Of a DNA stretch of 64,000 nucleotides, positions 1 to 64,000 are shown one piece after another. This DNA comes from Mortierella sp. BCC40632 (Eukaryota; Mortierellomycota; Mortierellomycetes; Mortierellales; Mortierellaceae): NCBI GenBank assembly GCA_011634665.1, contig WAEK01000015.1, positions 165,001-229,000 of the forward strand, given 5' to 3'. Below the pieces are notes generated by a model, which saw only the letters and a list, made by a program, of their open reading frames with translations, searched no databases and had not been told where the DNA came from. The position numbers and the translations under genes were made by a program. Every line of letters begins with the position of its first letter. The stretch's first letter is position 1.

Positions 1-48
1 CTGGTGTTTCGAATTATTGCATTTTAAAGGAGCACCTTTAATGCTAAG

Positions 49-1599
49 CACCAGCATATTCCTTGCCTTGGTCATGTTATCAATCTCGCTGTGCAAGCCT
101 TCTTGGGCAAAAATGGACTGCGGGCCACAGCATTGAAGGAATCTGTGGAGCACAATGACGCCGATTACAAAGACGATCTAGAGGTCCTACCAGCGCCCGA
201 TGACGAGGAAGAAACCGCGGACAAGGATGAGGATGCCCACTCTAATAATGCAGTCTGCGCTTCCTCCAGTGCAGTTCCAGTTGCAAGCGTGGACTCCAAA
301 GACGATATCGCTGACGACAACGATGGCCGTTCCCCTGTCACATTACTGCATACTGGTATCAGTCTGGACGACGTCGAGATCCTGGCTGAACATTTTGATA
401 CTGAGGATACTGCTTCGATGCTCAGTCCCTTATGGACATTGAGAAATGGGGTGATCAAGTTGAGGTAAGAAAGGACGGTCGAATTTGGTGTAATCAGCTT
501 TTTTTTTTTTTTTTTTTTCGGGTGGTTTGAATAATTACGTATATGTGTAGCCCATATAAGCAACACTCGTTTCTAATGAGCCTTGTACTTGCCTACTTGT
601 AGATCATCGCAAGCCCGTCTTGATCTTTTTCACAAGGCAGCCCAGGAGAACAGCGCTTCCAAAGGGCATGGCGATCTTGTGCTGATTCTTGACGTCAGAA
701 CTCGTTGGAATTCAACACACCGGATGATCAAACGTGCACTGTTGCTCCGAAACGCATACAACGAGATCTGCGAGAATAATGCTGATATGGAGGGCAGTAC
801 GATAAGCGAGTCAGGGTGGGAGTACCTTCAGCAATTAGCTGCTCTATTGGAGAGATTCGACACGCTTACAACTCAGATATCAGCAAGTCTCTCCTGCTCA
901 ACAATCCCTTTTACAATCTTTGTCTACAATGACCTTATTGATCGACTCGAAGATTTCATCGACGAACACGAGAACCCAGGCACACTACCTGACATGGTCG
1001 TTGCAGCAAAGACAGCTAAAGAAAAACTTTTAAAGTATTACATAAAAACCGACATGACACCAATCTATTCTGTTGCAACCGCGATGCATCCCAATATGCG
1101 CTTTTCTTACTGGAAGGACCAAGATTGGGAGGATGGCTTCCAGGAAGCTGCCCAGAAAATGGTTAGGATAGAGTGGTCGGCCAACTATGAGGACGCATCA
1201 ACGTCAAGTGCCATTACCGCACAGCCTAGATCTCAGGACAGCATCTCTTGCAACAATAGAGGAGGCTCGCGAAGCATTATGCGCCGTAAGTCAAAAGCGA
1301 TAAACTCAACTATCGGTGAACTGGACAAATACGTAGCTGCAATGGATCCAGACACTCAGTACGATGACGATCCAACAGTCTTTTGGAAAATATATCAGCC
1401 GGTATGGCCATCAGTTGGTGCCATGGCTCGTGACTATCTGGCCATCCCTGCAACATCTACACCGTCGGAGCGGTGCTTCTCCAAAGCTAAACTTGTGTTA
1501 CCACACAACAGGAATCGCTTAAGCAGGAAAAAAATCAAAGAGCTTATTCTTACCGAGTCTTGGTTTTCATATTTAGACAGGAGCTGTACAAAAAAATAA
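49..1599 (+). CDS. hAT-superfamily transposase, 3' part (5' end outside window)
   Basis: Two exons are visible: about 49-464 and 603-1599. The intron is 465-602 (donor GTAAGA, acceptor TTGTAG), and the codon split across it reads as a single Arg in the same frame on both sides. The upstream exon starts at an acceptor near 47-54 because the same frame has a stop at 25-27. It opens with H-I-P-C-L-G-H-V-I-N-L-A-V-Q, the conserved hAT block with a Cys/His pair before the alpha-helical insertion. An acidic Asp/Glu-rich stretch follows, then DVRTRWNST, the next hAT landmark. The C-terminus (about 1420-1590) holds the hATC dimerisation domain with AIPATSTPSERCFS and NRLS. hAT proteins cut and paste DNA in the nucleus using a DDE/RNase H-like core. 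The visible frame is uninterrupted, so this copy could be active or domesticated. AATAAA-type signals lie just after the stop (about 1595-1613). Terminal repeats were not identified. Confidence 0.9.
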
Positions 1600-2008
1600 A
1601 GTGTGCAATAAAGGGTCCAAGGTACAGCAGAGAATGCTAATGACTGACATTGCGTATACAAACATACAAAAAACTGATTGATAATACACAGAGTTAGAGA
1701 GGATAGAAAGACTTCTGAGGAAAATAGAGAGTCGACCATAGGCCGCTGCATTCTGCATCACTTGCAGTTGCTCGCGGCTCCGCTCGCGGTTGTTGTTGTT
1801 GTTGTTTTTTTTTTTTTTTTTTTTTAAATTCGCTTGCCTTTATTGAGATCTATCACTACTTAAATGTTTGGATGGGTTGGAGAGCTAGCAAGAGGCTAAG
1901 AGCACTTTCTCCGCGAACTACATGGTAGACCTGAACACAATAAACATTTTCCTTTCTGGCCCGTCCTTCCGACTGTGGTGATGGCTAATCTTGTTTCCTT
2001 CTCTTTCG
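1600..2008. other. Spacer between hAT gene and the inverted-repeat element
   Basis: No gene is supported here. It contains AATAAA-like signals after the hAT stop, a short GC-rich direct repeat (CTCGCGG twice, near 1770-1786), a GTT repeat followed by a poly-T run (about 1787-1826), and weak minus-strand frames without family resemblance. The 3' end of the hAT element probably lies here, but I could not define its terminal repeat or target duplication. Confidence 0.5.
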
Positions 2009-2057
2009 TTGTATCCCTTAAACCGTAAGGTTTGGTAGGCAAATTTGCCGATTTAAA
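2009..2057 (+). repeat. Left terminal inverted repeat of the Fanzor-bearing element
   Basis: Bases 2009-2029 are the exact reverse complement of 9139-9159 (21 of 21). Going inward, a further 8-base block (TAGGCAAA, 2036-2043) matches the complement of 9130-9137. A TGCC/ATTTAA block at about 2046-2056 matches the complement of 9119-9128. The spacers between blocks differ in length, as in diverged arms. The arm includes the palindrome GGCAAATTTGCC (2039-2050). No clear target-site duplication is visible outside. A TA dinucleotide sits at the same place in both arms (2012-2013 and 9155-9156), so a TA target is possible but unproven. Confidence 0.75.
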
Positions 2058-2191
2058 AAAATAATAATGAGTGGTTAGATTCCATTGAGCGAGCACAAAA
2101 TACAGGGTATGTTTGTTTCAAACAAGAAATACTTACTGAAACAGGATAAATAATGTCGAGTTCCACACTCGACTTTGGCTTCCCATTGTTC

Positions 2192-4961
2192 CTATTGACT
2201 TCGGCGCAAGAACCATGGCCACTCCATCTTCGACAGCCAGTGGTGAACCGCCATTGCCATGTTTTGCCCACCATTCACGTCGCGGTTGCGTGCTGACTCA
2301 TGCTTGGCTTCTGTGTTGGCTCCCGCTGCACTGGCTCTACTGGACTTGACGTTATGACACTCTGCCTTGCAAATTATCGATCTCTTGTTCTCCTCCGTGC
2401 TGTCGCCACAGAGACAACATCGCTGCGATGTGTTGTACTCGTCAACCAGACACACAAAAAATACCCATCCCTAGTGCCTATTAGGCAGCAGTATCATATT
2501 AAAATCATAGTCTTGACAAAAGATCCTTTGTCCTACGCCTTTACTTACCATCTGGCACAGTCTCTCCAGCACGAGATACGTTCCACTCGTTCCACCATTA
2601 AATGGCTTAAACACTCCGTCTCCAATGGCAAGAATGACCTGTCGCTTGGATGGCAGACTGGGCTTTGGCAGGGGTTCTTGCATCTCCTCTGCTGTCTCCA
2701 GATTGGCGATGCTAACAGCCGTCTGCAGAATATGTGAAAGGCGCTGGTCTATCTCTGATCGATGTCTTTTGCTGCTTTTGGTACTTGAGGATCTTGTAGG
2801 ACATGGATCCGTAGAATGCTCCAAGCAACCCATCAGCACCAAGTTTCGACCGGACATGCTCCTCACTGTTCTTGGAGAGTTGTCGCAGTCGTGACTCTTC
2901 TGGAACCTTGCCAGGGTCCTCAACGGTTACTGGAACAATCGCTTGCTCTGCTGTATTGATATCATCCGTCTCCTTGGCAAGCTGCATCAGGTGCCTGATC
3001 CACTTTTTGTGTGCCTGTTGTACGTTCCCCTGGACAAGTGGTGATTTGAAGCCCGGTCGGGTCGGGCGCTATCAACTATCACCGCTGTGATGAGCTCGGC
3101 AATCCCAGGGTCAACCCCAATCACCACACAGCTTTTCCCGACAAGCCTGTCAACTGTCTCCTTATTTTTGAAGAGCTCGGTGACATACGGGATAGAATTC
3201 CGACCACCGTTGAGGGGGTGTGCAAGAGATTTGCTGGCTTTTGGACATGGGGTAGTACTGCCTGTCGCCTCTGCATCGCCTTTAGGACTCTGAACCTTTT
3301 TGGTCTTGGGATCCAGTGCGCGATAGGCAAGTAACCGGAGCTGATATCCGTCTGTTACGATTGTTCCACGCAAACAATGTTTGTGGTGTGGGTGTAGCTG
3401 CGGGTGTTCGGTATTGGCTGATTTTACATCTAGATTGCCCATCTGATGACATTTCGCTGCCTTCAGTGCAGTGATCCATTCTTTGCCTTTCCGACAAACC
3501 GACTCTTCAGCTCTCCATAGCTCCTCTTGGCCGCAGTCCCCTCAGGTTGTTCAGTATTGCTCTTCCCTCGCCCAGGCAATTGTTTGGCTGCCTCTTCAAA
3601 CTCCTCTTCCGCTGTAGCAACCGCCAAGCCAAAAGAGTCAAACAGTCCCGGAAGCTGGGATGTCGATGGTCTCCCAACACAGGTTGTTCTGTCATAGTTG
3701 GTCTTTTGTCTTCCTCCGACAAAGAGCCTGTAGCAGATCTCGCCTGGATGATCTGAAGCCCTCTTTGCCGCCTCAGCCTGAGTGGAGACTCCCAGCAGTT
3801 CTTTGATTATCCTTTGTTTTGCTTCGTTGACACGGTCCTGTCGAAAGATTGCGCGGACAAGATACTGCTCGGGGACTGTAAGGAAGGCTGTCGTGTCTCG
3901 AACAGCAGGGGCCAATTTCATCCGCTCCAGAGCTGGTAGTTGGAGGTTGAGAATCGTGAAGACCTCGGCCTGGCTGTACGCTTTCGACACTCCACTTTCC
4001 TCCACTGCTGCCAACAACGCTGCACCCTCTGTCGATTGGGCCCATGTCGGGTTTCTTTGGCGTACCTATAAAAAGTTATCATGGTTAGGATATGTTGAAA
4101 TGCTGGACAATTCAAACTCTCAACATGGAAAGGTTCATGCTACTTACTCTGCTGATCAACTCTGGGACAAACTCGACAAATGTCTTGCGCAATAATTTGT
4201 GAAGACTCTGCCCCGACCCTTCAAAGAAGCAGTGGGGTACTTGGCCCTGAAGGTGCGACTGAAATTGTTGTCGCTGCTGATCAAAATCAGTCCCGGCTCT
4301 CTCGGCAAAGTCGCTGACCACTTCCTTGGCGAGGTTCATGCCTGGTGTCCCTCGCTTTGTCTTGTCACCGCAGTAGAGGTAAATTATATGTTGTCGACAA
4401 AAATCCTCTGTGTCTACCGTCTGTAACCTTTTTCGATCCTCTACTTGATTGTCCCCTGCAGAATACATGTTTGCGACTGTCCTGGCAATGAACCATTGGA
4501 TGACATAGAGTGCAAGTTTAGTGGCCTCTGAGTTGCACTTTGCTATCGCTAGCAGTGTGTCACCAATGTACTGTGCGGCTGCTCTGCGTTCTGTTTCTGA
4601 TATAGAAGGAAGCCGTTCTTTGAGAACTGATTCTACTCGCCACTGGATTGGATCGCGCTTCTGGGTGATACAGTCAGATGTTGAGTTTAATACTTGGTCA
4701 ATCAGGTTACCGGGCGATACTCTATTAGATGCTCCTGCTTCCGACTTGCTTTCTGCTCCCAGGGCCGTTTGAACAGCAAGTCTTGTAGCCTTTGCCCTCT
4801 TCAGCTTTCCGCGTCGTCGTTTTGTTAAAGGCTCCAGTGGGGTCCTTGCCTCACTTGCTTCGATCGTTGTCAGAGAATTCGCATCTTGTTCGTTTCTGTC
4901 ATTCTCATCGGTTGGCGCTTCTCGCTTTACAGCCCTAGTGAGAAAAAGATGGGTTAATCCT

Positions 4962-4999
<38 letters not shown>

Positions 5000-5442
5000 C
5001 CTTAACCCAAGCTGCAACCTATATTTAAAACTTGCCTTTTGAGGAGCCGCTTATCGTGAACTGGCTGCTTGCTCACAGAACACTCCCGTTGTGGATTTTT
5101 AGATGTACTGGTCTCGACTCCCGAACGAGCTGTGCGCCAATTGTCAGTCTCGCCTTGACCAACAGCTGGCTCAGAGATCTCTTCTTCCTCTTCTTCCTTT
5201 CTCGGAAAGTTGTCAATCATTCCCATACCACGAGGCTGGGTGATTTTGAGAGTCGGGACATTTCGTTCCTTGGTCATATGTCTTGTAGCACCGCTCTCGG
5301 CCTGGATTCGCATGGCGTTTTCATTCCGCTGTTCATCAGCACGCCGAAACGAGAACGAAGGTCTTGACAACGCTTGCGCTGCCACTATGCCTATACAAAA
5401 AAAAAAAAAGTTGATCATTAAAATAATGTCCCCTGTCATCAA
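2192..5442 (-). pseudogene. Fanzor nuclease (eukaryotic TnpB/OMEGA homologue), frame-broken
   Basis: Fanzors are RuvC-fold nucleases guided by an RNA made from the same element. Signature pieces appear in order on the minus strand: an N-terminal basic/acidic region (about 5400-4900); an HPHH...CLRGTIVTDG block (about 3400-3340) typical just before the nuclease core; RuvC-I IGVDPGI with the Asp codon at 3110-3112; SRGTYNRHTK after it; LAIGDG with FKPFNGG in the middle of the core; then VDEYNTS, a CCLCG zinc knuckle (about 2440-2400) and the RuvC-III motif NRDVNGGQNM (about 2290-2255). The Glu of VDEYNTS could be the relocated catalytic Glu described for Fanzors. Two introns fit well: 4147-4066 and 2548-2471, both phase 0. 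Frame breaks occur near 3488, 3004-3008 and 2767-2770, each in a short A/T run. The second zinc knuckle is unclear. The 5' limit is uncertain because the intron around the poly-T at 4966-4999 does not close in phase. Confidence 0.85.
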
Positions 5443-5505
5443 CTGGCTGCAGGCTTTGGAGAAGATTCAGTCCTACCCCTGCGCCACTGCTTTCTCTTTT
5501 TAATC

Positions 5506-6588
5506 CTAGTGTTGAGCTTTGCGAAGCTCCTCGGGGAATTTCTTGGCTGCACTCAACAACTGGTCCGATAGGCAAAGTATCTCTGAGGGGGCGTCGAGGG
5601 AGGCACTAGTGGTGTCTCCTCTGCGTGGATGAAAATTTTGGTCGCATCGTCAAACTGGCTTGGATCCACTTCAAGAGCTTTGGCATACCCTGCTAACAGC
5701 GCTTGCGCCGTCCTTTGACCTGCAGGCAATCGATCCCATAGTCCAACAAAAATTTTCTGGTTCTTGTTGATGCCATACCCCTTGACATTTTCGCAATAGT
5801 CGTTCCCCGAGGTGATCGCCACTGCTTGCCATACCACAAAGTCCGGAACCCTCAGTTGTCCCAGGGGCCTCGTCGTTGATCGTGTACAGCCAGAATGTGG
5901 ACTTGATAGCGCGGTCTTGACTGATCAAATGAATGTTGGGGGTAAAGAGCATATCGCTATCGACTGTCGCTACATAGATCCGTTGTCAGGACCCCAATGC
6001 TTCGCGCCTAATGCAGTTATCGGTCTCGCCAGAGCAAACATGAGCGCGGTGGCCAAGAGCCACGAGGTCATTGGCAACCTTGACCCGCATGCCCATATCG
6101 ATCCGTATTGAACACTTCCAGGAAGCCATCATGTTCACAAATGCCCGGAGTAGGCGTCGGCGCAAGTTGCGTGCTGAGCGATCCCCACCATCAGGATACT
6201 CCTGGTTTGGTTGAATTGCTGCGTTGAATGCGGACAGAGAGCTGGAACATTGCTCACGACTATCCACTTCATTTTGCGATCGATGTTTCCTGGCGACGAC
6301 CTTTTCAGCGATAGGGGAGTCCGTCGATGTGGATAATCGCGTCATTGGAAAAGCTGAGTTTGAGTTTCTTGCTTATTGCTTTGGCGATCCAGTCGGGCTC
6401 TTCGTCTGGCTCCTTGCCCCTGGAAGCCAGGCGCAGCAATTTCTTCTGGAACCAAAAAGAATGGCAAGGAGATAGGATAAATAGAGTGCAAAGAGGTCGA
6501 CGTGGACAGAAGGAAGCTCTTTCGGATCTACTGCAGACCGTAGGATACCAGCTTTTGCAATAGTCTTCCAAGCTTGTTTGACTGTCAT
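5506..6588 (-). pseudogene. FEN1/XPG-superfamily (PIN-like) nuclease, frame-broken
   Basis: The ATG at 6588 opens MTVKQAWKTIAKAG. The segment carries the usual order of acidic motifs in FEN1/XPG nucleases: HVDLF near the N-terminus; IHIDGLP followed by EK and Arg (compare FDG-P--K-R); HVCSGETDNCI (compare the E-x-E block); VATVDSDMLF (compare T-D-x-D); and TSGNDYCENVKGYGI (compare GcDY-x-GIG). These proteins cut flap or bubble DNA structures with two metal ions. Breaks are visible: frame changes near 6454-6458, 6314-6317 and about 5840, and an in-frame TGA at 5986-5988 just before the D-x-D motif. The 3' end (stop at 5506-5508) is the most plausible of three frames and is less certain. The gene shares strand and element with the Fanzor downstream. 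A function in repair or transposition of the element is inference. It could also be read as the N-terminal part of one long fusion with Fanzor, but no intact join was found. Confidence 0.7.
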
Positions 6589-6918
6589 GTTTTTAATGGC
6601 TTTGTAGGCTAGTTGGGTGAATGTGAGAGGGGAGAAGTGCAAACAAAGAAAAAGGAGATTTTTGTTATTTTCAACAGCCCAAATGCTCGTGGATGTGGGA
6701 AAAAGGACTATTTTGGGGGAGGGGGAAAGGACTATTTTGAAAAAAGGACTCTTTCTGAAAAAAAAGGACTCTTTTTGAAAAAAAGGAAAAAAAAAAAAGA
6801 CAGGCGCTGCTAATACTTACACTGGCAACAACCTTTTCAAAGTACCAAATGAGGCGTAAAACCGTTGCCAATTTGGTCCGCTCAGGCCTTCTCCTGAGGA
6901 GAGGCCCGTGCTTGATGT

Positions 6919-7157
6919 TCCATACTCACATACATACTGCCCCAAAACCTACTGCCCCAAAAACCTACTGCCCCAAAACCTACTGCCCCAAATCCTACTC
7001 TCTCTCATATGTCCTACTCTCTCTCAAATCCTACTCTCTCAAATCCTACTCTCTCATATCCTACTCTCATATCCTACTCTCTCTCAAATCCTACTCTCTC
7101 AAATCCTACTCTCTCATATCCTACTCTCATATCCTACTCTCTCATATCCCTCTCTCT

Positions 7158-7191
<34 letters not shown>
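6919..7191 (+). repeat. Nested tandem repeats and poly-T tract inside the element
   Basis: A run of ACTGCCCCAAA-type units with a period of about 14-15 bp begins near 6938. Then come CCTACTCTCTCAAAT/CATAT units of 11-16 bp. Bases 7021-7080 and 7081-7140 are identical, a perfect 60-bp tandem duplication made of smaller units. The array ends in a 32-nt poly-T run (7160-7191). It lies between the unknown ORF and the FEN1-like gene. A likely origin is recent replication slippage. No CRISPR-like spacer structure is present. Confidence 0.85.
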
Positions 7192-7192
<1 letters not shown>

Positions 7193-7339
7193 GACAAATA
7201 ACACGCAACACTCGAGGAGTGAGAATACATTCGTCCGGGTTTATCGACAAAAAGGAAAAAGAAAAGAGGAAATACACATGCTCTGTTTGCTATTTTTCAT
7301 TGGGCCAAGTCGTTATCTTCAGAAAATGAGACAATGCGC

Positions 7340-8337
7340 CTACGCCTGAATGCATTGCCTCATGAGGGTCACGACAGCCTCGATTTGCTTGTTGCGGTGA
7401 GGGGGGATAAGAAGAAAGACTGCAGCCAAGAAAGCCAAAAGGGGAAGGTGACCTCGTGTCTTTACAGCAGCCTTTGATAAATTGTATTTCACTACCAGGA
7501 GCAGGTACTTTTTGCTGGATCGCCTCGCGGTCTGTGCATTGGTCATCGGCGTGTCTCTTTTCCACTCAGTCTTGAACCTTGACCTCAGGTTGATCAGATG
7601 CTGGACAACTGCTTGTTGCTTGCCTTTGTTGCCACAGTGGCAATTGCAAATTGCTATGAACCGGTATTGGTCTCCAACGCTTCACCACACCAATGCGTTT
7701 GCAAAAGCCACTATCGCCTGTTCTCTCGTTTGAGAATCGTGGATGTCGATGTCGCAAAAGATTTTCGTTTCCTTCTTTAAGGATGATGTTTAGGGGATTC
7801 TCGCCTTTGATAGCATCTTGAGAGCGGAGCCAATTCAGGGCGGTAGAATATTTGAGGCGTCGCTGTAAAATGGCGGTTGATGGCTGATATGCAACAGACC
7901 TCTGGTTCTCTTCCGGGATAGGATCATCCAGGTCAATGGACAGAGTAGGAGGAGACTCTAGTATGATTGTTTTGGGATAGCTTGGAGGTGACTGAATCTG
8001 TGTTGGCTGGTGTTCTCGACGACGATTGTTGTTCTCCACTTCCATATTATCTTTTGCTAGCCTGGCTTTTGAGCCGTCCTATCGCACTGGCCACGGATGA
8101 TGAGCAGGACCAAGACTTGGCTGCTTGACTGTCTAAGGCATAGACGGAAGGGTTGCGGGAATTGGTGGGGAATGGCATCATTCTCGCTCTGGCTCCGGTG
8201 TTCATGCCATGGTCAATATCTTCGACAGGGGTGCCGTAAACAATGAGATCCTGTGGTTGTTCCTGAGTCAAGGAGTCTTCAGTCACATTGATCTTGTTGT
8301 CAGTGTCAAGAATGCTGCTGTCAAAGACCATTTTCAT
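7340..8337 (-). pseudogene. Unrecognised ORF of the Fanzor-bearing element
   Basis: I do not recognise this product. The minus-strand frame opens at 8337 (MKMVFDSS) and gives about 95 residues to a stop at 8047. A second frame (8045 leftward) gives a Pro/Ser/acidic-rich stretch and then QRRLKYSTALNWLRSQ. After about 7760 the most protein-like reading lies in another frame (CDIDIHDSQTREQA, then CNCHCGNKGKQQ), and it ends with NKQIEAVVTLMRQCIQA at 7340. Moving between frames suggests single-base breaks like those in the two downstream genes. The Cys/His-rich CNCHCG piece could be part of a zinc-binding segment. If the element encodes its own mobility protein this is the remaining candidate, but no catalytic motif supports that. 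Confidence 0.45.
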
Positions 8338-9111
8338 CAGTATCGGCTGGAAAGGGTAGCCATTATCTCTTTCTGCGGGGGGTGGGAGGGTTTTATTTTT
8401 TTTTTCTGGCCGGACCGCACGGACCTTTTATTGATAGACACAGTGGATGGTGCCAAGGCCATGGATCAGATCCCCAGCAGAAGTGAAACATGTATATGGG
8501 CTCCTTAAGTTGGTTCTGAGAACTGGATTAGAGGTGTTTGAGAGGGGACCCGACTACTGGGGGGAGAGGAACCCCTCTCGGGTCTGCGATGCCTTTTTGG
8601 GATGTGCAGGAAAAAAATGAAAAAAGCTTATTCCATATGGAGTAAGGATGCGATTATGATTTTGTGAATCTCTGGTCTTCAACACTTAGAAGGAACAGAG
8701 AGTGTACAAGAGCCTCTCTGGCAATGATTTCAAACACAGGAACCAAAAAAGGCGCGTTTGAAAGCAGCACTCCTATTGAAGGTACAAACAATCTTGATCG
8801 CAATGAACAGACTGCCCACATGGCAGCAAGATAGAGACCGAGCTTTCCCCCAAGTAGTGTAAAACATACTCCAAGCCATGTCGCGCTTAACTGAAACTAA
8901 ACCTGTCATCATCGAGGGCTACCTGGACTTGAGATAAGAGGAGCACGTTTAACCATACGGGGGATCAATCCAGCAGCTCAAGTTGAAGTGGATCGGGCTT
9001 GTGTCCATTCCTTGCTTCGGTGCGTAGTTTGAATTGCTAGTTTCTGACCTTAGAGATTGGGGGGATGTCTCATAAAAAACTTTTGAGAAAACTGCTGAAA
9101 ACCATCAAAAT
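8338..9111. other. Non-coding right end of the element
   Basis: No supported coding region lies between the 5' end of the unknown ORF and the right inverted repeat. The minus strand should hold its promoter. The sequence is of mixed composition, with no long microsatellite and only short frames. Confidence 0.4.
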
Positions 9112-9159
9112 GTTAAAGTTAAATGGCATTTTGCCTAGCTTACGGTTTAAGGGATACAA
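9112..9159 (-). repeat. Right terminal inverted repeat of the Fanzor-bearing element
   Basis: This is the inverted partner of 2009-2057: 9139-9159 is a perfect complement of 2009-2029, and two further blocks match inward with small indels. An A-run (about 9175-9201) begins 16 bases outside this arm. Confidence 0.75.
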
Positions 9160-9173
9160 GAACACGTGCAAAC

Positions 9174-9207
<34 letters not shown>

Positions 9208-9434
9208 GGCAAGGCAGAGAGACCCTATTGAGTGTATACCTGACAGTCGTGTTCTGGGACGGGATCCATCAGAAGGAGTGGTGTCAATGATCGGGGAAGG
9301 TACAGGTGCATGGACTATTGTATTGCAATCGACATACGCTACGTACACTACTGATACGTCGAAGGTTCTTTGAAAGCTACGAGTGAGAGAGTTGTGTCAA
9401 GTGGTGCACTCAGATCTTTAAGCATTGCAGAGTG
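9160..9434. other. Spacer between element and crinkler gene
   Basis: It holds a poly-A run of about 27 nt (9175-9201) and about 230 bases without a recognisable gene. The crinkler 3' untranslated region would fall here on the minus strand. Confidence 0.4.
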
Positions 9435-11969
9435 TTACTTTGAAGTGCAGACAAATCGGATTAGGCTCTTCAGTGTCACCATGTCATCCTTGTTTGCTTC
9501 AATCCCCCCGTAGAAAAAGCTGTCCATGTTGTCCAGACGAATGTACACCATCACATCTTCTCCCAAGACATGCGTAACTGGAACTATGCTTTGGACTCCA
9601 GGGAGCACAAGATGAATGCGGAGTGTGCCCTTGATGCTGGAAGGGATGCCGGAACCCTCGTAGTCGGTGCGAACTTTTATCAAGTTCTTGTTGGTGTCGC
9701 CGACCACGCTCAAGAAACAGGCCCGAACATCGCTGGAGGATGTGTTGGACTTGTGAAAACCTTGAGCCATGGGACTACTGAAGAACTTGATCGCAAGTGA
9801 CCCTGCGTACTGCCTGTTTGGGAAGAACCAAAGCCCATCAGGTCGCGTACCATTACTAGGACTCAGTAATGTGTTTGAAGGACCGTTGATGAGAAAGTCA
9901 AGGTCTGCAGCAGCTCCATCGCCTCGGCACCCGAATCCTTTTTGCTGTGTTGATATCGTCAATTTGAAGCCGAAGACCATGACACCATGAAGGCAACTCG
10001 GATTTATCAAGGTCCTTTAGAAAAGGAAGATCACTGATAAGGTACCCATTAAAACGTTGAAGTGACCGATGGACAATTGGCTCAAGTGCATTGCCTTTTG
10101 TTGCTGAGGTTCTGCCAAGGCTGTTAATGAGTTGGGTCAACTGATCCATGTACCCTGAGAACATGGGATCCATGGACGACGCCTTTAGCTCTTTCTCCAC
10201 AGCCTCGATCACTATTGGCTCGTCCATGATCAGGTGAGCGCCATCAGAATGCGCTCGCAATCTGCACAAGGCCTTGTCCACAAAGTCTGCTTGCTTGCTA
10301 CTTGAGAACAAGATTTTGCCATCTTGGAAATGATAGGCCAGGACCATCCGACAGAAAAGCCGAGCAGCTTCACCTGTAGAATCGCTTTTTGAAGAATAGC
10401 GTGAACTCCACTCCCTAAGACCACGCGTCACATGCTCAATTGTGAGGTCGACGGCGTTGTCTAGCGTGACCTGCTTGGTTTTCTGGGTAGGGCCAGTTGT
10501 GATGAGGTGGTTGACGATGCCAACGGAAAATCGCGCCCGTCCTGAAAGCTTGCGACGCTTGGCAATCGGAATTTCGCAGCCGGCGAGGTCGACCACCTCC
10601 GAGAGCATCTTGTTGACCTCCCTCCTGATCAAAAACTGGAAAGTCTGTTATCCTGATAAAGTTGGTGGGCTTGCCTACAGCAGTGTAAACGTGGTCAGCA
10701 TCCTGTAGCGAGAGCGCTGTGCCAAGGATCACCAGTGTGGCTTTGTATGCGGCTCAGTGTGGCCGACAAAGGCGTAAGGAAGCCGCGGCGAAGATGACGA
10801 TGAATCTCATTCTTGTCATCAAAGAGGACGCTTGGCAAGTTCCGAGTATTCCAGTATGAAGCCAAAGCGGATGGTGAGATAAACCGGCCGGCGAGGATAC
10901 TAGTCGCCGCAGCTTGAGCTTCATCCAGAGCAATCGCCAGTCCAAGGCGCCTAGCGTCAAGATGTTCATGGAGCTTTGTTTGGACAACACCAAGCATGAT
11001 GCCGATTGTTTGGACATCATACTCACGCAGCTTGTGAATCAGATTGTTAATAGTCAAGGCTCCTCCATTGGTTGTTTGCTCGCGAAAAAATTGCCACGGC
11101 TCAAGCTCTGGGCTGTGACTGAGGAGAAGGTGAAGGAAAAGTAGACGAGCCAGAAATTCGAGTTCAACACGGTGGCGTGCAAGTCTGTTCGCCTCAGCCT
11201 CGGTATCAAGCAGATTTCCTGCCCCGCCTTGTGTCCGGACAATACTCGCATACATCTCCTCGACGTCAATAGCAAGCTGGGCGAAGTTTGAGTCCTCGAA
11301 CTCTGGAGAGATGGTGGGCCTGGTAGAACGACATACGCAGTAGACAACAAAGTGTTTGGTGGCCAGATCAAGGACGGTAGCCGTCTTTCCTGAGCCAGAC
11401 GGTGCCACCATGGCGACCACACGGTGGCCACTGGATTTACCGATGTCATCCTCGACAATGGAACACAAAGTCGCCTTTGCCGTCACTCGTTTTTGCCTGC
11501 TTACCTAATTCAAGTCCCAGCATCGCCAGTTTGATATCTTTTGCTGTGGTGTGATATGGTAGAGTCCTCTTTGAAAAGGGCCCAAGTCGTTCCTTCTGGA
11601 AATTCTCGACTTCCTCTGGGTTAACAGTTTGATGGGCAAAATGATGCTGAGTGCCGCTGAGGATGATCGCCAGTTCTTGTTCAATGCGATCCTGTGGAAC
11701 AGAGACACGCTGAATTGGAGTAGCTAAACCACGAAAGAAAATTATTAAAATGGATGAGATTAAAAAAAAAAAAAAAAGAACTCAATGTGAACTCATAAGA
11801 CATATTGTTCGGACTCACTTGGGCGAGAAGATGGAAGCCAGGAACTGGAGTCAATGAGCGAGAAGGGACAGGTGATGGACTATGAGGATAATGGAAAGGA
11901 AGAAAACAAAGTTTATGGGATGAATAAGCTCATGTAGATAGAGATCAATCAACAAACGCGTATTCCGTG

Positions 11970-12013
<44 letters not shown>

Positions 12014-12366
12014 GCGTGTGCATACATCTTGGGGAGGGGAGGGCGCTGGACAACGATATGAATTGTCTTCTTGGGAGGAGCTTCTGGAAAGACATCAGTA
12101 ATGTCATCGGTGGGATCGAGCTCTGTGGAGGCATCAATCGCGCTCAAGAGAATCGGATTGTGCTTGTTGGCAGCGATGACAGGGTGAGTGACGCGCCAGA
12201 GGGTGAGGTCCTTGGCATCAACTCCGTTGAATGTGTCAGGAATCTTGGCCTTGATGGCGTCTTTGAGAGCATCAACAGTCTTTGCGGATTCGATCTCGAC
12301 TGAAAACGCCTTGGAGGTCGTCTCTCCATCAACAAGGCAGAACAAAGTGAGGTGTTTGTCGGTCAT
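9435..12366 (-). pseudogene. Crinkler (CRN) family protein, four +1 frame breaks
   Basis: Crinklers are modular proteins with an N-terminal ubiquitin-like header and a C-terminal NTPase/nuclease-like body. They were first known as oomycete effectors and are also abundant in some fungi. Exon 1 (12366-12026) encodes MTDKHLTLFCLVDGE and LTLWRV, the CRN header. The intron 12025-11880 contains a 43-nt A run. Exon 2 is 11879-11819. Exon 3 starts at 11709 with RVSVPQDRIEQEL and runs to the stop at 9435-9437. Phase closes across both introns. The body has a P-loop APSGSGKT (about 11400), ALDEAQ as a Walker B-like motif (about 10920), and the conserved tail with GTRPDG and SLAIKF. The reading frame moves by one base near 11490-11494, 10725-10740, 10620-10622 and 9939-9943, each time as if one base were extra. 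This leaves a broken gene unless they are assembly errors. About 890 residues would be expected from the exon lengths. Confidence 0.88.
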
Positions 12367-12798
12367 AGTGCTGCGAAGCAGAGAAAGAAGGGATGTTGGA
12401 TAAAAAAAGGTGTGGGCTACAGGGAAAGAGAGATAAAGGAAAAGAGAACAGGAAGAAGGGATGAAAGGTGTGAGAACGGTGGCAAAGACGATGCACATGT
12501 GGAGATGGTGGCAAAAAGAAAGGATGTTAGACACAAACAAAAAAGTAAGGTCAAAGGAGAGCGTGAGAGCAGTAAAGGCAATGGAATAGAGAAAGGGATA
12601 TGAGTGAGGAGGGTGACATTGCAAAGAGACGCGCCGAAAGAAAGTGCATGATAGTGACAGGTGACAGATGGCGCGATATTCTCGACGTAACAGAGTGGCT
12701 TGCGCCATGCAAGCCCTCCCATCACTTATCTTCACCCCACCGTCTTCATTGCCTCCACACTCATCGTCGTCTTTCCCTCTTGTCATCCTTTCGATGTC

Positions 12799-12802
<4 letters not shown>

Positions 12803-12848
<46 letters not shown>

Positions 12849-12895
12849 TCTCTCTTCCTCTCTCTTCCTCTCTCTTCCTCTCTCTCCTCCTCTCT
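12803..12895 (+). repeat. (CT)n microsatellite followed by a 10-bp TCTCTTCCTC array
   Basis: A pure CT run of about 42 nt (12803-12844) passes into four copies of a 10-bp unit (TCTCTTCCTC, 12841-12880) and then degenerate CT-rich sequence. It sits upstream of the crinkler start, on the opposite strand. Confidence 0.9.
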
Positions 12896-13083
12896 TTCCT
12901 CACCAATCGCATCATCTCCACATCTATTCTTATTCATTACTCGGCACACGTTTCCCTGTCTCCTTTCCTTCATTTGCGCGTTTCACGCCTCCGTTTAAGG
13001 TAATGTACTCGTGCTGTTCATGTCAGAACGTTGCAGTTGGAAAGCGCAGACTGTTGTCACTCTCGTATTATAGCTGGTACTCT

Positions 13084-13237
13084 CTTAGTGAGGGCTTCTG
13101 TTTAGTTCGCGACAGAGGGGCGGAGAGTGGAGTTTACGAAGGTGACCATCTGCTCTCGAAGGCTGATACTCGCCAGCTCCTGGTTCTTTCTTAGTGGGGC
13201 TTCTGTTTAGTTCGCGGCAGAAGGGCGGAAAGTGGAG
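13084..13237 (+). repeat. Direct repeat pair of about 48 bp, spaced by 106 bp
   Basis: Bases 13084-13132 and 13190-13237 share the same sequence, starting CTTAGTG, through GGGCTTCTGTTTAG, to GTGGAG. They differ at four or five positions, including a one-base indel. The pair lies upstream of the unknown gene at 13380. It may be a local duplication or a remnant of a small repeat. Confidence 0.8.
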
Positions 13238-13379
13238 GACTGGCGGGTCAACTTTTCTTTTAAGTTTACAACAAGTTCGCACTGTCGCCCTGGGCGATTC
13301 TAACAGTCGTCACTCGCTTACAATTGTCCATCTGTCAGTACTTTTCGAACAACAGGTGCACCCAAAGAAGGAGATTACC

Positions 13380-15617
13380 ATGCCAGCTTTTTGTGCTAAA
13401 TTTGGGTACAAGCGTGAGGAAGATGCACATACTTCATTTTCTTCCTTGCTGTCGTCGAGTTTACTGCCGGAGAAGGCGAGGCGTGGTGTTCGCGAGAAGT
13501 ATAATGAATGGCAAAGGAATGATGGCGCTCTGTTCTGGTCATCTCTTGAAAATGACTATAGTACGGATGTACTGACGGAAAAGACAGTTGGAGGTCTTCT
13601 GCATCGAGGTGAGTACTTCGCAAGAAAACGACTTTACTCGTTCCCTCAAAGTGATTATGCTGAAGGTCGGTTTTACTATTGCACCTCAGATGAATATTAT
13701 TATTTTGGGTTAATGTTCGGTGTAAGAATGTTAAAAATTTCTGTCTAATCAGTTTGTGGGAGTATAGGAAACTATCGACCAGCATCGTCTTCTTGACATT
13801 CGAGGGAAGAGTCACGGGATCCTGCCGTTCCCACCGCCCAGGAAACCAAAGTTGACGGTGTGTAGCGATCTTGAAATGTAAAGGAGAGATGCTCTCAAGC
13901 AGGCAAGTTGGCTAATTTATTTCCCGTGTCGCATTGCCTCATGAGTAGATCTCCGATTCTTGAAGCGTCGAGCCGAGCAAGGGTCAGAAAAGCCAAAACG
14001 AGGAAAAGCGAGAAAATCTGAGGCGAAATCTCAGAAGGGAATGCCTGTCAGCCCTCTGATTGAGCGACGCTCGGAGCGTTTCAAGAGCCTTGAGAGTAAT
14101 CGTTTTTGGACGCTACAATCCTCTGGTCGAGCTGTTGAGAGAGTGTTGTTTGACGCAAGTATCAAGGATGGATCAACCACCTGGTTTGTGAACGATACTG
14201 TCAAAAATCGTTGCCCTCTTTTCTCCTCCACAAGGGACACCATGCTTATCTCTATTTCGGTTTTCCCCTTAGCATTAGGTCGTACACGATTGACTTATCA
14301 TGCCTCACGACAAAGGCACTCTTCACAGAGGAGGAATGGTGCGAGATCTCGGAGCAGACAACTTTTGATCTTCCCGCGCTCTCGAGTGATACCACGGCCT
14401 ACCTCAATAACTTACGGTTGTGTATGTTGCGAGGTCAGAGCCCTCACAACGTTTCACTGCCCCAGGGAGCCGTAGTTGGTGATGCAGACCTCTATGATTG
14501 TCATCTCGCACACAAGACAGCAATCGAATGGTAGGTTTTTAAACTTAGTCTGGATATTACACAGGCTGATTAAGTGATATGCATACTTACGCAAGCACTC
14601 CTCCGGCAGGTTTTTCTTATACAACAAGAACCCGTCTCCCTTTGTGACGAGCGATCTCTCGGAGGCGTGGTGGGCAAGGAAAGCATGGCCGGCGTGGCTT
14701 GACTTGCTGAATGACGTTGATGGTATTTTTATGGTGGATGGCGAGAAAATGGGTATTGATTCGTCTCAGAGGAAAAACATGCATCGCAAGTACAATGCGC
14801 AGGAGCCCTCGAGGAAGAAAACGGGCAAAAAACTGGATCTCATTTGCCGTGATGAGATTAGAAGGCATGACTGGATGGTGGTGGAGCGAATGCGGACGTG
14901 AGATACACAATCAACGAAGTTTCTAAAGGAAGTGGAGTATGTTGTTGTCCGAGAGACTGCTACGATTGCTCAAAACAGAATGAACGAAGTACCTTCCCTC
15001 TTCAGGAGCGCTTGTCGTTTTTTCGGTGGCTATGCAGGTGGTGAGTAGTACCTTGGATTCCCATCAGCAATGATTTGTAATGGGATGTTTGCTTAATCTT
15101 GCATTATCGGCTTGTGTTCAACTATTTAGGATACGGATTCACTACAATTCAATTGCGGCCAGCAACCAGTACATCATATGTGCTTCTGATGCAGCGATCA
15201 CCACGATACACTCTTCCAGCAGAGCAGAGCGATCTTCGATGTCAATTCCGGGGACTGGTCAAGATCTTGCAAATCAGAGTATGGAAACAGCTCAACATCT
15301 CAGTAAGATCCTTGTGCCAGTTGATTTACATGTATAACAATAATATTTATCCAATTTCCGTATCATATTAGGCCGCGATGCGCGAAACCATCGAGTCACA
15401 CAGGGAACTACAGATAATCGTGACCGACGATGAGGGCAATGACGTGGATGAAGAACAGCAACGAGAGGCAGATGTATCCTGGATGTACGAAGAGCCTCCT
15501 CCTGACTTCAATTGTGGCGTAGTTGTGGCATCCTCACCAATCGAACCTGTCAGTTCTCCTGAAGCTATAGCCTCAGAGAGTGACAAGGACGACTTGAATA
15601 CGCTCGCCCCTAAATAA
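13380..15617 (+). pseudogene. Multi-exon gene of unknown function, apparently decayed
   Basis: I do not recognise a named family. Readable parts are: exon from ATG 13380 (MPAFCAKFGYKREED) to 13608; an ETIDQHRLLDIRGK piece after the acceptor near 13768; VERVLFDASIKDGSTTWF (about 14120-14180); ALFTEEEWCEISEQ (about 14310); SSQRKN...KKTGKKLDLICRDE (about 14760-14860); and EYVVVRETATIAQN. Three final exons join in phase: to 15040, 15130-15302 and 15372-15617, ending VTDDEGNDVDEEQQRE and a Ser/Pro/acidic tail. The GKKLDLIC...E pattern faintly recalls PD-(D/E)XK-type cores, which is only a suggestion. The first intron does not close in phase (one base extra), the 14180-14280 joint is unresolved, and an in-frame TGA sits at 14899-14901 with coding sense continuing after it. 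It is therefore probably a relic. Confidence 0.55.
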
Positions 15618-15933
15618 AAGATATCCGCCCACTCAAAGATTGCTGCAAGCCGCAGCACAAAATTTGCATGCCAAAGACGCGTACTGCAACCACATCAAGC
15701 ACACGCTGTGAATGTCTAACACTCTGCTAACACTAACACTTCCTTCGTGCCTGTATCTGATCTCCCTCACGCCTATCGCCGATCTCCTCAGTCAGAAAAT
15801 AAAACCACATCTCTCTCTCGTTATTTCTCAGTCACTTGAGCTATTGATTTGATAACATTGGATACTTATTTATTTATATATTTATTTTCGTCTCTTTTAT
15901 GGGTGCTCTTGGGCATCATCCAGAAACCCCCGT

Positions 15934-17306
15934 TCAGAGATGTGCATTGATCCATTGGATATAATACTCAATCACTGCCTTGCGATCAGGCTCTGGCTCG
16001 TTATGCAACTCGTGATAGAATTTGGGCCACAACTTGTATTCTTTATCTTGAATTTGTCCACACTTGTCAAAGAATTGCTTACTCGCATTATGACATGTCA
16101 ATCCATCCTCGTCTCCATGACAAATCAACAATGGAACCGTTGGCGTCAAATCCTTGAAACGCGTGGTCAACAAAAGTTTGGCATTCGTCAACATGTCGTA
16201 CAGACCCTTGGTGGTGCCATATCCATGTACCAAGGGATCCGCATCATATTTTTCCACCTCTTTCTTGTCCCGAGAGATAAAACTGGAAGAAAGACTGACA
16301 GGGACCTGGAAAGAAGGCAAAAGGGTGGAAACAGCTCCTGCAAACGTGACAGTAATGTCATAAGGTCGTGTTGGTGCCGAGGCAAGAATCAAAGGTGCCG
16401 AGACGATCAATCCCGAGAGTTGGGAACGCAATGGGCCAATGCAATCATAGTTCAGGACCAAACTACCACCCTATGAAATCAGTTGAAAGTCGGTACCCAG
16501 CATGTCGAGTTAGCATCCTTGACGAGATAAAGGAGCAAGAAACACAAGAAAACAAATAAACAAAAAAGAAAAAAGAAAAAAGACGTGTTCTCCAAAGACA
16601 TGTTGCATATCGCTTGCATAATAAGAAAAATGAGGGGGTGGAAAGCAGAAGAGGGCTGAGGGAGACTTACATAGCTGTGACCCATCAGAAACAAAGGAAC
16701 GCCCTCAACTTTGCCACGCTCTAGAGCTGCTGTGATATCAGGGATGGCCTTGGCATATCCACCAGTCGCTCCCAGAGACTTGGATTTTTTACCTGTATGG
16801 TATGCCCCCCCACAAAGGAGAAGAAAATTATTTTAGTATCGGATTGGATAATTGTGTGCAACTTGTTACAATGTGTGTGTGTCAAGTGGAGAAAAAGCTT
16901 TTCTCTCACTTTCTTGTACTCCACTCTTGGATGCACGAGAGTCATATTTTACCTGTCTGTCCGAATCCACGCTGGTCAAAGGCCGAGACCTGGAAACCGG
17001 CCTTGTTGAATTGTTCAAAGACATGATCGTATCCTAAACGAGCAAAGGAAACCCACCGCCACCATTTCACACTTTTTTCGTGAGTCAAAAAAGAAAGAAA
17101 AAAAAAGAAACTCTCCTTCCCTAGCATTCTCTTTGTTTTCTTCTTTTTTTTTCGGTCAATTTACGGGAACAGTGCTCGCCTAGTCCGTGGACAAAGACGA
17201 TGGCAGCCTTGGGGGATCCGGCGGGGAACCATGTCTTTGTAAAGATCTCGTGTCCATCCTCAGCAGTGACCCATTCAGTCTTGGACGTGATCGTATCCTG
17301 CGACAT
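15934..17306 (-). CDS. YJU3: Monoacylglycerol lipase (alpha/beta hydrolase, serine aminopeptidase S33 type)
   Basis: It hydrolyses monoacylglycerol to fatty acid and glycerol, a late step of lipid mobilisation, and in yeast is found at lipid droplets and membranes. Four exons: 17306-17165, 17033-16953, 16792-16671 and 16470-15934. All introns are GT-AG and phases close, giving 293 residues, close to the family norm. MSQDTITSKTEWVTAEDG leads into FVHGLGEHCSRYDH (oxyanion-hole HG), then FDQRGFGQTGK. The nucleophile elbow GHSYGGS spans the 16671/16470 junction. The acid is in CHGDEDG and the catalytic His in FYHELHNE. The orthology to yeast Yju3 is inferred from motif layout. The symbol is used in that sense. 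Confidence 0.93.
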
Positions 17307-17583
17307 GGTTACTTGTGTTGTTGGAGAGGGAGGAGGGGGAGGAGTGTGGTGAAAGATAATGGTCCCTGAGTCTCTTGTAGGTGGAGAAAAAGGTGGAGTG
17401 GAGGTTGAGAGGTGGAAAGGTGGAGTAGGAAAGTGTGGGAGTAAAGAGAAGAAAGAAGAAAAGGCGTGTGTGAGAGCAAGAATGAAAAAGGAGAGAGATC
17501 TTTTTTTTTTTTTTTTTTTTTTCCTCTCTCACTCTCTGGAGTACAAAGTGATCAAAGCCTGAGCCGGAGAGACACAGGGTTGG

Positions 17584-17626
<43 letters not shown>

Positions 17627-18298
17627 GTGGAACAAAAAATTGCCGGGTGGTGGGTGGGAACGACGGCCCACCCGACGAACGACGACGACGACACACACCA
17701 CACTCTCCCACTGCTCTATGTCCTGCTCCCATCCTGGTTTTTTTTTTTCCCCTTCAATCTGAGAAGAGCTACTTGTCCTAAAGTTTTGTCTGTGGAGTAG
17801 AATCTTTTCTTCATGCCATTGACAGCCTTCTCTCTTATCATATCCATTTTAGACAAAGAAGAAAGAGTGTGAGAGTGAGAGTGAGAGAAAGGCGAAAGAG
17901 ATATCGAGCTCCAGCAGGGAAAACAGGACAGGTCCCAGGGATGATCGAGTCTTGGCACATGTCTCCACATGTCTGTGACCTGGGTCCTTCTCTCTTTTCT
18001 CTCTCTCTCTCCACACACACATACACACACACAAACCACACCCGCAGGGTCCACATTGATAGTGTTCTCGTGAGATTTAGAAAGAAAAAAAAAATCTTCT
18101 CGCTGAAGAGAGAAAGAAAGGTTCCAAAAATAAGTCGAAAGAACAGAGGAACAGGAATATGAACCTGCCATCACAACCCTCAGACCCCACCCCCCTTTCA
18201 AGAAGAGGGACAAGGAAAGAGGCGCCGTCTTTCGTCCATAAAGGACATGGATCCCTCTATCAAAAAGAAAGAGGAAAGCATGAGAAGGGCCCAAGGAG

Positions 18299-18335
<37 letters not shown>

Positions 18336-18783
18336 AAAAAAAGACATTGCCATGTTTATAAGAAAAATTTTCGGGACTGCTCTCCCTGGAATTGAGAGTT
18401 GAGAATCAGAACAAAGGGGAGAGAAGAGAATGGGAAAAATTTAGGCACGGGCCTGCTCCATTTTTTTTTTTCTTAATAGCAACTGCCAAGATTGATGATC
18501 CCCCATATTAGCTGTTGCTCTTTGCGTAGGAAATGTGGAGAAATATGGCCGTTTCGCGTATTCACGAAGGAGTTGGATTTTTTTAATCGCTTTACTGTGT
18601 TGGTTATCCATGCTGAAGAGAATTAAAAGAAAAGAAAAAGAGAGAGAGAAGGTTGGCGTAAAAAGAAGAAAGGAAAAAAAAAAAAGCAAATGGGAAAAAG
18701 ATACGTTTATGACAAGAGAGAGAAAAAAAAAACGAGTTTTTTCCCCCCACCATCTCCAAATCTATTCACCCTTTTTTCTTATT
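17307..18783. other. Intergenic region, microsatellites, no gene seen
   Basis: It lies between the lipase start and the eS1 stop, both on the minus strand. Contents are a poly-T run (about 17501-17522), a (CT)n run (17581-17624), an AC-rich patch near 18010-18035 and a 30-nt poly-A run (18301-18330). Frames crossing it are low-complexity. Confidence 0.6.
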
Positions 18784-20631
18784 TTAGACCTCAGCAAGGA
18801 TAGCGGGCTCCTTAAAGTCCTTGCGCTCAACCTTGGCACCAGTCTCAACATCAGCACCCGAGTGGAGCTCGAGAAGCTTGCCAAGATCGAACTTGGGGGC
18901 CTTGAGGATCTTGACCTTGCGGATAAAGACATCACGGAGAGGGTAGATCGACTTGCACGACTTTTCAATCTCGTTACCAATGACCTCGGGAATGAACTTG
19001 TGGACGAGCTCCTTGAGGTCGCACGAGGTGGCCTGAGCGGTCATGATCTCGAACATCTTCTTGCGGATCTGACGGATCTGAGCAGACTGAGCGTAGGTGG
19101 TCTTCTTGACCTGGTGGAGACCCTTCTTGGTGAAGGCAACAGCGAAGAGGCGGAGAAGGTAACCATCGGTGGTCTTGACATCGACGTGAGCCTCGATGAT
19201 GGACTATAAAGTAGCGCAAGTTGGATTCCAGAATAGACGTTAGATCCTTACTCCTTTGAGAGAATGCTTTTTTTTTTTTTTTTTTTTTTTTTCTCTGTCG
19301 CCTCCTTCTCATCAACTCGTTTCATCCGAGTAGTAAAAATCGTACCTGCCACTTGCGGACCATGGAGCGGAGCTTGTCCGAGGTCATGTCCATGCCGTGG
19401 AAGTTGGTAAGGCAGTTCTTGCCCTGAACCTCATCGACTCTCAGCTTGACCTTGCGGAACGAGTACTCCTCGTTCTTGTTCAAATCAGCGAGCGAGATCT
19501 CGAGGACACGTCCCTTCAAGGCATCGTTGGCGTTCTTCAAACCCTGGGTGCGGTTGACGAGGGTCTTGCCAACGTTACGGACCTCGAAGGTCGAGGGGGC
19601 CTTGATATCGTACCAGTCCTTGCGGGTGAAGGGGTCGACGCTATTTTTTTTGAATAGCATAGATGTCCAAGGGAAAAAAAAAAAAAAAGAGTTATTATCA
19701 GCACAACGGCTTCTCTCTTCTTTTTTTTTTTCCGAGTCGAATGGTTCCTGGCTATCAAGTTTTCCTGGTGTAGTTCATTTGAGCAGTGCTAGCTGCTCCT
19801 TTTAAAATCGCCAATTCCGCGTTGACAGGCTCTCTGATAATGCGGACTGAATCCAAGTCGGACATGGAGACACGATAATAAAAAGAAGAAAAAGGAGAAT
19901 AACATGGAAACGGTTTCCGTCGATGTTTTGCTGAAAAATCCAAGTTGATGATCATCGTGAGTTGACCACTCGGTGACAAGTGTCGTCTTTTTTAAAAAAA
20001 AAAAATAACAACAACAAAAAAGATACTGCAGATCTGTCGTAGAGTCCAATAAAAATAAAAAAAAATGAGGTGTCGTGGTTGTCGTTGTCGTTCGTCGTAG
20101 AGGATATTCTCTGCCTTTGGTAAGGGCAAGAGCAGGGGGAAGCGAGGTAAGAGATACTCAAGTGTACTGAACAAAAAAAAAATAAAATAAAATAAAAAAA
20201 AAAAAACTTTTGGAGTCCACCAGATGTTGAAGAATCTATCAAAACTGTCGAGGTCGAGATTTCCATTGACCCGTGTCAAGTCAATCTATTGGATGGTTGA
20301 TACATCTCTCCTGATTGCATCTTCATTTCCAGACCAACGCCTCGAGTAATCTCGGCTCCTGCCTCCTGCTGTTGTCCGTCTGTTGAAGATATTCTCTCAC
20401 TCTCGCTCTTTTTTTTTTTTGTCCTCGGAAACGATACTTTACACCTTCTTCTTGAGACCCTTCTTGCCTTTCGAGAGACGCCTAGAAACAAAGAGAAAGA
20501 AAAGAAAAAAGAATAAAGAGATTGGGACACTATGCTTTTCTACTGATGGAAAAAAAAAAAAAAAAAAAAAAAATTGCCAAATTTATATCTTTTCTCATGA
20601 GCTCCTTTGACATACTTGTTCTTTCCAACGG
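18784..20631 (-). CDS. RPS1: 40S ribosomal protein eS1 (S3a/Rps1)
   Basis: A structural protein of the small cytosolic ribosomal subunit. Exons: 20631-20616 (16 bp), 20481-20443 (39 bp), 19640-19346 and 19203-18784. They join in phase to read [19 protein letters not shown], then [44 protein letters not shown] and the C-terminus KEPAILAEV. The exon lengths leave 4 bases (ATGG) to be supplied by a further upstream exon. A candidate is 21169-21166, followed by GTACGG and preceded by a pyrimidine-rich leader, but it is 530 bases away and unproven. With it the protein is 257 residues, a normal length. The intron 20442-19641 carries several A/T homopolymers. Confidence 0.95.
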
Positions 20632-20935
20632 CTGTTTGTTCAATCCAGGTATGGAATCGTATAGTCGAGAGAGTGAGAAAAGACGTGCCCCAAGTCCGGA
20701 TTGACAACCGACGAGTCGAATCAGAGGTTCATCCAGTTTAGATCAAGCGGATTGTGCGAGAGAGAATCCCAAGTTGATGGTCCAAGATTGTCCAGATCAG
20801 ATGGCGAGTTTGAAAAAGTGTCCGAAAAAAAAAAGGATGCATCACATCGCAAGAAAAAACCCCCCCCCATGGAGTCAAAGTCAGAGTTGCCAGGACGATA
20901 TGTTTTGTCGAACAAGTCAGAGTATTCATGAAAAG

Positions 20936-20969
20936 ACCGATGGATAGATGGATAGATAGATAGATAGAC
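20936..20969 (+). repeat. GATA/GATG tetranucleotide repeat
   Basis: A short run of GATGGATAGATGGATAGATA units lies in the probable 5' intron of the eS1 gene. A similar (GAAT)n run is at 21546-21562. Confidence 0.8.
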
Positions 20970-21169
20970 AGCTCCAATGGTTAGCATATATCCGTTACTT
21001 TTGAGCTCCTTTCTTCTTCTCACTCCTTTCCAAGACAAATAGCAGGCATCCTTTAGAGGCTCGACATCACGTGTAGGGCTTTCCGAGCCCTGTGAAGTGT
21101 CTCCGATCTCCCCTTCCCCTCCTTCCAGGTCTCTCTCCTTTTTCCACGCTAGCGAAACACCGTACCCAT

Positions 21170-21835
21170 ATTGAGGTTGAATAGAAAAAAAGAGGAAGGA
21201 CACAATGCTGCTGACACTGGTCTATTTTATGAGGGAGTCTGAATCTCTGGATTAGGAAGAGCCTTCCCAAAATGAAATCATCCATCACGTGTATTGCTGA
21301 GGATTTTTTTTACAGATATGTCGGTTAAAGAGTTGGAGAGGGGAAAAAAAAAAAAAAAAAAAAAAGAGTTAGGTGTGAGCCAGGAGGAATAGGAGTAACA
21401 CCCACCCACAAGATGGCTCTTTGGGTCCTCTATCGTGCGATCCTGACCAGAGAAGTCTTGCTCAATTGAACTCTGTCTGAACCTCGCTTCTTTTCTTTTT
21501 CCTCGAGTCGTTCTGCTCACGTTGCAGGGGTAAAAACGAGGGAGAATGAATGAATGAATGAATCAAAGAGATAGATAGAGATGAAAAAGCTCAACAGCAA
21601 CAGCCTGTTCGTTAAGGTCTAATGACGGAGTCAGGGTCGAGGAAAATTGCTCTCTCGCAACATCCACGCTAGCTTGGCCAAGTCGCACACAAAGGTCTCG
21701 CAGAGAGAATATGGCAAACAAGGCCGAGACGAGTCCTGTGTGTAAAAAGAAGAAAAAAATAGGTAAAAAAAAAAAAAAAAAAATCAACCAAAAACGCACA
21801 AACAGACACATGTGGATGGGAGTGGGGGTATAAGG

Positions 21836-21884
<49 letters not shown>

Positions 21885-22174
21885 AAGAGAGGACCGGCAG
21901 AACCGGGTTAGAAAGTAGAGAGGCAAGCGATAGTGAGGAGAACCGGAGTGGTCGGGTGGGAACAACGTTGGTTTGAATGGAGGTGTGCTGTTGTGTGTGT
22001 CAAATAAAATAAAATAAAAAAAAAAAAAAAAAAAAAAAAAAGAAGACCGTTGGGAAGAAGAAAGGAGTGGTGGGGGGTGAAGGGGGAGGGGGGGGGCTGT
22101 CTTGCAGTTTGCCTGTTCTGTTATTCTGTTGTTCTGTTTGCTGGCTGGCTGGTCATTCTCATTCCGAGACACTG

Positions 22175-22210
<36 letters not shown>

Positions 22211-22439
22211 ACTATCATAATCACTATCACCTCTCTTACGCTTTACCCGCCACCGAAGAAGAGAGAGAGAGAGAGAGAGAGAAGGGGTCACACACAGGTA
22301 TTTTTTCTCTCTCTTTTTTTCTTCTTCTCTCTCTTTTCTCTCTTCTTCTTCTCTCTCTCTTTCTCTCTTCTCTCCCATCTCATTTCAACCAAAAACTCAT
22401 CTCCATCCAACCACACCCTTCTCTCATTCACCTTTCACC
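21170..22439. promoter_or_regulatory. Shared divergent upstream region of eS1 and the Kre9-like gene
   Basis: eS1 runs left and the Kre9/Knh1-like gene runs right from this block. It holds A-runs (21342-21364 and about 22017-22041), a GA run (21841-21880), a CT run (22180-22208), a GA run (22261-22282) and then about 130 bases of nearly pure pyrimidine leading to CCTTTCACC just before ATG 22440. Pyrimidine-rich leaders precede several other genes in this window, so this is probably the promoter/5' UTR. No defined factor site is claimed. Confidence 0.4.
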
Positions 22440-23093
22440 ATGAAGTTCTCCACCGCCATCGCTGTTGCCTCGCTCGCTGCTGTTGCCAGCGCCCAGACTA
22501 TCCAGATCAAGTAGGTGGCGCTCTTCTTTTTTTCTTTTCTTCTTTATCTCTCTTCCTCTTGCATACCCTATCCATCACTGTCTAGACGGGAATAGGAAAA
22601 AAAAATATGCTGATGCTTCTCCTCTCTCTCTCTCTCTCCCTTCTTTCTCTCATAAAGCAACCCCACCAAGGGAACCTCCTGGAAGGCCGGTGGCACCTAC
22701 TTTGTCAGCTGGACCAACAACTGCGCTAGCATGGGCAATAGCAGCCGCAGCGTCGCTGTCGAGCTCGTCAACGGTCCCTCTACTTCCGTCAACTGGGTTG
22801 CTGACATTGGTACCCTCGACTGCTCCGGCACTGCCAGCCGTGCTAATGTGACCATCCCCAGCACCGTCGCCGCCGGCGAATATTCGGTCCGTGTCCGAAC
22901 CCTCCCTGTCGACTCGTACAGCACCGCTTTCAATGTCGAGAGCGCTGCCACGGTCCAACCACCCCCCACCACCACCACCGGCGGTTCCGGAGAGACTCCT
23001 AAGCCCTCGCCCACCGGTGCTGGCTCTGCTCTCGTTGCCAACGTCCTCGCCGTTGCCGGTCTTGCTGCCGTTGCTGCCCTTCAGCTTTTCTAA
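22440..23093 (+). CDS. Kre9/Knh1-like Ser/Thr-rich GPI-anchored cell-wall protein
   Basis: The product is probably a secreted, GPI-anchored protein at the plasma membrane or wall. The Kre9/Knh1 N-terminal domain family is linked to beta-1,6-glucan assembly in yeast, but many fungal members are uncharacterised. Exons 22440-22510 and 22658-23093 join in phase (donor GTAGGT, acceptor AAAG), giving 168 residues. It has a signal peptide, MKFSTAIAVASLAAVASA. An immunoglobulin-like Kre9/Knh1 domain follows: INNPTKGTSWKAGGTYFVSW, two or more Cys, VNWVADIGTLDCSG, then IPSTVAAGEYSVRV. A short Pro/Thr/Ser/Gly linker comes next, and a hydrophobic tail ALVANVLAVAGLAAVAALQLF-type with small residues (GAGSA) just before it as a likely anchor site. 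Confidence 0.88.
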
Positions 23094-25561
23094 GCTAAAA
23101 GGGAAGGTGATATCGTCCTTTGATGGCCACAGAGTGTAGAGAGTGTGTTGAACAGGGGAAAAAAAGAAAACATAGAAAAGAGAATGAGAAAAAGAAAAGA
23201 AAAAAAAAAAGAACTCCCGAGCAAGGAAAGCCAGAGTGAGGGAGAGAAGAAGCTTTTGTGCCCCTTCCCTTCCCTTCCGACGGAGTTTTTTCTCTGCGTG
23301 CGTTGCCCGTAGTTCTGTCTCTTTGCCTGCAAGACGCTATCGATCAGATATGCCCCAGAGAAAAAAAAAAGAAGAGAGAGGAAAAAGAAAAATAGAAGAG
23401 GGTCAAACTGGCCCACACAAAGACCTGTTCCCTAGCCTGTTCTACTCTCAGGACCACCAGGAACAACCTTTTTTCTTTCTCTCTCTCTCTCTCTTTTTTT
23501 TTCTCCTTCTCTTTCTCTCCATCTCTATCTATCTTTCTTTTATCTCTGTCTCTCTGTCTTTTCTGTCCTCTGTCTCTATCTCTCTTTTTTTTTTTTTTTT
23601 TTTATTTTCTTTCTCCATTTCTTTTTTTCTTTGTTCTCCTCTCCTCACCCACTGTAACAACAACAACAACAACAACAAAACTTGACTAGTTTCCTAACCG
23701 ATCAATAATTACGAGCCCCTCATCTCCACTTCTCGGTATAATATTTTTTTTTTTTCTTCTTGACATCTTCTTTTTTTGGTGGCAGCTGTTTCGTAGTTGT
23801 AAAAGAAAAAAATAAGGGTAGCCCTGAAGAACAGACAAGAGCTTACTCTTATTACCCAATAAAGGCCAAGATAACACAACTGATGAAGAGATGAGCTCAT
23901 TCCCTGTTTCCCACTGAAGAAATGGATAAACGGAGGGATGCATAAGCACTTGCCAAGAGGGAGAGATGTGTGTTGTGTGCTAATGATGTATGTTTGCTGA
24001 GAAAAAATAAAAAAGTCCTCTCTCTCTCTCTCTTTTAGATTCATGGTTGCACAATCGTCTTGGTCTAACATACCTCAGTAAAACACTTGTCTAGACCCAC
24101 TTTTCTCTCTTCTTTTTTTTTTTCTCTTTCTTTTTTTCTCTCAAATCCACTCAACACATCTCCTGGATTGGTCGTCGCTGTGCTTTCGAGCGTAGACATG
24201 GGCCAGGTTCTGGAGAAACTGAGTGCCGTCAGGGTCTATTTCTTTTTTTTTCTTTTCTTTTTGGTAGTGTGTCTGGTCCAGAGAAAAAAAAAAAAAAAAA
24301 AAGTGTTTGCATTCTCGAAAGAAAAAAAAATAGCCCGTGCAACACTAGGCTTGTTGGTCATATGCAAAAAGTATGTTGCCCTTGTTTTCTTTTCTTCTTT
24401 TCTTTTCTTTTATTTTCTTGGCGCGCATCCAGAGACTTTTTTTTGCATCCTCTCGTGTGCCTGGCGCTGGCGCTGGTGCTAAACCTAATGCGTATTCTTG
24501 TCCTTTTTTTTTTTTCCTTTTGGCCACAAGACGCCGAGAAGTGTTCAGTGGCCGAACACACAAAAAGTGTTTTTTTTTTTGTGTGTATGCGTGTCGCAGG
24601 GTAAACCCTCTCTCTCTCCTCCTAAAAGGGTGAACGTTTGGGGAGAGAGAGAGAGAGAGAGAAGGGTTTGTGTGCTCGTGCTCGTGGAACGACAACTCAG
24701 CACCACCTGAGAATGGACCGTCGATAAAGATAGACCGGACAGCCGTGGGCTGTCTTTTCTCTCTGTCATTCTCCTCTCCACTCCCACACCTTCGTCATCC
24801 CCCCCTATGCTCACCTGGGCTTGCAACTGACAAAGGTGCGGGGGAGAGGAGGAGGACACAAGGAGAAACGAAGGAAGGAGGGAGACACTTTGTCCGAACA
24901 AGGCGCAACATCTCACTACGTTTTGCTAGACAGAACGCAAGGAATTTCCCTCTCCGCAAAACTCAACCGGTATCTTGGCCATGGATTAGACACTCCATGG
25001 TGAAGAGCTTCGCACCTTTTTTTTTTTTTTTTTTGCTCCCAGCGGGACAGGAACCCACACGCCTTGTTTGCTGCTTTTCGCAATCTGTTGCCGAACATCC
25101 GGGGGCACGGGAGAAGTGGGTCAAGGCACACTTGCGCACACACAGACCTAGATAGAGATCCCTGTACTCATTTTTCCCATTCCAATCCTCCCTCCTTCCT
25201 TCCTACCTCTCCATCTCACCCCACCTCACCCCACCTCCCCATCGAAACCAGGGGTAAACATTGAGCAGCTGTCCATGGACCGTTGCCCCGGATGAGACGA
25301 TAAGGAGTGAGTGACCCAGGGAGATGAGGGGGATTGGAGGATTGGAGAATAGGAGTGTGTTAATGAGTAGGGTAACGGCTGACTGTTGTGCCTGGATCGA
25401 TGTGTCAGTAGATGCAAAATGTATGCAGGCAAGAGAAGACGAAAGAGAAGACCAAAAGAGAGAAAGGAATCCCATCCGTAACCTTCCCGCATGCAACAAG
25501 TTCCATCTCCTCTTGCTTACCTCTTCCATCGCCCAGTCCTTCTTCTTCCGCTCCCTGATCT

Positions 25562-25618
<57 letters not shown>

Positions 25619-26378
25619 CACGCCTATCTTTTCAATGCCCTGCGGTGATGATGAAAGAACTCGCATTGCATTTCAAAAAGGCGCGGGAGAACTGGACCAC
25701 TTTGGAGCCCAGTTCTTTTGGAGAGAAAGAGAAAGAAAAAAAAAGAGGAGAGAGGAGGCGATCCAAGCGACAAATAGCTTCAGGGGTGGTGGTGAGGAGA
25801 CTGGCTGAAAAGCGACGGACGAGAGGGTGCAACCGCAATCGAGAGCACCAACCTCTTCAGGGAGGAGGGGAGGGAGAGGGCGCCGGCCCTATTTGGTCAA
25901 GTCGAGACAACAACCTGACCATCGCCCAAAGAGGAAACGCCAGACTACAACGCAAAACTTGGCTGGCTCCTCCTCTCCCTTCTCCTTGTTACTTGTAGGG
26001 AATATGAATTCGAGAGCCTCTGGCTGACATCACGCTGCACACCCTCTTTGTCTCTCTTTCTCTCTTTCGATCGGCCGGAGTTCTCGAGAGAGAGAGAGAG
26101 AGAGCCAACAAGACACACACACATACAAAAAAAGTTTGCTTCTAGAATACCTTGTACAAAATGGATCTTGTCCGGCTGTTTCCCGTCTCTCTCTCCCTCT
26201 CTCTCTCTCCGGAATGTCCAAGCCGACCTCGCGCGCGCGCAAGCTAGTTGAGGAGCCCGAATCTACTTTTGTTTAATGCGCCGGACGCATTCCTAACGGC
26301 AGAACCATGTGTACACACACACTCTCTCTCTCACTACTTTTTTTTTGAGAGATCCATCGGAGTTTCCCATAAAGGAGG

Positions 26379-26434
26379 AAAAAAGGAGAAAAGATGGGCG
26401 CCGGCTCCATGGCGCCCATCTTTTCTCCTTTTTT
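26379..26434. repeat. Perfect inverted repeat: 24-bp arms, 8-nt loop
   Basis: Bases 26379-26402 and 26411-26434 are perfect reverse complements. The loop is GGCTCCAT. The arms include GATGGGCGCC/GGCGCCCATC. On the plus strand the right arm ends in a T-run. It could form a stable hairpin in RNA or a cruciform in DNA. Confidence 0.95.
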
Positions 26435-26864
26435 TTTAGGATTTTCACCCGACTTTGCTATTTTTTGTCGGTTGTCGCTGTTGTTGTTGTTGTTGCTGCG
26501 ATTGTTGTTGTTATTGTTGCTGCTGCTGTAATGATTGATACTGCAATCGGCTGCTGGCTCGGATTATCGTCATTACACAAATAAGCGTCTTTCATTGTAA
26601 TCCTGCATAAGAGCCTAGACCCCAGTCAATTCATTTTTTTTTTTTTTTTTTTGGGTTAACTGAACATCATCATCATCATCATCTCACTATCGGCGGTTTA
26701 CTTTTGCTTAATCTCCTCCCCATCTCCAGAAAAATAGAAAAAAAAGGAGGAGGAGGAAGAGTGGAAGGAGAGGAGGGCCTTCACAATTCTTCCACGGTCT
26801 CCTTGTCGTATCCTATCATTCCTCTTCTTTCTCTCTCACTCCTACTTCCTCCTCTTTCTCCACC

Positions 26865-26900
<36 letters not shown>

Positions 26901-26987
26901 ATTCTTGATCTCTTTTCTTTTCTCTTTTTTTTTTTTCCGTTGGATATTACTTCTTCATCTGCTCAAATAGCTTCGCTTAAAAAAGCA

Positions 26988-27026
<39 letters not shown>

Positions 27027-27870
27027 GTTCCATCGCAAGCATGGTGTTGCTCTTTATCCAGAGATCCAGCAAAATAAAATCTTTTGCTGTTGCTCAATGA
27101 CCGTTTCCGATATGGTTTGTCCTAGAGAGAGAACTTTATGGCTCCCCCGTCCTATTAAATCAAGGCCAAGTTTTAAAAAAAAAGGGTAAAGGATCTTCTA
27201 GACTTCGGAAGAATGCACTTTCTCTTTTCCTTGGTCCCTTGGTCCATATACCTTTTCTCTCCGTCTCCCCACCTTGCAATCCTCACGATCTACCGCTCAA
27301 ATGCTCTCTCTTTTGTCTCTCATTTAGCATCCATAACCCCACCTACCCCACCCTCATCACAATCATCCAATTTCAGATTCAACGTCTTGACGTTTCTGGT
27401 TTCTTTTCCGCTTCTTTTTTAATGTTCACACCTTTTCCTTATCTTTCTATTTTGCTAAAAATGAAGAAACGGGTTTGGAAACAGAGACCTACCTGCTCTT
27501 CTAGGCTGTGGGATGATGACAACTGCTAGTGTTAACGAGAGGGTAAGAGAAAATGCGGAGTAAAAAAGTAATGGTAGAAACACCTACAGCCTTACTAACT
27601 AGTTCATGTGTAAAAAAAAAAACCTCCCCTCCCTTCCTCCAATGCAAGGAAAACTCCATGCTAGTGTAGTACGACCATGCGCTTGCTTTCTCATGCTCTT
27701 CTATACCCCATTGTGTTCTTCTTTTCTTTGCTCATTCTCAAAATAAACGAACCACTCCGTCTCGCCATTTTTTTTTCTTCAATTGCACCCTTGTGCACAA
27801 ACACAAAGTGAACATCATACATCATTAATACAATAATGCTGTGTTTCGAGATACAAGAATTGGTACACAC

Positions 27871-27914
27871 GCCCCTTTGCCGCCCGCCCGCCGCCCGCCC
27901 ACTGCCCGCCCCAT
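27871..27914 (-). other. G-rich run, candidate G-quadruplex (minus strand)
   Basis: On the plus strand, closely spaced CCC/CCCC runs (GCCCGCCCGCCGCCCGCCC and CTGCCCGCCCC) stand out in an AT/CT-rich spacer. The minus strand thus has at least six G-runs of three or more with loops of 1-4 bases, which satisfies the usual G-quadruplex pattern. Confidence 0.6.
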
Positions 27915-29757
27915 CCCTTGTCAAAGAAATACGATTACACACTGTATCATCATAATCATTCCCTCATTCTCTCTCTCTCTTTTTTTTCTCATCATAAACC
28001 CCTATTCCCTTTTGTTCCCCTTCTCACCTGTTTATTTCCTACTCGATGGGATGTACATTGGCTTGGCAATCCTGCACGCATATTAAGATGCTGATTTTTT
28101 TTTTTTAAGACCGTAATCTTTCTTAATTGTTCAACTCTTATCCTCCCTAGAGTTCTCACAAAAAAAAACTGACCGTGGGTACATTACAAATTCATCCCTT
28201 GTCCACCCGAGTTCCCACAATGAAATAAATAAAAAAAAATTGACAGTGTGTACATTGAAAGTGGGCCGGAGCGCTCCATAGGAAAGGAAGAGGAGGAAGA
28301 CGGGGGGAGTATAACTTTCCAAAGCGTTTTTCCAATGCAAGATGGAGTACCTCTGTCAGATTATCCCAAAATTTCAAATGTTTGAGTGTCTCCCATGTGT
28401 TCGTGCTCACTTTTTTTTTTTCTTTCTCGAGCTGGGCCATTCTCTGCAGTGTACGGTCCAAGTGCCAGTGTGTAAGAAAGAGAGGGTGAAAGATAAAGAG
28501 GATGAAATTGTAGAGGCCTCACGTGCCAACAGGGAGAGGAGAGAGCGAGCTGGAACAAGCTTGAGGAGTTTTCGTCCTAGGGGTTTGTCGGTCAAAAAAA
28601 AAAAAAAAAAAAAAAAAAACGTATCCCTAGCATGAGCATGTCTTGAATGCATGTAGTTGGATGGAACTACTAGCCACCTTTCTTGAAGAAAAAAAAAAAA
28701 AAAAGAACAAAAAGACCTGCAGGATAGGAAGACATCCAACTGACTCGTTTTACCGATGACAGACACAGACAGGACAAAAAAAAAAAAAAAAAAAAAAAAT
28801 AGATGTATATACCGTTCAACCACCATTCATAAAGCTCAGATGGGTTTTTTTAGCTCTATCCTGAGCGTCTAGACAGAAGAGTTTTGAGACCACTTGAACT
28901 ACCAGAGATCCTTTGAAGCTCGGAATTTTTTTTTTTTTTTTTTTTTTAGATGACCAAAGTATCCGAGAAAGAAAGATACATCCAGTTCTGAAAGAAACTC
29001 TGGTATGTAGACTCTTTCTAGCATCACTCTGAGCAGGACTACGAACGAATGGTATCATAGCGTGCTGTGTTCCACATCGAGCTACTGAAAGAAAAGAAAA
29101 AGAAAAAGAAAAAGAAAAAGAAAATGAAAAAGAAAAAGAAAAAGAAAAATAGAATGGTTGACTCGATCCATGTAGTGGCAATCGAACCGATCTCTACAAC
29201 TCGATCGAAGACAGGTATTATGACGAGCACCACCATCAGTTTTGCTATGACGATCGATGGTCTTGCCAAGAGAGCGGTGCCCGCAATAGCTAGAGTGGAT
29301 ATTGACTAGAAGGAGCACTTTTACTGGTGCCATTCAAAAAAAAAAAGAAAGAAAAAAAAAAAGAAAAGGCCAAGGCTCGCATAGGTTCTCTATCAAGGAA
29401 ATTGACGACTCTTTCTCACAGAAATGAAGAATTGGATCACTACGAGTCAGGTCCTTTGGAGAAAAATATGTGTCGTGTGGGTGTGGGTGTGCGATCTTGA
29501 ACCATGGTCAAACAGAGGTTACATGGTGTCGACAGGTCAGCGAAAAGGCAAAGAAGCAGGCAGTTACAAACTTGATGTACTGCAAAGGGGGGCATAATTT
29601 TTTTCGGACTGCTTCATTTTTCTGCCTCCGTTAGGACGTCCTATTATTATTTTTTGATCCGATGAACAACAACAGATCTCCGTCTCGACCACATTACTTG
29701 ATCATTTCATCTCAGGGAGAACCACCCTTTCACACAACACACCCACACGCTATCACC

Positions 29758-30015
29758 ATGCCTCGCTCAGTTTGGAAGGGACCCTTCTTCGTGGCACTGC
29801 CAGGACTCAGACAGGCCTTGACTCAAAACATCCCCGTCCGCACCAACGCCCGTGCCTGCACCATCCTCCCTTCCTTTGTCGGCCTCAAGTTCCAGATTCA
29901 CAACGGAAAGGACTACATTCCCCTGTCCGTCACCGAGGAAATGGTCGGCCATAAACTTGGAGAGTTTGCCCCTACACGGAAACGCTTCTCCTACCGTCAA
30001 ACCAAGAACCGCTAA
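29758..30015 (+). CDS. RSM19: Mitochondrial small-subunit ribosomal protein uS19m
   Basis: A single exon of 85 residues. ATG at 29758 (ACC before ATG) opens [11 protein letters not shown], and the family core follows: [14 protein letters not shown], then [31 protein letters not shown] and RFSYRQ. This is the bacterial-type uS19 fold found in mitochondrial ribosomes rather than the longer cytosolic S15. The upstream frame can be extended to 29662 but that stretch has no similarity, so the internal ATG is preferred. Length matches fungal mitochondrial uS19 (about 80-100 residues). Confidence 0.95.
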
Positions 30016-31416
30016 ACGGAGACCCCCCCCTCCTCCTCCTCCTTTGGAAAACTGGGGAAGAAGAGAAGAGAGCAAAGAAAGGAGGATGGAAAGAAAGAGA
30101 GAGAGACAACAAGACAAGGCAAAACGCAAACGAAGAGATCGAAAAAAAAAAATGGAATCAAACGCGCTGGAGACAGGACACGACTTTGCATTCTGGACTA
30201 AAGAAGCGCGCATCAACAGATTACTGGCAGGGAAACAACAACCAAAGAAAAAGAAAAAAAAATGGCGTACTGGATATGGACTCATTTTTGTTGTATCCTT
30301 TCTATGAGCAGTAGTCGGCGTAGTCTTGTTCTCCTCCAGCCAACACCTCCTCTTTCCTGTGGACATCTCAAGCATTTTGGACATTTTTTTTTTTTTTTAT
30401 TTTTCATCAACTCTCAGTATCGCCTTCAGTCTCTCTCTACTCAGAACGACGCCTTTGACTCTTAGCTCTTTCTTACTTTCTCCCTTGTTTTTCTTTCTTT
30501 CTTTCTTTCTTTTTTCTTTCTTTGCAACCACTCACTCGATTAAAGCTTTATCAAATCCTACTTGTGGAAGGAAGACTATTTTCTTTTTTGTTTTTGTTTT
30601 CGGTCTTTTTTTTTTTGGCATTTGTCCTGCTAAAGACTTCTACTCATGGATGAATATGCTCTCGGACGAAAGTTTCACCATACTCCAAAGTCGAAGTCGT
30701 TGATACCTTTTTTTTTTTTTTTTTTTTGAGTTCTTAATGCGTCAGGACAGTAGGGACAACGGTTCCAGATCGTGAACAACCTGAGGGGGGTTCTCATTTT
30801 AAACTTGAGGTTGTCCTGAGTTATATATCCGTTTTTTTCTCGAGATGGTTCATTGTAGGCACTGGATAGTCCTAGAAAGAAAGAAAAAGAGAAGAAAAAA
30901 AAAAAGAAGAAATAGGATGACAGCGTAGTGAATTGTCAAGATCGACAACCTGTGTTGCACGAGACCACAAAGGTGAGAACCAACACACTTCATGAAAAAG
31001 GGGAGAGGGGGGTGATAGTCTCTACCACACCAAAAAAAAAAAAAAAAAAAAAAAAAACAAAAAAAAATCAAGGAATGAAGGATTCTATAGAAACTTGATC
31101 TTCTACAGGAACTCTGCGTCTTCCTTACTCAAGAGATCGCCACTTTTACACAAAATGAAAGAGGCAAATAGAAAAAAAAACTCACAAAAAAAAATGGTTC
31201 CATGTCACCTTGCTCTTGTCAAAACGAAGGAAAACCCCCCAAGATAAAAAAAAAAAATAAAAAAGTGGTCAAGTTGGTCAACATAAATCGCCTTGACGGG
31301 ATAGAATGGTTGCCTTTACTTCAAAAAAAGCCCTGAAGGGAGGAAGGTGTGTGAAGGGGAGAGGAGGAGGAGGAAGAGGGGGTTTAATGAAAGAAATTCT
31401 TTTTTGTTCTCCTAAT
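30016..31416. other. Intergenic region between convergent genes, no gene seen
   Basis: It separates uS19m (+) and eL19 (-), which converge. It contains A- and T-rich stretches (30387-30402, 30709-30727, 31033-31057) and no credible frame. The 3' UTRs of both genes belong here. Confidence 0.6.
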
Positions 31417-32674
31417 TTACTTCTTGGCCTTCTCAGCAGACTCAACACCGGTAAGAGCAGCGCGCTTCTCAGCAACACGCTCGTTACGGCGGGCACGGGC
31501 AGCCTTGGTCTTGTTGCGGTGAGCCTCGGCCTGGTCAGCAATCAACTTGGCACGGAGCTTCTCGGCCTTGGCCTTGTGGATGTACTCCATCAAGACGCGC
31601 TTGTTCTTGAAGACGTTACCCTTGGCCTTCATGTACAAGACGTGGTACAAGTGGCGATCGATCTTGCCAGACTCACGGTACTTGCGGAGGAGGCGACGGA
31701 GGACACGCTGGCGGCGCATCCAGATGACCTGGGTGGGCATACGGGCCTCAGCGGTACCCTGACGCTTACCAGTGCCAGAGTGGCGACCAGCACGCTTGGC
31801 AGCAAGCTTCTCGCGGTGGCGGAAAAGCGAGTGCATAGTCTGGGGCTTCTTGATGATAAGACCATCCTTGACGAGCTTACGGATGTTCTGGCCTATAGTG
31901 TTATAGAAACAGGGATAAAAGATGGGTTGGTTGGTATCGGTTCTAGTCATAAAAGAGGTGTGGAGAGAAAGAGTTCTCTCTCAGAGTGTACACACTCGAA
32001 GGAAATGCTTCCATGAAAATAAATAAAAAAAAAAAAGATCTGCTGCTTTCTGGGAATGAACTGTAGTCGGAGGCCCAGGGTGGTCGCAACAAGGTTGATG
32101 GGCCAAATGTGTTGTATCTCTTTCAGCTCTTCACTCTTGTTCTCTCTCGAAACCCCGCACCGGCTGCATTTGTCGGTTTGCCTCGGTTGATTAAAGGGAG
32201 GGGGAGGGGGGAGCAGGGGTTAAATGGCTCTGTAGGATAGTCGATGTCCACTATGGCGCTGCTCTGGCGCTTCACAGGGTTGATGGGCCATCAAGGCTTG
32301 GAGAGAGAAAAAAAAAAAGAGAATAACAAGCCGGCTGTTGATTCCAGGGAATATTCGACCTCATTCCTGATTCGAAAGAGAGAAAAAAAGAGTCGATTCC
32401 AATAATCGGGTCCCAGGCATTTTTTTTCTTTTTTTCTCCGTGCTTTTGTGCTGCAAACTAGATTCTTCCTTATTCTTTTTTTCTTGTTGACTGAGGTTGC
32501 GTCGAAAGTAGTTTTTGTTGAGAGAAAAAAAAAAAAAAAAAAAAAGACAGCATCCGATACTTACGAGAGTTGGCGTTGCCGATCTCGGTGACCTCGTTGG
32601 GGTCAAGCCAAATCTTGCGCTGTCCGCACTTCAAGACGGAGGCGGCCAAACGTTTCTGACTGCTCAAAGAAACC
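31417..32674 (-). CDS. RPL19: 60S ribosomal protein eL19
   Basis: A cytosolic large-subunit protein. Exon 32674-32565 reads [17 protein letters not shown] and then [16 protein letters not shown]. Exon 31892-31417 continues [48 protein letters not shown] and the basic C-terminal helix ending ESAEKAKK. The codon shared between the exons closes as Arg. The 5' exon begins with a single G before GTT-TCT, so the start codon must be split as AT|G, with AT on a tiny upstream exon that I could not place. The total would then be 195 residues, the normal family length. No frame breaks are present. Confidence 0.95.
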
Positions 32675-34276
32675 CTGTTGAAGAGAGCGAAAAAAAAAAA
32701 AAAAAAGAAGAGATCCTGGGTCAGCGATCCTGGTCACATTATGTAGTACACGGATGATGATGGTGGCGATGATGATGATGGTGACGATATCCTGAATCAG
32801 AATAGGAATGAGATGGCATGTCTAGATGGATCTCATCATCCAATGTGAATCCCAATGGTGTGTGGGATGGAGGGGGACTAGGGGGTGGAGCCGGGATTGG
32901 CATAGGAAAATGTCGAAAATGCCAGAATGGAGATTGGATCAAATGGACGCCATCAAAAATGTCGAATGATCTGATCTTGCCATGCCCTGAATCTGTTCCG
33001 TGATGGATGATGATCCATTCGTTCCCCTCCCATGGATTGATCCCCTCCCTTTCTTTTCTTTGTGGTCATTCTTTTTTTTTTTTTTTTCTTTCTTCCAATC
33101 CTGTGGTGCTGAAGTTGCCTTCCTTCTGCCCTCGAATTACATTTTAATCGATGTTGTGGGAGCGAGAGAGAGGGAGTCCAACCTCCCCCGCAGGTGAAAA
33201 TTTTTTTATCCATTTGGATGTCACGTACTCAATGGATGGATCAAGTTGTGTACGTGATTTTCTTCTATCTCTCTCTCTCTCTCTCTTTTTTGGCGCCCTC
33301 ACTCTCGCTCACTCTCTCCATACCATATTCCTGCACCAGAGTAGCATTCCGATATGAATACTCATGCCAACTGTAGGGTCACCTTTGATCACTCACAAAG
33401 ATTGCCGTTGCGTATGGTCACACTGGCTACCCTTGGACAGAGAGCGTGCTGTGATTTACAAAACTAAGGCAAGAGACTCGAAGGGAGATCCTGGGCGACA
33501 TAAAAGGGTTCATACCAATGGTGTCGATCCGACTCTTCTCTTCTAGCCAGAAAATAGGCCATTCCCAATTGTGGGCCAATAGAACCGAGAAAGTATCGAA
33601 AGTAAAGTACGGGCGACGCCCTTTCTAAAATTCCCAGGAGCCGTGAGTGCCATTTAAAGACCACACTAAACACCGTTGTCCCTCACTACTACATTATCAC
33701 AGCATCCAATAGGACACCCTTTCCCTGATACAGATTCATTGAATATAAAAATATATGAAAAACTAGACATAATTGAGAGATAAAGACAGCAAAGGCGTCC
33801 ATCTGAGAATGTGGTGTGAGAGATTTCTTTATTTCTGAAGAGGCGACAGCTTTTGTCCAAGAGGAACGAAGAGAACCAAGGTGATCTAGAAAACCAAGAA
33901 AAGAGTCCAACTATTAGATTAAATTGGATCACTTTTAAACTGACCATACTGGTCAATGTAAGGTTTTGTGAAAGAGGGTAATGGTGGTAGTGGGGGGGGA
34001 AGAGGGTGATATCCAAAAGTCCTCGAATCTCAAAAATAAAACCAAAAGGTTCATTCAAAAGAGTCAGGGAAAATAGAGTTGTCCACAGTAATGTTCGGAC
34101 AATGTAGATAAGTTTTTTCATAGCATCATTCAAGAGGGTTCCTTTGGATAGTGTGATGTCGAGATTGTTTCTTTTTCTTTTTCTTTTTTGCGAATAGAAT
34201 CAAGAAGGGAGTTGCTTGTCATCTCTCTCTCTCTCTCTCTCAAGTCAATAAATCCAGATCTAAAGACACTTACAAT
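32675..34276. other. Intergenic region between eL19 and uS13, no further gene seen
   Basis: The first exon and promoter of eL19 should lie in the left part. A GAT-rich patch (about 32750-32785), a poly-T (about 33071-33087), short CT runs (33269-33288, 34222-34240) and short frames are present. None of the frames shows family similarity. Confidence 0.5.
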
Positions 34277-35368
34277 TTACTTCTTCTTGGAGACACCGAC
34301 GACACGGCCGCGACGACCGGTGGTCTTGGTGTGCTGACCGCGGACACGGACACCCCAGTAGTGACGGAGACCACGATGAGCACGGATCTTCTTGAGACGC
34401 TCCAAGTCCTCACGCATCTGGTTGTCGAGACCGTTGGCCAAGAGCTGGGTGTACTTGCCATCGACAAAGTTCTTCTGTCTGTTGAGGAACCACTGAGGAA
34501 TCTTGTACTGAGTGGGGTTCTGCATGATGGTGACAAGACGCTCGAGCTCTTCGTTGGTGAGCTCACCAGCTCTAGATAAATTAATTGGGAAATAGAAAAA
34601 GAGAGGACCACCATGGTCAATCCAAAAATGCTCAATCGTCCTTTGACTAAATGCCCAGATTCTTCTTGTTGGCTCCTGGTCTTTGTTCAGTGGGTCTAGC
34701 CACTTTAAATGTCGAATACAAAAAAAAAGCGTCGCTCGGGTATTCTTTTCCTGAGAATAGAATTCCTGAAGGCCTCTTCTTGATATCCACAATTCTAATT
34801 GTCAATATTGATGTTGTTGATGCGCTTGCTCTCATTTGAAGAGTAAAAAAATAAACAGCATACTGCGGCGCCTTTTTCTGAAAAAAGGAGGTCGGTGCGT
34901 ACTGCGGTAGCTATCCTGTTGACGATTCGTTCAAAGCTGACAACGGTGATCGACGAGTGGTAAAAGTCATATCCCTCAGATAATAGGTTGTCAAGAGGTT
35001 GCTTCCATGTCCTGCTATACTGTTTCCAGGATCCTGGTAGTGTAAAAAAGTAAAATTCCTCTGATTCCAGATACTGGCGAATAAACGCACCTCTTTTTAA
35101 GGTCGATATCGGCCTTCTTGCAGACCAAGTTGGCATAACGACGACCAACACCCTTGATGTTGGTCTATTAAAGCAGAAAGGAAAGAGAAAGAATAAGAGT
35201 GGTCAGTGGGACTGGGGAGATTTGATGGACTGATGTGTACTGTTTCATTAGATCTTGCAGAGCTTGTAGTCTTACCATGGCGAACATGATCTTGGTCTTG
35301 CCCTCAACGTTGGTGTTGAGGACACGGAGAATGTGCTGGAACTGACCTTTCTCGGGGACAAGGAGAGA
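34277..35368 (-). CDS. RPS18: 40S ribosomal protein uS13 (S18)
   Basis: A small-subunit protein at the head of the 40S. Three exons close in phase: 35368-35276 ([20 protein letters not shown]), 35164-35091 ([19 protein letters not shown]) and 34571-34277 ([43 protein letters not shown], ending GVSKKK). The first listed exon starts directly at Ser-2, so the ATG must be a separate exon ending exactly after ATG. A candidate is 35805-35803, followed by GTTCGT. It gives 154 residues in total, the expected length. The gene lies head-to-head with the RPA-interacting-protein gene, with a tRNA between. Confidence 0.95.
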
Positions 35369-35958
35369 CTATAGTGGCGAAATCAGATGAAGAGCAGATT
35401 CCAGAGTTAATCCTCATGCTCCAGTATTTTTTTTTAGATTGGTAGGAATCGCCACTCCCCAAGGGGGAAAAGAATGAACGAGATCCTGGCAAGATGATCA
35501 AGGGTTGTCCTGATGTTGAGAAAAAAGCGTCCATGAGCATATATCATCGTGGGTCCTGTCTATTTCATCGGACCGATCATCCTTCAAATCTTTGACATCC
35601 AGGCTGATCAAAAAATAATCCTGGTTACCCTCCACAGGGCAAGTAAATAGTCCATGTTTCCACCCATCTATGAGTGCCTGTTTTCTGTATCGACTCCAAA
35701 GGTTCATAAAGTACTGCTGAGACTCTGGTTGATATGATATTCTCGATCGATGGATAGACTCATCCCCAACTCAGTCCCACATCCGCCTCGGCAACTACGA
35801 ACCATCTTTGTTCTTTAGTTTGGAAGAGAAAGTCCAGTATGGGCACAAGAGGAAAGCCAAATTTGACCGAGGTTCTAATGTGGCTTAAGCTGATGAACAC
35901 GTGACTCAACCCGGTTGCCTGTTGGAGCCGAGAGATTTCAATTTTGCACAAGCATCCT

Positions 35959-36075
35959 GTCAACTTGGCCGAGTGGTTAAGGCGTATGCCTGCTACTTAG
36001 GACCATGACCTGTTCATGGTCCGAGCTTGCTAGTGTATTCCATTTGGAGCGCAGGTTCGATCCCTGCAGTTGACG
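35959..36075 (+). tRNA. tRNA-Ser (anticodon GCT) with 36-nt intron
   Basis: The acceptor stem GTCAACT/AGTTGAC pairs fully. The A box TGGCCGAGTGG and the B box GGTTCGATCCC are present. The T arm is GCAGG-TTCGATC-CCTGC. The class II variable arm TCC-ATTT-GGA fits serine. The anticodon loop reads CTGCTA with GCT at 35992-35994. After the base following the anticodon, an intron (35996-36031) interrupts the loop. The anticodon stem TATGC pairs with GTGTA using two G-U pairs. The intron contains a perfect 9-bp hairpin (GGACCATGA/TCATGGTCC). The spliced length is 81 nt. Confidence 0.93.
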
Positions 36076-36369
36076 ATATCTTTTTGCATTCCTTGCATGG
36101 GGATGCATTCACCTTTTTCTCAGCCAAGCCAACGAGAGACGACGAGCACCGCACGCCCCCCTGAGAGCCTCAGGGGTCGCCCTGGTATGGAGAACCAGCC
36201 TTGTCCAATGCGCTACTGGCATGCTCAAAAGGTGTGAGTGTGAAGACTTTGTCATAAAGGTCTTCTTGGTGCAGTCACAGGCGAACCGCCCCCAAGCGTT
36301 TTCCCTTTTTTGCATCTCCCCCCTCTCTCTCTCTCTCTCCCTCTTCAATCGACGCCACCATCATCACTC

Positions 36370-38049
36370 ATGGAGTTTACTTTCACGAATCCTACTTTCA
36401 CTGCTCAGAATGGCTCCGCACCTGCATCAATACCCAACCCCAACATAGACTCTTCAGAGAATGGACAGAGCACACTGGGATTCGGATCAGGATTCGTTCC
36501 AGGGACTCAGGCTGGACCTGGAAACCCATTTCAGGATCAAGGCCAACTGCAAAGCACTACCCAAGCCTTTACTTTCTCACCATCCAACGCTGGCCCATCC
36601 TTTGCACCTGTGGCTGCATCTTGGACATCGAGTGCAATGTCCGATGACAGTAATCCTTATGACAGAACCGCCCTCACACGAGCCCATGGTGTAGGGAGCA
36701 CCAAGCGGTGGCGCGAGAGACTCATCACCCAAATCGAGGATCGCATCAAGAACCAGAGGATTGCACTGAACAATGCTCGACGGAGAGGACTCTTTTCAAG
36801 AGATTTTGGACAAGATCCAGTTCAACCATCCCTGTCTAACCCTTCTAATACTCAGGGTACACCGATCCTTGTGGCCAGTCAAGGCGAACAACAGACAAGC
36901 TCTGGATTGGAACATGGAGCCGACGCTAGTCATAGTGCCGCCGTACCACCACAAGACACCACTAATTTAGTCTCTACGGAAGCTGATCGGGTAAGAGGTG
37001 GTCATATTTGGTCGACTGGCTTTTTGTTTTGTTTTGATCCGCGGTGATTTTTTTCCTCTACCATCGGCCATCGATGAAGATGCTTGCATGTCCTCTTCTC
37101 AAAAGGCTCAGCATTACGATTTGTGCTAGTTTATTCAACTCGTCCATTTTCACCCCCCCTTTTTTTTCTCTCTCTCTCTCTCTCTCTTTGAATGCACAGA
37201 GGTTAGTTGCTGAGGTATGGGAGACGTTTAAACGAGAAAACTACGATTCACTCGTGGAAGCATTTCAAGGAATGTCGGATGCAGAGATCGAGAGCATTGA
37301 GCAAGATATTCTCCAGTACCAATGTATGTGGATATTGCAGGTCGTCAGAAACAGTGATAAGGATGCGAGAAAGAAGGAGTGAAGAGAAGAAGAAGAAGAA
37401 GAAGAAGATGAAAGTGACTCAACAGTCGTTTTTTTTTTTTTTTTAATTTATTTACTATATATTTTGCCTCTACACGCTGTATCATAGATTCAATGCAGAT
37501 TGATCCTAGCTACGAAGTAGCCATGGACCTAGAACAGGAAGAGATGGAACAAACCATTGAGCAGTACGCACGATTAGAGAGCATCAAGTCAGTGGAAAAG
37601 CAGTACAACGACCCTGAGATCGCTGCGGCAATATCATTTTCCATGTCAATGTTACTTCACCGACCCTGCATCCGTTGCCAACAAGAGGAAACACGACTTC
37701 AATTGGAAGACCAACCGAAAATAGGATGCCTCTCTTGTGGATTCAGTGTAGAGAATGATGTTCTTGTGTACATTGCGACCGCTGCGCGAAACCATAGGTA
37801 AGTTGACTCATCTTATCGGCCAATGGTTGTCACTCAAAAAAAAAAGCCATTCTTTCTTTTGCCCAGTCGTGTGTAAGAGAGAGAAATCGATACAGATGAT
37901 GATGAAGAGCACCGAGCATGATGGCTAATAAATACTGTATGTTGACTCTATTCTACTATAGTCAGGGGTGTCCAGGGCAGCTTCAGATTGCCCACGACGA
38001 GGATACTGGATTGTTGATTATGTGTTCCCAGTGCGAGCTCTTGGCGTGA
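36370..38049 (+). CDS. RPA-interacting protein (RPAIN/RIP-alpha family)
   Basis: Members bind replication protein A and help carry it into the nucleus in animals. The fungal role is inferred from the family. Exons 36370-36990, 37200-37323, 37488-37797 and 37962-38049 join in phase, giving 380 residues. Residues 1-110 are a low-complexity Ser/Pro/Gly/Gln extension. The N-terminal RIP motif is STKRWRERLITQIEDRI with a basic NNARRR. The middle has EVWETFKRENYD and MSDAEIESIEQDI. The C-terminal zinc-binding region has CIRCQQ, CLSCGF, SQGCPG and CSQCE. The N-terminal extension makes it longer than animal homologues (about 220 residues). Confidence 0.85.
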
Positions 38050-38472
38050 GCATTCCAAACAAACAGAACGAAAGAGAAAGAAAAAAAAGAAAGTATGCTC
38101 AACCGACGACGGAGGATGGAAGGAAATCCAAGAAGTAACAAACTCGGATGGAGCCATTGGGAAGGAAAGGGAGGGAGGATATCACTTTCGTGATTGAGCC
38201 ATATGTGGTGTCTTTTTTTTTTTTTTTTTTTTTTTTTTTACTATTGGCTTGTTCTCAATGGGCGCCCACACTAGAAAAAGATTTAGAGTCGAGAAGATGG
38301 CTCAATTTGTATAGAGACTCTATTCTTTTTACCTTTCATATGTGCCTCATGAGCTTGTTTGCGGCATTGGGCTGATATAATTGAGTTGGTACAGGTCGCG
38401 ATGTACCGCCCTCAAGTGTTCATGTCGACATAGCGCAGGCCAGGTGCCAGAGTCAAGTGCAAGAACAGAAAA

Positions 38473-38522
<50 letters not shown>

Positions 38523-39732
38523 ACACACACACACATACACATACACACGAATACACAGAAGGCGAGAGTCGCGGATATGCACACAAATGTCGCGGAATGC
38601 GAATGAGTTGGGGAAAAGGCGGGTGCGTTGAGCCTAGAACCGATGTGTTTGTATACTACAAACGGCAAGGATGCGAACAAAAGAAGCAAAGGAAGCGAGA
38701 GATGGGTGGACAGAAAGATAGGCGTGCGAGCAAGCGAGCAAGCGAGCGCATGGGCACAATGACATGGCACTTTACGAGTGCGGTTTCTCAAGAGGTGAAG
38801 CGGAGTGTGTGGCATGAACAGACAGACAGACTGACTGACCCTGTGTACATACACACTCATCACTCCTATACTACTCCACTCCTCACTCCCATTTTTTCAT
38901 TACTACAACCACCACCCCCACTCAAGAGAGGCCATTTTCCCATCAGACATTACTATGTAGTCGACTTTTGGTGTTTGCCCCTGTTCCCTGCCCTGTCCTG
39001 TTCCTGGTCCTGCAAGCACTCCTCTCTCCCACCCCACCACTGTCTCTCACACATTCACACTCACTCACACTCTCATTTTTTTTTTTTTTTTTTTTTTTTT
39101 CACTCGGTACCCACCTATCCCATCCCCACCCCTGTCCTGCCCTGTCTGCCTTTGACTCCCTTCACTCTCTGGTGCTTTGTTCTCTTTCTTTCTCTTTCAC
39201 TCACACCCTCGCCCTCACCCTCACCTTCACTCTCCCCCTTCCCTCTCTCTCTCACTCTCCCCACTCTTCTCTCTTCTCCCCCCTTCTCCGGTTTGGATCA
39301 GATCATCTCACCCAAGGGGTGGTTTGGCTTTCGCCATCCCTATCCATCGCAAATCCATCCAAATCCGGCCATCCACCCAAATCAAATCCATCCGGCTGTC
39401 CATCGGTCATCTTTCTTTGTCAAAATCGGCTCCCCACTCCCCACTCTTTCCCTTTCTCTCCCTGCAACCTCTCTCTCTCTCTATATCTCTCTCTCTCTCT
39501 CTAACCTGGCTTCTTCCCCCTTCCCCTTTCCTGTGACCATCTCCCGTTTAACGCATCTTGTTTCCTTTTCTCCTCTCTCATCTCTCTGTTATATTCTCTC
39601 CTCTTTTTTCCAATCTTTGGGCTGCTCTCGCCATCCATCCAGGACCAACTGTCCTGATCCGTTTGCTCCCCATCGATGTTCCCCGGCCCCGTGGCTCTGA
39701 TACCTTTTACATACTCTTTCTCTTTCTCTTCC

Positions 39733-39772
<40 letters not shown>

Positions 39773-39959
39773 CCTGTCCCAAGCCTCCCTACGCCCGCCT
39801 GTCTTCCTGCCTACCTCGTTCGCTCACTCACTTTCACTCTCTCATTCACTCTCATTTACATACTCTTTCTCTTTTCTCTCTCTCCCTCTCTCTCCTTCCT
39901 CCTCTCCCTGATCCCCCCCCACTGTCCGGCAGAGTAGAACAACATCGGCCTCCGATTCA
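38050..39959. promoter_or_regulatory. Upstream region and probable CT-rich leader of the F-box gene
   Basis: It contains a 25-nt poly-T (38212-38239), an (AC)n tract (38477-38548) and a pyrimidine-rich block from about 39000 to 39930 with several CT runs. A 439-codon open frame (38381-39700) crosses it but consists of translated repeats. The pyrimidine-rich stretch ends 30 bases before ATG 39960, like the leaders of other genes here, so it is probably promoter plus 5' UTR. That reading is inference. Confidence 0.4.
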
Positions 39960-41778
39960 ATGCAGCTGCAGGCAGACCGGGAGCACTTCGTCGGCATCTG
40001 CGGCGGCTCTTCCGGATCATCTTCATCCTCGGCCTCGGCCTCTCCCTCGTGCTCCCCTCCAGGCAAAGACTCGCCTCTTAGCCTTCTCGCCGTCGCCAAC
40101 CTTCGGCGGCCAAGAGCCTCGTCCCGGGCCAAGGACAGGGCCAAGGACAAGGCTCGGACCCACAGGGCTGCGGACAAGGACAACAACAAAGACTCGTCTT
40201 CCAGCTGCAGCAGCAATTCTACTACTACTCCTACTACTACTACTACAACAACAACTACTACTACTACTATCCACCCCAATCAAAGCTGCAACTTTTACTG
40301 CAAGGACGGGCCAATGCCAATGGCTCCTGCAGAGCCCCAGCACCTGCACTCGCAGCAGCCCTCTCCTGCTCCTGCTCCTGTCAGCAACGACTCTGCACCC
40401 GTCTCCTCGGTTTCACCATCGTCGTCCTCAATATTGTCCGCCTCCTCTATAATAACGACAGCAACAGCGGCAACAGCAGCGACAGCAACAGCAGCAATAG
40501 CAGCAACAGCAACAATAGCAACAGCAACAACAACCACAATATCAGCCATTACAGCAGCAGCAGCAGCAACAACAACAGCAACAGCTGCTACAGCTACAGT
40601 TACAACCACAACAGCAGCAGACACTCTAATGACTATTGTCTCTGCGCCATCTCTTGTCCCGTCATGCGATCCCCATAGAATGCATCCTTTCAACACAGAC
40701 AACAGCATCCGTCACGGTGCCCATTGCAGTTGCGGCTGCCAAACCAGCCACGCCACAACAGACAACACCACTTCTACCACCATTCCTTTCACCATTCCTT
40801 CCTCTTTCTCGACCTTTTCCTCGACCTCTTCCACGCCCTCTTCCACGTCCACCACGACCACGACGGCAGCGACTACGACCATGACCACGACCATGGGCAT
40901 TGCCACGGCAGGCAACACTGCTACTCATTCTCATTCCTCGGTGTCTATTGAACCTAGTCCACCCAGGGATTATGAATCACTCTCTTCGTGGAGCACTGTC
41001 CCTCCTCCTCCTCCGCCACCTCCTCCACCTGCACCCCGCATCGATCCTAGCAGCACAGCCATGCCTCGGACAATGAATATGCCCAATGGCTCGGTCATCC
41101 ACCCTGGGACCTTTTCCTCTCCTTCCTCTTCTTCTTCTTCTTCCTCTTCCTCTCCATCCTCCACTCCTCATCGCTGGCCGACCCATCCTCCTCCACAATA
41201 TCATCCTTCTCCACAAGATTCTGTTTTGTTTCCTACTTTGTGGCCATGTCCCAATCCTCCTTCTTCGGGTCTGGCTGCCACGCCTTTGAGCGGATCGGTT
41301 TTTGGTCCTTCTAGTTTTACGTCGACGTCTAGTTGGACCCTACCATCGACCTCTTCCTTTCTTGCTGGCATTCCCTCCTCCTCCTCCTCCTCCTCCTCCT
41401 CCTCCTCCTCCTCCTCCTCCTCCTCCTCGCCATCAGTAATATTACCACCATCCTTACCGCCTAGTACGGCCAGTCATTTGTTCCAACTCCCGTCGGAACT
41501 TCTTTTTAACATTCTTTGGTAAGTTGAGGTGTTTAATGAAAAAAAAAAAAAAAAAAAAGGAGATTGCTATCTCTCTCTCTCTCCACACACACAAAGGTGC
41601 ACTGACATTCTTCATTGAACGCGTTCTTTTTTATTATATTACTATTTATTTATTCCAATTATTCTTTTCAAGCCAACTTGGCGTTGCGGATCTCTCGCGT
41701 CTAGCCCAGGTAAGATAAAAAAAAAAAGAAAAAAAGAAAAGAAAAAAAGAAATTCTTTAGCGTGTGTGTATGTGTGTA

Positions 41779-41823
<45 letters not shown>

Positions 41824-43052
41824 CGAAAGAGTGTGTGAGAGGAAGAGGGAGTGTGTGTGATTGGGGATTATTAAAACATTTTTTCATTTTTCATTTTATT
41901 TTTTTTATTTTTTTTTTTTTTTTTTGTTGGTGTCAGTCGACCCGACCGGAAGCGAGAAAGAAAGAAAAAAAAAGAAAGAGAAAGAGAAAGAGAGAAGAAG
42001 AAAAAAAAAAAGGAAAAAAGGGGGGGGGGGGGGTAGAGAGAGAGAGAGAGAGAGAGAAAGAAAAAACTGAAAAGAGCAAAAAAGAATTATGAATGAAAAA
42101 AAAAGATGGCAAAACAGTGAACGGTAAACGGTGAATGGCGGTGAAGTTGAAGGTGGTTGGATGAGAGTTTTTTGTGGAGATATAATACAACAACCATTTG
42201 CTCCCTTTGTACCTGCATGCGCATTGCTACTGCTGGGTTTCGGAGCCATTCATCTGCATTTTTTTTTTTTTTTTTTTTTTTTTTTTGCATTTTTTGCATT
42301 TTTTACTTACTTTTTTTTTCTTTGTTCTTTTTACTCTACTATCCTCCCCCTACTCCTCTCCCACCTCTCTTCCTTTTCTTTTCTTTTCTTTTTTTTTCTC
42401 TTCTTTTTCTTCTTACTTTCTCTTTCGGTTCTGGTTCTCATGTTGCGCTCCCCCAAGGAGAGTGAACAGAGAGAAAGAAAGAAAGAGAGTGAGAGAGAGC
42501 CTGGTCAAGATACTCTGGCAGCCTTGTTTGTGCTCAGAGTATGAAGAAACGAAAAGAAAAGACCCATTTGTGTTTGCTCAGCTGTCTGCTGAGGAGTATG
42601 TGTGTGTATATGTGTGTGTATGTGTATGTGTGTGTATGTGTGTGTATATGTGTGTGTATGTGTATGTGTGTGTATGTGTGTGTGTGTGTGTGTATGTGCG
42701 CGTTTGTGCGTGTGTGCAAGATGCAAAGGAGAAATGCGTGTGCGTGAGAGCATGGTGCCCAGCAACGGGTTGTTGTTGTTGTTGTTTTTGTTGCTATTGT
42801 TGATATTGTGTCGGCTGCTTTCTTGTGTGTGAGAACGAAACGATGAAATGCAAATTGTTCGTGTGCGTGTATGTGTGGAGGGAGTATGGAAAAGAGAGAG
42901 AGAGAGAGAGAGAGCGGGACGGGAGGTGTGCAAATGACCTTGTCCTCGGGAATGACTTGCAGACAGACAACGTGAGAGAGCGAGAGCAAGAGTCTCCCTC
43001 TTTTCTGATTGAGAGAGAGAGAGATATCCCAGGCCCAATAAAAAGAAAAAAA

Positions 43053-43096
<44 letters not shown>

Positions 43097-43111
43097 AGTG
43101 AGAGCGTGAGC

Positions 43112-43142
<31 letters not shown>

Positions 43143-45475
43143 CGAGCCAACAAGAGCACAGAAGATCGATTGTGGCTCGCCCTTATCTCGGACCCTTGGT
43201 CGTGCTGATGTGAATTATGCTGGCCAATCCCGTCCCTGCTGCACTGTGCCTGGCCGGGCATGGGGTCGCGCCCAAATATACACACGCAGACATACATATT
43301 CTCATGCGGGTATTCCCCGCATACAAATGGACATTGCATACACGCACATTCACACACTTCCACACACATACACACACACACATGTCACTGTCGTTGTCTC
43401 TCTCTCTCTCTCTCTCTCTCGCTCTCTCTCCCTTTGCGCCTCTCTCTCTCTATTACTCTCTCCTCGCCTAATTGCCCTTTTGCTGCCTTGACCCTTCATA
43501 AGGCTGCACATCCTGACCTGACTTACGTTTCATCTTGGTTGCAATTTCGGCCGATCTAACCTCCTGTCTCTCTTTCTCTCTCTCCCTCTCTCTCTCTCTC
43601 CCTCTCTCTCTCTCTCCCTCTCTCCCGCCACCTGCAGACAAGCAAGCAAGGGGCCAGATTTGTCCGCGACCCAAGTCTTTGGAGAACCAAGAGCAAGCGC
43701 CACGTGCTCTACCATCCCCGACATCTGAGCGCCGTACCAGAGCCAATCCCTTGGCTTTCATATTACAAATACCTGGACCAAAACAGTCGTCGACTTCAAC
43801 AAAACTGGGATGAGGCCATCCCTCAGGCCGTCTATGTCCTCGAAGATCATTCAGGACTTGTTTCATGTCTTGAGCTGTCCATGTGGACTTTGGTGACAGG
43901 TTCGATGGACTCTACCGTCCGTGTCTGGGACCTCCGGACCCTGCAGTGTGTTCAAGTCATGCATTCCCACCAGTCCTTGACTTGTGTCTCGCTCTCCGAG
44001 GCCGCCAATGCCGTTTGTGCACGGACATCATTCGGGTAAGCGATTACTATCATTATTTTTTTTTTCTCTCTTTTCTTTTGTGTGAGCCTTTCCCTTTCGT
44101 GTTGTGTTGGTGTTCCCATCCCCTCTCGGCTGACTCTTCTTTTTCTTCTTTTTTTCCCATGATGCTCCTTGGTTATTTTTTTTTCTTTTCCCTCTCTTAG
44201 CGGTCTGTATATCTGGGATATCAACACAGGAGAGGTCATTTTGCGGGACGATTCTGCGATGCCCTATATCGCAAGTTTTATCTACATGGATGATGTTTAC
44301 ATCGGTTACGGACAATGTGATGGTGTGATCACTGTTTTTGACTGGAGTTCCCGTACTAGCCTCGAGGTCGTTGGCACTTACAAGGCACACGAGGGCGATG
44401 TAAGTGTCCTCTGTCTATGCACACATGCTCGCTTGCTCTCTTTGTTGTTGTTATTATTGTTGTTGTTGTTGTTTTCCTCTCCTTCTTTTCCTATCTATCT
44501 CTCTCTCTCTCTCGTTCGCTCTCTTTTGAAGAGAAAGGAGAGCTAAATGTCGAACCATCGTATAACTAACGGTCTTCTCTTGCCCTTTTTCATTCTTTTG
44601 TCTCCTTGCGTAGGTAATCCATGTCAGCATCAAAAACGGCAAATATGTCATCTCGGCGAGCACCAACGGGGAAACTTTGGTCTATTCGCTTGCTCAATCC
44701 CGAGTCGTGGAGAGAATTCTTTTGCCTCATGCTACTCAGGCCATTCAATTCACTCCCACCATTCATGGAGACAAGGCCATGTTCTCGACTCGGGATGCTG
44801 TTTACGAATACGAACTGATGTTGGGTCGACGTCGTGTGTCGATCGAAGGAGACGCTCCGATGACTCAATCTTTGGAACAGGCCCATCTCGCACCATGGAG
44901 ACACGAATCAGGTCAATCCACTGACGAGGTCGACAACGCGTCTGAAATGGAAATGGATCGGGATCCAAGTGAAAGAGAGAGTGGTACACGGACGAATCAT
45001 CGGAGGAGGGAATCTCATCTCCATGCATTGACTCCCACCTCTCCCTCCAAGACACACCCTACCCCGGGTCGAGTCTGGAAGACTTCGAATAGCCTCCTTT
45101 CACAAATACGCCAAAGGGTGGGGATGGCGAGTACGACGAGTTCGGATCAAGAACGACTTCAAGTCCCGACACGGTTTCCAAGATTGGCAAGCGTTTATTG
45201 TCTACCGCGGACGAGTCCCTGGCTGGACCATGGCACGACCTCGGCACGGGATTCTTATGGAGTGTTTATGCCTCAGAACTGTACTCGACTGAACGAGATT
45301 TCTGTTTATACAAGAGCGACCAAGCAAGTGAAACAGATCCGAGGTCCTGCCGTGGATGCGGTTCTGTCGGATGCACTCCGAAATCGGTACTATACGACCA
45401 TGGAGTGCAACCAGCACTGTGCTGTAGTTAGTTCAGGAAGCAAGATCTACATTATCTCGTTTTTACCAACAGAAG

Positions 45476-45480
<5 letters not shown>
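39960..45480 (+). CDS. F-box and WD40-repeat protein with long Ser/Thr-rich N-terminus
   Basis: Probably a substrate receptor of an SCF ubiquitin ligase: the F-box binds Skp1 and the WD40 propeller binds substrates. Exons 39960-41518, 41673-41709, 43638-44035, 44201-44399 and 44614-45480 close in phase, giving 1019 residues. Residues 1-500 are low-complexity (poly-Ser, poly-Thr, Ala/Thr and Pro runs coded by CAG/CAA, ACT and TCC repeats). The F-box spans the first two introns: FQLPSELLFNIL, then QLGVADLSRLAQ, then DPSLWR. The WD40 part includes LEDHSGLVSCL, STVRVWDLRTL, GGLYIWDINTGEV and HEGDVIHVSIKNGKYVISA. After about residue 780 an acidic and Ser-rich insert interrupts before a last blade-like segment (CNQHCAVVSSGSKIYIISF). 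Intron 2 (41710-43637, 1.9 kb) is unusually long and packed with GT, AG and T repeats. The start codon is the first in frame after the CT-rich leader but could lie further in. Confidence 0.85.
42598..42722 (+). repeat. (GT)n-rich microsatellite in F-box gene intron 2
   Basis: About 125 bases of GTGTGT/GTATGT alternation lie within the 1.9-kb second intron. AG runs follow at 42895-42915 and 43063-43137, and another AG run at 41781-41822 precedes it. Confidence 0.9.

Positions 45481-45523
<43 letters not shown>
45479..45523 (+). repeat. 45-nt poly-A run starting in the F-box stop codon
   Basis: The last two bases of the TAA stop are the first of 45 consecutive A residues. It is the longest homopolymer in the window, closely followed by the 43-nt A run at 11970-12012. 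Confidence 0.95.
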
Positions 45524-45526
<3 letters not shown>

Positions 45527-46864
45527 TCTAGATAAACAATGTAGATCTCTTTTTCTCTTTCTCTACTTTTCTCTTTCTCTATCTCTCTCACTGTGTGTGT
45601 GTGTGTGTTTCATGCGCGTTGACTTTAGCTGGAATGGAAAAGTGAGGTCATATTTGATATCCCCCGCTGGAGAGTGTCCTCCTATTTCTCTAGTACTTTA
45701 ATGGAAAGCTCTTTGTTCCAAACGACTTTTCGAGCCCCCCTCCAAAAGTAGTCTTGATGTTATAGATTTTCTCATAGTGCATCCCCATGGGGCATCCATA
45801 AACTATGACCACTTTGGAACAGTTGAGCTTGGACAAGTTGCTCCTTTCGAGTCAGAGCAACTTTATTCGATTGTTGCCCCTTCCCCTCCCCTCCCAAGCA
45901 CAGACACATCATCTCAGGAATATGAAGCTCTGTTCTCATAGGTCGCGTATACTTTTGATGATAATGTGCATTCCTGGAGCGAGTATCATCTATTGTCGTC
46001 AAGATGATCACGATCATCCGTCGTCCTTTGACTCTGGGCAACTACCAGGGTCCAGAGTCGTCCACCAAAGCTTTGTTGTTGATTTAGTGGAGGGTATGAA
46101 TGCGGGGGGCTGAAGGTTGCAATTGGCTTTGGTGATGAGTACTCTACTGCAAGAAGGTTGGGCTACCTTTTTTTTTTTTTTTTTTTTTTTTTTAAGGATG
46201 TTGAGGTCTTCTGAACAAAAGACTATTAGAGAGGAGGAAGAGGAAAAGGAAATGCGAAAGGGGGGAAGGGGAAGGCTCTTTTCTGGAACCATTTCTGTCT
46301 AGTGGTAAAAGGAATAGAGTCTCCAAGGTCAATGGAAAGTATATATTTGTATAGTTTTTGCAGGGTGATGGCAAGCTCTTGCAAGTCATGGTCGCGTGGT
46401 CGTCCATCTACATTTATCGCCTTTTTATCATTATTGTATTACTAACGTCTGATGGAAGCGCCTCGTATCAGGATGGAGTATGGAGAAGTAAGATTTGCTT
46501 CCTCTTGAGATAGCTATTGTGCGCCATTTCTCTTCTTGGAATCTAGGAAGAAAAGGAAGAAAAAGACTTGGAGAGAGCAGAGTGGGCTACTTGTGAAGAA
46601 AGTCATTATGAGCAGATTACTTTTTTATTTTTATTTTTTACAAAAGGTGGCATGGATGTTGCTACGGATATTAGATGACATCTAGTACCCATATCTTCCT
46701 TGTTGGGGTGAATACGCAAGGCGTCCTGGGATGATGTGGATCGCATGCTGACACGGTCTTGTTAGCTCACTTTTTTCCAGGAATCTGGTTGCAAACTCGA
46801 TCCAGAGCTCTCACAAATCAAGATCGACGAAAAGGTTAACCAAGTGAATAAAGGAGGGGATCTT

Positions 46865-46922
<58 letters not shown>

Positions 46923-47532
46923 CTCTTGTCCTCCTCCCTCCCCCTTTTTTTTATGGTTGTTGTTATTGTTAGGATAAGCTGGTGAAGTAGTACGTATCAA
47001 ATATCTAATCGATCTTGAAGATGTATGTAGTCGCCTCTCCCTCCCCCTTCCTCCCATTGCTCATCTTTGTGGATATCCCTTTTTTGTATTCAATCGAAAT
47101 GGATGAGTGACAAGAGTCCTATCGATTTACTTGTGTGTGTGTGTGTGTGTGTGTGTTTATTTAAAAGACAACTGCTTTGATGGGTATCCTTAAATTTGGA
47201 GGTGAAGAAAGAGAGAGAGAGAGAGAAAGAGAGATCGACGCGTCCCCTGTTTCTTTTGAGAGGAGGAGGAGGGTGAGGAGAGTCAACAATGATCTTGGAG
47301 GAGCACTGTCTCCTCCCTTCCCCTTCTTTTTCATTTTTTCATTTTTTCATTTTTTTTCATTTTTTTTTTTTTTTTTTTCGTTCTTTCATTCTTTCATTCT
47401 TTCATTCTTTCATTCTTTCATTCATTCACTCTTCTCTGCCTACTACTCCGTTTTTTCTTTTTTTAATCCTAGGCACCTTTTCTTTTTTGTTCCGATCCAT
47501 GTCAAGCTCCTCTTCTCTGGCTCTGAGATCCC

Positions 47533-47563
<31 letters not shown>

Positions 47564-47728
47564 GGAAAGGAAAAAAAGAGAGGACGCACTGGACGCGTAT
47601 GTAGAGAGAAATAAGAAGAAAACGAAGAAGAAAAAGGAACAAGAGAGAAGGAGAAGAAGGAGAAGAAGGAGAAGGAAAAAAAAATAATAACACAAAAAAA
47701 TAAAAAAAAAAAAAAAAAGAATAGTCCT
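45524..47728. other. Intergenic region between convergent genes, no gene seen
   Basis: It holds a GT run (45594-45608), a poly-T (46169-46193), a (CT)n run (46868-46917), a GT run (47132-47155), a (CATT/CTTT)n array (47380-47430) and an A-run (about 47537-47562). Frames are short. The 3' UTR of the F-box gene would begin with the A45 run. Confidence 0.55.
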
Positions 47729-48850
47729 TTAAAGGATAAGACACTTGAACTTGCGGGCGGCTTTACGCTTGTATTCCATAATGTACTTGAATTGGCGTGG
47801 ATTAATGGCCCCGCGTCGTCGATCACGGACAAAATTCACGGCATCCTCTGAAGTCATTCCGGCTTCAATCAATGCGATCGCCACTAGTAAAGGCGCACTG
47901 TCCCATTTGTTTTATTTGTTGAGTGAGAGAATAAGTATGAGTGAGTATGCGTCGTGTGAGCATGCATATATGCATGTGTACAGGAGGAACAAACTAAAAA
48001 AAAAAAAAAAAACCAAAACAATGCAAAGAGTAATTTTCCGGTTCTCACAACTTTTTCTTTTTTCTTTGTAAGGGAGAGAAAAAGAGAGAAAGAGAGTAGG
48101 TGACGACTTACCGACCGAGTCCTGCGACGCAATGAACAGCAATGGCACCTTCGGGCTGGTGCTCTTGATCATCTCCGAACCGTTTCTCAACCAAGTCAAG
48201 CCATTCCTTGGTAATAGTCGAAGGTGGTCCTTCACCATCTCCAAATGGCCAATCCTGTTTCAAGTAGGTTGTTGAGGGTACCATCGAGTGTATATGTAAT
48301 TTTGATTTGTGTGGTTGTTCTAGTCAGTTTCTGCTCGCCATCCTCGACACGTATGTGTATGTGTGTGGTACTTTCTTCTTCTTTTTCGTTCTTTCTAGAA
48401 GCAGGAGAGTAGAGATCATGCAAAATAGCACGAAAAAAAAAGGGCATAGAGTCCTTACATATACTTTGATATCCTGGGCATCCAATGATTCTTTCGAGTA
48501 GGTTGGTTCACACACTCTGACCACGTCCTTGACTCCATGTCGAACGAATTCCTAAATAATAATAATAAAAAAGGATCCGCCCATGGAGTCAGGTAAAAAA
48601 GAACCTGAAAAGAAAAAAAGACATAATCTCGAGTTGCCTTTTCATCTGTTCCTTTGTTTGTCTCTCTTCCTCTCTTCTTTTCTGAGAGTTTCCCCATTTT
48701 GCTTACAGCGACATAGAGATGAAGATTGCTGTCTGAAGGGGCGTCTAGGACCAAGAACCGCATATGTTTGTGTTCAATCAAAGCTGGCCGGTTCAAAAGC
48801 CGTGGTGGTTGTGGGCCCGAAAGCATGGTCAGTGTCGAGGTTGAGGTCAT
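47729..48850 (-). CDS. PRL-type protein tyrosine phosphatase (PTP4A family) with CaaX box
   Basis: A small dual-specificity-like phosphatase, membrane-attached by prenylation in known members. Exons 48850-48707, 48551-48459, 48254-48112 and 47897-47729 close in phase, giving 182 residues. The N-terminal strand is FLVLDAPSDSNLHLYV. Then come VRVCEPTYSKE and the general-acid loop DWPFGDGEGP. The signature HCVAGLGR (Cys-x5-Arg) with the Ala-Gly-Leu-Gly-Arg form is typical of PRLs, and APLLVAIALIE and RRRGAINPRQFKYI follow. The last residues are a basic KRKAARKFK followed by CLIL, a CaaX motif whose final Leu favours geranylgeranylation. The ATG at 48850 is the first in frame that gives a family-like length. 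Confidence 0.93.
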
Positions 48851-48967
48851 CACCACACTTCAAAGTGATGTCCTGTTGAGTCTGGAGAGGAGCGTTTTTT
48901 TTTTTTTTTTCCCGGAAATGGACCAGTGTGCTGACTGACTATTTGTTGATCCTGTCCTCTTGAATCC

Positions 48968-49003
<36 letters not shown>

Positions 49004-49389
49004 AGCATGCATGTCCATGAGAGAGAAAGAGAGAGAAAAAAAGAAAAAGAAAAAGCATTGTCAGTCTTCTCATGAACTTTTCTTGCGTTTTGAAGATGCG
49101 GGAAATGCAACCATTTCGGACTTGTATAAACACACGCACGCACAAGCCGATGTAGTTGATGGGAGAACAATCTGCCTGAAACACACACACACACATACTC
49201 GCTCACTCACACAATACACACAGCTATAAAAAAAAGAGTCCGTGTCTGTCTTTGTCGATGTTTGTTGTGCTGTTGGTCCTCTTTTTTGTTCTTTTTTAGA
49301 GGTACCCTTTTGTAGAAAAGAGAATCGCTTTTGTGGTTTGGTTTGCTGACAACAACAAAAAAAAAAAAAGAAAGAAAAACGGAGCGTCC

Positions 49390-49423
<34 letters not shown>

Positions 49424-52032
49424 GAAATCTGGGGAAACTGTTGAATTGTCCAAAAAAAGAGCAAAAAAAATACGAAATATTAAGAGACAAGTGAGCTCGT
49501 GTGAGTGAAAAAGGATTGTCATGGCAGCACAAAAAATGGTCCAGGAACAAAGAAATTACATACTGACGACAACATCCCAAAAGAGGTAGGTTGTGCAGAG
49601 AGGATCCGTGTACGTCAGGGGGGGAGAGAGGAGGGGGAAGAGAAGGGGGTGGTGGAGGTGGATAGAGAGAGAGAGAGCGACATAGTGAGCCAGTGCGTTG
49701 TTCAGGGTCAAAGTCTGCCTGTTGTAATCAAAGGGTTGGATGGAGATCTTCCTTTTCTTCTTTTTACAAAAAGGAAATCCATGGTCGCTGGATGTGAGGC
49801 TTGGTGTGTTTCTAGCTTTTGCCTATTCCTCATTCTAGGATGACCAAAAGAGCTGTCCGCAAAGTAAAAGGAAAGAAAGAGAGAAAGAAGGAAAGAAAGA
49901 ACGAAAAAAAAAAAAAAAAAAAAAAAGAGCTCAAGACCCAGATATTAGCTCCGTCTTGTGGATGAGCTAGTGGACGCGTTCCGAAGGATAGTGGGATAGA
50001 AGGGGTGGAAGGGCGATGAGGGAAAGTGACCAAGAAGGTACCAAGTCATGAGCGTGAAAAAAATATATACGCCAGTTCGAGTATACAGATTCAGATCGAT
50101 CTAGACGCGTCTAACATTATCGCTCTTGGTCAAGAGCGATTGGCAGATGACAGAGAGAGAAGGAGAGAGAAAGAGAGAGAGAGAGAAATAGGGCATAGAT
50201 CTGATCTCTGAACTGCAAAGCAATAATGGAAGCATCCAAGAGGGTCGTCCATGGACAGCTGTTCTATTTGATACCCCTCCGGCGTCTCTTCGGCGTCTCT
50301 TCGGCGTCTCTTCGGCATCCCATCATAATCTCTTTGATATCCCGTTAGCATCCCATTGGCGTCCGGGTTTTGTATTTTTGGCTCGATGCCCGATTCAAGC
50401 AGCCTGTCCCTTTTTTTTTTTTTTTTTTCCTCCTTCGCGGCGCCATGCTTCCCGTTCAGTTCCGTTACTTACCAGCCAGGGCAAAAGTTGCTCAACTTGA
50501 ATGCGCCACACCATGGTGGATAGAGGACATAATGGTCGGTGTCTACGGGGGAGGGGATTGCTAAAGATGGTTCGATCATGCCCAACATAGCCCACTGAAT
50601 ACTCCAATGACAATCCTAGGACGCAGAAGAGTGGGAATGGCGCCATTGTAGCCTTGTACGTACCTGATGCGTGTGTGTGTTGTGTATGCGTGTTTTTTTT
50701 TTCCTCTTTTCATTTTTCTATGCCCCTGACAACCCAGCTTGCTTAAGTCTGGTGCATGGGATGATCTGTGAGTGGACGAGAGAAAGAGAGGCGCCTCAAG
50801 ATTCAAACTCCACCAAGCTTCGGTTACTGAACGGCCATTCTCTTTCTCCCCACCTCCTCCCACTTCCAACAAACGGTGCGGAGAAGGAAACAGACCACCA
50901 GAACAAGCTGAATGGGTACGATGGGTCAAATCCTTCTCGAGAAGGCCTGTGATTTTTCGTCTCCGTCCAACCATGCGAAAAAAAAAAAAGAAAAAATAGA
51001 GAAAAAAGTCCCCCATCTTCCTTGGGCTGATCCATAATTCTTGGTTAATAACTTGGCTGAACCGTGGAGCGAGAGGGGTACAGCCCACCAAGATGGATTT
51101 AGGTCCCTTCTTGGTCGTGGACGAACCCGTGGACCCTGAGTTTACTCCAGTACCTGATTGTGTATCTTTGTTTTTTTTTTTTTTTTTTTTTTTTTTTTTG
51201 GTGTGGTTTGAGGTATGTCCAGTTTTGTAGATCAGTCATTTCTTGGGGCTTGATCGTTCTAGCCCCCTCCCCCTCTCCAGGAATGGTGGCTCTTGATTTT
51301 TATTTCCTACACAGAGTCCGTTCAATAAATGAAAAGGTTTAAGGATTCTCCAGGAGCTACAGCAATGGTTTTTTCTTACTGTGACCAGAGTTCCTGTAGA
51401 TACCCTGGTGAACTGAAAAAAACTTTTTTTTTTTTTGGCTCAAACCTCAGGCTCACTTCACGCCTTAAAAATCAAAAGGGCGAGGAGCAGAAAAAAAAAA
51501 GGTCTAGCAGAGAACAAAGTGTAAAAAGGACCCACATTCCATTAAACTACTGACCTTGTCCAAAAGAGCTTTTTTTTTTTTTTTTTTTTTTTTTTTGTCG
51601 TTGAGTCAGCGGCAATGAGGAAAAAAAAAAAGAGCGATGCTTGGTCACAAGTTCACAATAAGCTGGATCTGAAAGTAACCCCCCCTCCCCCCCCCCCCCT
51701 CCTATTCCTCTCCTCTCCTCCATCTAGTTTCTCTAGAGAAGGCCAGGAACAGACCAAAAGTTGATGGTGTTTGCTTCTGGACGATGAGAGTGTGGCAAAA
51801 TCAAAGTTAGGGTGTCCTTCGTCCTCCCTCCCCTCTTGTGTGTTGCTGCAGCTTTTTTTTTTTTTTTTTTTCGGTACGTATGTAGTTCTCGACCCTTACT
51901 TTTTTACCCATTGCCGGAAGAAATAAGCTATGTTTGGGGGAAACACAAGCATATGCAAAGCCATGCTACTTCGACATCATAAAGCGGGTTGGTACCAACC
52001 TACCCGAGTTTTTTTTTTTTTTTTCTTTTACA

Positions 52033-52066
<34 letters not shown>

Positions 52067-54160
52067 CAACTACAGTCCTGTCTTCCTCCTGACTTTCTTT
52101 TGCACGAAGGGTGTCGTTGAGCCTGCGTGTTTGTCGTGCAAGGGTGCCCTGTCAACAAATAGCTCCGACGGAGATGCATCCTTTGTTTCTCCACTCTTAC
52201 GGATAGTAACCAACTCTCCCAAGGATAGGACGAGAGGAGAAAGAGGAGTAGATCTGTATGTAAAAAATGGGGAGCAAAAAAAAAAAGGACTTCAGTGATG
52301 AGGCATTATTAATCCCCTTTGGGGTGTATGTGTGTGTACAAGCCTCCTTCTTCACTCAGACCTTGCACATGCAGTCAGTTTTGACAAGTCTCGGAGATGT
52401 CGAGAGTGGCTAGATGAGAGAGAGATCTGGACACATGGTCGATCGAAGAGGAGAGGTTTGACATCCGAACGCTAAAACAACTTGAATCCCGGGTAAGTGT
52501 TATATGTGCACGTTATGTGCGTGTCAGAAGCACTGTGCTGCCCCCTTGTCTGCCACGTTGTATTCTGTGCCTCTGTGTGCTTGCATTTCCATGCTGAAAA
52601 TGTTCCTCCTCCTCATCCTCCTCCTCCTCCTCCTCCTGCTTCTCCCTGCTTCCCTTCTCTCGAGGACAGAGGCTGGAAGGTAAAGCCCGATAAGATCCGT
52701 GGTCCATAGTGCGGTCACCCTAAAGGTGGCGACAGGCTCTGTCTCATTTCCTGGGTTCCTACTCGATCCGTCTCGCGAGGAGAGCTCTCGAGGTGGGAAA
52801 ATAAAATAAAATAAATTCAAGACCCTGGCGCGCGCCCAATTTGGGACGATCTGATAACTAAAAGGGGAAGAACACTCTGTTAGAAAAGCCTGACTAGGAG
52901 GGTTGGTTCAAGCTATTCTCGCCTCACCATTCTCATCTCTCCCCATGGACCCGCCATTTTGTCGTGGTCGGAGCAGTTACATTAGGCAGGAGGATGGATA
53001 GGTTTCTCTGACAGGGCACTTGTCTTTTTTTTCTCCTTCTGTCATCAAGCCTGTCCTCAGCTGCGTGGAAAACTTCCATGGGTTCCATGGCACAAAGTAC
53101 TTTAAACAATTGAAGAGGAAGCGAGTTGTGGCATAAAATGTACTAGGCTAAACTTGCCCAGCCATCCCATCCCAGCCCAGACACCTGTAAGGCCCGCAAA
53201 CTCAGCGGACCAACGATAGGGTGTCGCCCAAGGACTGAGGGGGTGAGAATAGGGAAAAAAAAAAAAAAAAAAAAAGTGAGCACAGAGCAGTGTTTTCGGC
53301 GCATCAGATAAACTCACACACGCCGTGTCCCTTACCCTGCCCGCGCATCTCATGTGTGCCCGCGCAACCCTGCAGCGACATTTATCAGATGGTGCATTTT
53401 TTTTTTTTTTTTTTTTTTTCGGTCCTCTGATGGTCTTGACGCTGATTCGATTCGAGTCGAGGGGCTAGAGTTCTGGATCCCGCTTGCTTATGCTCTTGCT
53501 CACTCACTCTCCTTCCTTAGCTAGTTCCGAGGGCGGGATGTTAAAGCCAAACCCGACCCGTTGTGTTTCTGCCTCTTTGCAAAAAAGAGCTACTTCAGAT
53601 AGTTATCTGATCTGATACGGGGGAGAGAAGGTGATGACTCTCTGTCCTCGCAATGCTCCATTCTTTAGCAGCCCAGGACCAGGGTTGTGGTTTCACCATC
53701 ATCGCCAGCGTCACTCCCTGGTTGCAAAGAAGTGACCACCCGGTCTCGGCACCACGTTTGGTCTGGACAATCCACCGTTTCTTGAGCTGTGCCGAAAAGT
53801 TCTCTGCAGAGACCTCACTGTCCTGCCTGTATAATGAGCCCTTACTGATCGGGCGCCGCCGTTCAACAATTTGTCTCCGCCAACAACAAATGTATAAAAG
53901 TAGGTATCTCGATCTCCTCTTTTTGTCCCTTTTTTTTTCTCTTTTCTTCTCGTCCGTCCTCGACACTTTCGACCACCCCCTGTTTCCTGACCCTTCCCCC
54001 CCCCCCAGTCAGAGTTGTTGTCTCCCACACTTCTCTCTATATTCTCCCTCTCTTCCTCTCCTCCAAATTTCTGTCCGCCGCCTCGTTCGTTCTGACGACT
54101 GACCGGAACCTGTGATAGATCTCAATCCTCTTATCTTTCCTCACTCTCCATTCATCCCCA
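48851..54160. other. 5.3-kb gene-free region with homopolymers
   Basis: I find no credible gene. Contents include an A-run (48970-49001), another at 49391-49418, a GA-rich block at 49611-49680, an A-run (49901-49926), a T-run (51171-51199), a C-rich run (51680-51702), T-runs (51854-51871, 52009-52024, 52039-52065), an A-run (53251-53274) and a T-run (53397-53420). A frame at 53653-54102 (149 codons) has mixed composition but no recognised motif and overlaps the MFS promoter. The last 150 bases before 54161 are pyrimidine-rich with a TATATTC element, probably the MFS promoter. Confidence 0.5.
50280..50316 (+). repeat. 12-bp tandem repeat (CGGCGTCTCTTC), three copies
   Basis: Three exact head-to-tail copies, with partial or degenerate copies on both sides (GGCATCC, GTTAGCATCC, TTGGCGTCC). 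It is GC-richer than its surroundings. Confidence 0.9.
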
Positions 54161-56145
54161 ATGGACAATTCCGCTGAAAGGGGCATCGAAGCCCCCGAGC
54201 TCGCCTCGAGCTCCAAAATTCTGGACCGCAGTCTCTTCTCCCGCAAGGAATACCTGTTCCTCTGCGCTGGGTAGGTGATCACCCTCCATCCTGGGTTCCT
54301 CCCATACCTCTCCTTCACCAACCTCTTCATATCTTTCTTTCACCTCCTCTCCATGCCATTATTGGTGTCCTCATTCCTAGTGTTGCCATGAAGCCTTTTT
54401 CTTTTGTCCTGCCAAACATTTCCTCCCTATCCCTTCCGTTTTCCTTTGCTCTTGTTTGTCGAATCTGACAAGAGATTGCATGCCGCAAAGAGCTTTCTGT
54501 GCTAATCAGGGAAAAAAAAAAATGCCCGCCGTTATTTTATTTTTCTCACACTAGTGTCCTGATCCAGGCGTTCATGTACTCGTTCGAAGTCAACCTTATG
54601 TACAACGCCCTCAGTTATGTCACGGCCTACCTCGTTGCATCCTCGTTGGGAAGTGTTTTGCCCATCATTCTTCAGATCCTGTCTGCTGCTCTTGTGCCCT
54701 TGTACACCAAGGTCTCTGACGTCTTTGGTCGTGCAGAGTCTTTGACTGCCGCCATGATCCTCTACTTGGTCGGTTATGCCATCCAAGGCAATGCTACAGC
54801 TTTTCTTCACCTCGCCATCGGTCAGATTTTCTATGGCATGGGTAGCACGGGTATGCAGACCTTGACCCAAGTCCTGATTGCCGATACTACCAAGCTCATC
54901 AACCGTGGTATCATGTTTGCACTCTGGGATCTCCCTTCGGCTATCAACATCTTCACCACCCAGGTCCTGACCGACCCCATGACCAAGCCCGGTCCTGGTG
55001 AACCCAAGGACAAGTGGCGCCGTGTGTACTTGGTTGTTGGTCTCCTCTCCCTTGTCGGTGCCATTGCCATCCTGGTTCCTCTCTGGTACTTGCAGAAGAA
55101 GGCTGAGCGCAAGGCTCCCCAAGCTCACAAGCGTCGTTCGCTTCTCTGGTTGTTGCACGAGTTCGATGTGATCGGAGCCGTGTTGATTACCCTCGCCATG
55201 AGCTTGACCCTTTTGCCCATGGCTTTGGCCAAGACCTACGAGGGCAACTGGAAGAACGGAAGCATCATCGGAATGTTCTGCAGTGGTATCGTCTTCTTTA
55301 TCATCTTGGTCCTCTGGGAAGTCAAGTTCACAAACAGGCCAATCATGTCGATGAAGATTTGGTCCAACCCTACGGCATTCGGTGGTCTCGTTGTGTGCAT
55401 GATGATGACAGTCATGGCGGCGATGAACTGGCAATACTTTACTCTCTACTTGGTCGTTTCCCGTGATCTTTCTTTCGGTGATGCCTTGTTGCTGGAACGT
55501 GGTTACCAGATTGCTTATCTTGTCTTCCAGTTGATCACTGCCTTGATGATGAAGCGCTGGAACATCACTCGCCCCTTCGTCTGGATCGGTATCGTCATCC
55601 ACACTGCCGGTATCGGTCTCATGATCCCTGCCCGTCTCCCTACCTCCTCAGATGCTTTGGTCGTCATTTCCCAGACCATTGTCGGTGCTGCTGGTGGTAT
55701 GGCCAACATTGCCTCGAACGTCCTTGTCACTGGTGTTGTTGCCAGGAAGGATGTCGCCACCGTCATTGGTGCCACTCAGATCATGGGATCCTTCGGCAGT
55801 GCTTTCGGTGCTGCTTTGTCTGGAGGCATCTGGACTCAGTACCTGCCCACCCGTTTGGCCCTCCGCATTACTGGTCCCTATGATGAGAACTTGGCCATGA
55901 ACGATCCTTTGACTTATATTCCCAGCTTGGATCCCGTCACCAAGGCTCAGTTGGTCCATGCCTACTCTGATTCGCAGTTGTTGATGTCGATCATCTCGTG
56001 CGCTTTGGCCGTCTTTGCCTGCTGCTGTGCTGCAATGATGAAGCCCATTGATCTTCACAGAGATCAGTACCAGGAGGAGTTGGAGGAGGCCGGAGCCGTT
56101 GCTATGGACAACCATATGACCGATAGCAAGGCGGAAGTCAAGTAG
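54161..56145 (+). CDS. MFS transporter, siderophore-iron-transporter-like
   Basis: A plasma- or vesicle-membrane carrier resembling the fungal Arn/Str (siderochrome) proton-coupled transporters, which import ferric siderophores. The substrate is inferred. Exons 54161-54270 and 54555-56145 join in phase (Gly codon split), giving 566 residues with about 14 hydrophobic segments, the number usual for this subfamily. Landmarks are SFEVNLMYNALSYVTAY in the first helix region; SDVFGRAESL, the cytoplasmic loop 2-3 MFS signature; GMGSTGMQTLTQVLIADTT; and RRVYLVVGLLSLVGAI. The cytosolic N-terminus is MDNSAERGIEAPEL and the tail is acidic and hydrophilic. The ORF is long and clean. Predicted function needs an iron or siderophore phenotype to settle it. 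Confidence 0.9.
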
Positions 56146-59100
56146 ACGTTTTCTCTTCTCTCCTTCCTTCCTTTCTCCCCCCGCCCCGTTTTTCCTTCTC
56201 ACTGGTGCAGTTGTTGGTCCGACGTCCTAGTTACCCTTCCTTTCACTTTGACATTGCTGAACCATTTCCGCCCTGTGCCTGAATTGTTCTGAATTATGCC
56301 AAGGCTGTATATCCCTTCATTTCGCCCGTCCATCCTTTGTTCTGTACCAAACTAGTTTAATTAGCATCTTTTAAGTAATATATCGCATCCCCTTTTTTTT
56401 GTTCCTCACTTTGCTGTGTTGCGATACCTTGTCCGTTAGAGGTTCTTTGGTGTGGTGCATTTTATTGTGTTGCAGTGCAATCGAGATTTGGAGTACGGAT
56501 AGGGACATGTCTGCTCATTCTGAATGAGAGAAGCTGGTGAAGAGGGAAGCAGTGCGAAATGGGACGAGAGAGAAAGAGAGAAAGAGAGATAGAGAGGAGA
56601 GAAAGAGAGAAGGGGAGAAGGAGAAAAAGAGAGAAAGAGAAAGAAAAGAGAAAGGCCCATTTTAGTAGTTGTCTTGAATCAAAAGTCGATCCAGTGCTCC
56701 TGTCGACTTTAAAATGGGCTTTGAAAGCATACGTGACTTGGGGGATGGACCTAAAAGGGAGGAGGAGAAGGATAGAATTGCTCTCACCCAACAATAAAAT
56801 GGATTTCGGAAGGTAGTATCCCCTCCCCCCCTTCTGATAGAAAGGAAGGTCAGTAGACGCGTTAATGATCTAGAGGAGGAAAAGGCAAAGAGGAACAAGA
56901 GTATTTGTAGGCTCATTGCTGCAATGAGCTTGGACAATTGACTCACTCCATTTGACTGTGACATGGGATTCTTACCCTTGGTAACTAGGACGCGACGAGG
57001 GTAGAAATTATGTAGTCAAAAAAAAAAAAAAAAAAAAAAAAAAAAGAAAGAGTTTGCTTTACATGATGTGCGAAAATGAAGACTGAGGAAAGCTAGGCTT
57101 CTCCGTCCGAGATGCTTTAGCGAATCCAGACAAGGATCCTAGAATGATCTGAGTTTATAGGTTGGTTCTACTAAAAAAAAAAAAAAAAAAAAGTGGGTTA
57201 ATTGCCTTCCTGCAAGGCCTGTTGCACAGATCCAAAGGGCCTGGCCTGTGTTGTGAAGGGCTTATTTGCGCGGCAAAAAAAAAAAAAAAAAAAAAATAGA
57301 TGCTGATAAAACAAATGCAGAAGCTTTGTTGAAGTAGTAGTCCTATATATCCCATGCTCCTTCTACTGTTGTTTTTAGTTGTTGATCTACTTCTCTACTA
57401 GTTCTCTCTTCAAAGCTAAAAAAAAAAAAAAAAAAAAAGGTACATAGGACCTTTTGAGCGAGTCTTCCAGGCACTAGGCAGCATGACAAGTCTTCTTTAT
57501 CTTCACACCCATTCAGGCTAGTCTTGACACCTTTACCTAAGTTTAGCTCAAGAGTGCAGGGAGAAGAAACTTGCCTAGCGTGATTTGGAGCGGCTCTGAT
57601 ATAAAAAAGAAACCAAGGAGAAGAGTGGGAGGTAATTGATGCACAGGGCGGGTATCCAGAAAAAGAAGGAGCGGGTGTCCAATCACTTTTAGAGGGGTAG
57701 GGGTGGGAAAGGAGAGAGTGGGATGAGGTTGAGAAACGAGGCTCAAAGCTGATTGATAAAGGGGTTCTGTATGGAAAAGATAAGAGGAAGAAGAAAGAAG
57801 AAGAAGGAGAAAAAAAAAAGAGGCTTGGGGGTGAGAGGGAGAGAGGGGGACGCGTCGGACTGAGATGGAGAGCAAAGAGGATGAGAGTGGATGAGAGTGG
57901 AGAGATGAGAGGCAAATGTACATTCCAAGTTGGAGTGAATTGTGGTCGTGAGGTTGCTTTCCAAAACGAGACATGGACATCCCAAATAGGGATAAGCATA
58001 CAAACATACAAAACAGAGCTTATTTTTTTTTTTTTTTTTTTTTTTTTTTGTCCCAGGGACAATGAGGCACAGGGTTCGGATCAATGATCCAGAAGAGTCA
58101 ATGCCGGGATCAATCGAACCATCGCAAATGCACACCAGCCAGAGTTACCATCTCTCTTCTTCTCAGCCCCAGTCTCCAAGACTAGACGCTCACAAAGAGT
58201 GAGCGACGTGGAGAGAAAAGAAAAGAGAAAAAGAAAATGATGCGATAAAGTCATCCCACCTCGGTTTCGGATGCTGTTCCTATAGTCAGACAATCGTGTG
58301 TGTGTGTGTGTGTGAACGCAAAAAAGAAGATTGACCAGGATGGGGATTGAGGCGTCATTGTCAGTGGTATCCGAAGAGGATGGGTGACACGTGCGCCAAA
58401 GCGTGCATGCACCCAAAAATGCCATCTGGAGAAGAGCCACTCTGTGTTGCTTTTGGCGAGCAAGGGGGTGAAAAGAGTAGGTAGAGAGGAGAAAAAAAAA
58501 AAAGAGGCACCGCACGAAGGGAGACTCACTCCTCTCTCCTTTCCCTTGTCTCATTCCAGGTATAGATGTCTGGTGTGGCAACACACCGTTCTTGCTCATA
58601 AGCTCAATTGGCGACAAGAAGAGACCTCGCCACGGCAATGGGGTGGGGCCAATGGGTTGCAAAAGAAACCGAGTAGGCCGAGAAGACTTGGAGCAAAAGA
58701 AGCGCAGCAGGGAGCCTGGTCCTATTAGACTTTGTTGTCCTGGTGTGGTGTAGTCTGGTAGTCCGGTGAAAAGAGAGAGAGAGAGAGAGAAAGAAAGAAA
58801 TAGAAGAGGAGAGCACGAAAGAGGATACAAGAGCGCCATTGGGCTGAGAGAACCCAACCAAGGAGTGGGACAGACAAGGCCAAGACTCGCCACCTCACTT
58901 TCCTCCTCTCTCGACCTCGTCGTCCCTTTTTCCTCTCCCGCCTTCTCACCATTTTTTTTTTTTTTCTCTCTCTCGCTCTTTCTTTCTATCTCTGTCTTTT
59001 TTCTCTCTCTCTCTCTCTCTTTCTCTTTCTTTCTTTCTTTCTTTCTTTCTTTTTCTCTTTCGAAAACTTATCCACCCACTCACCAACCCAACCACTTTTT

Positions 59101-59302
59101 TCTTCATTCTCACTGTTGCTTGCCATCTGAACCACCGTGCGTCTCATCCTACATCCCCCCCCCTCATTCTCCATTCCTCTTCATTGCTCATTGCTCTCCT
59201 TTTGGGTGACCCTGTTTTCTCTCTCTCTTGTTTGCTCGCTCCCCCTTTCCCCTCTACTTCCTCTCTTCTTCTCCCACCCCCCACCCCCGCAATAGCCTAT
59301 CC
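56146..59302. other. Intergenic region between MFS and ceramide synthase genes
   Basis: No gene is supported over 3.1 kb. It holds a GA-rich block (56567-56655), A-runs (57018-57045, 57174-57192, 57277-57297, 57419-57438), a T-run (58023-58049) and a GT run (58298-58313). From about 58950 to 59290 the plus strand is almost entirely pyrimidine, including CT and CTTT arrays, up to ATG 59303. This last part is probably the promoter/leader of the ceramide synthase gene. Minus-strand frames of up to 270 codons across 57.3-58.9 kb are low-complexity. Confidence 0.5.
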
Positions 59303-60340
59303 ATGGCATCCACCGTACCAGCCGCAAAGAGGCAGACAGGCATTCATGTGCCCGCCTCCTCTGTGTCTGTTCCCGAGAAGGCCAGTTCAAAGGGTTCCTC
59401 TGGTCGTCGAAGCTCGCAGCACGCAGACGCCATGAATACTCAACACAGAAAAGGTCTCCTCGGGGCCATGGCAAGGCATCAGATCGGTAAGATAACAATT
59501 GCCAGTGCGCACACTAATGTACCTTGACCCTCTGAACCAAACCATTAATTATCCGACTACAACCACGACCACGACGACCACGACAACAACAACGATGACC
59601 AACTCTTTCTTTTCTGTCTCTGAATGTACTTGTAATAGATGGTCCTTTGGTCTTGATTATCGCCGTGATGGGAATGCATGCGCTCTTTCCCTCGTCGTTT
59701 GCCAGAAAGTTTATTCTCTTCCAGGCCTATGATGCCACGACCGACACCTATGGACAGTCGACAGATGATCTTTTCTTTCTTCTCTTTTGGGTGGCCGTCT
59801 TCACCTTCCTTCGAGCAGCCTTGATGACCTATGTGTTGATGCCAATGTCAAGACGAATGGGTGCAACCTCTGAGCGTTCAGTGGTGCGTTTCGCGGAACA
59901 AGGCTGGTCTTGTCTCTACTACTCTTGTAGTTGGGTTCTTGGCATGGTAAGAGAAAGCCATTTTTTTTTTTTTGCATGGCGCCAGGACAGCCTTGTGGCT
60001 GCTGGCCTTGAAAATATTACACACAGAAAAAGCAAGAGCCGGATATATGACAGCACGCGAGTCAAGTCTTGGTGGATTGTGCTTGGGGTGTGTGTGTGTG
60101 TGTGTGTATGTGTGTGTGGGAGAGAGAGAGAGAGAGAGAGGTGTGTGTGTGGACCACGGAGGTGTCCAAAATGAGACGGGATGACCTCCAAGGAAACGGG
60201 TTTCTTTCAAACTCCCTTTGGGCTGAGGTATCCTGCCCAATGAGAGAAGATTGAGGTGGCTGTTCTTTGCAAAGCTGGACTTCAAGGCAGAAAAAAAAAA
60301 AAAAAAATAAAATAAAATAAAGAGGGGGGGGGGAGGTAAG

Positions 60341-60371
<31 letters not shown>

Positions 60372-62044
60372 AAAAAGAGGAGGAGGAGAGGTGAAGGGGG
60401 TTCAGACCTTCAACAGCGCAGGACACAGAGGTGAGCCCATGGAGAGGGACAGGATGATAACAGAGTTTCGCACAGCATAGAGGCATTATTCGTGAACCCA
60501 AAGAGTCGGACAAGGCCAACTAGGGATGGGAGGGAATTTGAGAGGATAGGAAGAATAGCAGAGGATGGGGAGAGGAACAGGGTCGAGGAAGGAGATGGGA
60601 AAGTCAAGGAAACAAGGGACAGGATACTAGGAGACTGATAAACAGGAAGCAGAAACAGGAGTGGAGGAAAAAAAAAAAGAGGACGGAAAGGCGGCAAATT
60701 GCAAAGCCGCGCTGAACCGAGTCCAGTGACATTGGCTCAAGAAAGGCTGCGCTGGCTGTCAGCAAAAACGTCAGGACTGATCACAAACAAAGGAAAGATC
60801 AATGGAAGCCATGGAAACAATCAAGGTTGCCCTGTGCCCGCCTTTGATATTGCGCTTGACTTTTTGTTATCCAACAAAAAAAAGTTCAAAAGTGGTGGGG
60901 CCCTCCCCCTATACTCTCGGGAAACGCGGAACAGATTCCCTTTTGTCATTGCTCATGAGCACTGTCGGCTCGACTCACAAAAAAAAAAAAAAAAAAACAA
61001 GAAAACAAGAAAACAAACCCTGCAAGGGACAAACAAATATTCCTTTGCTCGCTGCTCACCTGCTTTCGTTTTTTCTTTTTCTTTTTTTCTCTTCTCTTTC
61101 TCTCGACAGTACTGCCTGCAACAAACAACTACCTGGAACAACAAATTTCTCTGGTACCACACGGGCGAGTTCTTCAATGGCTTTCCAGTCACGTCGCTCT
61201 CGTTGGTGACAAAGTCTTACTATCTGTTGCAGTTCAGCTTTTGGCTGAGCCAGCTCTTTGTGATCTGTATCGAGGAGCCTCGCAAGGACTTTGTTGCAAT
61301 GATCTGGTAAGGATCCAACTCTCTTGTCTCCTTGTGTTATCAAGAGATCATCCTGACTATACTGAGGAGTGAGGACCGTCTGAAGATGTCTTTACTAACC
61401 CTGTCATTTTTGATCCCGCCATCACCCTGTCATGGATAGCCACCACATCGTCACCCTTCTCCTCATCATCTCTTCTCTGCTCCTCCACATCACGACATTC
61501 GGAATCGCTGTCTTTGTGTCAATGGATCTTGCAGATATCATCCTTTCGGTAAGTTGCTAATCTCTGGGGATCCTGTTTTTATGCTCCCCTCCCCCAGACT
61601 TGCTGCTAGCCCCTTTTCTAACCCTCTCACCCCTCTCATCTCCTTTTCAACATGTTATCTATCCATCTGAATGTTCGTCATTGAATGCTCGTGTAGTTTG
61701 GAAAGTGCCTAAAGTACATTGAGATGCCCGACAAGATCTGCGACCCCATCTTTGCCTGTTTCATGGGTATCTGGATCTACACTCGCCATTTCTTGTACGG
61801 AACCATTATCTATGCCTGGATTGCTCATGCAAGCACCTACTTTGCCACAACTACCTATGTTGTCATTGCAAGCTTGCTCTTGATGCTCCAGTCGCTCATG
61901 TACTTTTGGTTGTGGTCTATTCTGAGAATCGTCTACAAGATGTTTGCCAGCAAGGGAGGTGTTGTCGATGACAGGAGTGATGATGAGGAAGAGGCTGTGG
62001 AGGAATCGGTTTCTTCGACTCACAAGTCGCAGAGACGCCCATGA
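59303..62044 (+). CDS. LAG1: Ceramide synthase, LAG1/LAC1 type (TLC domain)
   Basis: It N-acylates sphingoid bases with fatty acyl-CoA to make (dihydro)ceramide in the ER membrane. Exons 59303-59486, 59639-59946, 61110-61306, 61440-61548 and 61697-62044 close in phase, giving 381 residues. A hydrophilic Ser-rich N-terminus is followed by several transmembrane segments. The Lag1 motif is complete across two exons: RKDFVAMIC then HHIVTLLLIISSLLLH, FGIAVFVSMDLADIILS and FGK. It includes the essential HH pair and the DxxD. The C-terminus is acidic (DDRSDDEEEAVEE), a pattern of CK2-type sites seen in yeast Lag1. Intron 2 (59947-61109, 1163 bp) is about ten times longer than the others and carries GT, GA and A microsatellites. 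Confidence 0.95.
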
Positions 62045-62422
62045 AATACCCCTCCACCCTCAGTACTTCCTACTCCCTTCTCCTTCCTCCCCCCCCCCCT
62101 CCTTTCCCCTCGGCTTCCTGGTCGCTTTCTCTTCACCTTCATCGTATCCTCTAATTTAGTACCCATTTAATGAACACAAAAAAGCGTCTACTGTATGCTA
62201 GTAGGAGATCGGGGTGCAGTATCTTTTTTTTTTTTGGGCGTCTAGTTCCTGATAGAGGCGCAGATGCTTGACATGGATGGGCTCATTCTGATTTCTATTC
62301 TCGCTGGCAGCTCTCCTTGTTTTTTTTTTTTTTGGTAGTAGGTGAATGATAGAGCAAAGCCCTCTTGCCTTGAACAGGTTGTCAAGGCAGAAAAAAGAGA
62401 GAGAGAAAGAGGGAGTCTGGCC
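62045..62422. other. Convergent 3' intergenic region
   Basis: This 378-base gap separates the ceramide synthase (+) and the Sec14-like gene (-), which converge. It includes C-rich and T-rich short runs and no gene. Confidence 0.7.
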
Positions 62423-63753
62423 TTATGCCTTGGAGTAATCAGGGGGAGGCACAGCAGGTTCAGATCCATTCTCCAATTTGCCCCTGGAAGCGGCCAAGAT
62501 AGCCACAGCAGTATTCCAATAGGATTCTTGATCATATACATAATCATTCGTTCCTCCAAACTCACGTTCCAACATATCCACAGGAATCCTTTCCAAAAGT
62601 GAACCCGAGTATTCGGATCCTGGTCCTTTGAGACTGTCTGAAGATGATTTTTTCATCGATGACGTCTTCTCATTGACTGTGGCGAGATCTAGTTCTGAGG
62701 TCGATGCTGAGGAAGGTGTCGAGGCATTAGATTGAAGCTTTTGTTTCTTCATGTCAACCAATGTGAGCTTGGCCTTGGTGACTGGATCGATAAAGGGTGA
62801 GATCAACTTGAAGAACGGGAAGAAAAACCATGGGGCTAATTGGGGGAGAGAAGAGGAGAGGGGGGGGGGAGAAGGCAAGTCCATAGATAAAAAAGGGAGT
62901 GAGCAACAGATATAAGTGCATTTGAGACACGAAATCAAAAGTACCTCCACAAAAAAAAAAAAGGACCACTACATAACAAGTATTTACCATGGAGAAAGTA
63001 GCAGTGACCGAGGCGCTCTGGATAATGGCTTCCAAGAACGTGAATGATTTCGCGTGCCATTGAGGCTCCAGGGCTAGTGCGCATGCTCGAGCCATTAAAG
63101 TCAATGACGATAGAGAGGGTCTGGACTCCCTCGGGCATCAGGGCAATGGCGACTTCGAGATGGAAGACAACGTGACGGATCTGATTTTGGGATGCGGCTG
63201 TGTTCTCATTGCGTGGCTTCATATAGAGCAATGGGCGCGACTCTGCATCGAATCCAGAGATATAGAGCTTTCCAGGCTTGGTCTAATTGGCAGTGGATTC
63301 CATTCCACAGGATAGGAGGGGAAAGGGAATACAAACTAATTAGCAAAAGTAGAAAAAAAAAAAAAAAAAAAAAAAGGTGGATGATAGCCATTCCCATCCC
63401 CCTCCCTACTCGAGCGAGTAGTAAACTTTTTGTGGTCCATGTGGTTGACACCAAGGGCGTTATCTTTTGACCGTTGAGTGTTTATCTGTGCACGAATCTA
63501 CTTCTTCGAGGGTCCTTGTTCCTGTTCACCAAAATAGAGCAATAGTCATACATGTGCATATTCTCACACATGCACGACGGAGTGATGGGATGATGGAATA
63601 ATGGACAGATCTCCTCCAGTCCACATGACAATTATGCAAGTAGCATTTCGTAACGATAGTGCTCATCAACACATTCGATCCATTTCCATTCACCATGAAT
63701 CGTGTGCGCTACAGGGGTAAGTGGTGGTGGAAGGGGGTAAGGAGGAAGAGGAG

Positions 63754-63786
<33 letters not shown>

Positions 63787-64000
63787 CAAATACCTCGGTC
63801 CAAAGAGCATCCTTATCAGGAATATCTGGCGCGAATTGGTCTCGCCATTGAATTGTATCCAAAAGTGCCTGCTTGGCGTCTTGCAGATTCCATTTTCTGC
63901 TCTTGAGGTACCGGATCAGACATGCTTCGTCTGCCCAGCGTCGTTGCAGATCCGTCTTGACTACGGGCGAGGAGTCAATGAATTCCCGAAGAGCATTGAC
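62423..64000 (-). CDS. CRAL-TRIO/Sec14-like lipid transfer protein (5' end outside window)
   Basis: Sec14-family proteins move phosphatidylinositol and other lipids between membranes and couple lipid supply to signalling. Exons 64000-63794 (partial), 63282-62988 and 62835-62423 close in phase. The first shows the CRAL-TRIO N-terminal helix: DEACLIRYLKSRKWNLQDA and DTIQWRDQF. The second gives GKLYISGFDAESRPLLYMKP, TLSIVIDFNG and HYPERLGHCYFLHG, the lipid-pocket core. The third has APWFFFPFFKLISPFID, a Ser/Thr-rich insert of about 50 residues (KQKLQSNASTPSS onward), then IPVDMLEREFGG near the C-terminus. The middle intron (63793-63283) is 511 bases and includes an A-run. A small frame in it (about 63700-63630) is not supported as an exon. 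Confidence 0.9.

Follow-up and report, generated by a model that had tools for sequence, protein, structure and literature searches.

We consider it somewhat more probable than any alternative taken alone, and better than an even call, that an inverted-repeat element in Mortierella sp. BCC40632 is a multicopy transposon without a recognised transposase, moved in trans by piggyBac and carrying what is likely a spliced gene for a predicted FEN1/XPG-Fanzor1 protein. It lies within a window of 64,000 nucleotides, the whole stretch of DNA that was analysed (contig WAEK01000015.1, positions 165,001 to 229,000). As judged from the sequence, a single spliced gene, rather than two genes, probably encodes both the nuclease and the Fanzor, with a predicted product of ~1,300 aa that has an XPG/FEN1-like N-terminus and a Fanzor1 C-terminus. 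The earlier note on this DNA had counted three co-oriented gene remnants in one element. The Fanzor and nuclease pair is indeed conserved, but the three-gene unit was ruled out, as the third gene belongs to an independent multicopy family with 86 genome matches, 64 of them away from these elements (hand count). The elements of a related ~5-kb family are without the third-gene region.

Table 1. Features of the element, in window positions; gene features are predictions.
Feature	Position	Strand	Remarks
Whole element	2012..9156	.	7145 bp including TA at each end; end-to-end copies at C27, C1, C3, C7
Left terminus	2012..2049	+	TA + TCCCTTAAACCGTAAGG..., then palindrome GGCAAATTTGCC; identical in the window and five other 7-kb-family loci (comparison on first 31 bases)
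Fanzor 3' region and terminus, putative guide-RNA scaffold	2012..2191	-	position by analogy with the available part of PMC10711439
Exon 5 (predicted)	2192..2477	-	Fanzor zinc finger and RuvC-III (NRDVNGGQN); frameshift near its start
Intron (predicted) before exon 5	2478-2548	-	
Exon 4 (predicted)	2549..4065	-	Fanzor middle and RuvC-I (VDPG); frameshifted in window copy
Intron (predicted) before exon 4	4066-4147	-	
Exon 3 (predicted)	4148..4934	-	Fanzor N-terminal region; open
GC-AG intron (predicted) before exon 3	4935-5035	-	
Exon 2 (predicted)	5036..5390	-	linker; open in joining frame
Intron 1 (predicted)	5391..5476	-	GTAGGA...TATAG; joins nuclease to Fanzor frame
Exon 1 (predicted)	5477..6588	-	FEN1/XPG-like nuclease; ATG at 6588; broken by frameshifts/stops
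Third gene, broken	7350..8337	-	member of independent multicopy family, outside conserved unit
Right terminus	9119..9156	-	TATCCCTTAAACCGTAAGCTAGGCAAAATGCC, minus-strand reading; matching ends in other copies

The perfect 21-bp inverted match that first drew attention to the region is confirmed, 2009-2029 and 9139-9159 being exact reverse complements in the window sequence. The element proper spans 2012-9156, with TATCCCTTAAACCGTAAG at both bounds and TA outermost; we treat 2009-2011 and 9157-9159 as flank with a fortuitous match because these bases differ in other copies. Across the source genome (49.9 Mb), the left end (2012-2200) is 100% identical at five further loci, and the right end (8900-9162) recurs at four further loci with 99-100% identity. 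Four further complete 7.1-kb copies align end to end over 2012-9156, with 99.0-99.4% identity over aligned bases, and one additional copy of this family is partial. The inverted match is therefore not a product of chance, and chance is likewise ruled out by the count of a 19-base terminus allowing up to three mismatches, which found 48 genome matches (14 exact; individually read in part) versus five with a reversed-pattern control. The related ~5-kb family contributes seven copies and C25 another three, so that the TATCCC-ended group as counted here comprises 16 copies: the window, four complete and one partial 7.1-kb copies, seven of ~5 kb and the three C25 copies. The loci C20, C9:1225301 and C5:254402 are known as matches alone. 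Flanks differ between copies, and a search for an empty site, with one joined flank pair genome-wide and 12 pairs against the collected loci, found none that spans the junction. Part of the left terminus is also present in the piggyBac elements of C18 and C8.

Each of the 16 TATCCC-ended copies has matches to the Fanzor as well as to the flap-nuclease-like part. The same is true of 4/4 copies of a second lineage with TACAGT ends, whose protein is ~30% identical. Within matching inverted repeats, a Fanzor thus accompanies a FEN1/XPG-like nuclease, as had been proposed, in every copy of both groups, and in both lineages the nuclease lies upstream of the Fanzor on one strand, in the same order. 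Such a pairing in two vehicles with unrelated ends and so diverged proteins may be old, which would imply that the two activities work jointly. Independent occurrence, which the earlier note had named as the point to check, gave a mixed picture: of 34 nuclease-like and 31 Fanzor loci (matches at E <= 0.001, grouped by hand), 22 form pairs, but 12 nuclease-like and nine Fanzor loci are unpaired. Eight of the unpaired nuclease-like loci have 24-34% identity; the other four, C9:939864, C5:994869, C17:260290 and C2:2903865, are fragmentary with 47-62%. All nine unpaired Fanzor loci are fragmentary too (31-87% identity), and those at C22:515415 and C6:1133457 adjoin TACAGT ends. With up to two mismatches the TACAGT pattern is unspecific (at least 130 matches versus 73 in the control, among the matches listed), and the TACAGT evidence uses the 11 exact matches alone. 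Between families (three pairs), dN/dS is 0.14-0.20 for the nuclease, 0.12-0.14 for RuvC and 0.26-0.33 for the linker; both nuclease parts are under purifying selection.

The earlier description of the Fanzor and the nuclease as two genes holds in that both parts are present, but in the two lineages alike the nuclease frame is connected to the Fanzor frame through predicted introns, making a single gene likely. The interval separating these frames is flanked by GT and AG in 14/15 copies tried, a count in which L026 was missed by the landmark and L035 was left out. Spliced readings of the copies at C17 (L031) and C5 (L032) are in frame across the junction, as are L029 and L036, read by hand, and the reading of L031 gives 1302 aa with no stop. 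The reading of L029 puts intron 1 in phase 1; in the window copy, one extra G precedes the donor. The exon-1 nuclease is full-length without stops at C10:838176, C5:901624, C17:1101474 and C27:132667. In the TACAGT lineage, the copy at C4 (L052), also read by hand, has its frames joined by two phase-0 introns.

Two adjacent genes could also account for this arrangement, the nuclease and the Fanzor being separate proteins with their own promoters or re-initiation, kept together by travelling in one element. Nuclease frames hit a stop inside or right after the predicted splice donor. In the TATCCC group, a separate Fanzor could begin at fused residue 420, where the 7-kb family and the ~5-kb family both have a Met. 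The coding signal directly past the junction is weak as well, linker residues 377-419 showing little excess of third-position change. We nonetheless regard separate genes as unlikely, given the retention of both GT and AG in 14/14 copies read and the position of the first Met of the next, Fanzor exon in L052, which comes only at residue 86. Moreover, the poly-T tract of the intron differs in length among copies, yet the exon 2 frame stays open in L031, L032 and the window (L042 has a stop there). A single spliced gene is the arrangement that we carry forward.

The N-terminal part is predicted to adopt an XPG fold. In five aligned nuclease sequences from the two lineages, 30% identical, D31, D87, E186, D188, D208, D210 and D261 are invariant, in the order D, D, E-x-D, D-x-D, D, and are followed by KGxG; we take these acidic residues to correspond to FEN1 positions. 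The full series of acidic motifs reported earlier therefore stands at all seven positions, but profile searches remained below significance or cut-off, and since the curated family score was not reached we file the domain as FEN1/XPG-like only. EXO1 chains were the top three matches of a profile search of the PDB (E 0.11-0.12), and these alignments keep the final three motifs in register. XPG_I_2 matched L052 (E 5.9e-4 and 4.8e-4) at 19.9 bits, under the curated cut-off of 24.2, and the Pfam XPG families gave no match for the other four members. Alignment of the nuclease to a host XPG_I protein with hhalign gave E 1.7e-4 and a probability of 49%. Single-sequence PDB searches returned unrelated weak matches or none, and none of 28 pattern matches to the nuclease profile in viral contigs is a relative. 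At E <= 0.001, a protein database yielded 0/7997 scored candidates for the nuclease and 0/7990 for the 1302-aa fused reading, results of low weight because the cover of the organism's relatives in that database is uncertain. Damage to the nuclease part in several copies would fit a catalytically idle domain that serves the Fanzor as a DNA- or RNA-binding module; the invariance of seven out of seven acidic positions at such divergence, together with the dN/dS of the domain between families, makes this improbable, and we retain the reading of a FEN1/XPG-like nuclease.

Identification of the C-terminal part as a Fanzor was borne out by PF07282 (TNB zinc finger), which matches L031 with E 4.2e-8 and 33.7 bits versus a Pfam cut-off of 26.3 (window copy: E 0.0023, below cut-off), and by the DPG and D-X202-TS-X2-C motifs. 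L031 reads GVDPG, 202 residues to TS, TS-R-Q-C-C-x-C and RD..NGA; it has no obvious fourth zinc ligand. It agrees with the Fanzor1 signature given in the available parts of PMC3627910 and PMC10711439, namely DPG at RuvC-I and D-X(125-275)-[TS][TS]-X2-C4 zinc finger-X(5-50)-RD. An NCBIfam scan gave sub-cut-off TnpB matches for one of eight proteins. By analogy with the systems in these sources, a guide-RNA scaffold would be expected in the Fanzor 3' region and left terminus, with the guide coming from the flank below 2012. Folding of this region (134-139 nt) was no better than that of shuffles (z -1.1 to +0.4); the terminal 49-59 nt gave z -1.5, -2.2 and -3.2.

As the earlier note had stated, no transposase is visible inside the element: no family was recognised among the 10 frames scanned, and PF13843 has no match within it. 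Elsewhere in the genome, PF13843 piggyBac elements at C18 and C8 are bounded by termini like the element's, with 34/37 bases matching in the best terminus pair, and three piggyBac-encoding elements, including a diverged one at C6, have (T/C)RTCCCTT ends and palindromes close to them. These common termini make a piggyBac-type transposase encoded elsewhere the likely mobiliser of the element in trans. Stops lie within the matched domain at four of five piggyBac loci; at the fifth, on C8, that domain is open, but a same-frame stop lies just upstream. The canonical piggyBac target duplication is TTAA. Our element has TA at its ends, so we describe it as mobilised like piggyBac and do not file it as canonical piggyBac. 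Two candidate autonomous partners, C7:1447105 and C5:1433480, were set aside after visual inspection of their ORF lists showed no transposase, and the C6 piggyBac was ruled out as the TACAGT-family transposase by its own TRTCCCTT ends.

TA rather than TTAA is found at both ends in 9/9 copies read with both ends intact, which could instead mean that a Tc1/mariner-type transposase, with a TA target, moves the element and that piggyBac elements captured these ends. The TACAGT ends of the distant nuclease-Fanzor family look mariner-like. In PMC3627910, as far as its text was available, Fanzor1 occurs in Tc/mariner elements, and ESv-1, a Fanzor family of unassigned class, has 2-bp TA duplications. 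The shared ends of the three piggyBac-encoding elements and the near-complete match of the best pair speak against a mariner origin, which we consider quite improbable, and we keep piggyBac in trans as the mobiliser.

The window copy is damaged, its exons 1, 4 and 5 carrying frameshifts and stops, and no closely read copy is free of a lesion or oddity. Along with the stops in the piggyBac loci, and with flanks common to several 7-kb copies, which make part of the copy number a matter of segmental duplication, this would suit a dead relic whose passenger gene is functionless at present and hitch-hikes. We hold this to be doubtful, though to be taken seriously, because purifying selection between families, the 99% identity of the 7-kb copies and the differing flanks point to an element that was active not long ago.

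For an active element, we propose that a piggyBac-type transposase would bind the common termini and excise the element. The Fanzor domain would then cleave the empty donor site under the direction of a guide RNA whose end lies at the left terminus, with the Fanzor 3' region, the terminus and TA as scaffold and the flank as guide. The tethered flap nuclease might trim 5' ends or a displaced strand, preventing simple re-joining, a repair role that is purely conjectural, and repair of the break from the sister chromatid or homologue copy would restore the element. The two-nuclease scheme raised in the earlier note is thus plausible, its likely arrangement being one fusion protein and not two neighbours. 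We see it as evenly balanced whether the fusion represents a eukaryotic RNA-guided nuclease of a new class, a single polypeptide with a flap nuclease of its own to process the guided break that it makes. The question bears on why eukaryotic transposons keep Fanzors and how their break is steered to element-restoring repair. If true, a natural fusion of guided nuclease and end processing would point to the repair step as what selection favours, and would offer a ready-made, compact protein with two activities that could be tried in genome editing. Likewise, piggyBac-type elements would join the Fanzor1 carriers named in the available parts of PMC3627910 and PMC10711439, which are Helitron, mariner, IS4-like, Sola, MuDR, hAT and Crypton.

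Among the papers available, we found none naming both Fanzor and XPG and, in the text available, no piggyBac-borne Fanzor. 'XPG' and 'flap' are absent from the accessible text of PMC3627910, where the single 'piggyBac' concerns another nuclease, and 'piggyBac' is absent from that of PMC10711439. Parasitella PpFz1, a Fanzor with an FRI domain and a cyclophilin partner (PMC11423790), is similarly a fungal Fanzor1 bearing an added domain; in the portion available, that domain is discussed alongside the cyclophilin complex, and 'XPG' and 'nuclease domain' have 0 occurrences. With the FEN1/EXO1/XPG (Rad2) 5' nucleases, the domain shares the order and spacing of acidic motifs, the KGxG turn and EXO1 as leading profile match, but it is strongly diverged, sub-cut-off, joined to a Fanzor and transposon-encoded. 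The piggyBac superfamily resembles the element through the PF13843 elements of the source genome with the same termini, the TIR body beginning with CCC after TAT; the element differs in its TA junction, its lack of a recognised transposase gene and its ~5-7 kb passenger region. Also close to the element are the Fanzor1 non-autonomous DNA transposons (PMC3627910; PMC10711439, both in part), which are likewise TIR-bounded, carry Fanzor1 without a transposase, have DPG and TNB zinc-finger signatures, and have the Fanzor 3' end adjoining one terminus and a short TSD-like flank (TA in ESv-1). Unlike those described in the available text, our element has a FEN1/XPG-like nuclease preceding the Fanzor, likely fused to it, and the ends of piggyBac elements.

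The 21-bp inverted match that the earlier note had reported is exact, and its three outermost bases belong to the flank, outside the element. In the source genome (49.9 Mb in 62 contigs, the window lying on C15), a search with the left end (2000-2200) returned the window and five loci identical from 2012 onward, along with weaker relatives, and the right end (8900-9162) returned the window and four loci at 99-100%, again with weaker relatives. These matches across loci place the element bounds at 2012 and 9156, with TA at each outer edge. Among 20 stretches compared, those from C27, C1, C3 and C7 align with the 7145-bp element over its full length, and the C11 copy covers its first 5397 bp; the 7-kb copies are 99.0-99.7% identical pairwise over aligned bases. 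Most copies differ in their flanks, but C1 and C7 have both in common, C3 and C11 the left, and C15 and C27 the right, so segmental duplication accounts for part of the 7-kb copy number.

A second family of about 5 kb comprises seven copies (C17, C5, two on C10, C9, C8 and C19) with about 68-72% DNA identity over long matches, and C25 holds three copies with long matches of about 85-89% identity. In 9 copies TA can be read at each end. One copy (L035) has a decayed right end, and in the stretches examined for the C8, C19, C11 and C25 copies one of the ends could not be located. The C25 elements (L036-L038) lie about 40 and 69 kb apart with identical first right-flank bases, which suggests a duplicated block. 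Two loci (L049:305-392 and L050:6143-6230) consist of inverted TATCCC-terminus pairs of about 88 bp with almost nothing between them, resembling minimal MITEs, and two others (L047, L048) carry the TATCCC terminus as a left end only.

The element had been described as a three-gene unit. The Fanzor and nuclease regions, like the ends, are indeed kept across families, whereas the third-gene region is absent from the ~5-kb family. The third gene (see table) belongs to a family with open frames of ~344 aa at C25:165588 and C6:2145216 and with no match in Pfam or NCBIfam; relatives also occur, reversed, within the C25 elements.

Features in and around the element, and nuclease-Fanzor pairs outside the two main groups
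Feature	Position	Strand	Remarks
hAT transposase C-terminal dimerisation domain	583-1599	+	PF05699, E 1.6e-14; left of element, outside
15-bp tandem array (CCTACTCTCTCAAAT-like)	6914-7143	+	between third gene and nuclease
Third gene	7350-8337	-	expanded family, 86 matches genome-wide
Crinkler N-terminal domain frame	within 11851-12921	-	PF20147, E 4.5e-28
Third nuclease-Fanzor pair (G000)	C5:254402-255796		44-49% identical to TACAGT lineage
Paired remnant	C6:644458

The genes read along the window's minus strand, with the nuclease frame ahead of the Fanzor frame. The gap between them is bounded by GT and AG in 14 of 14 copies read across the 7-kb, C25 and ~5-kb families (15 attempted, the landmark being missed in L026; L035 was left out). 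Spliced readings cross the junction in frame in L031 (C17) and L032 (C5), and five predicted exons give a stop-free product of 1302 aa in L031. Hand-joined readings of L029 and L036 also keep the frame, and the L033 reading breaks at the junction because of one extra base there. No closely read copy is pristine: L031 has a stretch near residue 700 out of frame relative to L032 and L033, part of the RuvC region is missing from L032, and L042 contains stops. The window copy is interrupted in exons 1, 4 and 5; its exons 2 and 3 stay open in the joining frame. In L052, a hand-read C4 copy of the TACAGT lineage, two phase-0 introns join the frames, the first Met of the next exon is residue 86, and a frameshift lies further along relative to L053. 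A predicted GC-AG intron (AG|GCAAG; window 4935-5035, minus strand) is common to the 7-kb and ~5-kb families. We regard a nuclease-Fanzor fusion, with splicing predicted from sequence, as the probable product. Two separate proteins appear less probable, although codon-position signal is slight in the first part of the linker and, in the TATCCC group, residue 420 is a conserved Met that could begin a separate protein.

Comparing L031 with L027, L029 and L038 (7-kb or C25 copies) gave three pairs in which dN/dS was 0.14-0.20 (nuclease), 0.12-0.14 (RuvC part), 0.16-0.34 (Fanzor middle), 0.24-0.29 (Fanzor N-terminal part) and 0.26-0.33 (linker). With dS close to saturation (1.1-2.0), these values are rough. 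Frameshifts in single copies make the other nine pairs noisier (0.22-0.62 over the nuclease), and the Fanzor N-terminal part reaches 0.97 against L031's sisters owing to the out-of-frame stretch in L031.

The domain ahead of the predicted fusion junction is classed as FEN1/XPG-like. Seven acidic residues (D31, D87, E186, D188, D208, D210 and D261, the last within NDYxxNxKGxG) are shared by five sequences drawn from two lineages, with identity as low as 30%, and their order and spacing fit the FEN1 family. When a five-sequence profile was compared with PDB chains, three Exonuclease 1 sequences ranked first over the last three motifs (E 0.11-0.12, not significant alone). Pfam XPG_I_2 matched only L052 among members, under the cut-off. 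A host protein from C2, itself a significant XPG_I match, aligned to the nuclease across the DSD and SDY...KGIG motifs (hhalign, E 1.7e-4, probability 49%).

On the Fanzor side, the last 295 residues of L031 give a Cas12f1-like_TNB match above the cut-off (E 4.2e-8). The RuvC-I signature is DPG, a Fanzor signature according to PMC10711439, and the RuvC-I to zinc finger spacing in L031 agrees with the Fanzor motif of PMC3627910. In a PDB search no hit was significant; the best were a chain labelled Transposase (E 0.18) and a TnpB (E 0.42). The distance from the Fanzor stop to the left terminus is 180 bp, which fits the expected location of a guide RNA. Hairpin folds of the terminal 49-59 nt beat those of shuffled sequences by varying margins (z -1.5, -2.2 and -3.2), and stretches of 134-139 nt fold no better than shuffles (z -1.1 to +0.4). 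Because palindromes are found at both element ends, they may serve the transposase.

Grouping all genome matches at E <= 0.001 by hand, from searches whose counts are lower bounds, we found at least 34 nuclease-like and at least 31 Fanzor loci. These form at least 22 pairs, each with the nuclease ahead of the Fanzor on a common strand and within a few kb: 16 in the TATCCC group, four in the TACAGT group (C4, C24, C20 and C9) and the two in the table. Unpaired are 12 nuclease-like loci (eight at 24-34% identity, four fragments at 47-62%) and nine Fanzor loci, all fragments. Since copies are not independent, the co-occurrence carries the weight of three lineages. L052 and L053 have 4.69 kb in common at 98.6% identity within differing flanks, and end in TACAGT...ACTGTA with palindromes just internal. 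Exact matches to the TACAGT terminus pattern number 11 and take in each end of the four copies; allowing 2 mismatches makes the pattern unspecific, with 130 matches where the control gives 73. With TATCCC and TACAGT ends around a like pair, the nuclease-Fanzor pair is carried by two element kinds. A TACAGT-ended span of 14.4 kb (L054-L057, C6:1119921-1134322) encloses a Fanzor fragment and a piggyBac element with TRTCCCTT ends of its own.

In the literature searched, which left subscription papers and most preprints outside, no paper combined 'Fanzor' with 'XPG', 'Mortierella' or 'Mucoromycota'; 'Fanzor' does co-occur with 'flap endonuclease' and with 'piggyBac' in some papers. PMC3627910 mentions 'piggyBac' in a single passage, on a DEDDh nuclease carried by piggyBac rather than on Fanzor.

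PF13843, the piggyBac-type transposase domain, has six matches, on C18, C8, C6, C7 and C1. Elements on C18 (2.06 kb; 1 and 3 mismatches of 19) and C8 (2.15 kb; 4 and 2 of 19) have like termini, and the C8 left end matches the ~5-kb family right end at 34 of 37 bases. The C6 piggyBac element ends in TGTCCCTT/TATCCCTT with subterminal palindromes and matches the other termini at no more than 12 of 19 bases; one terminus is found about 0.8 kb away from the fragment on C1. Stops interrupt the matched domain on C18, C6, C7 and C1, and the C8 domain is open, with a same-frame stop just upstream. Searches with one joined flank pair against the genome and with 12 pairs against the compared loci found no empty site. 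We favour a model in which a piggyBac transposase would excise the element at TA and the fused protein, guided by an RNA ending in the donor flank, would cut the empty site. The flap nuclease could then trim 5' ends or the displaced strand, disfavouring simple rejoining, and repair off the remaining copy would restore the element for a net gain. Canonical piggyBac elements target TTAA, whereas the ends here carry TA.
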